Shown here piece after piece: positions 1 through 43,977 of a stretch of DNA of 43,977 nucleotides. Origin of the DNA: Candidatus Rokuibacteriota bacterium (GTDB lineage: Bacteria; Methylomirabilota; Methylomirabilia; Rokubacteriales; CSP1-6); the NCBI GenBank assembly GCA_003221695.1, contig QHSX01000073.1, positions 1-43,977 on the forward strand. The letters are read 5' to 3'. The position numbers were made by a program, and so were the translations under genes. Positions within the stretch are counted from its first letter, which is position 1, and each line of letters opens with the position of its first letter. The notes below the pieces were generated by a model. It did no database searches. It was not told where the DNA came from and was given only the letters and a program-made list of their open reading frames with translations.

Positions 1-29
1 CGTGTCCTGGGCCTCTAGACGATGGGGCC
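1..29 (-). tRNA. tRNA-Glu, 5' part only
   Basis: On the minus strand the sequence starts with an acceptor arm GGCCCCA followed by TCGTCTAGAGGCCCAGGAC, the D-arm typical of bacterial tRNA-Glu. The anticodon and the 3' half lie beyond the left edge of the window, so identity rests on the D-arm and on the neighbouring tRNA-Gln. It would be transcribed after tRNA-Gln in the same direction. Confidence 0.75.
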
Positions 30-73
30 GCGCAAGCAACGCGCGAACAACGCACCAGCACCGAGCGAGTGGG

Positions 74-147
74 TGGCTGGGGGAGGAGGATTCGAACCCC
101 CGCTACGTGGTCCAGAGCCACGTGTCCTACCACTAGACGATCCCCCA
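74..147 (-). tRNA. tRNA-Gln (anticodon CUG)
   Basis: The minus strand folds as a full cloverleaf. The acceptor arm is TGGGGGA/TCCCCCA, the anticodon stem CGTGG/CCACG encloses the loop CTCTGGA with anticodon CTG, and the T-arm carries GGTTCGAATCC. The discriminator is G and the CCA end is encoded (bases 77-74), as in E. coli tRNA-Gln. It lies 44 nt upstream of the tRNA-Glu fragment and may be co-transcribed with it. Confidence 0.95.
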
Positions 148-210
148 CCAAGTCACCACCTCACGAACGCGCCACAACCTTACCACACCGGACCCGCCGC
201 CACAGCCCGC

Positions 211-483
211 TCAGCGGATCGCGCTCTTGAGGGTGCGGCTCGGGCGGAACCGGGGCACGCGCGCCGGCGGAATCTTGATCTCCCGACCCGTGCGGGGGTC
301 GCGCCCGTTGCGGGCGGCGCGCTTGGCGACCACGAACGTGCCGAATCCGGAGAGCGTGACGCGACGGCCACGCCGGAGCGACTCGACGATGCCGCCGACC
401 ATGGCCTCGATGGCGCGCTCCGCAGCGATCTTCGAGCCCCCGGAGCTCTTCGCCACGATCGCCACGAGGTCGGCCTTGGTCAC
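211..483 (-). CDS. HU-family DNA-binding protein
   Basis: A 90-residue histone-like protein of the HU/IHF family, which binds and bends DNA as a dimer and compacts the nucleoid. The N-terminal helix (VTKADLVAIVAKSSGG), the GFGTF turn and the arm with the R-N-P-x-T-G-like signature (RNGRDPRTGREIKIPP) are all present, and the length is normal for the family. The start is GTG at 483, chosen because AAGGAAGG lies just before it and the helix begins there. The stop of the upstream histidine kinase is only 8 nt away, so the two are probably co-transcribed. HU and IHF cannot be separated by eye, hence no symbol. Confidence 0.93.
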   Translation of the reverse strand: MTKADLVAIVAKSSGGSKIAAERAIEAMVGGIVESLRRGRRVTLSGFGTFVVAKRAARNGRDPRTGREIKIPPARVPRFRPSRTLKSAIR

Positions 484-491
484 CCTTCCTT

Positions 492-3400
492 CTAACCGCG
501 GGGGGAGGACGGTGTCAATGAGATCGTCACGCGCCGCACGGCGTCGAGGAAGAGCGCCGGCTGGAACGGCTTTTCGATCACCGGGACCTGTGCCTCCTTG
601 AGGAAGAAGAACGCCTCGGGGTTCGCCGTGTCGCCGGTGATGAAGACGAAGCGCCCGCGGAGCGTCGCGTCGAGGGCGACCGCGCTCCGGTAGAACTCCT
701 CGCCGCCGCCCTCGGGCATGCGGACGTCGGAGACGACGAGGTCGTAGCGGCGACCGCGGACGCTCTCGAGGCCCGCGCGCCCGCCCGACGCGACCTCGAC
801 GCGCCAGCCGGTCTGGCCGAGCAGCGTCACGATGAGCTCGCGCACGGTCGGCTCGTCCTCGACGACGAGCGCGAGCCGCCCCGCGCCCTGGATCGCCCGG
901 GGCTCGGCGGCCCGCTCCGCGGCCGGCAGCTCGGCCGGCGGGGCGACCGGGAACTCGAGGGTGAAGACCGTCTCGCCCGGCCGGCTCTCGACGCCGAGCC
1001 GCCCGCCGTGCTCCTGCACGATGCCGTACGAGACGGAGAGCCCGAGCCCGGCCCCGCTGCCGACCTCCTTGGTCGTGAAGAACGGCTCGAACACGTGCGG
1101 CAGCGCCTCTGCGGAGATGCCGGGCCCGTCGTCGATGACCCGCGCGTGAACCGCGCGGCCGCCCTCGCTGACACCCGTTCTGAGGACGATGCGGCCGCCG
1201 CGCTTGCCGTCCTGGATCGCCTGCTCGGAGTTGAGCAGGAGGTTGAGGAGCACCTGCTCGAGCTGGTTGGGGTCGCCCATGATCAGGGGGAGCCCCGGGG
1301 CGAGGTCGCGCTCGACGGTGATGCCCGCGAGCGTGAGCTGGTTCAGCCGGAGCAACAGGGTCCGCTCGACCACCTCGTTCAGGTCGAGGGCGGCGCGCTC
1401 GGGCGGGCGCTGGCGCGAGAAGAAGAGGAGGTTCCGGACGATCTTCGCCATCCGGTCGGCCTGCGACACGACCATCTCGATCGGCCGCTTCATGGCGGGC
1501 GGGACCTCGCGCGCGAGCAAGAGCTGGCCGTAGCCGACGATGACACTCAGCGGGTTGTTCAGCTCGTGGGCCACGCCCGAGACGAGCTGGCCGACCGCCG
1601 ACATCTTCGCGGCCTGCACGAGCTGCACCTGCGTGTCTCTGAGGCGCGCGAAGCTGTCGCGGGCGCTCGCGTACAGGCGCGCGTTCTCGAAGGCGAGCGC
1701 GGCCTGGTCGGCGAGGGCCTCGAACGCCTGGAGCTCGTCGGGCGACAGGAGCCGGCCCGTGTCGAGCCAGAGCGAGAGAGCGCCGATGAGGCGCTCGTGG
1801 GTGAGGAGCGGGATCGCCACGGCGCCGCGGAAGCCGTGCGCGGCGATCCGCTCGCGGAGCTCGGGCGACATCTCGACGGACGGATCGGCCAGCATGTCCG
1901 GGGTCACGACGAGCTTCCGTTCGGCGATCGCGCGCCCGGCGACCCCCTCGCCCGCCCGGAGGACGATGTCGACGACGGCGTCTGCGCCGACGCCGGAGGC
2001 GGCGATCACGCGGAGGGTGCTGTCGTCGGGCTCGTAGCGCAAGACCGCCGCGCCGCGCGCGCTCACCAGCTCGACGATGCCGTGCGCGAGCAGGGCGGCG
2101 ATCCGCTCCACCTCGAGGCTCGCCGTCAGCTCGCGCGCGAGCCGCGTCAACACCTCGGCCACGTCGCGCCGCCGCCGGGCCTCCCGGTAGTGCCGCGCGT
2201 TCTGGATGGCCACGGCCGCCTGCGCGAGGAACATGTCGACGATGTCGCGGGTCTCCGCGCCGAAGCTGATGGGCTCCGAGTGGCCCGCCGCCATGACCGC
2301 GAGCAGCTCCTTGCCCGCGAGCACCGGGTACGCCGCGAACGCGCGCAGCCCCCAGCGGGAGAGCCACGTCCTGTTGGCGACCCGGTCGTCGGCGGCGACG
2401 TCGTTCACGACGAGCGGCGCGCGGTGGCGCGCCACCCAGCCGATGCCTCCCACGTCGTAGGCCAGCGTCCGTGGCGCGAAGTCCTCCATGATCTCCGCCA
2501 CGGAGCCACTCGTGAGCGTGAGCGTCCGCTGCTCCTCGTCGGCGAGCCAGAACGACGCGAAGCGGACACCGGTCAGCTCGGCGGCGAGCACGGAGATCTG
2601 GCGCAGGAGGTCGTCGAGCTCGAGGGCGCTCGAGATCCGGCGGTTGACGGCGGCGAGCGCGCGGATGCGGACCGCCTGGCGGCGCTCGGCCTGATAGAGC
2701 GCGGCGTTGCTGACCGCAACGGCCGCCTGCGCGGCGAGGAGGCGGAGCACCTCCTGCACCTCGAGCGGCGGCGGGCCGTGGGGCGAGACGTAGCCGAGCA
2801 CGCCGGCGAACGCCTCGCCGGTCGCGACCGGCACGCCGTAGTACGTGGCGTTCGGCCGTCGGCGCCACCACGCGGGCGCGAGCGTGCGCTGGTCGCTCAC
2901 CGGGTCGATGACGAGCACGGGCCGCCGCGTCTCGACCACGAGGCCCGGCAGCCCCGCGGTCGCCGGGAACTCCTCCGGCAGCCCCTCCCAACCGGCGCCC
3001 GAGTTCGCGGCGTAGCGCAGCACCCGTCCGTCGGGGTCGAGCACGTGCACCGCCGCCAGCGCGCCGGGCGCCAGGGCCGCGGCGGCGTCGGCGATGCGCT
3101 GCATGGCGTCGGTCGTCTCGAGCGCGGTGATCGCCTGGCTCACGTCCACGAGGTTCCGCAGGTGCTCGGCGCGTTGGAGCGCCTCCGCGTAGAGGTGCGC
3201 GTTATCGATGGCGAGCGCCGCCGACTCGGCGAGGAGCTTGAGCGCGGCGATCTCGTCGTCGTCGAAAGTCCGCTCCGTCCAGTAGTGGACGACGAGGGCG
3301 CCGTGGACCCGGCCCTTGGAGGCGAGCGGCGCGGCGGCCGCGGCCTTGTAGCCCTCGCGCTCGACGTGGACCCGGCGCTCGGGTGAGAGCTGCACGTTCG

Positions 3401-4079
3401 GGTCGGAGAGGACGTTGCGCGTCGTCACGGGCCGCGCCTCGAGCACCGCGCGGCTCATCGGGCCGCCCCCCACGGGAATTGTGCCCCGCGTCGCGTACTC
3501 GCGGGAGAGCCGGCCCGCCGCGCGCATCACGCGGAATTCGGGCGCGATGCCGTCCCAGGAGACGACCAGCGCGGCCTCGGCGCCCATCACCTCGAGCGCC
3601 TTCCCGACGATCGTGTCGAGCACCTGGTCGAGGTCGAGCGAGGACGTGAGCGACTGGCCGATCGCTTCGATCGCCTCGCGAAAGAGCAGGCTGCGCCGCC
3701 GGTCGGTGACGTCCACCAGGAACCCGACGACGCCGGCGATGGCCCCGGCCGCGTCCCGCCATGGAACGTAACGCTCCCGCATCCAGCCCTTGCGGCCGAG
3801 GCTCGGTAGCGCGTACGGGAATTCGTCGGTGGAGACGGCGTGGCCCGCGAGCGCGCGCCGGAGGTGAGTCGTGAGGGCGGCCTCGGCGAGGAAGGGCAGG
3901 ACGGCCTGAGCGGTTCGGCCGAGCGCGTCGGCGCGCGCGATGCCCGTGAGACGCTCCATCGCCTTGTTCCACGCGATGACGCCGAGGCGCGCGTCGGTGA
4001 CGAGCAAGGCGTCCTCGACGCCTTCGATAACGCTCAGGCTGAACTCGTCCACGCGTGCTCGGCGCGGGCGCGGCCCCAT
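492..4079 (-). CDS. PAS/multi-GAF hybrid histidine kinase with receiver domain
   Basis: A soluble sensor kinase of 1195 residues. Order: PAS domain (about 10-125), four GAF-like domains (about 130-300, 305-475, 480-640 and 645-815), HisKA with the H-box HELNNP (His838), HATPase with N-box NQLEQVLLNLLLNSEQA and glycine boxes DDGPGIS and GSGAGLGLS, then a receiver domain (about 1067-1190) with phosphoacceptor Asp1118 in VVSDVRMP and Lys in EKPFQP. No transmembrane segment is visible, so it probably senses a cytoplasmic signal. The open frame runs upstream to 4154, but ATG 4079 is preferred because a TATACT hexamer lies 7 nt upstream, which would give a leaderless mRNA. HU follows 8 nt downstream. 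The receiver may pass phosphate to an unlinked partner. The ligand is unknown. Confidence 0.93.
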   Translation of the reverse strand: MGPRPRRARVDEFSLSVIEGVEDALLVTDARLGVIAWNKAMERLTGIARADALGRTAQAVLPFLAEAALTTHLRRALAGHAVSTDEFPYALPSLGRKGWMRERYVPWRDAAGAIAGVVGFLVDVTDRRRSLLFREAIEAIGQSLTSSLDLDQVLDTIVGKALEVMGAEAALVVSWDGIAPEFRVMRAAGRLSREYATRGTIPVGGGPMSRAVLEARPVTTRNVLSDPNVQLSPERRVHVEREGYKAAAAAPLASKGRVHGALVVHYWTERTFDDDEIAALKLLAESAALAIDNAHLYAEALQRAEHLRNLVDVSQAITALETTDAMQRIADAAAALAPGALAAVHVLDPDGRVLRYAANSGAGWEGLPEEFPATAGLPGLVVETRRPVLVIDPVSDQRTLAPAWWRRRPNATYYGVPVATGEAFAGVLGYVSPHGPPPLEVQEVLRLLAAQAAVAVSNAALYQAERRQAVRIRALAAVNRRISSALELDDLLRQISVLAAELTGVRFASFWLADEEQRTLTLTSGSVAEIMEDFAPRTLAYDVGGIGWVARHRAPLVVNDVAADDRVANRTWLSRWGLRAFAAYPVLAGKELLAVMAAGHSEPISFGAETRDIVDMFLAQAAVAIQNARHYREARRRRDVAEVLTRLARELTASLEVERIAALLAHGIVELVSARGAAVLRYEPDDSTLRVIAASGVGADAVVDIVLRAGEGVAGRAIAERKLVVTPDMLADPSVEMSPELRERIAAHGFRGAVAIPLLTHERLIGALSLWLDTGRLLSPDELQAFEALADQAALAFENARLYASARDSFARLRDTQVQLVQAAKMSAVGQLVSGVAHELNNPLSVIVGYGQLLLAREVPPAMKRPIEMVVSQADRMAKIVRNLLFFSRQRPPERAALDLNEVVERTLLLRLNQLTLAGITVERDLAPGLPLIMGDPNQLEQVLLNLLLNSEQAIQDGKRGGRIVLRTGVSEGGRAVHARVIDDGPGISAEALPHVFEPFFTTKEVGSGAGLGLSVSYGIVQEHGGRLGVESRPGETVFTLEFPVAPPAELPAAERAAEPRAIQGAGRLALVVEDEPTVRELIVTLLGQTGWRVEVASGGRAGLESVRGRRYDLVVSDVRMPEGGGEEFYRSAVALDATLRGRFVFITGDTANPEAFFFLKEAQVPVIEKPFQPALFLDAVRRVTISLTPSSPRG

Positions 4080-4086
4080 CCTCGCG

Positions 4087-4092
4087 AGTATA
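4087..4092 (-). promoter_or_regulatory. -10-like hexamer for the histidine kinase
   Basis: TATACT on the minus strand, 7 nt before ATG 4079. No good -35 hexamer is visible. A second, CATAAT, on the plus strand at 4107-4112 could serve the divergent ubiD run. Confidence 0.35.
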
Positions 4093-4144
4093 TAACGCCC
4101 GTGTGCCATAATGAGTGGCGGCCGAACGCGCGAAAGGAGCCGCG

Positions 4145-4186
4145 ATGCGCCCACCCGTCAATCGCTCCCCGATCTGCCGCGAGTGA
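4145..4186 (+). CDS. possible 13-residue leader ORF upstream of ubiD
   Basis: ATG at 4145 follows a strong ribosome site (AAAGGAG at 4132-4138) and opens a 13-codon frame, MRPPVNRSPICRE. Its TGA (4184-4186) overlaps the GTG at 4183 that begins the conserved part of UbiD. The ubiD GTG itself has no convincing ribosome site, so ribosomes finishing the short frame could restart on ubiD (translational coupling or attenuation). The alternatives are that ubiD starts at the in-frame ATG 4111, or that a base was lost in the sequence. Nothing shows the peptide itself has a function. Confidence 0.35.
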   Translation: MRPPVNRSPICRE

Positions 4187-5703
4187 GCGCGCTCCGCGAC
4201 CTTCGCGAGCTCGTCGCCCGCCTCGAGCAGGCCGGGCGTCTTCGTCGGGTGTCCGTCCCCGTTACGCGCGACCTCGAGATCACGGAGATCACCGACCGCG
4301 TCTCGAAGGGCCCGGCCGCGCAGAACGTGGCGCTCCTCTTCGAACGCGTCGAGGGCTTCGACATGCCGGTGCTCGTCAACGCCTTCGGCGCGGCCGACCG
4401 GCTCGCGCTGGCGCTCGGCGTCGGCCACCTGGACGAGCTCGGCGAGCGCGTGGCCAAGCTCCTCGACGTGAAGTTGCCCGGCACGTTCGCCGAGCGGCTC
4501 CGGAAGCTCGGCACGCTCTTCGACCTCGTGAAGGCGGGGCCCCGGCGCGTGACCGACGCCCCGTGCCAGGAGGTGGTCGAGACCGAGCGCGCATCGCTCG
4601 CGAGCCTGCCGGTGCTGCGCTGCTGGCCCAAGGACGGCGGCCGCTACATCACGCTGCCGTGTGTGTTCACCCGGGACCCGAAGACGGGCACGCGCAACGT
4701 CGGCATGTACCGCCTCCAAGTGTTCGACGACCGGACCCTCGGCATGCACTGGCAAACCCACAAGGGTGGCGCCGAGCACGAGCGCGTGATGACGGACGCA
4801 ACGGAGCCACGCCGTACCCACGGCACGCCACCCACGGAGGGCCCCGGCTCCGGGGACCCCGCTCCAACAGACCGCATGCCCGTCGCGATCGCCCTCGGCG
4901 GCGATCCCGCGCTGATCTACGCGGCGTCGGCGCCGCTGCCACCGGCCGTGGACGAGGTCGTCTTCGCGGGCTGGCTCCGCGGGAGCGGCGTGGAGATGGT
5001 CGCGTGCCGGACCATCGACCTCGAGGTGCCCGCGCAGGCCGAGATCGTGCTCGAGGGCTACGTGGATCCCCGCGAGCGCCGGCTCGAAGGCCCCTTCGGT
5101 GACCACACCGGCTACTACTCGCTGGCCCGCGAGTATCCCGTCTTCCACCTGACGGCGATCACGCGCCGCGCCCGGCCGATCTACCCGACGACGATCGTCG
5201 GTCGGCCGCCGGAGGAGGACTACTGGCTCGGCAAGGCGACCGAGCGCCTGTTCGTGCCCATCATCCGGCTCCTGCTGCCCGAGGTCGTCGACGTCAACAT
5301 GCCGGCCGAGGGTATCTTCCACAACCTCGTGATCGTGTCGATCCAGAAGCGCTACCCGGGCCACGCGCGCAAGGTGATGACGGCGCTCTGGGGCATGGGC
5401 CTCATGATGCTGGCGAAGACGATCGTCGTCGTCAGCGCGCACGTGAACGTCCACGATCTCTCGGAGGTCGCCTGGCGCGCCACCGGCAACATCGATCCCA
5501 AGCGGGACCTCGTGATCCTCGACGGGCCGATGGACGACCTCGACCACGCCGCGCTCCGCCACCGGTTCGGCGGCAAGCTCGGGGTCGACGCGACCGAGAA
5601 GGGCGCGCTCGACGACATCGTGCAGCCGTGGCCCGAGGAGATCGTCATGTCGGACGAGATCCGCGAGCTCGTCACCCGGCGCTGGAAGGACTACGGGCTC
5701 TGA
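4183..5703 (+). CDS. ubiD: UbiD-family decarboxylase, probably menaquinone pathway
   Basis: A prenylated-FMN-dependent aromatic acid decarboxylase, 506 residues from GTG 4183. Family signatures are RMPVAIALGGDPALIYAASAPLP, EIVLEGYVDP, EGPFGDHTGYYS (acidic active-site region) and PTTIVGRPPEEDYWLG. It heads a ubiD-ubiA-ubiE run. That trio fits decarboxylation, prenylation and methylation of a quinone ring. In futalosine-pathway organisms UbiD- and UbiA-like proteins of this kind act on dihydroxynaphthoate, which I favour, but ubiquinone-type chemistry cannot be excluded. The flavin prenyltransferase UbiX is not in the window. Odd points: about 25-30 extra residues rich in T, P and G after HKGGAEHERVM (DNA about 4790-4875), and an uncertain start, since ATG 4111 would add 24 poorly conserved residues. 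Confidence 0.9.
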   Translation: MSALRDLRELVARLEQAGRLRRVSVPVTRDLEITEITDRVSKGPAAQNVALLFERVEGFDMPVLVNAFGAADRLALALGVGHLDELGERVAKLLDVKLPGTFAERLRKLGTLFDLVKAGPRRVTDAPCQEVVETERASLASLPVLRCWPKDGGRYITLPCVFTRDPKTGTRNVGMYRLQVFDDRTLGMHWQTHKGGAEHERVMTDATEPRRTHGTPPTEGPGSGDPAPTDRMPVAIALGGDPALIYAASAPLPPAVDEVVFAGWLRGSGVEMVACRTIDLEVPAQAEIVLEGYVDPRERRLEGPFGDHTGYYSLAREYPVFHLTAITRRARPIYPTTIVGRPPEEDYWLGKATERLFVPIIRLLLPEVVDVNMPAEGIFHNLVIVSIQKRYPGHARKVMTALWGMGLMMLAKTIVVVSAHVNVHDLSEVAWRATGNIDPKRDLVILDGPMDDLDHAALRHRFGGKLGVDATEKGALDDIVQPWPEEIVMSDEIRELVTRRWKDYGL

Positions 5704-6548
5704 ACCGGCTCGCACGCGTGCTCGACGCGATCAAGTTCGAGCACACGGTCTTCGCCCTCCCCTTCGCCTATATCGCGATGGTCCTCGCGGCGGGCGGCTG
5801 GCCCGGCGGGTGGACGGTCGGCTGGGCGACGGCGGCCATGGTCGGGGCGCGCACCTGCGCGATGGCGACCAACCGCGTCGTCGACCGTCACATCGACGCG
5901 CGCAATCCGCGCACGGCGACCCGTCACCTGCCCACCGGCGCGCTACGCGTCGGCGAGCTCAAGCTCCTCGCGGCGGTGGGGGCCGCGCTCCTGCTCGTCG
6001 CGGCGGCGATGCTGAACCCGCTGTGCGTCGCCCTGGCGCCGCTCGCGCTCGTCTTCCTGGTCGGCTACTCCTACACCAAGCGCTTCACCTGGACGTCGCA
6101 CTGGATCCTCGGGTTCACCGACGGGCTGGCGGCGGCCGGCGGCTGGATCGCCGTCCGCGGGGCGTTCGAGGCGCCCGCGTTCCTCCTCTGGTTCGCGCTG
6201 ACGGTGTGGATCGCGGGATTCGACCTGATCTACGCCTGCCAGGACGTCGAGTTGGACCGCGCGCAAGGGCTCCACTCCGTCCCCGCGCGCTTCGGCGTCC
6301 CGGCCGCGCTCGCGGCGGCGCGCCTGAACCACGCGCTCACCGCCGTGGCCCTCGCGCTGCTCGGCTGGCTCACGGGGCTCGGGCTCCTCTACTGGCTCGG
6401 CTGGGTCGCGGTCGTGGGGCTCCTGGTCTACGAGCACTCGCTGGTGAGCCCGCGCGACCTCTCGCGCCTCGACCTCGCCTTCTTCAACGTCAACGGCTAC
6501 ATCGCGCTGATCGTCCTCGCCTCCGTCGTCGGCGGCCTCTGGCGGTGA
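5700..6548 (+). CDS. ubiA: UbiA-family prenyltransferase
   Basis: An integral-membrane polyprenyl transferase that attaches an isoprenoid tail to an aromatic ring acid. It carries the conserved start KFEHTVFALPFAY, the first Asp-rich motif NRVVDRHIDARN and the second, YACQDVELDRAQGLHSVPARFG. Seven to nine hydrophobic helices follow the usual UbiA pattern. About 282 residues from CTG 5700, whose last two bases overlap the ubiD stop as CTGA and which has GGAAGGA 9 nt upstream. GTG 5718 is the conventional alternative and would remove only six residues. With the UbiD-like gene in front and UbiE behind, a menaquinone role (MqnP-like) is likely. Confidence 0.92.
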   Translation: MNRLARVLDAIKFEHTVFALPFAYIAMVLAAGGWPGGWTVGWATAAMVGARTCAMATNRVVDRHIDARNPRTATRHLPTGALRVGELKLLAAVGAALLLVAAAMLNPLCVALAPLALVFLVGYSYTKRFTWTSHWILGFTDGLAAAGGWIAVRGAFEAPAFLLWFALTVWIAGFDLIYACQDVELDRAQGLHSVPARFGVPAALAAARLNHALTAVALALLGWLTGLGLLYWLGWVAVVGLLVYEHSLVSPRDLSRLDLAFFNVNGYIALIVLASVVGGLWR

Positions 6549-6574
6549 CGTCGTGCGCACGGGTCGGGGCGGTG

Positions 6575-6695
6575 GTGGGACGGGGCGGGCCCTCGGAGAC
6601 CCGTAGCTTCTGGGGACCGACTCGGCCAGCGCGCGACGGGAGTCACCGCCGCGAAGGAGAGCTAGCGTGGTCGACGAGGGCCCGCCCCGTCCCAC
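6575..6695 (+). repeat. dispersed inverted-repeat element, copy A
   Basis: A 121-nt element bounded by a perfect 21-bp inverted repeat (6575-6595 and 6675-6695; core ACGGGGCGGGCCCTCG). The interior holds GGAGACCCGTAGCTTC and GGAGAGCTAGCGTGGTCGAC. Copy B at 21371-21491 has the same length and the same blocks, and a degenerate copy C lies at 12476-12568 in reverse. All three are between genes. The long stem would form a strong hairpin in RNA or single-stranded DNA. Here it separates ubiA from ubiE. Confidence 0.8.
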
Positions 6696-6714
6696 GCCGC
6701 CCCCGTCGCCGCAC

Positions 6715-7410
6715 ATGACGTCAAAGGCAGAGGCCGTGCGCGCGATGTTCACGCGCATCGCGCGGCGCTACGACCTGATGAACTCGCTGATGACCGGCGG
6801 GCGCCACCACGCGTGGCGCCGCCTCACCGCCGCCGCCGTCGCCGGCGCGCCCGCGGGTCTCGCCCTCGATCTCGCCACCGGCACCGGCGACCTCGCGCTG
6901 GCGCTGCGCGCCGCAGCGCCGCAGCGCCCGGTGATCGGCGTCGACTTCTCGGAGGCGATGCTGCGCGAGGCGCGCGCCAAGTGCGCGGGCCGCGGCGAGC
7001 GGGGCGTGGCGCTGCTGGCCGGCGATGCGCTCGCGCTGCCGTTCGCCGACAAGACGTTCGCCTGCGTAACGTCGGCCTTTCTGCTCCGCAACCTCGCCGA
7101 CCTGGGGGCCGGCCTCGCCGAGATGCGCCGGGTGACGGTGCCGGGCGGGTTGGTGGCCGCGCTCGAGATCGTGCGGCCCGGAGTGCCGGGGTGGGACGCG
7201 CTGTTCGGGCTCTACTTCAATCGCCTGGTCCCGCTGATCGGCGCGGTGGTCGCCCGCGACCGCGCGGCCTACACCTACCTGCCGCAGTCGGTCGAGCGTT
7301 TCGTCACACCGGCCGAGCTGGCGGAGCTCATGGAGCGCGTGGGGCTCCGCGAGGTGCGGTATCGTCGCCTCGGCCTCGGCACGATCGCGTTCCACGTGGG
7401 CAGCGCATAG
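6715..7410 (+). CDS. ubiE: UbiE/MenG-type quinone C-methyltransferase
   Basis: An S-adenosylmethionine-dependent methyltransferase, 231 residues, for the last step of menaquinone (or ubiquinone) synthesis. The family start VRAMFTRIARRYDLMNSLMTGG, the SAM motif LDLATGTGDLALALR and the acidic strand VIGVDFSEAMLREA are clear, as is the later motif FLLRNLADLGAGLAEMRRV. ATG 6715 begins just before the conserved region. The open frame extends to GTG 6667, which has a better ribosome site (GAAGGAGAG), but that site and GTG lie inside the dispersed repeat and also occur in copies that do not precede genes, so I regard them as repeat sequence. Confidence 0.93.
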   Translation: MTSKAEAVRAMFTRIARRYDLMNSLMTGGRHHAWRRLTAAAVAGAPAGLALDLATGTGDLALALRAAAPQRPVIGVDFSEAMLREARAKCAGRGERGVALLAGDALALPFADKTFACVTSAFLLRNLADLGAGLAEMRRVTVPGGLVAALEIVRPGVPGWDALFGLYFNRLVPLIGAVVARDRAAYTYLPQSVERFVTPAELAELMERVGLREVRYRRLGLGTIAFHVGSA

Positions 7411-7464
7411 ACGTATCCGCCTCGGTCCATTGACAGCAAGACCCCGCGTGAGGACACTGGGTGC

Positions 7465-7635
7465 ATGTTCGGCGACGTGAGCCACAACGTCCTGCTCGTC
7501 GTGCTCGCCATCACCTTGATCGTTGTCATCGGCGGCTTCGGCTTCATGTTCTGGGCTGCGAGGGACATCTCTCGCATGACGCGAGCCGTCGCCGGGTTGG
7601 TCGTCCAAGAGACCGCGAAGCTTCACCGTCCCTGA
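7465..7635 (+). CDS. small single-span membrane protein
   Basis: A 56-residue frame opening at ATG 7465 with GAGGA about ten bases upstream and a perfect TTGACA at 7430-7435 further up. Residues 8-32 (NVLLVVLAITLIVVIGGFGF) form one clear transmembrane helix, followed by a short basic cytoplasmic-type tail. It lies alone between ubiE and the formate dehydrogenase genes on the same strand. No family is recognised. Coding status rests on the helix, the start signals and its position. Confidence 0.55.
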   Translation: MFGDVSHNVLLVVLAITLIVVIGGFGFMFWAARDISRMTRAVAGLVVQETAKLHRP

Positions 7636-7695
7636 GCGTCTCACCACCCCGCCGTATCGCCTGACGCGCCCTGGGGCGTGGTACTCTGGCGGCAC

Positions 7696-9735
7696 ATGAC
7701 GGTCGCCGAGCTGCTGGCGAAGTTTCCCCGCGAGCGGACGTGGCTCCTGCCCGCGCTCCAGGCGGTCCAGCGCGCCCAGCGTTACCTCTCCCCCGACGCC
7801 CTCGAGACGGTCGCCGCACACCTGCGCGTCCCGAAGAGCGAGGTATGGGGCGTCGCGTCGCACTACCCGGAGCTGCGCCTGGCGCCTCTCGGACGCCGTC
7901 TCGTGCGGGTGTGCGCGGGCGTGAGCTGTCGCGTGCGGGGCGGCCGCGAGCTCCTCGCCGCGTGCGAGCGGCGGCTCGGCGTCCGCGCGGGCCAGACCAC
8001 CGCCGACGGCGCGGTGACGCTCGAGGAGCTGGACTGCGGGTTCACTTGCGCCGTCGCCCCCGTCGTCGAGATCGACCACGCGTACCGGGGCCGCGTGACC
8101 CCGGACGCCCTCGACGCCTTGCTGACCGCGCCTACACCGTCGCACGCCACCGTTTCCACGCCGCCACGTGTCGCACTCCCGCCGGCGCCGACGGCCGGCT
8201 CGCCCGCGGCGCGCTTCGCCGGGCTCAGGCGCGAGGCCGAGCGGCGGCGCACGGGCGCGCGCCTCGCCGTCGGGATGGGAACGTGCGGGCTCGCCGTCGG
8301 CGCGCGCGAGACGTTCGAGGCGCTGCGCGTCGAGGTCCAGCGCCGCGGCCTCCCGTTCACCGTCGTCGCCTCGGGCTGTAACGGCATGTGCTGGGCCCAG
8401 CCGGTCGTCGAGGTCCTGCGCGACGGCCGCCCACGGCTCACGACCGGTCCGGTCGCCGCCGCGGCGGTCCCGCGTCTCCTGAATGCCCTGGCGGCGAATC
8501 CCGCCGCGGCGCCCGACGTCGGCGCCGAGTGGCTCCCGCGTCAGCGGCGCGTGCTCCTCGAGCGCTGTGGCCTCGCCAACCCCGGCGACATCGCCGACGC
8601 GATCCGTCACGGGACCTACGCGACGCTGGTGCACGCGCTCGAGGGCGGGCCCGAGGTGGTCATCGAGGAGGTGCGCGCGGCCGGCCTCGCCGGGCGCGGC
8701 GGCGCCTACTTCCCGACGGCGGTGAAGTGGGCGGCGTGCCGTGCGGCCAAGGGCGCGCCGAAGTACCTCGTCGTCAACGGCGAGGAGGGCGAGCCCGGCA
8801 TCTTCAAGGACCGCCACCTGATGGAGGGCGACCCGCACCGGCTCCTCGAGGCCGTGCTACTCGCCGCGTACGCCGCCGGCGCCTCGCGCGCCATCCTGTA
8901 CGTTCACGGCGAGGCCGAGCTCTCGGCCGAGCGGCTCCGCGTGGCCGTGGCGCAGGCGCGCGAGTGGGGACTCCTCGGCGAGCGCATCCTCGGCTCCGAC
9001 CTCTCGCTCGACGTCGAGCTTCGCCGCGGCGCCGGCGGCTTCGTCCTCGGCGAGGAGACCGCGCTCCTCGAATCCATCGAGGGCCATCGCGCGATGCCCC
9101 GCACGCGCCCGCCCTTCCCCGTCGAGTCCGGGCTCTGGGGCAAGCCGACCGTCATCAACAACGTCGAGACGCTCTGCGCCGTGCCGTCCATCGTCGCCCA
9201 GGGCGGCGCCTGGTTCGCGAGCCTCGGCCGCGGCGGCGGGACGAAGCTCTTCGGGCTCTCCGGCCACGTCAGGCGCCCGGGGCTGGTCGAGGTGGAGCTC
9301 GGCGCGACGCTCAGGATGCTCGTGGAGGAGCTCGGCGGCGGCTCCTCGACGGGCCGGCCGATCCACGCCACGGTCCTGGGCGGGCCGTCGGGCAGCGTCG
9401 TCCCCGCGCGGCAGTTCGACGAGCCACTCGTGCCGCGCGGTCCGGTGAACCCTGGGACGGGCGGGGTCGTCGCCCTCGACGACGGCGCGTCGGTCGCCGA
9501 CGCGGTGCGCACGCTGCTCGCCTTCAACATGCGCGAGTCGTGCGGCAAGTGCACGCCGTGCCGGGAGGGGACCGCGCGGCTCTTCCAGGCGCTCGACGGG
9601 CCCGTCGAGCGCGAGCGCGTGAGCTCGCTCGCCGAGGTGATCCAGGTCGCCTCGCTGTGTGGGCTCGGCCAGGCCGCCCCGCTCGCCGTACTCTCGGCCC
9701 TCGCCGAGTTCCCGGGCGAGTTCGGGCTATCATGA
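7696..9735 (+). CDS. NAD-dependent formate dehydrogenase, fused gamma-beta (NuoE-NuoF-like) subunit
   Basis: A 679-residue diaphorase subunit that passes electrons from formate to NAD+. Residues 1-145 are a NuoE/FdsG-like thioredoxin-fold domain with the [2Fe-2S] cysteines Cys73, Cys78, Cys114 and Cys118. Residues 190-265 are a second thioredoxin-like domain with Cys197, Cys229 and Cys232. Residues 285 onward are NuoF/FdsB: FMN/NADH-binding GRGGAYFPTAVKW and NGEEGEPGIFKDRHLM, GGFVLGEETALLESIEG, SLBB, and the [4Fe-4S] motif ESCGKCTPCREGT (Cys616, 619, 622, plus Cys655). ATG 7696 opens directly at the first domain. The catalytic subunit starts 8 nt downstream. Most Fds-type enzymes have the gamma and beta subunits as separate genes. 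No FdsC or FdsD homologue is visible here. Confidence 0.9.
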   Translation: MTVAELLAKFPRERTWLLPALQAVQRAQRYLSPDALETVAAHLRVPKSEVWGVASHYPELRLAPLGRRLVRVCAGVSCRVRGGRELLAACERRLGVRAGQTTADGAVTLEELDCGFTCAVAPVVEIDHAYRGRVTPDALDALLTAPTPSHATVSTPPRVALPPAPTAGSPAARFAGLRREAERRRTGARLAVGMGTCGLAVGARETFEALRVEVQRRGLPFTVVASGCNGMCWAQPVVEVLRDGRPRLTTGPVAAAAVPRLLNALAANPAAAPDVGAEWLPRQRRVLLERCGLANPGDIADAIRHGTYATLVHALEGGPEVVIEEVRAAGLAGRGGAYFPTAVKWAACRAAKGAPKYLVVNGEEGEPGIFKDRHLMEGDPHRLLEAVLLAAYAAGASRAILYVHGEAELSAERLRVAVAQAREWGLLGERILGSDLSLDVELRRGAGGFVLGEETALLESIEGHRAMPRTRPPFPVESGLWGKPTVINNVETLCAVPSIVAQGGAWFASLGRGGGTKLFGLSGHVRRPGLVEVELGATLRMLVEELGGGSSTGRPIHATVLGGPSGSVVPARQFDEPLVPRGPVNPGTGGVVALDDGASVADAVRTLLAFNMRESCGKCTPCREGTARLFQALDGPVERERVSSLAEVIQVASLCGLGQAAPLAVLSALAEFPGEFGLS

Positions 9736-9742
9736 GACTCCG

Positions 9743-12466
9743 GTGAGGCTCACGATCGACGGACGCGAGGTCGAGCTTCCCGAGGGCGCGACGGTCCTCG
9801 AGGGGGTGAACCGCCTCGCGATCCCCCTGCCCCAGCTCTGCAAGGACCCGGATCGCGCGCCGCTCGGCGCCTGCCGGACGTGCCTCGTCCACGTCGAGGG
9901 CCAACGCGGGCTCCCCGCCGCGTGTCACCTGCCGGCGCGCGAGGGCATGGTCGTCTCGACCGAGCATCCCGACGCCGTGCGCGTGCGCCTTGGCGTCCTC
10001 GACCTCACGCTCTCGATGCTCACAGCGAAGACGGAGGCGTCGAGCGGGGGAGGGCTCCGCCCGCATGAGGACACGGGTCACGACTTCGCCCAGGTCGGCG
10101 AGGCGGCCGCGCGTCACGGGCTCGGCGAGCCGAGCTTCCCGCCCCTCCACCGCTTCGACCCGGACGCGTCGAAGTCGTTCTTCGTGCTCGACCGGGAGGC
10201 GTGCATCCTCTGCGGACGCTGCACGGTCGCGTGCGACGAGGTTCAGCAGATCGGCGCGATCGCGCTCCTCGGGCGCGGTCACGCGACGAAGGTCGGCGTC
10301 TTCGGCGACGGCCTGCTGGCCGGCTCGGTCTGCACCTCGTGCGGCCAGTGCGTGGCGACGTGCCCGACGGGGGCGCTCTCGCCGAAGGACGCGCCGGCGA
10401 GGATCGCCCGCCGCGTGGAGACGACCTGCCCCTACTGCGGCGTCGGCTGCGGCCTCGTCGTCCCCGTCCGTGAGGACGGCCGGCTCGCGTTGATGGCAGA
10501 CGACCTGCCGTCGAACGCGTCCAGCCTCGGCACCCTCTGCGTGAAGGGACGGTTCGGGACGGGCTTCGTCCACGCACGCGACCGGATCACCCACCCGATG
10601 ATCCGGCGTGAGGGCCGCTGGATCCGCGTGGGCTGGGAGGAGGCGCTGGACGCCGCCGCCGAAGGGCTGGCGAGGCATCGCGGCAGGTTCGGCGCCCTCG
10701 CGAGCGCCAAGGCCACCAACGAGGATGGCTACGTGATCCAGAAGTTCTGTCGCGTCGTCATGCAGACGAACGACGTGGATCACTGCACGCGGCTCTGCCA
10801 CTCGCCGTCGGTCGAGGCGATGCTCGCCTCGATGGGCTCGGGCGCCACGTCGAACTCCTATCAGGACTACGAGGAATCGGGCTGCCTCCTGGTGGTCGGC
10901 GCCGACGCCTCAGCGAACCACCCGGTGATCGCGATCCGCTTCCGCCGCGCCGTCGCCCGCGGCGCGCGGCTCGTCGTCGTCAATCCCAAACGCATCGAGC
11001 TGTGCGACCAGGCGGACCTCTGGCTCCAGCAGCGCCCAGGCACCGACGTCGCGCTCTTCAACGCGATGGCGCGCGTGATCCTGGACGACGGCCTCGCGAA
11101 CCTCGACTTCGTCCGGACCCGGACGGAGGGGTTCGAGGCGTGGCGAGCCTCGCTCGAGCCCTTCACGCTCGCGCACGCCGAGGGGGTGACGGGCGTGCGC
11201 GCGAGTGACATCGCGCGGGCCGCGCGCTGGTACGCGCGGCCTCCGTTCGCGGGCTCGTGCCTGATCTGGGGCATGGGCATCACGCAGCACACGAACGGCA
11301 TCCACAACGCCCACGCGGTCCTGAACCTGTCGCTCGTCGCAGGCCAGATGGGTTTTCCCGGTAGCGGCATCTCCCCCCTGCGGGGCCAGAACAACGTCCA
11401 GGGGTGCGGCGACGCCGGGTGCATCCCGACGAACCTCCCCGGGTACCAGCAGTACGATCCCGCGACGCTCGCGAAGTTCGAGACGCGCTGGGGAGTGAGG
11501 CCGCCGGCGCGTCCGGGACGCGTCGTGACCGAGATGATCGAGGGGTGCCTCGACGGCGCCACGCGCGCCCTGTACGTCGTTGGCGAGAACCCGCTGCTCT
11601 CGGAGCCGGACCTCCACCACGCCGAGAAGGCGATCGGCCAGCTTGAGTTCCTCGTCGTGCAGGACCTCTTCATGCACGAGACGGCCGAGCGCGCCCACGT
11701 CTTCCTGCCGGCCGCCGCGTTCGCCGAGAAGGAGGGCACGTTCACCAACTCGGAGCGGCGCGTCCAGCGCGTGCGCGAGGCCCTGCCTCCGCCGGGCGAG
11801 GCGCGCCCGGACTGGTGGATCACGTGCGAGCTCGCCAAGCGCGTCGCCCGGCGGCTGGGGATGGACGTCGGCGGCCAGTTCGACTACCCCGGGCCGGCCG
11901 CGATCTTCGACGAGATGGCCCGGCTCACCCCGCTCCTCGCCGGCCTCTCGCACGCGCGGCTCGATCGCGAGGGCGGCATCCAGTGGCCGTGCCCGACGCC
12001 CGATCACCCCGGCACGCGTTATCTCTACGCGGAGTCCTTCCCGACGGGGCGCGCCCGGTTCATCCCGGCGCAGCAGACCGCGGAGGCGGCGGAGCTCCCC
12101 GACCGCGACTTCCCGTTCCTCCTCAACACCGGACGGCTCCTCTACCACTGGCACGGAGGGACGCTCACCCGACGGGTCGGGGGCCTGCTGGAGCTCGCCC
12201 CGCGCCTCGAGGTCGCCATCCATCCGAGCGACGCGCGACGGCTCGGCGTCGACACCGGCTCGCGGATCCGCGTGGCCTCGCGGCGCGGCGAGCTGACGGG
12301 CCACGCGCGGGTCACCGAGGCGGTGCGTCCGGGCGCCGTCTTCGTCCCGTTCGTGAAGCTCGAGGAGTCGGCCGCGAACTTCCTGACGAACTCCGCGTTC
12401 GACCCGTCGTCGAAGATCCCCGAATACAAAGTCTGCGCCGTCCGCGTCGAGCGCGTGCCCGAGTAG
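9743..12466 (+). CDS. fdhA: formate dehydrogenase alpha (catalytic) subunit, Mo/W type with cysteine
   Basis: A 907-residue molybdopterin oxidoreductase of the FdsA/FdhF type, oxidising formate to CO2. The N-terminal [2Fe-2S] domain has Cys33, 44, 47 and 61. Two [4Fe-4S] ferredoxin clusters use Cys154/157/160/164 and Cys197/200/203/207. The CPYCGVGC cluster uses Cys229/232/236/266. The metal ligand is Cys352 in RLCHSPSV followed by His353, and Arg547 in RGQNNVQG matches the conserved active-site arginine. There is no in-frame TGA, so this is a cysteine enzyme. Start is GTG 9743, where the 2Fe-2S domain begins. It follows the fused diaphorase by 8 nt. The set should form a cytoplasmic NAD-linked complex. 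Confidence 0.93.
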   Translation: MRLTIDGREVELPEGATVLEGVNRLAIPLPQLCKDPDRAPLGACRTCLVHVEGQRGLPAACHLPAREGMVVSTEHPDAVRVRLGVLDLTLSMLTAKTEASSGGGLRPHEDTGHDFAQVGEAAARHGLGEPSFPPLHRFDPDASKSFFVLDREACILCGRCTVACDEVQQIGAIALLGRGHATKVGVFGDGLLAGSVCTSCGQCVATCPTGALSPKDAPARIARRVETTCPYCGVGCGLVVPVREDGRLALMADDLPSNASSLGTLCVKGRFGTGFVHARDRITHPMIRREGRWIRVGWEEALDAAAEGLARHRGRFGALASAKATNEDGYVIQKFCRVVMQTNDVDHCTRLCHSPSVEAMLASMGSGATSNSYQDYEESGCLLVVGADASANHPVIAIRFRRAVARGARLVVVNPKRIELCDQADLWLQQRPGTDVALFNAMARVILDDGLANLDFVRTRTEGFEAWRASLEPFTLAHAEGVTGVRASDIARAARWYARPPFAGSCLIWGMGITQHTNGIHNAHAVLNLSLVAGQMGFPGSGISPLRGQNNVQGCGDAGCIPTNLPGYQQYDPATLAKFETRWGVRPPARPGRVVTEMIEGCLDGATRALYVVGENPLLSEPDLHHAEKAIGQLEFLVVQDLFMHETAERAHVFLPAAAFAEKEGTFTNSERRVQRVREALPPPGEARPDWWITCELAKRVARRLGMDVGGQFDYPGPAAIFDEMARLTPLLAGLSHARLDREGGIQWPCPTPDHPGTRYLYAESFPTGRARFIPAQQTAEAAELPDRDFPFLLNTGRLLYHWHGGTLTRRVGGLLELAPRLEVAIHPSDARRLGVDTGSRIRVASRRGELTGHARVTEAVRPGAVFVPFVKLEESAANFLTNSAFDPSSKIPEYKVCAVRVERVPE

Positions 12467-12475
12467 CCGGCAGCG

Positions 12476-12568
12476 GGCCGGCACTCCCCTCCTCGACCAC
12501 GCTCGCTCCCACCCGCAGGGCCGTCAAGCCCCTGAGACACGGGTCTCGGAGGGCCAGCCCCCGCCCCG
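12476..12568 (-). repeat. dispersed inverted-repeat element, degenerate copy C
   Basis: Read on the minus strand this stretch has GGCCCTCCGAGACCCGTGTC, then GGGAGCGAGCGTGGTCGA, in the same order as copies A and B. The ends (GCGGGGCGGGGGCTGG and GGGAGTGCCGGCCCGC) are only partly complementary, and the middle has diverged. It fills the gap between the convergent fdhA and hydrolase genes. Boundaries are approximate. Confidence 0.5.
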
Positions 12569-12572
12569 CAGG

Positions 12573-13414
12573 TCAGGCCGTTGCGCCGAGGAACGCGTCG
12601 AGGGCGTGGACGAAGGCCGCGGGTCGGTCCAGGACCAGGTGATGGTAGGCCCCGGGAATCTCGACGAGCGTCGCCGCCGGGATCGCGGCGCGTAGCCGCT
12701 CGGCCATCTCGGCCGGCAGGACCGGGCTCAGCTCCCCGCGCACGATCAGCGTAGGGGCCTGGATGCGCCCGAGCAGCGGCCAGGCGTCGACGGGGCTCCG
12801 CGAGCCGTTGCACGCCGGATCGAACCGGTAGACCCATCCCCCGCCGCGCTCGACGAATCCCTCAAGCGCGAGATGCCTGAGCAACTCGGGAACGGCGACC
12901 GTCTCGCGCGGGAGGAGACGGAACGCGCGGGCCGCCGAGTCGGGATCGGGATGCAGGCGCGGCGCGCGGTGTCCGCGCGCGTGCATGCGATCGAGCCGGT
13001 CGGGCGGAATCGTGGGTCGGGAGTCGACGATCACGAGCCGGCTCACACGGTCCGGATGCCAGGCGGCAAACGCCATCGCGTTGTGGCCGCCCATCGAGTG
13101 GCCGACGACGGTCATGCGCTCCCAGCCGAGGGCGTCCATCACACCGACGAGGTCGCCCGCGAAGTCTTCGGTGGCGTACGCCGGCGGCTCGGCCCACTGG
13201 CTCTCGCCGTGGCCGCGTTGATCGAGCGAGACCACGTGGAACCGCTCGGCGAACGCGGGCTGACCAGATCGAACCAGTGCGCGTGCGCCGAGCCACCGTG
13301 CAGGAAGCAGAGGGCGGGACGACCGGGTCCACCCCACTCGAGGAGGTGCAACCGAAGGCCGTTGATGCGGAGCGCCCGCGCCCGCGCGGTCTCACACCCG
13401 AAACGTGGCGGCAC
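12573..13414 (-). pseudogene. alpha/beta hydrolase, interrupted by a frameshift
   Basis: Two overlapping frames together give one alpha/beta-hydrolase of about 280 residues. The N-terminal part (ATG 13414) carries RINGLRLHLLEWGG and the oxyanion motif CFLHGGSAHAHWFDLV. Near 13255-13268 the reading must shift by one base (one missing, or two extra) to continue as PAFAERFHVVSLDQRGHGES, then the nucleophile elbow VVGHSMGGHNA, the acid region PTLIVRGELSP and the His region GAYHHLVLDRP. The catalytic set is intact, so the break is either recent or an assembly or sequencing error. The substrate cannot be inferred. It ends convergently against fdhA with repeat copy C between. Confidence 0.75.
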
Positions 13415-13483
13415 AACAGAAGTTTATCCGCAAAAGTTTTTCTTGGCGCGAGTTGACCGGGGCGCTAGTGTCGAAGAACGACC

Positions 13484-14917
13484 ATGTTCGACGAGCCGAC
13501 TGCGCCCGCGACACGACGACACCTCATCGACGGCAGCTACGCGCTGCTGCTGCTGGCGATCGCGATCGTCACCGGCTATCTCATCCTGGCGCCCTCCGAC
13601 CTGCGCGCGATACCCCTGGCGCGGCCCCTGCCCGAACCCCGTCCGGGCCTGGTAACAGATCGATCACGTCCCGCCGAGCCGCCGCGACCGCGCCAGAGCT
13701 GGCCAAAGATGGTCACCGGTAAAGTTCTGGACGGTGACCGTCAGCCGCTGGCGGGGGCATCCATCGTGATCGACGCCCGCGAATACCGGACCGAGTCGGA
13801 CGGCACCTTCGGCTTCGAGGGTGCCCCGTCGAGCACGCCGCTCGTCGTCAAGATGCCGGGCTTCGAGAAGGTGACCGTCGAGCCGCAGCGGCGTCCCGTC
13901 GAGGTCGTGCTTCGGCCGCACGTCGTGAAGGCGGCGTACCTGACGTATTTCGGTGTGGGCGACCGCACGATCCGCAACCGGGTCCTCGACCTCACCGCGC
14001 ACACCGAGCTGAACGCTGTGGTCATCGACGTCAAGGGTGACCGCGGCTGGATCGTCTACCCCACCAGCGTCATCGAGGCGATTGCGGCGGGCGCGCGGGG
14101 TCCCGGGACGCTCCGAGACTTCGACGCGCTCATGAGCACCCTGAAGTCACGCGGCGTCTACACGATCGCTCGCATCGTCGCCTTCAAGGACAACGTGCTC
14201 GCGCGGCACCGGCCCGACCTCGCGGTGATCGACACGCGAACGGGGCAGCCGTGGATCGACAACGAGCGGCTCGCGTGGGTCGATCCCTTCCGCGAGGAGG
14301 TCTGGGACTACAACATCGCGATCGCCCGCGAGGCGGTGCGGCGAGGGTTCGACGAGGTGCAGTTCGACTACGTGCGCTTCCCCACCGACGGGCGTCTCGG
14401 CGCGGCGCAGTATTCGAAGCCGAACACCAGGGCGACACGGCTCCCCGCCATCGTCGCGTTCCTCGAGCGCGCGCGCCACGAGCTCGGCACCATGGGCGCC
14501 TTCGTCGCCGCCGACGTCTTCGGCTACACGGCGTTCAACGAGAACGACACGGACATCGGCCAGCGCATCGAGGAGCTGACGCCGCACCTCGACTACATCT
14601 CGCCGATGGTCTACCCGTCGGGGTACCAGCGCGGGATCCCGGGCTACCAGAACCCCGTCGAGCACCCGTACGAGGTGGTCTTCGAGAGCGTCCGACTCAT
14701 CCTGAAGCGCGCGACCCACACCCAGGTGCAGGTGCGGCCGTGGCTGCAGGACTTCCGCGATTACGCGTTCGACCGCCGCACGTTCGGCGTGACGGAGATC
14801 CTCGCGCAGATCCGGGGCGCGGACGACGCCGGCGCGACTGGCTGGATGCTCTGGAATCCGCGCAACGATTACACCGGCGCGGCGCTCAAGCCCAAGGAGG
14901 CGCTCGCCGCCAAGTGA
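13484..14917 (+). CDS. membrane-anchored glycosidase-like protein (DUF4015)
   Basis: A 477-residue protein with an N-terminal membrane anchor (about residues 17-36), a proline-rich linker, a carboxypeptidase-regulatory-like beta domain (about 77-146; VTGKVLDGDRQPLAGASIVI), then a TIM-barrel region typical of the putative glycosyl hydrolase family DUF4015. Signatures are AVVIDVKGDRG, DEVQFDYVRFPTDG and YISPMVYPSGY. The acidic residues in these strands suggest a hydrolase of cell-surface glycans, but the substrate is not known. ATG 13484 is the first start. TTGGCG-N17-TAGTGT at 13443-13471 could be its promoter. Its stop overlaps the GTG of the deacetylase gene (GTGA), so the two are coupled and probably act on the same polymer. 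Confidence 0.82.
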   Translation: MFDEPTAPATRRHLIDGSYALLLLAIAIVTGYLILAPSDLRAIPLARPLPEPRPGLVTDRSRPAEPPRPRQSWPKMVTGKVLDGDRQPLAGASIVIDAREYRTESDGTFGFEGAPSSTPLVVKMPGFEKVTVEPQRRPVEVVLRPHVVKAAYLTYFGVGDRTIRNRVLDLTAHTELNAVVIDVKGDRGWIVYPTSVIEAIAAGARGPGTLRDFDALMSTLKSRGVYTIARIVAFKDNVLARHRPDLAVIDTRTGQPWIDNERLAWVDPFREEVWDYNIAIAREAVRRGFDEVQFDYVRFPTDGRLGAAQYSKPNTRATRLPAIVAFLERARHELGTMGAFVAADVFGYTAFNENDTDIGQRIEELTPHLDYISPMVYPSGYQRGIPGYQNPVEHPYEVVFESVRLILKRATHTQVQVRPWLQDFRDYAFDRRTFGVTEILAQIRGADDAGATGWMLWNPRNDYTGAALKPKEALAAK

Positions 14918-15870
14918 GGCTCCTCCTCGTCGCCGCGCTGATCCTGACCGCCGTCCTCCTGCTGGCGTCGTTCGCGAGCGCCGAGTCGCCCGTCCCCAAC
15001 GAGCTCGGCCGCGTGATGATCCTCGAGTACCACAAGATCGACTACCCCGAGGAGCGCTGGACGCGCACGCCCGAGAACTTCCGGCGCGACCTCGAGACGC
15101 TCTACGCCCACGGCTACCGCCTCGTCGCGCTGGGCGACCTGCTCGACGGGCGCATCACGCTGCCCGCCGGCACGACGCCGGTGGTCCTCACGTTCGACGA
15201 TTCGTCGCCCGGCCAGTTCCGCTACGTCGAGGCGAATGCCGAAGTGGAGATCGACCCGAAGTCCGCCGTCGGCATCCTCGAGGCGTTCGCGCGCGAGCAC
15301 CCGGACTTCGGGCACGCGGCCGTCTTCTTCGTGCTGCCCGCCGCGGACCCGCCGAACCGGCTCTTCAACCAGCCCGCGTACGTGGGCAAGAAGCTCCGGT
15401 TCCTCGCGAGCCGCGGCTACGAGATCGGCAACCACACGCTCTGGCACGCGAACCTCGGGAAGTACGACGAGACGACCGTCCGCGCGCAGATCGCCGGCGC
15501 CCAGCAGTGGATCCAGCGTCACGTCCCCGCCTACAAGCCACGCGCGCTCGCGCTGCCCCACGGCGTGTACCCGAAGGACGTGCGCTGGGCGCTCTCTGGC
15601 TCCGCGAAGGGGATCGCGTACAGCCACGACGCGATCCTCCAGGTCGCGGGCGGGCCGGCGCCGTCGCCCTTCGCGCGCGCGTTCGATCCGGTGCGGCTGC
15701 CGCGCATCCAGGCGATCGAGTCGGAGCTCCGGCACTGGCTCGGCTACTTCGAGCACCACCCCGGCGAGCGGTTCGTGAGCGACGGCGACCCGGCCGTCGT
15801 GACCGTCCCGGCCGGGCGCCGGGACCGCCTGCGAAGCGACCTCGGAGGCCTCCGTGTCTTCGAGCGCTGA
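14914..15870 (+). CDS. secreted polysaccharide deacetylase
   Basis: A 318-residue protein of the NodB/carbohydrate esterase 4 family, which removes acetyl groups from N-acetylated glycans. A signal peptide (about residues 1-25, ending near ASAES) is followed by YHKIDY, the metal and base motif LTFDDSSPGQF and the second motif IGNHTLWHANL with the two zinc-type histidines. GTG 14914 overlaps the previous stop by three bases and has AAGGAGG 13 nt upstream. Co-translation with the DUF4015 protein suggests joint processing of an exported or cell-wall polysaccharide. The C-terminal 30 residues are basic and look unstructured. Confidence 0.88.
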   Translation: MRLLLVAALILTAVLLLASFASAESPVPNELGRVMILEYHKIDYPEERWTRTPENFRRDLETLYAHGYRLVALGDLLDGRITLPAGTTPVVLTFDDSSPGQFRYVEANAEVEIDPKSAVGILEAFAREHPDFGHAAVFFVLPAADPPNRLFNQPAYVGKKLRFLASRGYEIGNHTLWHANLGKYDETTVRAQIAGAQQWIQRHVPAYKPRALALPHGVYPKDVRWALSGSAKGIAYSHDAILQVAGGPAPSPFARAFDPVRLPRIQAIESELRHWLGYFEHHPGERFVSDGDPAVVTVPAGRRDRLRSDLGGLRVFER

Positions 15871-15913
15871 CCGCCCCCGCCCGCAGGGCCTCGAACGAAG
15901 GGAGGGCGAACCC

Positions 15914-16144
15914 ATGTCCGAAGGGGCAGAGTGCCTCATCATCGTCCCTCAGGATCAGCCGGAGCTCTATGACCGGCTCCGGGCGCACTTCTCGCGGCGC
16001 GCGAACATTCAGGTACGGCTCGACGCCCGCACTGGAGCGCGCGCCACGAGCGAAATGAACATCTTCGCGGTCGGAGGGGGGTCGTTACGCCAGGACCTTC
16101 GGGCCGACGTCGAGGCGGAGATCCGCTTACTGTCGGGAAGGTGA
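15914..16144 (+). CDS. small hypothetical protein
   Basis: A 76-residue protein from ATG 15914 with a good ribosome site (AGGGAGGG) 8 nt upstream. The sequence ECLIIVPQDQPELYDRLRAHF is compact and alternates hydrophobic residues like a beta-alpha unit. The second half is basic and then acidic. No transmembrane segment or cysteine cluster is visible, and I do not recognise a family. It lies 43 nt after the deacetylase and ends 8 nt from the convergent NamZ fusion gene. Confidence 0.65.
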   Translation: MSEGAECLIIVPQDQPELYDRLRAHFSRRANIQVRLDARTGARATSEMNIFAVGGGSLRQDLRADVEAEIRLLSGR

Positions 16145-16152
16145 CACCGCGA

Positions 16153-18504
16153 CTACCGGTACATGAGATACGACGCGCGCCGGTTCAGGAAGCTGTTGCG
16201 ATCGGTATCGGCCCAGGTGACGAGCCGGTCGAGGCCCTCGCCGCTCAGGAAGGCCCACATCGTCGACCGGTTCACGAGGAGGTTCTGGATACTCTCGGGT
16301 CTGAACTGGTCCCGGTGACGCATCCGTAGCTCACGCGCGAGCGCGAGCGCCACCGTGACCGGCCGGACCGTATCGCGGTCGGTGACGACGAGCCGCACCC
16401 CCCCGCACTGGACCTGGGCGTACTGGTCGGCCATCGGCGTGAACCAGACGGGCTCGAACCTGACGCCGCGGAGGCCGAGGCGGTTGAGCGCGTCCACGAG
16501 CCCCTGAGGGTCGATCCACGGCGCGCCGACGACCTCGAACGGCGTGTCCGTTCCGCGCCCGACCGAGAGGTTCGTCGCCTCCAGGAGCCCGATCCCCGAA
16601 TAGAGCAGCGCCTCGGTGACCGACCGGATATTCGGCGACGGGTTCACCCACGGGAGCCCGGTCTCGTCGTACCAGAGCCGCCGCTCCCAGCCGGCGAGCG
16701 GGATCACCCGGAGCGACACGGGGATCTTGCGCTCGGCGGCCACCATCCGCCCGAACTCGCCGATGGTCAGCCCGTTCCGGACGGGGATCGTGTGGGGGCC
16801 GGTGAAGGACTGGAGGTCGGGGTCCATCAACGGTCCCTCGACGACGCTCCCCGTGATCGGGTTCGGACGGTCGAGCACGACGAGGGGAATCCCGGCGCGC
16901 GCCGCCTCTTCCATCACGTAGACGAGCGTCGTGAGGTAGGTGTAGTAGCGCACGCCGATGTCCTGGATGTCGAAGACGAGCAGGCTCACGTCTTTGAGCA
17001 TCTCGCGCGTCGGCCGACGCGCCGGGCCGTAGAGGCTCCAGATGGGCCGCCCCGTCGCCGGGTCGCGCCCGTGCGGGACGTCGGTGGTCGCGTCGCCGCC
17101 GATCCCGTGCTCGGGCGAGAAGATGACTTGAAGTCGCATCCCCGGCGCGTCGGCGAAGAGGTCGATCCCGCGGCGGCCCTGCGCGTCCACGCCCGTCTGG
17201 TTGGTGATGAGCCCGATCGAGTGGCCCGCGAACATCGCGAAGTTCTGCGCGGCGACGACGTCGAGCCCGCTCCGCACGTGACCGGGCGTGCCCGGCGACG
17301 CCAGGAGCGGCCGCGCCTCCGCGGGCAGGTCGGCGGCCGGCGCCTCGGCGCCCGGCGCCGACGTCAATGAGGGCGCGGCGGTGAAGAGCGCGGCGCCCAC
17401 CGCCGCGGCGATCCGGACGCGCAGGTCACGGATGCCCGCGGCGCCGCCCCCGGTCGGGTGGACGCGGTTGGTGAGCACGATCATGTAGGCGTGGCTCGCC
17501 GGATCGATCCAGACCGACGTGCCGGTGAAGCCCGTGTGCCCGACCGAGCCCATCGGGAAGAACGGCGCCAGCGTCCGCGAGAACGGCGACGAGAGGTCCC
17601 ACCCGAGTGTGCGCGTCGTCCGGCCGTCCGGGTCGGACTCCCACATGAGCGCGATCGTCTCGGGCTTGAGGTACCGGTGGCCACCGAGCGTCCCCTCGTT
17701 CAGGAGCATCCGGCAGATCCGCGCGAGGTCGGCGGCCGTCGAGAAGATCCCCGCGTGGCCCGCGACGCCCCCGAGCAGGCGCGCGCGCGCGTCGTGCGGC
17801 TCGCCCTGGAGCAGGTGGCCGTTGTAGTACTCCGTCGGCGCCACCCGGCTCCGCACGGCCTCGCGGGGACGGAACGACGTGTCGCGCAAGCCGAGCGGAC
17901 GGAAGAACACCCGGTCGAGGTAGCGGTCGAGGGGCTCGCCGCTCACGCGCCGGACGACCTCGCCGAGCAGGATGAAGCCGGCGTCGCTGTACTGGAAGCC
18001 GGTGCCCGGCGGATAGTCGAGCGGGATCTTGGCGAGCGCCCGGGCCGCTGCCGGAAATCCCGGCGCGACCGCGCTCGCGGGCGGGATCGCCAGGAGGCCC
18101 GCGCTGTGGGTCAGGATCCGCCGGATGGTGACCCCGTCGAAGGGCCTGCTCCGGAACTCCCGCAGGTAGCGCCCGAGCGGCGCGTCGAGCTGGATCGCGC
18201 CCCGCTCGACGAGGGACATGACGGCAAGCGTGGTGCCGAAGGGCTTCGTGAGCGAGGCGATGTCGAAGATCGTGTCGGGCGTCATCGGCGCGGGCTCGGG
18301 GACGAGCCGGCGCCAGCCGTACGCACGGTGCAGGAGGACCTCGTCGCCCAGCCCGACGAGGACGACGACGCCCGGGATCTCTCCGGAAATTACTGCGTCG
18401 CTCGCGGCCTCGTCGACGGCGATGAAGTCCGACTGGGCGGCGCCGACCGTTGGGGAGAGCGAGAGCAGCAGGAGTGCGATGTGCGCGAGACGCTGAGGGC
18501 CCAC
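16153..18504 (-). CDS. fusion of beta-lactamase-fold hydrolase (AmiE-like) and NamZ-like exo-muramidase (DUF1343)
   Basis: A 783-residue exported protein. A signal peptide (1-22, ...SPTVGAAQS) precedes a serine-hydrolase domain of the beta-lactamase/penicillin-binding class C family (about 27-375) with SLTK (Ser84, Lys87), YSD (Tyr172) and HTG (323-325). After a linker rich in A and P (376-410) comes a DUF1343 domain (411-783) with GLITNQTGV, VIFSPEHGIGG, DIQDIGVRYYTY and LDRPNPITG. DUF1343 is the family of NamZ, an exo-beta-N-acetylmuramidase of Bacillus. There the muramyl amidase AmiE, also of the beta-lactamase fold, is encoded next to namZ. The fusion therefore suggests one enzyme that trims the stem peptide and MurNAc from peptidoglycan fragments. 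That specificity is inferred. The start is GTG 18504, with TAAGAT 6 nt upstream. Confidence 0.88.
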   Translation of the reverse strand: MGPQRLAHIALLLLSLSPTVGAAQSDFIAVDEAASDAVISGEIPGVVVLVGLGDEVLLHRAYGWRRLVPEPAPMTPDTIFDIASLTKPFGTTLAVMSLVERGAIQLDAPLGRYLREFRSRPFDGVTIRRILTHSAGLLAIPPASAVAPGFPAAARALAKIPLDYPPGTGFQYSDAGFILLGEVVRRVSGEPLDRYLDRVFFRPLGLRDTSFRPREAVRSRVAPTEYYNGHLLQGEPHDARARLLGGVAGHAGIFSTAADLARICRMLLNEGTLGGHRYLKPETIALMWESDPDGRTTRTLGWDLSSPFSRTLAPFFPMGSVGHTGFTGTSVWIDPASHAYMIVLTNRVHPTGGGAAGIRDLRVRIAAAVGAALFTAAPSLTSAPGAEAPAADLPAEARPLLASPGTPGHVRSGLDVVAAQNFAMFAGHSIGLITNQTGVDAQGRRGIDLFADAPGMRLQVIFSPEHGIGGDATTDVPHGRDPATGRPIWSLYGPARRPTREMLKDVSLLVFDIQDIGVRYYTYLTTLVYVMEEAARAGIPLVVLDRPNPITGSVVEGPLMDPDLQSFTGPHTIPVRNGLTIGEFGRMVAAERKIPVSLRVIPLAGWERRLWYDETGLPWVNPSPNIRSVTEALLYSGIGLLEATNLSVGRGTDTPFEVVGAPWIDPQGLVDALNRLGLRGVRFEPVWFTPMADQYAQVQCGGVRLVVTDRDTVRPVTVALALARELRMRHRDQFRPESIQNLLVNRSTMWAFLSGEGLDRLVTWADTDRNSFLNRRASYLMYR

Positions 18505-18510
18505 GTCACG

Positions 18511-18516
18511 ATCTTA
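18511..18516 (-). promoter_or_regulatory. -10-like hexamer for the NamZ fusion gene
   Basis: TAAGAT on the minus strand, 6 nt before GTG 18504, which would place transcription start at or next to the start codon. No clear -35 hexamer. Confidence 0.3.
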
Positions 18517-18523
18517 GCACTGG

Positions 18524-18529
18524 TATAGT
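18524..18529 (+). promoter_or_regulatory. -10-like hexamer for the SDR gene
   Basis: TATAGT on the plus strand, 9 nt before ATG 18539. It is back-to-back with the minus-strand hexamer in a divergent gap of only 34 nt. Confidence 0.3.
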
Positions 18530-18538
18530 TGGATCGAG

Positions 18539-19441
18539 ATGCGTCCGGTGCATCGGGTGTTCGTCACCGGGGCGACCGGGTTCGTCGGCCGCGCGGTCAT
18601 TCAGGCGCTGCGCGGCGAGGGCTACGTCGTGCGGTGCCTCGTGCGTCGGGGCTCGGAGCCCAGTCTCCGTGGCGTCGGAGCGATCGAGCGCGTCGAGGGC
18701 GACGTGCTGGCGCCGCAGTTGCTCGACGAAGGGATGGCCGGCTGTGGCGCGGTCGTCCACCTGGTCGGGATCATCCGCGAGCACATCGCCACCAACACGA
18801 CGTTCTACCGCGTCCACGTGCAGGGAACGGTCAACGTCGTCGCCGCGGCCGCGGCCGCCGGCGTGCGCCGCTACGTCCACATGAGCGCGCTCGGCGCGCG
18901 CGAGGGCGCCCCCTCGCGCTACCACCGGACCAAATGGGCGGCCGAGGAGGTCGTGCGCGCATGCGGCCTGCCCTGGACGATCTTCCGTCCCTCGGTGATC
19001 TACGGGCGCGGCGACGGCTTCGTGTCGCCCCTGGCCCGGCTGGTGCGCCGCTTGCCGGTCGTGCCGCTCGTCGGCGGCGGCCGCCTCCAGCCGGTGGCCG
19101 TCGAGCAGGTCGCCCAGGCCGTGACGCGCGCGCTCGCGCTGCCCGCGGCGGTGAAGCAGACCTACGAGGTCGGCGGCCCCGACGTCGTGACCCTCGGAGA
19201 GCTCGTCGACCTGATCGGCAGGGCGCTCGGGCGCCGGCGGGTGCTGAAGCTCTACGTGCCCGCCGCCGTCGCGCGGGTGGCGACGCGCGTGCTCCAGGCG
19301 GTGCCCTATTTCCCGCTCACGCCCGACCACCTCCGCATGCTCGAAGAGGACAACGTCGTCTGCGACCCGGCGCCGTTCCCCGGTGCGTTCGGGCTGGCAC
19401 CGCTGCCCCTCGCGACGGGCCTGCGCCGGCTGCTCGGGTGA
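18539..19441 (+). CDS. NAD(P)-binding SDR-family protein (NDUFA9-like)
   Basis: A 300-residue atypical short-chain dehydrogenase resembling the complex I NDUFA9-like group. The dinucleotide motif FVTGATGFVGRAV (about residues 8-20) and HLVGIIRE are clear. HMSALGA is followed by RYHRTKWAAEEVVR, holding the Tyr-x-x-x-Lys position, and TIFRPSVIYGRGD completes the fold. Such proteins bind NAD(P)H and may act in quinone or lipid chemistry. The substrate is unknown. ATG 18539 has only a weak ribosome site, but a TATAGT hexamer lies 9 nt upstream, so a near-leaderless mRNA is possible. The next gene starts at a GTG that overlaps its stop. Confidence 0.85.
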   Translation: MRPVHRVFVTGATGFVGRAVIQALRGEGYVVRCLVRRGSEPSLRGVGAIERVEGDVLAPQLLDEGMAGCGAVVHLVGIIREHIATNTTFYRVHVQGTVNVVAAAAAAGVRRYVHMSALGAREGAPSRYHRTKWAAEEVVRACGLPWTIFRPSVIYGRGDGFVSPLARLVRRLPVVPLVGGGRLQPVAVEQVAQAVTRALALPAAVKQTYEVGGPDVVTLGELVDLIGRALGRRRVLKLYVPAAVARVATRVLQAVPYFPLTPDHLRMLEEDNVVCDPAPFPGAFGLAPLPLATGLRRLLG

Positions 19442-19908
19442 CGGCGCACCCGCCCTTGAACACCTCACCCCGCCGCGACGCCCGCGAGCCGCGTGACCTC
19501 GGCACCCGCATCGAGGCCGAGCTGCGCGAGCGAATCGAAGAGGCGGTGGACTTCGCGTGCCTCGACGCGCTGGTCGCGTGGCGGCGGGCGCACGGGCTGC
19601 CCGCGCCCGTGGCCGAGAGCGCGCGCGACCGCGAGGAGTTCGCGCGGAGCGTGCGCGCGTTCCTCGAGCGGCTCCGTGACGCGATCGCCGTCGGCCTGAC
19701 GTCGGAGCAACGGGCAAAGCTCGACGCCGCGGCGCACGCAGGGGGTGACCCGACCGAGCGCCTGCTCACCGTGCAGGTGGCACTGGCGAAAGAGCTGCCG
19801 GACTACTGGCTGCGGTTCGAGGCGAGCCGCGCCTCCTACGTCGGCGGGGAGCCGGTCTCAGGCGGCGAGCGCCGCAGCCTTCTCCGCCGGCTCCTCGGCC
19901 GCGGTTGA
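19438..19908 (+). CDS. hypothetical protein coupled to the SDR gene
   Basis: A 156-residue protein starting at GTG 19438, overlapping the SDR stop as GTGA. Mostly helical by composition and charged, with LLTVQVALAKELPDYWLRFEASRASY as a recognisable amphipathic stretch and an arginine-rich tail. No signal peptide, membrane span or catalytic motif is seen, and no family is recognised. Its last 51 nt overlap the 3' end of the convergent gene at 19858-20148, an arrangement that could produce antisense interference. Confidence 0.65.
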   Translation: MTAHPPLNTSPRRDAREPRDLGTRIEAELRERIEEAVDFACLDALVAWRRAHGLPAPVAESARDREEFARSVRAFLERLRDAIAVGLTSEQRAKLDAAAHAGGDPTERLLTVQVALAKELPDYWLRFEASRASYVGGEPVSGGERRSLLRRLLGRG

Positions 19909-20148
19909 GCGCCACGCCGCCAGCGCCCACAGGTTCTCGACGTCCTCGAGCGCCCGGCGCCACCGACCATACCCCTCGATGAGCGCCGCGCGCACCGCGG
20001 CAAGGCTCAGCTCCGCTTCGTCGAGCCGGGCCCTGAGCGTCGGGCTCGAGGCGCGGATTTGCTCGAGACTGCCCTCCGGCACCGACGCTGCCAGCCGGTC
20101 GAGCAACTCGCTCAGCTCTCGGTTCAGAACGCGCTCCACGGGGTTCAT
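19858..20148 (-). CDS. small helical hypothetical protein
   Basis: A 96-residue protein from ATG 20148 with a near-perfect ribosome site (GGAGGTG) 5 nt upstream and a perfect TTGACA at 20196-20191 on the same strand. Leu- and Ala-rich heptads (RELSELLDRLA, RARLDEAELSLAAVRAAL) suggest an antiparallel coiled coil. Trp and Arg cluster near the end (WRRALEDVENLW). It is soluble and has no cysteines. Divergent from the MFS gene and convergent with the 156-residue protein. Function unknown. Confidence 0.65.
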   Translation of the reverse strand: MNPVERVLNRELSELLDRLAASVPEGSLEQIRASSPTLRARLDEAELSLAAVRAALIEGYGRWRRALEDVENLWALAAWRSTAAEEPAEKAAALAA

Positions 20149-20166
20149 GGGGACACCTCCAGAAGA

Positions 20167-20172
20167 TATACT
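20167..20172 (+). promoter_or_regulatory. -10-like hexamer for the MFS transporter
   Basis: TATACT, 6 nt before ATG 20179, with no ribosome site in between, which suggests a leaderless transcript. No strong -35. Confidence 0.35.
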
Positions 20173-20178
20173 CAACAC

Positions 20179-21345
20179 ATGACGACCTTTTGTCAAGGGG
20201 ACGTCGCGACCATCTTCGTGGCGAAGACGGTGCGGACGTTTTGCTACGGCTTTCTCGGGATCGCGCTCCCCCTCTACCTGACCGAGCTCGGCCTGACCGC
20301 CGTGGGCCTCGGCGTGGCGGTCACGCTGACGCTCGCCGGGAGCGCGGCGCTCACGTGGCTCGTGCGGCGCCCGGCAGAGCAGTACGGCGCGCGCCCGGTG
20401 CTGATCGCGCTCGGCGCGCTCTCGGCCCTCGCGGCCCTGATCCTCCTGTCGTCCCGCGATCCGTGGCTCGTCGTGCTCGCCGCGATGCTCGGCAACGTCG
20501 CCGTCGGCACGGGCGAGACCGGGCCTTTCCTGGCCCTCGAGCAGGTGCGCATCGCACGCGCGGTCGCGGTGGGCCGGCGCACGGCCGCCCTCAGCATCTA
20601 CAACTTCCTCGGGTACGCGGCGGGGGCCCTCGGGGCGGCCACGGTGGGCGCGCTCGCGGCGTACCGACCGCTGTTCGTCGTGTTCCTGGCGGGCGCCGCG
20701 GTCCAGGTAGTCGCGTACGCGCGCCTGCCCCCCGGGGCGCCGGTGGAGCGGCAGCCCGTCGGAGCCCGCCTGCCGTCGGCGCCTCTCATCCGCCGTCTCG
20801 CCGCGCTCGGGGCACTCGACTCGTTCGCCGGCGGCTTCGTGCTCCAATCGCTGGTCGTCTACTTCCTCCACGAGCGCTACGGCCTCGGTCTCGAGGCGCT
20901 CGGCTACGTCTTCGCTGGCACGCAGATCCTCACGGCCGCATCGCTGCTGCTCGCCGCCCGCGCCGCCACGCGCTTCGGGCTCCTCGCGACGATGGTGGTC
21001 TCGCACCTGGCGTCCAACGTGGTGCTGATCCTCATCGCGTGGGCACCCACGGCCGGGGTCGCGATCGCGCTCCTTGGCGTGCGACACCTGCTCTCGCAGA
21101 TGGACGTGCCGACCCGGCAGGCGTACGTGATGGCGATCGTCGAGGACCACGAGCGAGAGGCGGCGGCGACCACCACCAACATCGCGCGGACCGTCGCCCA
21201 GGCGGTCACGCCCGCGCTGACGGGGTGGGTCATGCAGGCGGTGGCGCTCGGCGCGCCGTTCGTGGCGGGCGGCGCTCTGAAGATCGCCTACGACCTCCTC
21301 CTCTACTGGACCTTCAAAGACGTCAAGCTGAAGCCCGACGCGTAA
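20179..21345 (+). CDS. MFS-family transporter
   Basis: A 388-residue polytopic membrane protein with about 11-12 hydrophobic helices, of the major facilitator superfamily. The GD near the N-terminus (TTFCQGDVATIFVAK), the charged loop VRRPAEQYGARPV between helices 2 and 3 (typical MFS motif A position), and a central soluble loop around RLPPGAPVERQPVGARLP separating two halves support this. The substrate cannot be predicted. ATG 20179 is chosen because it begins before helix 1 and because TATACT lies just upstream. The gene ends against the convergent gspE-like gene, with repeat copy B in the gap. Confidence 0.88.
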   Translation: MTTFCQGDVATIFVAKTVRTFCYGFLGIALPLYLTELGLTAVGLGVAVTLTLAGSAALTWLVRRPAEQYGARPVLIALGALSALAALILLSSRDPWLVVLAAMLGNVAVGTGETGPFLALEQVRIARAVAVGRRTAALSIYNFLGYAAGALGAATVGALAAYRPLFVVFLAGAAVQVVAYARLPPGAPVERQPVGARLPSAPLIRRLAALGALDSFAGGFVLQSLVVYFLHERYGLGLEALGYVFAGTQILTAASLLLAARAATRFGLLATMVVSHLASNVVLILIAWAPTAGVAIALLGVRHLLSQMDVPTRQAYVMAIVEDHEREAAATTTNIARTVAQAVTPALTGWVMQAVALGAPFVAGGALKIAYDLLLYWTFKDVKLKPDA

Positions 21346-21370
21346 GGGGTGCGCGCGGAAGTCGCTCGGG

Positions 21371-21491
21371 CGGGGCCGGGGCGGGCCCTAGGAGACCCGT
21401 CGCTTCCGGGGATTGGCTCGGACACAACGTGAATGGGGTGGCCGTGACGGAGGAGAGCTAGCGTGGTCGACGGGGGCCTGCCCCGGCCCCC
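21371..21491 (+). repeat. dispersed inverted-repeat element, copy B
   Basis: A 121-nt element of the same length as copy A. The left arm 21371-21391 (core CCGGGGCGGGCCCTAG) and right arm 21471-21491 pair at 17 of 21 positions, with two more G-T pairs. Shared internal blocks are GGAGACCCGTCGCTTC and AGGAGAGCTAGCGTGGTCGAC. It fills the gap between the convergent MFS and gspE-like genes, where a hairpin could also stop transcription from both sides. Confidence 0.8.
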
Positions 21492-21503
21492 GCCCGTAAC
21501 GAG

Positions 21504-23810
21504 CTACTTGATCGCGACGGCCTTGACCTGTCTGAAGTCCGTGAGCCCCTGGACCGACTTGAGCACGCCGTCCTGGACGAGCGTGGTCATCCCCTCGCTC
21601 CGCGCCCGCACCAGCATCTCGGCGACGCGCGCCTTGGTCTGGATGAGCCGCTTCATCTCGTCGGTGGCGACCAGGAGCTCGTGGATGGCCGCGCGCCCAC
21701 GGTAGCCGCTCTTGGTGCAGCTTGCGCAGCCCTTGCTCCGGGAGAGGACGAACGCCTCGTCGTACTTGTAACCGAGCTGCGCGAACGCGTCCTGTCCGTA
21801 CGCCTCCGCGAGCTCGTCGAACTCGGCACGGTCCGGGTGGTATTCGGTCCTGCACTCGCGGCAGAGCCGCTTCACGAGCCGCTGGGCGAGGACTCCCAGG
21901 AGCGCGTCGGCGAAGTTGAACGGGTCGAGGCCCATGTCGAGGAGACGGACGACGGTCTCCACGGAGCTGTTGGTGTGGAGCGTGCTCAAGACGAGGTGGC
22001 CGGTGAGCGACGCCTCGATGCCGGTCGAGGCCGTCTCCTCGTCGCGCATCTCACCGACCATGATCACGTCCGGGTCGGCGCGCAGGAAGGAACGCATCGC
22101 CTGGGCGAACGTGAAGCCGATCTTCGGGTTGACCTGCACCTGGCGCAGGCCGTACTGCGTGATCTCGACCGGGTCCTCCGCGGTCCAGATCTTGCGCTCG
22201 GGCTTGTTGATGTACCCGAGGATCGAGTGGAGCGTGGTCGTCTTGCCGGAGCCGGTCGGCCCCACGCACAGGATGAGGCCGTAGGGCTTGTCCGCGAGCT
22301 TCCTGATCTCCGTGAGGTTGCGTTCCGTCATCCCGAGTTTATCCATCGGGATCGGCTCGCTCGCGGAGAGGATACGCATGACCACGTCTTCGTTCGCGTT
22401 CGCCGTGGGGATGGTGGCGACGCGGAGCTCGATCTCCCGACCGTCCGGCATCTTGAACCGGATCTTGCCGTCCTGCGGCTTGCGCCGCTCGGCGATGTCG
22501 AGCTGCGCCATGATCTTGATCCGCGTGACGATCGCGCGGCGGAAGGCGCCGGGGATCTTCTGGTACTCGGAGCAGCTGCCGTCGACGCGCAACCGGACCA
22601 CCGTGTCCTTCTGGGTGCCGTAGGGCTCGATGTGAATGTCCGAGGCGCGCGCCTTGTAGGCGTCCAGGATGAGCTGGTTGGCGAGCCGGATGACGGCGCT
22701 GTCGTTCTCGTCGACCTCGCCCCCGGCAACCTCACCTCCACTCACCTCACCGTCAGCGGGCGCCTCTTCGGCCTTGAGCTCGCCGAGGATGCTACCGATC
22801 ACGCCCCCTTTCGCGGTGGACTCGCCACTCGTGGCGCTGAGGTAGGAGAGGATGTCCTTCCGGAGACCCACCGCCCACTTGACCTTCCGGTTCTTCAGCG
22901 CCTGGCTCACGCTGTCCACGCGCTGCAGGTCTTGAGGATTGTCGATGAGCACGACCACCGCGCCGTCTTCGCGTCTGAGGGGGAGCCAGAAGTTCCGCTT
23001 CAGGTACTCGAGCTTGAGGTCCCGCATGAGATCTGCCGGCGGGACGACCCGCTCGTCGTACTCGACGAATGGACACTGGTAGTACTGCGAGAGCGAGACG
23101 CCGAGCTCGGCCTTCGGGACCTTGTACTGCTCGAGCAGGATCGACTCGACGTCCATCTGGCGGCGACGCGACTCGGCGAGGGCCGAGTTGAGCTCCGCCT
23201 GGGTGACGCGGTGCTGGCCGAGGAGATAGTCGAACTTCGTCTTCGGCCGACTCTGGCTCTGGAGGAGCTGGTTGTTGAAGGCGATGCCGAGGGTCTTCGC
23301 AATCCGGGCCACCCCGGCCTCGTCCTCCTTCGTGAACCGGGCGCCCTTCCGCTTGTTGAGGAGCTGGATGACGCCGGTGGTCCGCCCCTCGTGGGTGATC
23401 GGCATCGCGAGGATCTGCTGAGTGCGGAAGCCCGTCTTCTTGTCCCAGGAGCCGTCGAAGCTGAGCGTGGGCGAGATCTTCGCGAGCTCGGCGCGATCGT
23501 AGGCGTCGACGATGTTGACCACCTTGCCGGTCGTCGCCACGTAGCCCGCGATCGATCGCTCGCTGATCGGGAGCCGGATGTCCTTGACCGTGTTGAGGGC
23601 GAGGAACCTCGAGTAGATCTCCTTGCGGTCCGCGTCGACCGCGTAGAGGGTCATGCGATCGGCGCCGAGGAGCTCCACGACGTCACCCTGGAGCTCGAGG
23701 AAGATCGAGTCGAGGCTCTTGGCCGCGTGAATGCGGTCGACCAGCTGGACGAGCCGCTGCTCGTAGGCCAGCCGCTCTTGCAGGACGAGGACCGATGTCT
23801 GTTGGGCCAC
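21504..23810 (-). CDS. GspE/PilB-type secretion ATPase with N-terminal GAF domain
   Basis: A 768-residue hexameric motor ATPase for type IV pilus assembly or type II secretion. A GAF domain comes first (about 15-185, SLDSIFLELQGDVVELLGADRMTLY), then a GspE N-terminal (MshEN-like) domain (about 190-340), an acidic linker and the motor: Walker A GPTGSGKT (517-524), the Asp box AEDPVE, Walker B region DPDVIMVGEMRDEETA, the His box TGHLVLSTLHTNSS, and a zinc-type tetracysteine (Cys650/653 and Cys695/698). GTG 23810 has GGAGGTG just upstream. Unlike most PilB genes it has no pilus genes beside it. The GAF domain, probably binding a small ligand or nucleotide, suggests direct regulation of the motor. 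Confidence 0.92.
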   Translation of the reverse strand: MAQQTSVLVLQERLAYEQRLVQLVDRIHAAKSLDSIFLELQGDVVELLGADRMTLYAVDADRKEIYSRFLALNTVKDIRLPISERSIAGYVATTGKVVNIVDAYDRAELAKISPTLSFDGSWDKKTGFRTQQILAMPITHEGRTTGVIQLLNKRKGARFTKEDEAGVARIAKTLGIAFNNQLLQSQSRPKTKFDYLLGQHRVTQAELNSALAESRRRQMDVESILLEQYKVPKAELGVSLSQYYQCPFVEYDERVVPPADLMRDLKLEYLKRNFWLPLRREDGAVVVLIDNPQDLQRVDSVSQALKNRKVKWAVGLRKDILSYLSATSGESTAKGGVIGSILGELKAEEAPADGEVSGGEVAGGEVDENDSAVIRLANQLILDAYKARASDIHIEPYGTQKDTVVRLRVDGSCSEYQKIPGAFRRAIVTRIKIMAQLDIAERRKPQDGKIRFKMPDGREIELRVATIPTANANEDVVMRILSASEPIPMDKLGMTERNLTEIRKLADKPYGLILCVGPTGSGKTTTLHSILGYINKPERKIWTAEDPVEITQYGLRQVQVNPKIGFTFAQAMRSFLRADPDVIMVGEMRDEETASTGIEASLTGHLVLSTLHTNSSVETVVRLLDMGLDPFNFADALLGVLAQRLVKRLCRECRTEYHPDRAEFDELAEAYGQDAFAQLGYKYDEAFVLSRSKGCASCTKSGYRGRAAIHELLVATDEMKRLIQTKARVAEMLVRARSEGMTTLVQDGVLKSVQGLTDFRQVKAVAIK

Positions 23811-23891
23811 GCCACCTCCAGATGTATAGGTCAGTCTAGCAGACTGGGGTGGGCGGGTTCACGCTTCCTGGCGGGTCGCCGGAAATCGACC

Positions 23892-25292
23892 TCACCGCCC
23901 CAGGGCGGCCAGAATCTCGTCGACCCGGGTGAATTTCACTCGGGGCCGGCCCTGCGCGCGCCCGCGGGCAACCTCCAGCTCGTTGAGCCTCAGCCAGTCC
24001 TGGTAGGAAACGTAGTTGGGTCGCCGCTGGCGGACGAGCGCCTCCGCCGAGGCGGCGTCGGGGCGGCTCGGCTGGAGGACGGCGCCCTGCGCCAGGTCCT
24101 CGAACATGCACTGCACGGTCTCGGCGGCGTCGGGCTTGTTGGTCCCGATGACGCCGGTCGGCCCGCGCTTGATCCAGCCCGCCGCGTACTCGCCGAGGAC
24201 GGGCTGCTTGGTATCAGGATCGAGCACGCGGCCCTTGTCGTTCAGGATGACGCCCCAGCTCTCGTTGAAGGGCACGCCCGGCAGCGGCACGCCGCGGTAG
24301 CCGACCGACCGGAAGACGAGGCCGACGGGGAGCTCCTCGAACCGGTTCGTCGGACGCGGCTGGAGCGCGCCCGTCGGTGTGGCGTAGAGCTCGTTTCGGA
24401 CGAGGCGCAGCTTCACGACGCGGCCCGACGCGTCGCCCACGAGCTCCACCGGCGAGACGAGAAAGCGCAGGATCAGCGAGCGCGGCTTGCCGGTCGGCGG
24501 GCGCCGCGCGTAGGCCTGGAGGATCTCGACCTTCTTCGTCGTCGCCCGGTCCTGGCTCCGCTCGAGCGCCGCGCGGCTCAGCGGGTCGAGCTCGACCTCG
24601 TCGGGACGGACCTGGATGTCGGCGCCCGCGAGCTCGCCCAGCTCCTTGATCTCCGGATTGGTGAACGCGGCCTGGGCCGGTCCGCGCCGTCCGAGCAGGT
24701 AGACCTCCCTGATCCGGCTCCGCGCGAGCGCCTCCAGGGCAGAGTCGGCGACGTCGGTCGTCGCCAGCTCCTCGCGAGTCCGACAGAGGATCCGCGCCAC
24801 ATCCACGGCGACGTTGCCCACGCCCACCACCGCGGCGCGCTCGACGGAGAGGTCGAACTCCGAGTCTCGATAGTCGGGGTGGCCGTTGTACCAGGCGACG
24901 AACTCCGTCGCCGGGTGGCTCCCGCGAAGGTCTTCGCCGGGAACGCCCATGCGGCGGTCGGTCTGAGCGCCCGTGCAGTAGAGGATCTGGTGGTAGTGGG
25001 CTTTGAGGTCGGTGAGCGTCACGTCCTTGCCGAACTCGACGCCGCCGAAGAAGCGGAAGCGCGGATGGGCGGCGACCTTGTCGAACTGGGCCGTGACCGA
25101 CTTGATCTTCTGGTGATCGGGCGCGACGCCGAGCCGGACGAGGCCGTACGGCGTCGGCAGCCGGTCGTACATGTCGACCTCCACGACCACGCGATCCTGC
25201 CGGAGCAGGTGGTCGGCCGCGTAGAAGCCGGTGGGCCCGGCGCCGATGATCGCGACCCGCAGCGGCTGCGCCGGGGTCCCCGGCACTCCCAT
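23892..25292 (-). CDS. fprA: FprA-like ferredoxin-NADP+ reductase
   Basis: A 466-residue flavoprotein of the adrenodoxin reductase/FprA family that exchanges electrons between NADPH and ferredoxin. The FAD motif VAIIGAGPTGFYAADHLL, the family motif PTPYGLVRLGVAPDHQKIK, the NADP motif VVGVGNVAVDVARIL and the C-terminal AAGWIKRGPTGVIGTNKPDA are all complete. ATG 25292 shares one base with the stop of the CBS gene (TGATG), so translation is coupled. It is the last gene of the run that begins with the B12-binding subunit. It may supply low-potential electrons, for example for cobalamin reactivation, but that is only inference. Confidence 0.93.
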   Translation of the reverse strand: MGVPGTPAQPLRVAIIGAGPTGFYAADHLLRQDRVVVEVDMYDRLPTPYGLVRLGVAPDHQKIKSVTAQFDKVAAHPRFRFFGGVEFGKDVTLTDLKAHYHQILYCTGAQTDRRMGVPGEDLRGSHPATEFVAWYNGHPDYRDSEFDLSVERAAVVGVGNVAVDVARILCRTREELATTDVADSALEALARSRIREVYLLGRRGPAQAAFTNPEIKELGELAGADIQVRPDEVELDPLSRAALERSQDRATTKKVEILQAYARRPPTGKPRSLILRFLVSPVELVGDASGRVVKLRLVRNELYATPTGALQPRPTNRFEELPVGLVFRSVGYRGVPLPGVPFNESWGVILNDKGRVLDPDTKQPVLGEYAAGWIKRGPTGVIGTNKPDAAETVQCMFEDLAQGAVLQPSRPDAASAEALVRQRRPNYVSYQDWLRLNELEVARGRAQGRPRVKFTRVDEILAALGR

Positions 25293-25738
25293 CAGAGGCG
25301 CCGGCGCGCCTCGTCGCCGAGGAGCTGCGACTGGAGCGTGTCGAGCTCGCCCGCGTACTGGTCGCGCTGAGTCTTGACGATGTCGCCGATGGAGACGATG
25401 CCGACGAGCCGGCCCTTGTCCACCACCGGCAGGTGGCGGATCCGCTTCTCGGTCATGGTGTGGGCCACGGTCATGAGGTCGTCGTGCGGCGACCCGGTGA
25501 TCACGTCGCGGGTCATGATCTCGGCGACCTTCATCCCGAACACGCGCTCGTTCCGCGCCGCCTCGCGCACGACGTCACGCTCCGAGAGGATCCCGACGGG
25601 CCGGCTCGCGTCGTCCACCACGATGAGCGCCCCGACGTTGTGCCGCGCGAGGAGCCCGAGCGCGTCACGGATCGACTGCTCGGGGCGGACCGTGTGGGCC
25701 TTGTCCCCCTTCGTCGCCAGAATGCTCGCGATGTCCAT
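25292..25738 (-). CDS. tandem CBS-domain protein
   Basis: A 148-residue protein made of two CBS domains, a fold that binds adenosine ligands such as AMP, ATP or SAM and acts as an energy sensor. The first domain reads TVRPEQSIRDALGLLARHNVGALIVVDD with RPVGILSERDVV, and the second DDLMTVAHTMTEKRIRHLPVVDKGRLVGIVSIGDIV. The start ATG 25738 has AGGAGAGG upstream. It lies 27 nt after the mutase gene and is coupled to fprA, so it may tune the operon's enzymes to nucleotide level. The ligand and target are unknown. Confidence 0.92.
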   Translation of the reverse strand: MDIASILATKGDKAHTVRPEQSIRDALGLLARHNVGALIVVDDASRPVGILSERDVVREAARNERVFGMKVAEIMTRDVITGSPHDDLMTVAHTMTEKRIRHLPVVDKGRLVGIVSIGDIVKTQRDQYAGELDTLQSQLLGDEARRRL

Positions 25739-25765
25739 GGAACCTCTCCTTTTGATCCGATTGAT

Positions 25766-27448
25766 CTAGAAGACGGGCGTTTCGACGTACTGGCCCCACA
25801 CCCGGCGCAGCCGGCCCACGATCTCGCCCAGCGAGGCGCGCGCCTTCACGAGCTCGATCGTCACGGGCATCAGGTTGACGGCCGGGTCGGCGGCCTCGCG
25901 GGCCAGCCGGTCGAGCAGCGCGGCGACCCGTGCCGCGTCACGCGTCGCGCGCGTGGCGCGGAGCCGCGCAACCTGCCGCGCCTCCACCGCGGGGTCGACG
26001 CGGTGGATCGGGACGGCGGCCGGCTCGGCCGGCTCGACGAACTTGTTCACGCCGATCACCGGCTCGGCGCCCGAGGCCTTCCGCCGCGCGTGCTCGTACG
26101 CGGAGTCCGCGATCGCGCGCTGGAAGTAGCCCTCCTCGATCGCCTTCACCGTCCCGCCCAGCGCGTCCACCTGTTTGAGGATCGCCGTCACCTCGGCGTC
26201 GATCCGGTTGGTCAGCGTCTCGACATAGTACGACCCCCCGAGGGGATCCGCCACACTCGTCACGCGCGTCTCGTCGGCGATGATCTGCTGGGTGCGGAGC
26301 GCGATCTTCATCGCGAGCTCCGACGGGATCGCGTACGCCTCGTCGAGGCCGTTGGTGTGGAGCGACTGGGCGCCGCCGAGCACCGCGGAGAGCGCCTGGA
26401 GCGCCGTGCGGACGATGTTGTTCATCGGCTGGGCCTTCGTCAGCGTGGCCGCGGCGGTCTGGCAGTGGAAGCGGAGACGCATGGACTCGGCCCGGGTCGC
26501 ACCGAAGCGCTCCTTCATGAGCTTCGCCCAGACGCGCCGCGCCGCGCGGAACTTCGCGACCTCCTCGAAGAAGTCCGCCTGCGCGACGAAATAAAACGCC
26601 AGACGCGGCGCGAACCGGTCCACGGGGACGCCCGCGCGCGTGACCTCCTCGACATAGGCGATGGCGTTCGCCATCGTGAACGCCACCTCCTGCACCGACG
26701 TCGCGCCGGCCTCCGAGATGTGGTAGCCGCTGATGTTGATCGGGTTGTAGCGCGCCAGGTGCTCGGCGCAGTAGACGATCATGTCCCGCACGAGCCGGAG
26801 CGAGGGGCGAATCGGGAAGACCCACTCCTTCTGCGCGATGTACTCCTTGAGGATATCGGTCTGGCAGGTGCCGGAGAGCCTGCTCGGGTCGTTCCCCCGC
26901 GCCTCCGCGAGCGCCACATACATGGCGAGCAGGATCCAGGCGGTCGGGTTGATCGTCATCGAGACGGAGATGCGTTCGAGGTCGAGCCCCTCGAAGAGCG
27001 CCTCGACGTCGTCGAGCGTGTCCACGGCGACGCCCTCGCGTCCTACCTCGCCGAGGGCCTTCGGGTCGTCGGAGTCGTAGCCCATCAACGTCGGCATGTC
27101 GAAATCGACCGACAGTCCCGTCTGTCCCTGGTCGATGAGATAGCGAAAGCGTTTGTTGGTGTCGCTTCCTGTCCCATAGCCCGCGATCTGCCGCATCGTC
27201 CAGAGCCGTCCCCGGTACATGGTCGGGTACGGGCCGCGCGTGAACGGATAACGGCCCGGCAGGCCGATGTCCTCGAAGCCCGTGCCCGCGAGGTCGGCGG
27301 GCGTGTAGACCCGCGCGACCGGCAATCCCGAGCCGGTGCGGTACTCAGGGCGGCTCTCGGGCTGGCGCTCGAGGAACTCGCGGAGCTCGTTCGCTTCCCA
27401 GTCGCGCTGCATCGCACGGATCCGCTCGATCGCGTCGGGGTCAAGCAT
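25766..27448 (-). CDS. hcmA: B12-dependent acyl-CoA mutase large subunit, probably 2-hydroxyisobutyryl-CoA mutase
   Basis: A 560-residue TIM-barrel acyl-CoA mutase subunit without the B12-binding domain, which is a separate gene here. The family sequence YPFTRGPYPTMYRG is followed by RQIAGYGTG, GLSVDFDMPTLMGYDSD, KEYIAQKEWVFP and NISGYHISEAGA. Methylmalonyl-CoA mutases have Tyr in the first position (RQYAG), Ala before FD, and Arg in the third. Isobutyryl-CoA mutases have Phe and Gln. Here the residues are Ile88, Asp115 and Gln206. As I recall, HcmA of Aquincola tertiaricarbonis has Ile90, Asp117 and Gln208, at exactly the same spacing. The likely reaction is 2-hydroxyisobutyryl-CoA to 3-hydroxybutyryl-CoA. 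ATG 27448 has GAGAGG upstream and overlaps the MeaB-like gene by 8 nt. Automatic annotation would probably say methylmalonyl-CoA mutase. Confidence 0.82.
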   Translation of the reverse strand: MLDPDAIERIRAMQRDWEANELREFLERQPESRPEYRTGSGLPVARVYTPADLAGTGFEDIGLPGRYPFTRGPYPTMYRGRLWTMRQIAGYGTGSDTNKRFRYLIDQGQTGLSVDFDMPTLMGYDSDDPKALGEVGREGVAVDTLDDVEALFEGLDLERISVSMTINPTAWILLAMYVALAEARGNDPSRLSGTCQTDILKEYIAQKEWVFPIRPSLRLVRDMIVYCAEHLARYNPINISGYHISEAGATSVQEVAFTMANAIAYVEEVTRAGVPVDRFAPRLAFYFVAQADFFEEVAKFRAARRVWAKLMKERFGATRAESMRLRFHCQTAAATLTKAQPMNNIVRTALQALSAVLGGAQSLHTNGLDEAYAIPSELAMKIALRTQQIIADETRVTSVADPLGGSYYVETLTNRIDAEVTAILKQVDALGGTVKAIEEGYFQRAIADSAYEHARRKASGAEPVIGVNKFVEPAEPAAVPIHRVDPAVEARQVARLRATRATRDAARVAALLDRLAREAADPAVNLMPVTIELVKARASLGEIVGRLRRVWGQYVETPVF

Positions 27449-28421
27449 CGGGTGTCCTCTCTCCCATGCGGGTGAGCAGCGCGCGCGCACACGCGTGGGG
27501 CGCCAGCTCGCGACGCATCACCCGGTCGAGCAGCGTCGTCGCCTCGCCCTCCCGCGCCTCGAGAGCCTCGGGCCGGAGGAGGCGCGCGGCGACGAGGTCC
27601 TGGGCGGTCCTCAGCACGCGCGCGACGACCATCCCACGCCGCCGCCGGTCCAGCTCACCGCTCGTCTTCATCGACGCCATGTGGGCCTCGAGCGCGTCGG
27701 CGATCGCCTCGACGCCCTCCTCACGCGCGGCAGAGGCGCCGAGGACGGGCGGCATCCACGCCTCCTCCGCCGCGGGCATGAGCGTCAGCATCGAGCGGAG
27801 CTCGGCGAGCGTGCGGTCCGCGCCCTCGCGGTCGGCCTTGTTCACCACGTGGAGGTCGGCGATCTCGAGGATGCCGGCCTTGAGCGCCTGGACGTCGTCG
27901 CCGAGTCCCGGCACGCTCACCACGACGACCGTGTGCGCCACGCGCATCACGTCCACCTCGTCCTGCCCGACCCCCACCGTCTCCACGAGTATCAGGGAGC
28001 GACCGGCCGCGTCCAGGACGTCGATCGCGTCGGCCGCGGCGCGGCAGAGTCCGCCGAGGGCGCCGCGGGTCGCCATGGAGCGGATGAACACGCCGGGGTC
28101 GAGGGTCAGGTCGTTCATCCGGATGCGGTCGCCGAGAATCGCGCCGCCCGAGAACGGCGACGACGGATCCACCGCGAGGATGCCGACCGACCGGCCGCGG
28201 GCGCGCGCGACGCGCGCGAGGACACGGACCAGCGTGCTCTTGCCGCTCCCGGGCGCGCCGGTGATGCCGACCACGTGCGCGCGCCCCGTGTGGGCGTACA
28301 GACGTGCAGCGAGCGTCTCCGCGCGGTCGCCGCCCGACTCGACCCAGGTGAGCGCGCGGGCGAGCGCGCGCGGCGACCCCTCGACGACCTCGCGGGCGAG
28401 CGTCTCGACGTGTGGGCTCAC
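27441..28421 (-). CDS. MeaB/ArgK-type G3E GTPase (mutase chaperone)
   Basis: A 326-residue P-loop GTPase that protects and reloads B12-dependent acyl-CoA mutases. Motifs are GITGAPGSGKST (Walker A, Lys61), AVDPSSPFSGGAILGDRIRM (switch region), VETVGVGQDEVDV (Walker B/switch) and NKADREGAD (guanine specificity). GTG 28421 overlaps the ligase stop (GTGA) and has GGAGGTG upstream. It sits between the CoA ligase and the mutase large subunit, as the meaH gene does in hcm gene clusters, and so is probably specific to this mutase. Confidence 0.92.
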   Translation of the reverse strand: MSPHVETLAREVVEGSPRALARALTWVESGGDRAETLAARLYAHTGRAHVVGITGAPGSGKSTLVRVLARVARARGRSVGILAVDPSSPFSGGAILGDRIRMNDLTLDPGVFIRSMATRGALGGLCRAAADAIDVLDAAGRSLILVETVGVGQDEVDVMRVAHTVVVVSVPGLGDDVQALKAGILEIADLHVVNKADREGADRTLAELRSMLTLMPAAEEAWMPPVLGASAAREEGVEAIADALEAHMASMKTSGELDRRRRGMVVARVLRTAQDLVAARLLRPEALEAREGEATTLLDRVMRRELAPHACARALLTRMGERTPDA

Positions 28422-29845
28422 CGACGCACCTCCTGGAGGGCGCGACGGTAGAGATCGCGGTCGTCGATGACTCGGCGAGCCTTGAACTCGGTACGCGGCA
28501 AGGTGCCCTCGGGGACGAGCTCGACGACGGGGTGGACCCCGAGCCGCGCGCGGAGCCGCTCGGTCGCCGTGGCGGAGAGCTTCGCCAGGCGCGCGGGATC
28601 GGCGTGGCTCACGGCGTACTCGGCGCGGATCAAGAGCTCGTCCATCGTCTCGCGGCGCGAGACGATGACCCGAAACTCGCCGCCGAACCCGTCGATCGCG
28701 CGCAGCGTGTCCTCGATCGCGCTCGGGTAGATATTCTCGCCCCGGACGATGAACATATCGTCGATCCGCCCGTAGAGCCCGTCCGGCAGTCGCGGATACG
28801 TCCGCCCGCACGGGCACGGCTCGTCCGTCCAGCGGGCGAGGTCGCCGGAGACGAGGCGGATCATCGGTTGCGAGCTGCGCTCGAGGTGCGTGTACACGGG
28901 CGTGCCCTCGGCGCCGAACGGGAGCGGCGCGAACGTGTCGGGGGCGCACACCTGAGTGTAGACGAGGTCCTGCCAGAGGTGCATGCCCGTCCGGTGGCGG
29001 CACTCGGCGTTCGTCATCCACGGCGTCATCTCGGCCATCGACCCCATGTCCATGCACCGCCCGCCGAACGTCTCCTCGATCAGTCGCTTCGTCGCGGGGA
29101 TGCCCGCGCCCGGCTCGCCCGAGAAGAAGAGGGTGCGAAAGCCGAAGGTCCGCGGGTCGAGCCCCTCGCGCCGCGCCGTCTCCGCGAAGTGGAGCGCATA
29201 CGAGGGCGTCCCGTAGAACGCCGTCGGCTTGAGCGCCTGCGCCCACTCGACCGCCATGAGCGTCTGGCCGGGGACGCCGGCGCCGAACGGGAACGCGGTC
29301 GCCCCGAGCCGCTCCACGCCGCGGAGCGCTCCCCAGGACCCGAGGTACAGGCTGAAGAACGAGCAGATGAGGACACGGTCGTCGGGGCGGAGCCCCGCCG
29401 CCCAGAGGATGCGCGCGTGCGCCTCGCCGATCCGCGCCCAGTCCTCGGACCCGATGCCGAACACGGTCGGGCGTCCCGTCGTGCCGCTCGTGCCATGGAT
29501 GCGCGCGACCTCGCCGGGCTCGATGCAGAGGTACTCGCCGTACGGCGGGGCCGCGGCCTGGGACAGGCGGAGCTCGACCTTCTGGACGACCGGGAACTTC
29601 GCCAAATCTTCCAGGGACCGGAGCGTCGCGGGGGACACGCCCGCCGCGTCCCACTTCCGCCGGTAGAATGGGCTCCGCTCCCACGCCCACGCCACCTGGC
29701 GGCGCAGCTTGTCGAGGATGAGCGCCTCGCGCGTCTCCGGGCTCAGACACTCGAGCTCGGGGAACCAGCAGTCGGCGGTGGGATCCGGACGGTACGCCGG
29801 GTCGTAGCGGGGGGGCCACACGCTCGTGTCGACACCCGCCGTCAT
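28418..29845 (-). CDS. PaaK-like acyl-CoA ligase, probably 2-hydroxyisobutyrate-CoA ligase
   Basis: A 475-residue adenylate-forming ligase of the phenylacetate-CoA ligase family. The P-loop is HGTSGTTGRPT (117-127). Later motifs are GTPSYALHFAE, MDMGSMAEMTPW, TGDLA-like RLVSGDLARWTDEPCPCGRTYPR with the cysteine pair seen in this family, and GRIDDMFIVRGENIYPSAIE. Family members activate phenylacetate, but its place between the B12-binding subunit and the mutase chaperone fits the 2-hydroxyisobutyrate-CoA ligase of hcm clusters, which belongs to this family and has about this length. Substrate is therefore inferred from context. It overlaps both neighbours (ATGA and GTGA). Confidence 0.8.
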   Translation of the reverse strand: MTAGVDTSVWPPRYDPAYRPDPTADCWFPELECLSPETREALILDKLRRQVAWAWERSPFYRRKWDAAGVSPATLRSLEDLAKFPVVQKVELRLSQAAAPPYGEYLCIEPGEVARIHGTSGTTGRPTVFGIGSEDWARIGEAHARILWAAGLRPDDRVLICSFFSLYLGSWGALRGVERLGATAFPFGAGVPGQTLMAVEWAQALKPTAFYGTPSYALHFAETARREGLDPRTFGFRTLFFSGEPGAGIPATKRLIEETFGGRCMDMGSMAEMTPWMTNAECRHRTGMHLWQDLVYTQVCAPDTFAPLPFGAEGTPVYTHLERSSQPMIRLVSGDLARWTDEPCPCGRTYPRLPDGLYGRIDDMFIVRGENIYPSAIEDTLRAIDGFGGEFRVIVSRRETMDELLIRAEYAVSHADPARLAKLSATATERLRARLGVHPVVELVPEGTLPRTEFKARRVIDDRDLYRRALQEVRR

Positions 29846-30294
29846 CGTTTACCCGGCTGGCGCGCGGCGACGAGCTCGCGGACGCGGCGCGCGATCGCGT
29901 CGGGAGGAGTGTCTTGTAAGATCACGTCGGCCGCGCCCATCCGGGTGAGCGCGGGCACGTCCTCGTCGGGAATCACGCCGCCGACGACGAGCAGCATGTC
30001 GCCCGCGTCGGCCGCGCGCATCAGCTCGACGACGCGCGGGATGAGCGTCATGTGCGCGCCCGAGAGGAGGCTCACGCCGAGGACGTCGACGTCCTCCTGC
30101 ACCGCGGCGCTCACGACTTCCTCGGGCGTCCGGTGGAGCCCCGTGTAGACGACGTCCATGCCCGCGTCACGCAGGCAGCGCGCGACGACCTTGGCCCCGC
30201 GGTCGTGGCCGTCGAGGCCGACCTTGGCGATCATGACGCGGATCGGATCGGCCGCGCGCTCGGGCGATACGGGCAGCGGACCGCTCGGCGACAT
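29842..30294 (-). CDS. hcmB: B12-binding small subunit of acyl-CoA mutase
   Basis: A 150-residue cobalamin-binding domain, the small subunit of a two-gene acyl-CoA mutase. The base-off binding motif is DGHDRG (residues 28-33, His30 as cobalt ligand), followed by VLGVSLLSGAHMTLIPRVVELM and VVGGVIPDEDVPAL, which frame the corrin. ATG 30294 is the best start, and the residues before the domain are poorly conserved. It is the first gene of the run and overlaps the ligase start (ATGA). The split form, large subunit plus free B12 domain, is typical of isobutyryl- and hydroxyisobutyryl-CoA mutases. Confidence 0.9.
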   Translation of the reverse strand: MSPSGPLPVSPERAADPIRVMIAKVGLDGHDRGAKVVARCLRDAGMDVVYTGLHRTPEEVVSAAVQEDVDVLGVSLLSGAHMTLIPRVVELMRAADAGDMLLVVGGVIPDEDVPALTRMGAADVILQDTPPDAIARRVRELVAARQPGKR

Positions 30295-30443
30295 CAATAA
30301 TCGCTTGATACAGGATTCTCGACTCCGGATCAAGGACGAGCCCGGAGCGCACCTGCGGCCTGTTGACACCTGCGCCCGGCCCCTGATAGCGTCCGCCGCG
30401 TCGCTGGAGCGCCACCCCGCCCCGCGTTTCATGGGAGGCACAG

Positions 30444-31553
30444 ATGGCCAAGCACGGGTTCCGCGTCATAGACAGTGATCTCCACGTGATCGAGCCTCGG
30501 ACCCTGTGGGAGGACTACCTCGATCCCGGGTTCCGTGGCCGCATCACCCTGGCCGCGGACGCCGACGGGCAGATGCGTGCGCAGGTGGATGGCAAGGTCC
30601 TCCCGCCTTACGCGGACCGGCCCGAGCGGCAGCGCGCGTGGTCCTCCCGCACGCGGCGTCCCGAGTGGGAGCGCATGCGCCGCGGCACGCCACCCAAGGC
30701 CGTGCTCGAAGCCATGGATACCGAGGGCATTGACATCGGCATCCTGTTCCGCACCTGGGCGACTCACGCGATCAACATCGATGGCCTCGAGCCGGCCCTG
30801 GCGGCGGCGCTGAGCCGTGCGTGGAATCGCTGGATCGCCGGCTTCTGCACGGAGAGCCCTGAGCGATTGAAGCCCTCGGCCCTCGTGCCGCTCCAGGACA
30901 TCGACCTGGCCGTCGGGGAGGCCCGATTCGCCGTCCGCGAGCTCGGCGCCATCACGCTGGTCCTGCCGTCTCACCCCGTCAACGGCCGGCCCATCTATGA
31001 CCGGTCCTACGACCCGCTGTGGGCGGCCGCCCAGGAACTGGACGTCGCCGTGTCTTTCCACGGCAACCACGCCGCGTACGCCGACCACCTCGCCCGGCGG
31101 TACCTGGACAACCTCGTCTTGAGCCATGCCTCGGGTCAGCCCGTCGAGATGATGCTGACGCTGGGCGCCGTGGTGACGGGGGGCGTGCTCTCCCGGTTCC
31201 CCCAGCTGAGGATGGCCTTCCTGGAGGGTAACTGCGGCTGGCTGCCCTGGTGGCTGTGGGCGCTCGACGAGCGCTGGGAGAGCTGGGGTGATCGCGAGCT
31301 GTTCCAGCAGGACGCGAAACCCTCGGAGCTGTTTCGGCGCCAGTGCTTCGTCTCCGTCGAGCCCGAGGAGGAGCTGGCCAAGCACGTCGTGGCGGAGCTG
31401 GGCGACGACAACCTCGTGCTGTCCACCGACTGGCCACACGACGACTCGCGGTTCCCGCACGCCATCGACGGGTTCCTGGCCGCCGAGCATCTCCCGCGTG
31501 ACAGCAAACGGAAGGTTCTGTGGGACAATTGCGCGCGGCTCTACCGCCTCTAA
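30444..31553 (+). CDS. amidohydrolase-2 family metal-dependent hydrolase
   Basis: A 369-residue TIM-barrel enzyme of the amidohydrolase-2 (ACMSD-like) family. Metal ligands are seen at IDSDLHVIEP (first strand D-x-H), SFHGN, LSHASGQPVEMM and STDWPHDDSRFP (last strand Asp). Such enzymes hydrolyse or decarboxylate aromatic or carboxylic substrates. Which one cannot be told. ATG 30444 has GGGAGG about 7 nt upstream, and TTGACA at 30364 may be a -35. It is divergent from the mutase operon, with 149 nt between. The next gene begins inside its last 34 nt. Confidence 0.9.
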   Translation: MAKHGFRVIDSDLHVIEPRTLWEDYLDPGFRGRITLAADADGQMRAQVDGKVLPPYADRPERQRAWSSRTRRPEWERMRRGTPPKAVLEAMDTEGIDIGILFRTWATHAINIDGLEPALAAALSRAWNRWIAGFCTESPERLKPSALVPLQDIDLAVGEARFAVRELGAITLVLPSHPVNGRPIYDRSYDPLWAAAQELDVAVSFHGNHAAYADHLARRYLDNLVLSHASGQPVEMMLTLGAVVTGGVLSRFPQLRMAFLEGNCGWLPWWLWALDERWESWGDRELFQQDAKPSELFRRQCFVSVEPEEELAKHVVAELGDDNLVLSTDWPHDDSRFPHAIDGFLAAEHLPRDSKRKVLWDNCARLYRL

Positions 31554-32464
31554 AAAATCATGCCGCCGCGCACGGCCCGGTCGTCGTGGCGCTGGTCGCG
31601 CTTGTCGCCGGAGCGGGCCCGGGCGAGGCGGCGCCGTACCGCGAATACGAGGTCAGGCTCCACGAGGGCGCAGCGCCGCCAGCCGGCGACCTTCGGAGCG
31701 ACGCCGACATCATTAACGCGGTTGCCCGGCTGATGCGCGATAAGCTCGGTTTATCCTTCCCCGCTGTCACCAAAGCGTATGTCTACGTCAACCAGGCGTC
31801 GCTCGTCGACGGGCTCCTCCGCATCGCCGGTGAAACGAGCGAGGAAGCCTGGGACAAGGGGCGGGTCGCGGCCGGCGTCGCCACGCGGGTCGGCATCTTC
31901 CTGCGCGGCGATCGCCTGGCACACATGCATCTGCTGGCTCGCGCCGGCCTCTTCGCCCACGAGCTGGCGCACGTCAGCCAGCTCAAGATGCGGGAAGGGG
32001 GGCGTGGTCGGGCGGCCCAGTGGATTCTCGAGGGCCACGCCGACTGGGTCAAGTTCCGTTTGCTCGACTTGCTCGGCATGCAGGCGTACGCGACGTCACG
32101 GGACGAAGTCGTTCGCTCCATCGTCAGATCGGCGACCCGCCCCAAGTTCTTCCCCGGTCTCGAGGCGCTCACCGGCAACGCACGCTGGACCAGCACGACG
32201 AAGCAGCTGGGCCCCGCGGCGACCTACGGTCAGGCGTTCCTCGCGGTGGACTGGCTCATCGAGCGCTACGGCAGCGCCAAGCTGCTCGAGTTCTTCGAGC
32301 GGTTCGCGCTCGACGCCAATCCGCAGGAGCATTGGCGCGCGGTCTTCCCGATTCCCTATCGTCAATTCGTCGACGAGTGCCGCGCCCGACTCGAGGGGCC
32401 GACCCTGGCGCCGGCCGAGGTCAGCCCTGCGCCCGCGCCGCCCTCGTTTCCTCGGCGGCCCTGA
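31520..32464 (+). CDS. secreted zinc metallopeptidase-like protein (HELAH)
   Basis: A 314-residue protein with a probable signal peptide (hydrophobic VVVALVALVAGAGPGEAAP, residues 21-39) and a gluzincin-type site, AHELAHVSQ (His147, Glu148, His151) with a third acidic ligand in WILEGHADWVK (Glu171). The pattern HEL-x-H, Q, then W-x-x-EG-x-A resembles peptidase MA families of unknown target. GTG 31520 lies within the end of the amidohydrolase and has GGAAGG 4 nt upstream, giving a 34-nt overlap. No later in-frame start keeps the signal peptide. The tail is rich in Pro and Ala. Confidence 0.78.
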   Translation: MGQLRAALPPLKNHAAAHGPVVVALVALVAGAGPGEAAPYREYEVRLHEGAAPPAGDLRSDADIINAVARLMRDKLGLSFPAVTKAYVYVNQASLVDGLLRIAGETSEEAWDKGRVAAGVATRVGIFLRGDRLAHMHLLARAGLFAHELAHVSQLKMREGGRGRAAQWILEGHADWVKFRLLDLLGMQAYATSRDEVVRSIVRSATRPKFFPGLEALTGNARWTSTTKQLGPAATYGQAFLAVDWLIERYGSAKLLEFFERFALDANPQEHWRAVFPIPYRQFVDECRARLEGPTLAPAEVSPAPAPPSFPRRP

Positions 32465-32466
32465 CG

Positions 32467-34101
32467 GTGTCGGGGCCCCACACGAGCGCCCTCGCCTTGT
32501 TCGAAGCCGCGGCCGAGCGGCGACCCGCCGCGCCCGCGATCCACTACTTCGATACGACGCTGAGCTACGGCGAGCTCGACCGGATGGCGGCAACCCTCGC
32601 GGCGTCCCTCACCGAGCTCGGCCTCGACCCGGGCGACCGGGTCGCCCTCTATCTGCAGAACGTGCCGCAGTTCGTGATCGCCCAGTGCGCCGTGTGGAAG
32701 GCAGGCGGCGTCGTCGTGCCGCTGAATCCCATGCTCAAAGAGTCCGAGCTGTCCTATCACCTGAACGACGCCGGCGCCCGTGTCCTGATCTGTCTGGAGT
32801 CCCTCTACGAGCGCACGGCGCGGCACGTCGTCCCGCAGACCGCGCTGGAGCGCGTCGTGACGACCTCCGAGCTGGACTGCTTGCCTCCCGGGGCTCCCGT
32901 GCCGCCGCTCCTGGCTGAATCGACGAAGCTCCGTTTCAGGGAGACGCACGATCTCGTCGAGCTCTGCCGGTCCCCTCGAGCGCGAGCCGCGCCGCGCCGG
33001 CCCCGAGGGGAGGACCTCGCGTTTCTCACGTACACCTCGGGGACGACGGGCACCGCGAAGGGGGCCATGAACAGCCACGCGAATGTCGTCCACAACGCGC
33101 GGGTGTACCAATCCTGGATGCAGCTCGGGCCCGACGATGTCATCCTGGGCGTCGCCCCGCTCTTCCACATCACGGGGATGATCGGTCACCTGGCCGTGGC
33201 GGCGCAGGCGGAGATCCCCGTGATCCTCTTCTACCGCTTCGACGTCGCCGAGGCGCTGCGTCTGGTCGAGCGCTGGCGGGCGACGTTCACGGTCGGCGCC
33301 ATCACGGTCTTCATCGCGATGGCCAGCCATCCGGATGTCGCGCGGAGAAACCTGACGTCACTCCGGAAGGTCTGGAGCGGCGGTGCGCCCGTGGCTCCCG
33401 CGGTCGTCGGCCGATTCCGTGAGGTGACCGGGGCCTACATCCACAATATCTACGGGATGACGGAGACGACGTCCCCGTCGCATGCCGTGCCCCTCGGCGT
33501 CGACGCGCCCGTCGATCCTGCGACGGGGGCGCTGGCGATCGGAGTGCCGGTGCCCGGGGCGGAAGCCAGGATCGTGGATCTCGAGTCCGGCACGCGCGAG
33601 CTTCCGCCGGGGGAGCTGGGCGAGATCGTGGTCAAGGGGCCGATGGTGGTGGCCGGCTACTGGGGCAAGCCGGAGGAGACCGCCTACGCGATTCGCAACG
33701 GCTGGCTTCACACGGGTGACGTGGGCAAGCGGGACGCGAGCGGCTGGTTTTACCTGGTCGATCGAAAGAAAGACCTGATCGTCGCCTCGGGCTACAAGGT
33801 CTGGCCGCGAGAGGTCGAGGACGTGCTGTACCAGCACCCGGGCATCCGGGAAGCAGCGGTCGTGGGCATCCCGGATCCGTATCGCGGAGAGACCGTCAAG
33901 GCGTTCGTCGCCCTCAAGGAGGGCTTCGAGGGAACCGTCACGGGGAACGACCTGATCGGTTTCTGCCGCGAGCGACTCGCCGCCTACAAGTATCCGCGTG
34001 AGGTCGAGATCGTGGACGAGGTCCCCAAGACCCCCTCGGGGAAGTTTCTGCGCCGCATGCTGCGCGCCGAGGGGCCGGGCTCAGACCCGAGCCGCCCTTA
34101 G
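32467..34101 (+). CDS. AMP-forming acyl-CoA synthetase
   Basis: A 544-residue ligase of the acyl-CoA synthetase (ANL) family. The P-loop LTYTSGTTGTAKGAM, the substrate region VWSGGAPV, IYGMTETTSPS (A5), WLHTGDVGKRDASGWFYLVDRKKD (A7-A8) and the C-terminal catalytic Lys in KTPSGKFLRR are intact. GTG 32467 follows the peptidase stop by 2 nt. The conserved part begins right there. It is likely specific for a short or medium chain acid, but no residue lets me say which. The gene converges on the Fis-like gene with a 4-nt overlap. Confidence 0.92.
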   Translation: MSGPHTSALALFEAAAERRPAAPAIHYFDTTLSYGELDRMAATLAASLTELGLDPGDRVALYLQNVPQFVIAQCAVWKAGGVVVPLNPMLKESELSYHLNDAGARVLICLESLYERTARHVVPQTALERVVTTSELDCLPPGAPVPPLLAESTKLRFRETHDLVELCRSPRARAAPRRPRGEDLAFLTYTSGTTGTAKGAMNSHANVVHNARVYQSWMQLGPDDVILGVAPLFHITGMIGHLAVAAQAEIPVILFYRFDVAEALRLVERWRATFTVGAITVFIAMASHPDVARRNLTSLRKVWSGGAPVAPAVVGRFREVTGAYIHNIYGMTETTSPSHAVPLGVDAPVDPATGALAIGVPVPGAEARIVDLESGTRELPPGELGEIVVKGPMVVAGYWGKPEETAYAIRNGWLHTGDVGKRDASGWFYLVDRKKDLIVASGYKVWPREVEDVLYQHPGIREAAVVGIPDPYRGETVKAFVALKEGFEGTVTGNDLIGFCRERLAAYKYPREVEIVDEVPKTPSGKFLRRMLRAEGPGSDPSRP

Positions 34102-34385
34102 GGCGACGCGGGCCTCGGTGTGACGCACCCGCGCGCCGCGCGCGGCGACGCGAGCCCGAGCTCGCGACAGCGCTTGCGGAGCGTGTTGCGGTTGAGTCCG
34201 AGCAGCCGGGCGGCGCGGAGCTGATTGCCGCGCGTCAACCCGAGGACGTACGCCAGCAGCGGGCGCTCCACCAGCTCCAGCGCCCCGCGATGCACGCGGC
34301 CGGGTTGGACAGACGTCAGCTCGTCGACGAGGCGCGGGATCGCCTCGGCGATCAGCCGCGAGGCTCCCGGCGCAGCCTCCTGCAT
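34098..34385 (-). CDS. Fis-family stand-alone DNA-binding domain
   Basis: About 95 residues from ATG 34385 (GGAG 4 nt upstream). The C-terminal half is a Fis/NtrC-type helix-turn-helix: LVERPLLAYVLGLTRGNQLRAARLLGLNRNTLRKRCRELG. The N-terminal half is too short for a receiver or AAA+ domain, so this is either a small Fis-like nucleoid regulator or the remnant of an NtrC-type activator. The open frame reaches TTG 34412. The stop overlaps the convergent acyl-CoA synthetase by 4 nt. The 164 nt upstream, to 34549, show no other gene. Confidence 0.75.
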   Translation of the reverse strand: MQEAAPGASRLIAEAIPRLVDELTSVQPGRVHRGALELVERPLLAYVLGLTRGNQLRAARLLGLNRNTLRKRCRELGLASPRAARGCVTPRPASP

Positions 34386-34549
34386 CTGCTCCACGGCCAG
34401 GCAGGCTCGCAAGGTCCATGCCCGTGCTCACGCGGACGCGACGGTCAACGGCGATGGGAATTTAGCGCCGCCGACCTCGACAGGCGCTGCCCAGGCCAGA
34501 GGCATTTGCCTATTCGGAGGGCACCGGGGGAGCCCGCCTTCGATGTCAA

Positions 34550-34921
34550 CTACCGGCCGCAGGAGAGGCGCATGCGATTCCGCGCGACCCACCTGTAGAA
34601 CCGCCGCGCGAGCGGGCGGGCGCCCGGGAGCGCGAAGAGCGCCGCGAGCCAGCCGAGCCCCCGGATACGCCGGAGCAGCTCGGGCACCGCGTCGGCGCCG
34701 CCCAGCACGCGACCGTCGGGCAGGACGAGCTGCATCGCCGTCGTGCACGCCGCGTCGGAGACCTGCGGGAAGCGCGCGCGCCGCGGCTCGGAGCGGCACG
34801 GCAGGATCTCGAGCGCCCCGCCGGAGAGCGCCAAGCGCATGAGCCAGAGCGCGCTCGCCCGGCACATCGCGCACTCGCCGTCGTAGATCAGGACGGCCGT
34901 GGCTACGGGCGGCGCCCCCAT
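34550..34921 (-). CDS. DCC-family (DUF393) thiol-disulfide oxidoreductase-like protein
   Basis: A 123-residue protein of the DCC family. The defining motif is YDGECAMCRAS (Asp14, Cys17, Cys20 region), followed by WLMRLA and the conserved GADAVPELLRRIRG. Family members have a thioredoxin-like fold and are thought to be redox proteins, but their role is not established. ATG 34921 lies within the end of the small membrane protein gene (19-nt overlap), so they are co-translated. This is the last gene of a run that starts with the Sec-containing redoxin, which fits a thiol-redox theme. Confidence 0.87.
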   Translation of the reverse strand: MGAPPVATAVLIYDGECAMCRASALWLMRLALSGGALEILPCRSEPRRARFPQVSDAACTTAMQLVLPDGRVLGGADAVPELLRRIRGLGWLAALFALPGARPLARRFYRWVARNRMRLSCGR

Positions 34922-35100
34922 CGCTTGAGCGTCCGGTAGTAGAGGACGAAGCCGGCGGCGACGGCCGCGGAGGCGACCGCCTGGACGAGCGGCGCTGCGC
35001 CGCCGCCGCGCGCGTAGAACCGCAGCTGGACGACCGCGTAGAAGAGGAAGAACGCGATCCCCGCGCCGATGAGGATGCGGTGAGCGGTGATGAGCCTCAC
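34903..35100 (-). CDS. small two-span membrane protein
   Basis: A 65-residue frame from GTG 35100 with two hydrophobic helices (ILIGAGIAFFLFYAVVQL, then LVQAVASAAVAAGFVLYY), a short Arg/Gly loop and a basic end. It starts 14 nt after the class III aminotransferase stop and overlaps the DCC gene by 19 nt. No family is recognised. Support comes from the helices and the tight packing. No clear ribosome site is seen. Confidence 0.6.
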   Translation of the reverse strand: MRLITAHRILIGAGIAFFLFYAVVQLRFYARGGGAAPLVQAVASAAVAAGFVLYYRTLKRWGRRP

Positions 35101-35114
35101 GCGGAGAGCGCGGC

Positions 35115-36497
35115 CTAGGTGCCCAGCACGGCCTTCACGGCATCCCGCGCGACCGCGCTGAGCCGGTCGACCTCCGCCTCGGTCACGACCAGAGGCGGCG
35201 CGAAATAGATCGTGTCGCCCGGGGCCGGGTGCGGCCCGACCACCGCCCGCGTGCGCGTGACGACCCCGCGCTTCATCATCTCCGCCTGGAGGCGCGCCGC
35301 CACCTTGCGGTCGCCGGCGAAGTTCTTCTGGGTCGCGCGGTCCTCGACCAGCTCGACGGCCGCCAGGAGGCCCTTGCCGCCGCGGATGTCGCCCGCGTGC
35401 GGATGGTCGTGGAACGCGACTTTGAGCCCGGTGAAGAGTCGGTCGCCCATCTTCGCCGCGTTCTCCCAGAGGCGCTCGCGCGTCATGATCTCGATGTTCT
35501 TCACGGCGACGGCGCAGCACGTGGGATGCCCGGAGTAGGTGTACGCGTGCATCCAGCGGTCCTCGGGCTTGACCGAGTCCATCGCGCCCTTGATCGCCTT
35601 CGTGATCATGATCCCGCCGAGCGGGAGATAGCCCGACGTGACGCCCTTGGCGAACGAGAGGATGTCGGGCTTCACGTTCCAGTGCATGAGCGCGAACCAC
35701 CGGCCGGTCCGGCAGAACCCGGTGATGACCTCGTCGGCGATGAGCAGCACGTTGTGCCGCGTGCAGACCTCGCGCACGCGCGGCCAGTAGTCGTCGGTCG
35801 GGTAGAGCACGCCGCCGCCGCCGTGGATCGGCTCGCCGATGAACGCGGCGACCGTGTCGGGCCCCTCGCGGAGGATCGCCTCCTCCAGCGCGCGCGCCGC
35901 CGCCTGGCCCACCGTCTCGCCGGCCTTGGCGCCCTGGAACCGGTAGGGGTAGCACGTCGGGATGTGGACGAACCCCGGCACGCGCGGCTCGAACATCTTC
36001 CAGTAGGCGCTCATCCCGGTGGCGCTCATCGCCTGGAGCGTGACGCCGTGGTAGGCCTGGTGGCGGGAGATGATCTTCACCTTGTCCGGCTTGCCGACCG
36101 CCTTCCAGTAGAAGCGCGCCGTCTTGAACGCCGACTCGTTCGCCTCGGCGCCACCGGATGCGAGGAAGACCGCCTGCATGTTGTCGTAGGTGATCTCCAT
36201 GAGGCGGTTCGCCAGCGTGATCGCGGGGATGTTGGACGAGCCCACGTAACCCGTGAAGTAGGCGAGCTCCTTCATCTGAGTGGACGCGGCGTCGGCGAGC
36301 TCGGCGCGCCCGTGCCCCACGTTGACGTTCCAGAGGCCCGCCAGCCCGTCGATGTACTCGTGGCCGCCGATGTCCCAGACCGTCGCACCGCGCCCCCGGA
36401 CGTAGATGACCGGCTCCGCGTTCTCGGAGGGATGGTGGAGCGGATGGATCAGGTGCTCCTGGTCGGCCTTCACAAGCTCGGCAGCGGTCAGCGCCAT
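35115..36497 (-). CDS. class III (omega-type) aminotransferase
   Basis: A 460-residue PLP-dependent transaminase of the class III family. Recognisable are LWNVNVGHGRAELADA, FLASGGAEANESAFKTAR (phosphate-binding), AYHGVTLQAMSATG, LLIADEVITGFCRTG (PLP Asp) and the PLP lysine in LSFAKGVTSGYLPLGG. The sequence resembles omega-amino acid:pyruvate and related transaminases. The donor is unknown. ATG 36497 has GGGGAGGA 5 nt upstream. It follows the cyclotransferase-like gene by 16 nt in the same run. Confidence 0.92.
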   Translation of the reverse strand: MALTAAELVKADQEHLIHPLHHPSENAEPVIYVRGRGATVWDIGGHEYIDGLAGLWNVNVGHGRAELADAASTQMKELAYFTGYVGSSNIPAITLANRLMEITYDNMQAVFLASGGAEANESAFKTARFYWKAVGKPDKVKIISRHQAYHGVTLQAMSATGMSAYWKMFEPRVPGFVHIPTCYPYRFQGAKAGETVGQAAARALEEAILREGPDTVAAFIGEPIHGGGGVLYPTDDYWPRVREVCTRHNVLLIADEVITGFCRTGRWFALMHWNVKPDILSFAKGVTSGYLPLGGIMITKAIKGAMDSVKPEDRWMHAYTYSGHPTCCAVAVKNIEIMTRERLWENAAKMGDRLFTGLKVAFHDHPHAGDIRGGKGLLAAVELVEDRATQKNFAGDRKVAARLQAEMMKRGVVTRTRAVVGPHPAPGDTIYFAPPLVVTEAEVDRLSAVARDAVKAVLGT

Positions 36498-36513
36498 TGC
36501 GTCCTCCCCAGCG

Positions 36514-36897
36514 TCACGAGTGGTCCCGGGCCGGACGAGCCCGGCGGTAGTCGCCGCCCGGAATCGCCACGGCACGGTGCTGCGGTCCGCGATACCAGTA
36601 CACCCACGCCCGCGCGCGCCGCCCGCTCGCGAGCGTCACGGTCGACGGGCGACGGTCGAAATTGTAACCCTCCTCGCGGTCAAGGGCCGGGAGAACTTCG
36701 GGCGCGGCGATCCGATACAGCTCACCGCGCACCGTGCCACGCCCGTCGACCAGCCCGGGATACGCCCCGAGGTCGAGCAGCCGGCCACGCACACGCCCCT
36801 CACCGACGAACGTGGCTCCGGTCGTGAGCACGCGATGCAGCCTGTAGCCGCGCATCAGCGTCCCGTACGCAAACAGGAACGCTGGGGCGACGGTCAG
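36514..36897 (-). CDS. gamma-glutamylcyclotransferase-like protein, CTG start
   Basis: A 127-residue protein of the AIG2/GGCT-like fold, which cleaves or forms cyclised gamma-glutamyl groups. The substrate-loop motif FAYGTLMRG and the catalytic Glu region LDREEGY are present. The first ATG, at 36855, lies after the YGTL motif, and no ATG, GTG or TTG lies in frame before it. The only place that restores the domain is CTG 36897, which overlaps the stop of the redoxin gene as CTGA. I therefore propose a CTG start with coupled translation. With the Sec-redoxin in front it may belong to glutathione or other gamma-glutamyl thiol metabolism. The exact substrate is not known. Confidence 0.78.
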   Translation of the reverse strand: MTVAPAFLFAYGTLMRGYRLHRVLTTGATFVGEGRVRGRLLDLGAYPGLVDGRGTVRGELYRIAAPEVLPALDREEGYNFDRRPSTVTLASGRRARAWVYWYRGPQHRAVAIPGGDYRRARPARDHS

Positions 36898-37544
36898 GAC
36901 GTGCTCACCGCCTGCAGCACGGCGCCGAGGAAGTCCTTTTCGGGGACGGCCCCCTCGAACTGCACGCGATCGTTGATGACGATCTTCGGCACACCCATGA
37001 CCTGGTAGGCGCGCGAAAGCTCGGGGAACTCGGTCGCTTCGATCGTGGTCGACCGGACCCGCTCGGAGGCGACCGCCATGTGCTGCGCCAGGCGCACGGC
37101 CCGGGGGCAGTAGGGTCAGGTCGGCGTCGAGAAGACCTTGATGTCCACGTCCGCGGCGAGCGTCCGGAGCGTCGCCAGCGTCTCCTCGGCGAGCGCCGGC
37201 TGGCCGGTGGAGGCCACCACGATCGAATCGATCAGGTTGCCGAACTCGTAACCCGACGGGATCCCGTAGAACCGTATCCCGTAGTCGCGCGCCCCTTCCA
37301 CGACGATCGCCGGCACCTGATCCACGCCGTACGCCCCGGCACGCTCGCGATCGATCGCCGGGTTGAGGACCTCCACGGTGAGCTTGTCGGAGAGCTCGGC
37401 GACCTCGCGGACGAGCGCTTCGTTCTGGCGGCAGAGGTCGCCGGCCAGGAGCTCCTGCGAGAATACGACAAGCTTCACGGGACCGGTGAGCTTCTCGAAC
37501 TCCGTGCGGACGGCGGCGCGGTCGCGCTCGGTCATGATGGACAT
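36894..37544 (-). CDS. selenocysteine-containing two-domain protein-disulfide oxidoreductase (glutaredoxin-like, UPYC)
   Basis: Two frames separated only by an in-frame TGA (37118-37116) form one 216-residue protein with two thioredoxin folds. The N-domain (1-125) has FSQELLAGDLCRQ with one Cys (38) and the cis-Pro in GVDQVPAIVV. The C-domain has KVFSTPT, then TGA, then PYCPRAVRLAQHM, and the second cis-Pro in MGVPKIVIND. The TGA stands exactly where the first Cys of the CPYC active site belongs, giving U143-P-Y-C146. Both sides keep codon use and homology, and a SECIS-like hairpin follows at once. ATG 37544 is 6 nt after a TATAAT. The gene-finder result would be two short proteins. Probably reduces disulfides or peroxides with selenol chemistry. 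The partner is unknown. It heads the run with GGCT, aminotransferase and DCC genes. Confidence 0.85.
37083..37110 (-). promoter_or_regulatory. SECIS-like hairpin after the Sec UGA
   Basis: In the mRNA, nucleotides +6 to +33 after UGA fold as CUGC/GCAG (4 bp), a small internal loop, then CCGGGC/GCCUGG (6 bp with one G-U), closed by the loop CGUGC. The loop begins 18 nt after UGA and has G and U in positions 2-3. Bacterial SECIS elements place a short stem with a G/U-containing loop about 16-37 nt after UGA, so position and loop fit. In GC-rich DNA such stems also arise by chance. Confidence 0.55.
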
Positions 37545-37550
37545 GGCGTC

Positions 37551-37556
37551 ATTATA
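37551..37556 (-). promoter_or_regulatory. -10 hexamer of the selenoprotein gene
   Basis: A perfect TATAAT on the minus strand, 6 nt before ATG 37544. Rare in this GC-rich context. No good -35 hexamer is seen. Predicts a leaderless mRNA. Confidence 0.45.
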
Positions 37557-37677
37557 CTCACCTGCTGAAATCGTGGGCGCGCGCCGCCGGCCCCTGCGCA
37601 TGCGGGCGGGCTTGCCATGAGCCGCGGTCGGTCGTAAGGTCGTAGCCCGGACCGACCCGAGTCGAGGGAGTGTCACC

Positions 37678-39549
37678 ATGAAGCCGTTCGTGATCAACCG
37701 CTACGGGCGGATCGTCTTCCCGTTCAATTTCTTCCCGGCGCTCGACTTCTCCGTGTTCGAGACGCTCGATCAGTTTGCCGCGGTGATCAAGCGCGACTTC
37801 GAGGAGAAGGCCCCGACCGAGGTCGACATCGTCGCCAGGGTCGACGCGCGCGCCTACAACGGCCGCTACGACCTGCTCCGCGACCTGGCGCTGAACCTCT
37901 TCTGGGTGAACCGCTACGCGATGACGATGTACGAGAAGCGACCGATGCGCTGGCGCGACGTCCCCCGCCAGCGCGACGACGTGTTCCTGCCGATCTTCAA
38001 GCCCTGGGACGGGGGAGAGCTGACGAGCGCGATCGAGTCCGGCTACCGCGCGCTCCCGCCGACGTGGGACGAGGGGACGGAGGACAAGATCTCGCGCATC
38101 CTCCTCGACGTCTTCCGCCACAAGAAGGGCGCGGGCGCCGAGCTTCCGGCGATCAAGCCCACGGTGTCGGAGATCCTCGCGAACCCGCGGAACCTCACCT
38201 ACCACCTGCTCGCATACGATCCCGACTACCCGGGCTACGGCCACGACGACATCATCGAATTCGCGCACCGCGTCCCCGAGCTCGAGGCGCTGATGCGCCA
38301 TGCGATGGTGCTCCACAACCAGTACCGCTGGGACCGCGCGAAGACGCGAGTGATCGAGGTCGGGAAGCTCCACCACGACGACTTCGTCGTGGTCTTCGCC
38401 CCGCGGAGCGACGAGGTCGCGCAGTTCATCCGCCGCGTCAAGGCCGGCCGGCGCGTCCCGCCCCGCCGCCCCGCGCCCCTCCCGACGAAGGCGCCGGTCG
38501 CACCGTACCCGGCGATCGACGTGCGGCGACGGTTCGCCGTCATGCCGCGCGTCGAGGCGCTCGCCGTGTACAAGGGCGAGGTCGTCTGCACCAACGACGA
38601 TCTGATCCGCAACACGGCCTACTGCTGGTCGCCGATGACGGCCAAGGAGATCGAGGAGAAGACCGGCATCGTCGAGCGGCTCTACACCGAGCTCGACCTG
38701 GACCACATCGCCCTCATCGCCGCCCAGCGCGCGCTCGCGAAGGCCGGGCGGCGGCCGGAAGAGATCGGCGCGGTGCTCTTCTGCTCGTGCACCTCCGCCA
38801 AGATGATGCCCTCGCTCGCCACGTGGCTGTCGGGGCAGCTCGGGATGCTCCAGACGCACGCGTCGTGCGACATGGTCGCGGCGTGCGCCGGCCTGCCCTA
38901 CGGCCTCTCCGAGGCGGTGCGACTGCTCCAGGAGGTCGAGCGCCCCGTGCTCGTCGTGTGCGGCGAGCGGTTCTCGGACAAGATCGGCACCGTGCGGACG
39001 TCGCGGATGATCTTCGGCGACGGCGCGGCCGCGCTCGTGATCGGGTCGGCGCCGGCCGGCGCGCCAGACATCGAGTGGTTCCAGACCTACGCGAGCGGGC
39101 CGATCAGCGAGGTGGACTCGATCATCTGGCCGAACCCGGCGTTCGACAACAACATCACCGTCTACGGGCCCGAGGTCAAGGCCCTGGTGAAGCGCTACCT
39201 CTCGCAGATGATCGCGGAGCTCCAGAAGCTCCCCCACCCCGACGGCAGCGGAGGCACGCTCCTGGACGCGATCGACCTGATCGTCCCCCACCAGGCGAAC
39301 AAGACGATGGTGCTGCACTACGCCCGGGCGGCGGGCGTCCCCGCGGAGCGGCTCTACTTCAACATCGAGCGGGTGGGCAACACCTCCTCGGCCTCCATCC
39401 CGATCGCGATCCACGACGCCGTGCGGGAGGGCGTGATCGACCGGCCCGTGCGCGTCTTCGCGCCGGGGTTCGGCGCGGGCGCCGTCGGGGGCTACGTCGT
39501 CATGCGCGTCGATCCGGCGATCGTCGACGTGCAGGGCGCGTCGGAGTAA
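37678..39549 (+). CDS. ketoacyl-synthase III (FabH-like) enzyme with unrecognised N-terminal domain
   Basis: A 623-residue protein in two parts. Residues from about 285 to the end are a FabH-like thiolase-fold enzyme with the full triad: Cys403 in VAACAG, His538 in VPHQAN and Asn568 in VGNTSS, and FGDGAAALVIG. Such enzymes condense or transfer acyl-CoA groups. Residues 1-280 match no domain I know. They are rich in aromatic residues (FPFNFFPALDFSVFETL, DPDYPGYGHDDIIEF), contain HHDDF, and lead through a proline-rich linker (PPRRPAPLPTKAPVAPYP) into the synthase. ATG 37678 has AGGGAG upstream. It is divergent from the selenoprotein. Product unknown. The C-terminal call is firm, the role is not. 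Confidence 0.85.
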   Translation: MKPFVINRYGRIVFPFNFFPALDFSVFETLDQFAAVIKRDFEEKAPTEVDIVARVDARAYNGRYDLLRDLALNLFWVNRYAMTMYEKRPMRWRDVPRQRDDVFLPIFKPWDGGELTSAIESGYRALPPTWDEGTEDKISRILLDVFRHKKGAGAELPAIKPTVSEILANPRNLTYHLLAYDPDYPGYGHDDIIEFAHRVPELEALMRHAMVLHNQYRWDRAKTRVIEVGKLHHDDFVVVFAPRSDEVAQFIRRVKAGRRVPPRRPAPLPTKAPVAPYPAIDVRRRFAVMPRVEALAVYKGEVVCTNDDLIRNTAYCWSPMTAKEIEEKTGIVERLYTELDLDHIALIAAQRALAKAGRRPEEIGAVLFCSCTSAKMMPSLATWLSGQLGMLQTHASCDMVAACAGLPYGLSEAVRLLQEVERPVLVVCGERFSDKIGTVRTSRMIFGDGAAALVIGSAPAGAPDIEWFQTYASGPISEVDSIIWPNPAFDNNITVYGPEVKALVKRYLSQMIAELQKLPHPDGSGGTLLDAIDLIVPHQANKTMVLHYARAAGVPAERLYFNIERVGNTSSASIPIAIHDAVREGVIDRPVRVFAPGFGAGAVGGYVVMRVDPAIVDVQGASE

Positions 39550-39552
39550 CCG

Positions 39553-39584
39553 CGGTTCGCGCGGCGGCTTTGCCGCCGCAACCG
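39553..39584. terminator. hairpin between convergent genes
   Basis: Perfect 8-bp stem GCGGCGGC/GCCGCCGC with loop TTT, extended after a CGC bulge by CGGTT/AACCG. It fills the 37-nt gap between the stops of the synthase and the TPP-fold gene. There is no T-run, so factor-independent termination is uncertain, but the position suits a two-way terminator. Confidence 0.55.
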
Positions 39585-39586
39585 AA

Positions 39587-41053
39587 TTAGGACCACGCGG
39601 CGATGAGCGCCGGGCCGTCGGCGCGGAGCGCGCGGCCGAACGCCTGGGCGAACGACGCCTCGCTGTCCGCGGCCGCCGACGGCACCGCGAAGCGCTGCCC
39701 CATGCGGACCAACTCGGGCGCGTCGGAGCCCCCGTCAGCGATCGCGACGACCACGATCGGCGCGCGTAGCCGGATCGCCGTCGGCAGCTCGGAAAGCGCG
39801 GCCAGGAACGCCGTGCCGCCGGTGAAGCAGACGGCACGGCGGTCGGGGTGGACGAGATGCGCCGCGATCGCTGCGGGCAGCGCGAACCCCGCCGTCGCCG
39901 GCCCGTAGGAGGCGACGAACTCACCGGGCGCGACGGCGTCCCACGCCGTGGCCAGAGCGGCGGCGTGGGGCCCGGCGTCCAGGGTCGCGATCGTTCCCGC
40001 CTCTGTCGCCTCCCGCGCGAGCGCGGCCACCCGCTCCGGCGTGAGACGTCCGGCCGCGGCCCCGGGTCGCGGCCGGAGGGCGCGCTTCGCGCGGTCGAGC
40101 TCGGCCACGTCCCAGTCGGCGCGCCCGCGACCGGAGAGGCGCGGCGCCAGCTCCTCGAGGGCGAGCGCGATATCGCCGACGACCTCGACGACCGGCCGGT
40201 ACCACTCGCCGGCCGCGGGCGACGGCGCGACGTGGAGCAGGGGCGCGTTCGTCATCCAGGGACCGGGGCTCGCCTCGATCGCGTCGAGCCCGAGGGCCAC
40301 GATCAGGTCCGCCCGGCCGAGGAGCGGCGCCTCGCCGCCGCCCGGTCCGAGGACGCCGTGCATCAGCGGGTGCGGGTCGGGAAGGATCCCCTTCGCTCTG
40401 AGCGTGAGAAGCACCGGCGCGGGCAGGGCCTCCGCGAGCGCTCGCAGCCACTGCGCGTCGGTGACGGAGCGACACTGGAGACCGGCGATCAGGACCGGGC
40501 GTGACGCACCCGCGAGCAGTCGTGCCGCCTCGTCGAGCGAGCGCGGGTCGGGGGGCGGCAGCGGCCCGGGCCGGCACGCGGTCGCCACCGGAACGGCGTG
40601 AGCGCCCGCCACCTCGGCCGGCACGTCGAGGTGCACTGGTCCCCGCGGCTCGGTCATCGCGAGCTGGGCGGCGTGGGCGGTCCAGTGCGACGCGGACGCC
40701 ACGTCCACGGCGAGGCTCGCCTTGCATCCGTGCACGCTCCCCGGATGGCGATCGGTCACGAGGATCAGGGGAGACCGATCGAGGGTGGCGCGCGCGACAC
40801 CGGTCGCCGCCGCGGCGACCCCCGGACCGGGCGCGGCGAGGGCCGCGCCCGGCGCGCTGACGAGGTCGCCCGTCACCGCCGCCATGACGCACGCCGCGGC
40901 CTCGTCGTTGGCCAGCACGACGTCGAGTCCGCGCCGTCGGGCCGCCTCGAGGATGGGGAGCTGCGCGCCCCGGCCCGGGACGCCGAAGATCCGCGGTGTC
41001 CCGGCGCGCTGCAGGCCGTCGACGACCACATCAGCGACCGTGGTCGGGCTCAC
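39587..41053 (-). CDS. TPP-enzyme-fold protein with altered metal-binding motif
   Basis: A 488-residue protein of the thiamine diphosphate enzyme family (acetolactate synthase/benzoylformate decarboxylase-like), with the three usual domains. The N-terminal domain has FGVPGRGAQ and NDEAAACVMAAVTG with Glu51, the cofactor-activating residue. The central domain reads PVLIAGLQC. In the C-terminal domain the GDG...NN metal signature is replaced: the stretch reads FTGGTAFLAALSELPTA...VVAIADGG, so the Mg ligand Asp is Gly and the Asn pair is Ala-Asp. It may bind TPP weakly or differently, or act without it. GTG 41053 overlaps the aminotransferase stop (GTGA), so the two probably work together, for example on a 2-oxo acid. 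Confidence 0.8.
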   Translation of the reverse strand: MSPTTVADVVVDGLQRAGTPRIFGVPGRGAQLPILEAARRRGLDVVLANDEAAACVMAAVTGDLVSAPGAALAAPGPGVAAAATGVARATLDRSPLILVTDRHPGSVHGCKASLAVDVASASHWTAHAAQLAMTEPRGPVHLDVPAEVAGAHAVPVATACRPGPLPPPDPRSLDEAARLLAGASRPVLIAGLQCRSVTDAQWLRALAEALPAPVLLTLRAKGILPDPHPLMHGVLGPGGGEAPLLGRADLIVALGLDAIEASPGPWMTNAPLLHVAPSPAAGEWYRPVVEVVGDIALALEELAPRLSGRGRADWDVAELDRAKRALRPRPGAAAGRLTPERVAALAREATEAGTIATLDAGPHAAALATAWDAVAPGEFVASYGPATAGFALPAAIAAHLVHPDRRAVCFTGGTAFLAALSELPTAIRLRAPIVVVAIADGGSDAPELVRMGQRFAVPSAAADSEASFAQAFGRALRADGPALIAAWS

Positions 41054-42222
41054 CGCTTGGCGAGGCTCTCGAAGACCGGCCGCATCCGATCGAGCGCCAG
41101 GCGCAGATTCGCCTCGGAGTTCGCGTACGACAGGCGCAGGAACCCCTCGCCGTGGGCGCCGAACGCGGTGCCGGCGAGCGCGGCCACGCCCGCCTCGTTG
41201 AGGAGCCGCTCGGCGACGTCGGCCGACGGCCGCGCCGTGGCCTTGATGTTCGGGAACACGTAGAAGGCGCCGCGCGGCCGTGCGCACGTGACGCCCGGCA
41301 GGCGGTTGAGACCCTCCACGAGGAGGTCGCGGCGACGCTTGAACTCGGCGACCATCCGCGTGACCGACGTCTGGTCCCCCTGGAGCGCGGCGAGGCCCGC
41401 GAGCTGGACGAACGTCGCGGTGCACGACGCCGAGTTCACCATGAGCCGCGTGACGTGCTCGGCCAGGGCCTGCGGCATGACCCCGTAGCCGAGCCGCCAG
41501 CCGGTCATCGCGTACGACTTCGAGAAGCCGTCGAGGAGGATCGTGCGCTCGCGCATGCCGGGGAACCCCGTGATCGAGACGAACTCACCCTCGTAGAGGA
41601 ACTGACGATAGATCTCGTCCGCGAGGACAGGGATCCCGCGGGCGGCGGCGATCGTGGCGATGCGCTCGAGCTGGGCCCGGTCGAGCACGCCCCCGGTCGG
41701 GTTCTCGGGCGAGTTGACGATGATGAGACGCGTGCGCGGCGACACGCGCCGCTCGAACAGCTCGAGGTCGAAGCCGAAGCCCCGCGCCTCGAGGAGCGGG
41801 ATGGGCACGGGCACGCCGCCCACGAAGTTGATGACGGACTCGTAGATCGGGAAGCCGGGGTTCGGATAGATGACCTCGTCCCCCTCGCCGACGAGCGCCA
41901 GGATCGTGAAGAACATGATCGGCTTCGCGCCGGGCGTCACCACGACCTCGTCGGGCGAGACCGGCACGCCGCGTGTCTCGGCCACGTGCTTGGCGATCGC
42001 CTCGCGCAGCTCGGGCAGGCCGGCGGACGGGCCGTAGTGCGTCGCGCCTCCGTCGAGCGCCCGCTTGGCGGCCTCCTTGATGTGGGCCGGCGTGTCGAAG
42101 TCGGGCTCGCCGATCTCCAGGTGGACGATCTCGCGACCCGCCCGCTCGAGGGCGCGGGCGCGTGCGAGCACTTCGAAGGCCGACTCCGTCCCGAGCCTCG
42201 CCATGCGCCCGGCGACTCTCAT
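41050..42222 (-). CDS. class I/II aminotransferase (aspartate aminotransferase-like)
   Basis: A 390-residue PLP enzyme of fold type I. Motifs: HLEIGEPDFDTPAHIKEAA, THYGPSAGLPELREAIA, the Asn in VNSPENPTGG, the Asp/Tyr in LADEIYRQF, the PLP lysine in LDGFSKSYAMTGWRLGY and the substrate Arg in RLSYANS. ATG 42222 has GAGAGG 6 nt upstream, and a GTG just before it is less likely. A TATAAT lies about 65 nt upstream, and a 5-bp hairpin (42264-42280) lies in the leader. Coupled to the TPP-fold gene, it could make the 2-oxo acid that the latter uses. Substrate unknown. Confidence 0.93.
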   Translation of the reverse strand: MRVAGRMARLGTESAFEVLARARALERAGREIVHLEIGEPDFDTPAHIKEAAKRALDGGATHYGPSAGLPELREAIAKHVAETRGVPVSPDEVVVTPGAKPIMFFTILALVGEGDEVIYPNPGFPIYESVINFVGGVPVPIPLLEARGFGFDLELFERRVSPRTRLIIVNSPENPTGGVLDRAQLERIATIAAARGIPVLADEIYRQFLYEGEFVSITGFPGMRERTILLDGFSKSYAMTGWRLGYGVMPQALAEHVTRLMVNSASCTATFVQLAGLAALQGDQTSVTRMVAEFKRRRDLLVEGLNRLPGVTCARPRGAFYVFPNIKATARPSADVAERLLNEAGVAALAGTAFGAHGEGFLRLSYANSEANLRLALDRMRPVFESLAKR

Positions 42223-42286
42223 CACGTGCCTCTCTCAGGCCACCCACGTTGGCCGCGTTCTCACGCTCCGATGCAGAGCGCGCCCC

Positions 42287-42292
42287 ATTATA
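42287..42292 (-). promoter_or_regulatory. -10 hexamer upstream of the aminotransferase
   Basis: TATAAT on the minus strand, preceded by CGC, about 65 nt upstream of ATG 42222. No good -35. The rest of the 164-nt gap to 42386 shows only the small hairpin at 42264-42280. Confidence 0.4.
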
Positions 42293-42386
42293 GCGACACT
42301 TCACCGGAGCGCCCCTGCTTCCTCCAGTCGGTGAGGCAGAGGCACGTCGCCACCGACCGACGCAGCAAGAGTTGAGACGGCCGGAG

Positions 42387-43977
42387 CTACTGGATCGTGA
42401 TGCGCCCGGCAGTCAGCGTCGCCGCTGGCAACGATGTATTGCCGAGGATGAGCCGGAGGCCCTGCGTCGTCGCCGTTACGCTGCACGGTACCCCGGTGAG
42501 AGGAGCCGTGCCGTCGCCCATGTCGACGGTGCTGAGACCTGCGAAGATCGCGCTGCCATCTGGGTTGACGGAGCCGCTACTGGCTTGACCCACAATGTTT
42601 ATCTTTTGCGGCTGACCAAGGAGTGAGGTACCCAGCAGCAGAGCCTGAAAGTCTCCGGTCGCAGAGCCGTCCCCCGGAATGTCGACTCCCTTTCCGAATT
42701 GCAGGCCATTGAGAAGGATGCCGTTTAACGCGGCGCCGCTCGGGAAGATCCCTTCACCGGCACCCGTCGCCACTGTTTCCCTCTGGGCGGGAGCGGGTGA
42801 CTCATTGTGAACCTGGATATTCCCGCTGCGGATGACGCCGCCCGCCGTGTATGCAGGGGAGTTCACCGTGATGTAGAACATGTCTTTACCGGCCCCGGGC
42901 TCGCCCTTGTCTTGTACGGAGACGTAGAACGTACACGAACTACCGCACGGGCCTGAGAACTCAGCCGAGTTGCCTGTGATCGTCAGCGAGGTAACGGGAC
43001 CCTGCACATGTCGTTTGGTCGCATGGTCCAAGTAGTTGAGGTTGCCGCTCGCAGGCCCACCCGTGGTCTTACGCTGGGCCACGAAGCCGAAGTTGGCCGT
43101 TCCGCCATTCACATTGATTACGCCACCACCGGTCACCTTCCCGGGCGTCGTCTGCGGGCTTACCACCGTGGTGGCGGTGTCAGTGTTGTTGGCCTGGTTC
43201 GTTTCGGCCTCACTGCCCCTTACGTTGGCGGTGTTAGTCATCGTCCCGGTAGCCGCCACAGAGATGTGCACCGTGATGTCGAAGCTCACGCTCAAGTTGG
43301 TGGCGAGCGGGCCAAAGCTGCAGCTGACCGTGCTCGGGGCAGTGAAGGCGCAGCCCGCGCTCGCCGACTTGAAGCTCACCTGCGCCGGCAGGATGTCGGT
43401 CACCGTCCCGCCAGTCGATGGCGTGAGACCGTTGTTCGTGACGGTCAGGTGGTAGTTGATGTCGGTACCCGACGTAGCCAGGCCCGGCGCGCTCTTGGTG
43501 ATCGCTAGGTCAGGCGGAGGCAAAGCATCGTCGTTCACGATCGTGCCCGTGCCGGTGTCCTTCGTGATGGTCGCGCCGGTGGCGCCGCTCAGCTTGACCG
43601 TGAAGGCCTCGCTCAGCTCGAAGGTCGTGTCCGCGCAGACCTGGACCGTGATGGTCTTGCTCGGGTCACTCGGCGCGAAGGTCAGCGTGCCGGTCTGGCT
43701 GATGTAGTCGGGCGTGCCCGTGGCGGCGGCGGCGCAACTGCTGTTGCCGGTGGCGGTCCCGTCGACCGTCGTAAAGCCGACCGTGACCGACTGGGTGGTG
43801 GCCCCGGTCTTGGTCACCGTGAAGGTGAAGGCGGTCGTGCCGCCCGTGCTGCCCTCGGCCTGGCTCACGTCATCGATCGCCAGCGTGGGAGCCGTATCGT
43901 CGTTCACGATCGTGCCGATGCCGGTGTCCTTCGTGATGGTCGCATTGGTGGCGCCGCTCAGCTTGACCGTGAAGGCC
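42387..43977 (-). CDS. Calx-beta/DUF11 repeat surface protein, C-terminal part
   Basis: The gene continues past the right edge with no stop or credible start, so only the last 530 residues are seen. They contain Calx-beta repeats (TVTVGFTTVDGTATG-like, TLTFAPSDPSKTITVQV, ELSEAFTVKLSGATGATI, then GTIVNDD), a DUF11-type domain (LAITKSAPGLATSGTDINYHLTVTNNG with TDILPAQVSF), and a 280-residue C-terminal beta-rich region starting GKVTGGGVINVNGG. The repeat unit is 123 residues (369 nt) and adjacent copies are nearly identical in DNA. Few charged residues and many Thr, Ser and Gly point to an exported adhesin or surface-layer protein. No sorting motif (PEP-CTERM, LPXTG) is present at the end. Confidence 0.85.
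   Translation of the reverse strand, partial: AFTVKLSGATNATITKDTGIGTIVNDDTAPTLAIDDVSQAEGSTGGTTAFTFTVTKTGATTQSVTVGFTTVDGTATGNSSCAAAATGTPDYISQTGTLTFAPSDPSKTITVQVCADTTFELSEAFTVKLSGATGATITKDTGTGTIVNDDALPPPDLAITKSAPGLATSGTDINYHLTVTNNGLTPSTGGTVTDILPAQVSFKSASAGCAFTAPSTVSCSFGPLATNLSVSFDITVHISVAATGTMTNTANVRGSEAETNQANNTDTATTVVSPQTTPGKVTGGGVINVNGGTANFGFVAQRKTTGGPASGNLNYLDHATKRHVQGPVTSLTITGNSAEFSGPCGSSCTFYVSVQDKGEPGAGKDMFYITVNSPAYTAGGVIRSGNIQVHNESPAPAQRETVATGAGEGIFPSGAALNGILLNGLQFGKGVDIPGDGSATGDFQALLLGTSLLGQPQKINIVGQASSGSVNPDGSAIFAGLSTVDMGDGTAPLTGVPCSVTATTQGLRLILGNTSLPAATLTAGRITIQ

Follow-up and report, generated by a model that had tools for sequence, protein, structure and literature searches.

A predicted selenocysteine-containing protein of the TIGR02187 family, with one degenerate active site, in Candidatus Rokuibacteriota

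The gene described here very probably encodes a working member of the TIGR02187 family of selenoproteins, in which UGA143 is read as selenocysteine (Sec) and which likely acts as a one-site reductase or electron relay. It lies in a stretch of 43,977 nucleotides (the window) on contig C84 of a Candidatus Rokuibacteriota genome of 4.6 Mb in 109 contigs, rated 100% complete. The features of the gene are as follows:

36894..37544, minus strand: Sec-containing protein disulfide oxidoreductase-like gene, TIGR02187, 216 aa, U143-P-Y-C146 (translation with TGA read as Sec)
37431..37445, minus strand: N-terminal active site, degenerate, with A34-G-D-L-C38 instead of CxxC (alignments)
37116..37118, minus strand: in-frame TGA, predicted selenocysteine codon, residue 143 (TGA in 41/41 distinct Rokubacteria-type orthologues)
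37088..37104, minus strand: predicted bacterial SECIS apical hairpin CCGGGC-CGUGC-GCCUGG, 6 bp and a 5-nt loop, 12-28 nt 3' of the UGA (fold and synonymous conservation)

An earlier note on this DNA had placed an in-frame TGA at 37118-37116, exactly on the first Cys of a CPYC motif, and both the frame and the coordinates are correct. The context of residue 143 is KVFSTPT-U-PYCPRAV, with U as the first residue of UPYC, and the true stop of the 216-codon gene is a second TGA at 36896-36894. As was also stated there, standard ORF calling separates the two halves, the gene being split by a 193-aa ORF that ends at 37116. The flanks had been said to fit the family without a gap, which holds for the homologues of solved structure from P. 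furiosus (TPTCPYC), P. horikoshii and A. aeolicus (TSCGYC): all align at the site gap-free and have Cys in the column of residue 143. Cys is likewise found there in a more distant homologue, L078 (TPTCPYC, codon TGT, 48% identity), so that Cys and Sec are indeed paired at this residue. A scan of the 44-kb window for TGA codons with coding-like sequence on both sides gave two sites, 37118-37116 and 7633-7635; the latter resembles a normal intergenic stop codon.

Across Methylomirabilota the TIGR02187 protein is almost invariably in its Sec form. A search of 60 genomes, this one and its relatives, gave 33 full-length or near full-length genes, every one with exactly one in-frame TGA. Nearly all the named relatives are Candidatus Rokuibacteriota, and many carry titles that point to groundwater or to depth-labelled (30-40 cm) samples. 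In the phylum as a whole the gene scores above the TIGR02187 cut-off in 51 of 95 genomes, 50 of which have one TGA. The 41 distinct Rokubacteria-type sequences with TGA at the Sec codon are 63-100% identical, and further Sec forms are L114 (45%) and L080 (40%, labelled Chloroflexi). The sole TGA-less orthologue over the cut-off in the phylum is L112 (G084:C122, match 4633-3995, minus strand), where AGA (Arg) replaces TGA while the hairpin is unchanged; the genome G084 is 78% complete, and the AGA could stem from a recent loss or from faulty sequence. Apart from this lone exception with its intact hairpin, the relatives show neither TAA or TAG at the site nor a series of decaying copies. Median dN/dS (Nei-Gojobori-type estimates, 40 orthologues) is 0.28 before the TGA and 0.19 after it, which indicates that translation, and with it selective constraint, continues beyond the TGA.

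These results bear on the reading of the TGA as a fault of assembly or a genuine premature stop, with the gene truncated or a pseudogene. Such a reading would agree with the splitting of the gene by standard calling and with the sense codon at the site in one relative, but the same TGA recurs in dozens of independently assembled genomes, at amino-acid identities down to 45%, dN/dS is as low after the TGA as before it, and the genome holds a full set of sel genes. Because the TGA is kept in dozens of genomes and selection acts downstream of it, we rejected this reading, whose probability is practically negligible; the note's view that a sequencing error is unlikely is thus well founded.

Three further loci deserve mention in their own right. 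L113 (G070:C278, around 3043-3471) is a relative of the Sec gene that lacks its middle part, active site and all, with the remaining parts joined in frame, and looks like a deletion or an assembly collapse. L075 (MGTY01000078.1), titled Elusimicrobia GWA2_69_24, has a typical Rokubacteria-type Sec protein with the same aminotransferase and DCC1-like neighbours, so the name of this MAG is probably wrong. L115 (G009:C6, 2167-1850, minus strand) is a separate larger frame of 461 aa, half of it like the N-terminal PDO domain (33% identity) and with no in-frame stop; it is possibly a diverged paralogue.

All the machinery for Sec that the earlier note had named is present in the genome. The tRNA-Sec scores 69.8 bits against a cut-off of 47 and is called tRNA-SeC with anticodon tca by ARAGORN; near it on contig C52 are selA (589 bits) and selB (373 bits), and selD (337 bits) is on C35. 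The selD gene (L018, G000:C35:113035-113976) has an in-frame TGA of its own, in TCAG-U-ASKMAP, with the strong hairpin CUCCUGGAGAUCUCCAGGAG after it, and is itself predicted to encode a selenoprotein, which brings the predicted selenoproteins of this organism to at least two. In the same window the formate dehydrogenase alpha subunit (9659-12466, plus strand; TIGR01591, 708 bits) lacks an in-frame TGA and has the Cys version of the site (RLCHSPS) despite the Sec machinery. Of the 60 genomes, 57 have a recognised selA and 51 a tRNA-Sec. Neither was found in the assemblies of three relatives that have the TGA gene, G024, G033 and G034. The contig with the sel cluster is probably missing from their bins; G024 and G034 are MAGs 77-81% complete, while for G033, at 100%, such a loss must be assumed.

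The hairpin downstream of the UGA covers codons 147-152 (CCC CGG GCC GTG CGC CTG), and each of the residues has at least four synonymous codons. These codons are nearly frozen: the mean excess same-codon probability is 0.493, reached in none of 200,000 permutations, as against 0.099 gene-wide, and they form the best synonymously frozen stretch in the gene. The position and layout of the hairpin are within the usual range of bacterial SECIS elements, and its second loop position is G. In the stem 88% of cells are paired, compared with at most 55% when it is slid, and two variants (CCAGGCGGTCCGCCTGG, CCGGGCGGTCCGCCTGG) retain the stem pairs. The folding energy is not unusual relative to shuffles (z -0.34), and covariation across 10 distinct sequences gave few compensatory changes, with 90 of 500 shuffles as good. 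Since the hairpin hardly varies, neither measure adds support, and the case for a SECIS element rests on synonymous conservation.

A very improbable explanation is that the UGA is read as another amino acid (Cys or Trp), or by non-specific read-through, without Sec. It would be in accordance with the Cys found at the site in homologues, but the gene's own stop is also TGA, for which reason we rejected a genome-wide reassignment of UGA; moreover, the genome has a tRNA-Sec, and hairpin codons after the UGA that hardly change at synonymous sites are consistent with a SECIS element. We therefore prefer decoding as Sec, in which UGA143 would be read by tRNA-Sec and SelB with the aid of the downstream hairpin. 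The earlier proposal that the organism decodes UGA as Sec finds support, at the level of sequence, in the sel gene set, the conservation of the TGA, the selection after it and the hairpin codons.

The protein scores 260.3 bits to NCBIfam TIGR02187 (cut-off 185), with residues 6-212 matching profile positions 2-209 of 209. An AlphaFold model of the read-through protein (21 aligned sequences, Cys standing for Sec) has a mean pLDDT of 95.7 and two thioredoxin folds. Its best PDB matches are the A. aeolicus and P. furiosus protein disulfide oxidoreductases (PDO; 2ayt, 2ywm, 1a8l) with TM 0.93-0.94 and rmsd 1.3-1.5, 2ayt being the top match at 0.94, and the next-best structural family is that of the AhpF N-terminal domains. 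The TIGR02187 protein is homologous to archaeal and Aquifex PDO and to the AhpF N-terminal domain. With the P. furiosus (1a8l) and A. aeolicus (2ayt, 2ywm) PDO it shares both thioredoxin folds, 36-39% identity in structural alignment and a C-terminal CxxC-type site; it differs from them in having Sec for the first C-terminal Cys, in not keeping the N-terminal CxxC and in coming from soil and groundwater clades. The AhpF N-terminal domains (E. coli 4o5q, Salmonella 1zyn, E. faecalis 6il7) have the same two-fold thioredoxin unit (TM 0.83-0.89), whereas the Rokubacteria protein stands alone, with no flavin reductase domain and with Sec for Cys. Sec-glutaredoxin (UxxC, PF00462) shares the UPYC motif and a glutaredoxin-like C-terminal domain (36 bits to PF00462), but the protein studied here has two domains and a far higher score to TIGR02187, and its homology points to PDO, which is fed by thioredoxin reductase (PMC7278568).

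Of the features of a classical two-site PDO, the tandem thioredoxin folds are present and CxxC in both domains is not. Among 43 Sec forms the N-terminal site has a single Cys in 37 and none in six (five and L080); elsewhere the distant L114 has CPTC at this site, and the Cys form L078 has CQYC. The earlier note had called the protein a general two-domain disulfide reductase. The two thioredoxin folds and the PDO-type family uphold the two-domain part, while the loss of the N-terminal CxxC makes it probably a one-site protein and weakens the word general. Judging by the Cys homologues, Sec143 of the C-terminal domain would attack and Cys146 would resolve. By analogy with Sulfolobus and Pyrococcus PDO, the most likely role would be the reduction of disulfides or of peroxidase-type partners, with electrons from NADPH passing through the thioredoxin reductase of the genome (G000:C72:85653-86555), which is above cut-off at 408 bits.

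It is unlikely that the Sec protein is mainly a disulfide isomerase or oxidase, like two-site PDO or PDI, and not a reductase or relay. Fold and family are those of PDO, which would suit such a role. Against it, Sec as a rule promotes reductive chemistry. None of the Rokubacteria-type Sec forms examined keeps the N-terminal CxxC, and in S. solfataricus PDO the C-terminal site is fundamental for thiol-transferase activity while isomerase activity needs both sites (PMC7465337). With the N-terminal CxxC degenerate, one-site reductase or relay activity would be expected from the published S. solfataricus PDO mutants, rather than isomerase activity. The electron path in that organism runs from NADPH to thioredoxin reductase and on to PDO (PMC7465337, PMC7278568). 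A special case of the reductase or relay that we favour is an AhpF-type electron relay to peroxiredoxin in place of a general reductase. AhpF N-terminal domains are the structural family next to PDO, the selenoprotein literature names the family after AhpF, and S. solfataricus PDO feeds peroxiredoxins (PMC7278568); at the locus itself there is no peroxiredoxin or AhpC among the conserved neighbours, and we regard this special case as possible, though rather doubtful.

The Sec gene opens a run of genes on one strand, and upstream of it, at 37678, is a divergent gene with a ketoacyl-ACP-synthase-III-like domain. The genes that follow it are:

36514..36855, minus strand: GGACT / AIG2-like gamma-glutamyl cyclotransferase family gene (PF06094, 68 bits, match from profile position 8)
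35115..36575, minus strand: class III aminotransferase (PF00202, 308 bits)
34550..34921, minus strand: DCC1-like thiol-disulfide oxidoreductase (PF04134, 75 bits)

The coding sequence of the GGACT-family gene seems to begin upstream of the ATG at 36855 (FAYGTLM), adjoining the stop of the Sec gene. In 29 loci compared (L053-L081) the GGACT gene adjoins in 24, the aminotransferase is kept in 26 and the DCC1-like gene in 20, and some of the losses are contig or flank ends. The earlier note also had the gene heading an operon with thiol-related genes. This is a reasonable reading: the order of the downstream genes is conserved, and one of them, that of the DCC1-like protein, clearly encodes a thiol-disulfide oxidoreductase, while the functional link between these genes is a matter of inference. 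Farther off in the window, at 42387-43907 (minus strand), a protein with Calx-beta, DUF11 and post-COAP-1 domains has a surface-type architecture.

TIGR02187 is an established selenoprotein family, and neither its Sec form nor the use of Sec in the phylum is new. The Sec form is a table entry in PMC13188914, and selenoproteins of the family were counted in 2006 in Carboxydothermus hydrogenoformans and Symbiobacterium (PMC1794560) and in 2024 in Asgard archaea (PMC11227280); PMC13188914 also cites a Methylomirabilota MAG with 63 predicted selenoprotein genes. The proteins of C. hydrogenoformans (ABB15282.1), Symbiobacterium and Asgard Borrarchaeales share with ours a TIGR02187 score over the cut-off and Sec as the first residue of UxxC, and the form described here differs from them in its Rokubacteria lineage and its own local gene cluster; it may also differ in the decay of its N-terminal CxxC. 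Our literature search, which was incomplete, found no report on the phylum-wide near-fixation of Sec or on the decay of the N-terminal site, and none joining Rokubacteria with a statement on the TIGR02187 protein.

We suggest tentatively, with somewhat less than an even chance of being right, that a PDO ancestor with two sites gave rise in Rokubacteria to a one-site reductase relying on Sec only, its N-terminal CxxC decayed and its C-terminal Sec fixed, and that the conserved gene cluster suggests a dedicated relay and not a general reductase. With Sec in one domain and the active site gone from the other, this protein is a testable case of Sec accompanying a change from two sites to one. A review calls PDOs exclusive to thermophiles (PMC7465337); the PDO homologue described here belongs to clades of soil and groundwater. 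As standard ORF calling cuts the gene in two, a redox enzyme conserved in a widespread, uncultured phylum may be missed or be called broken.
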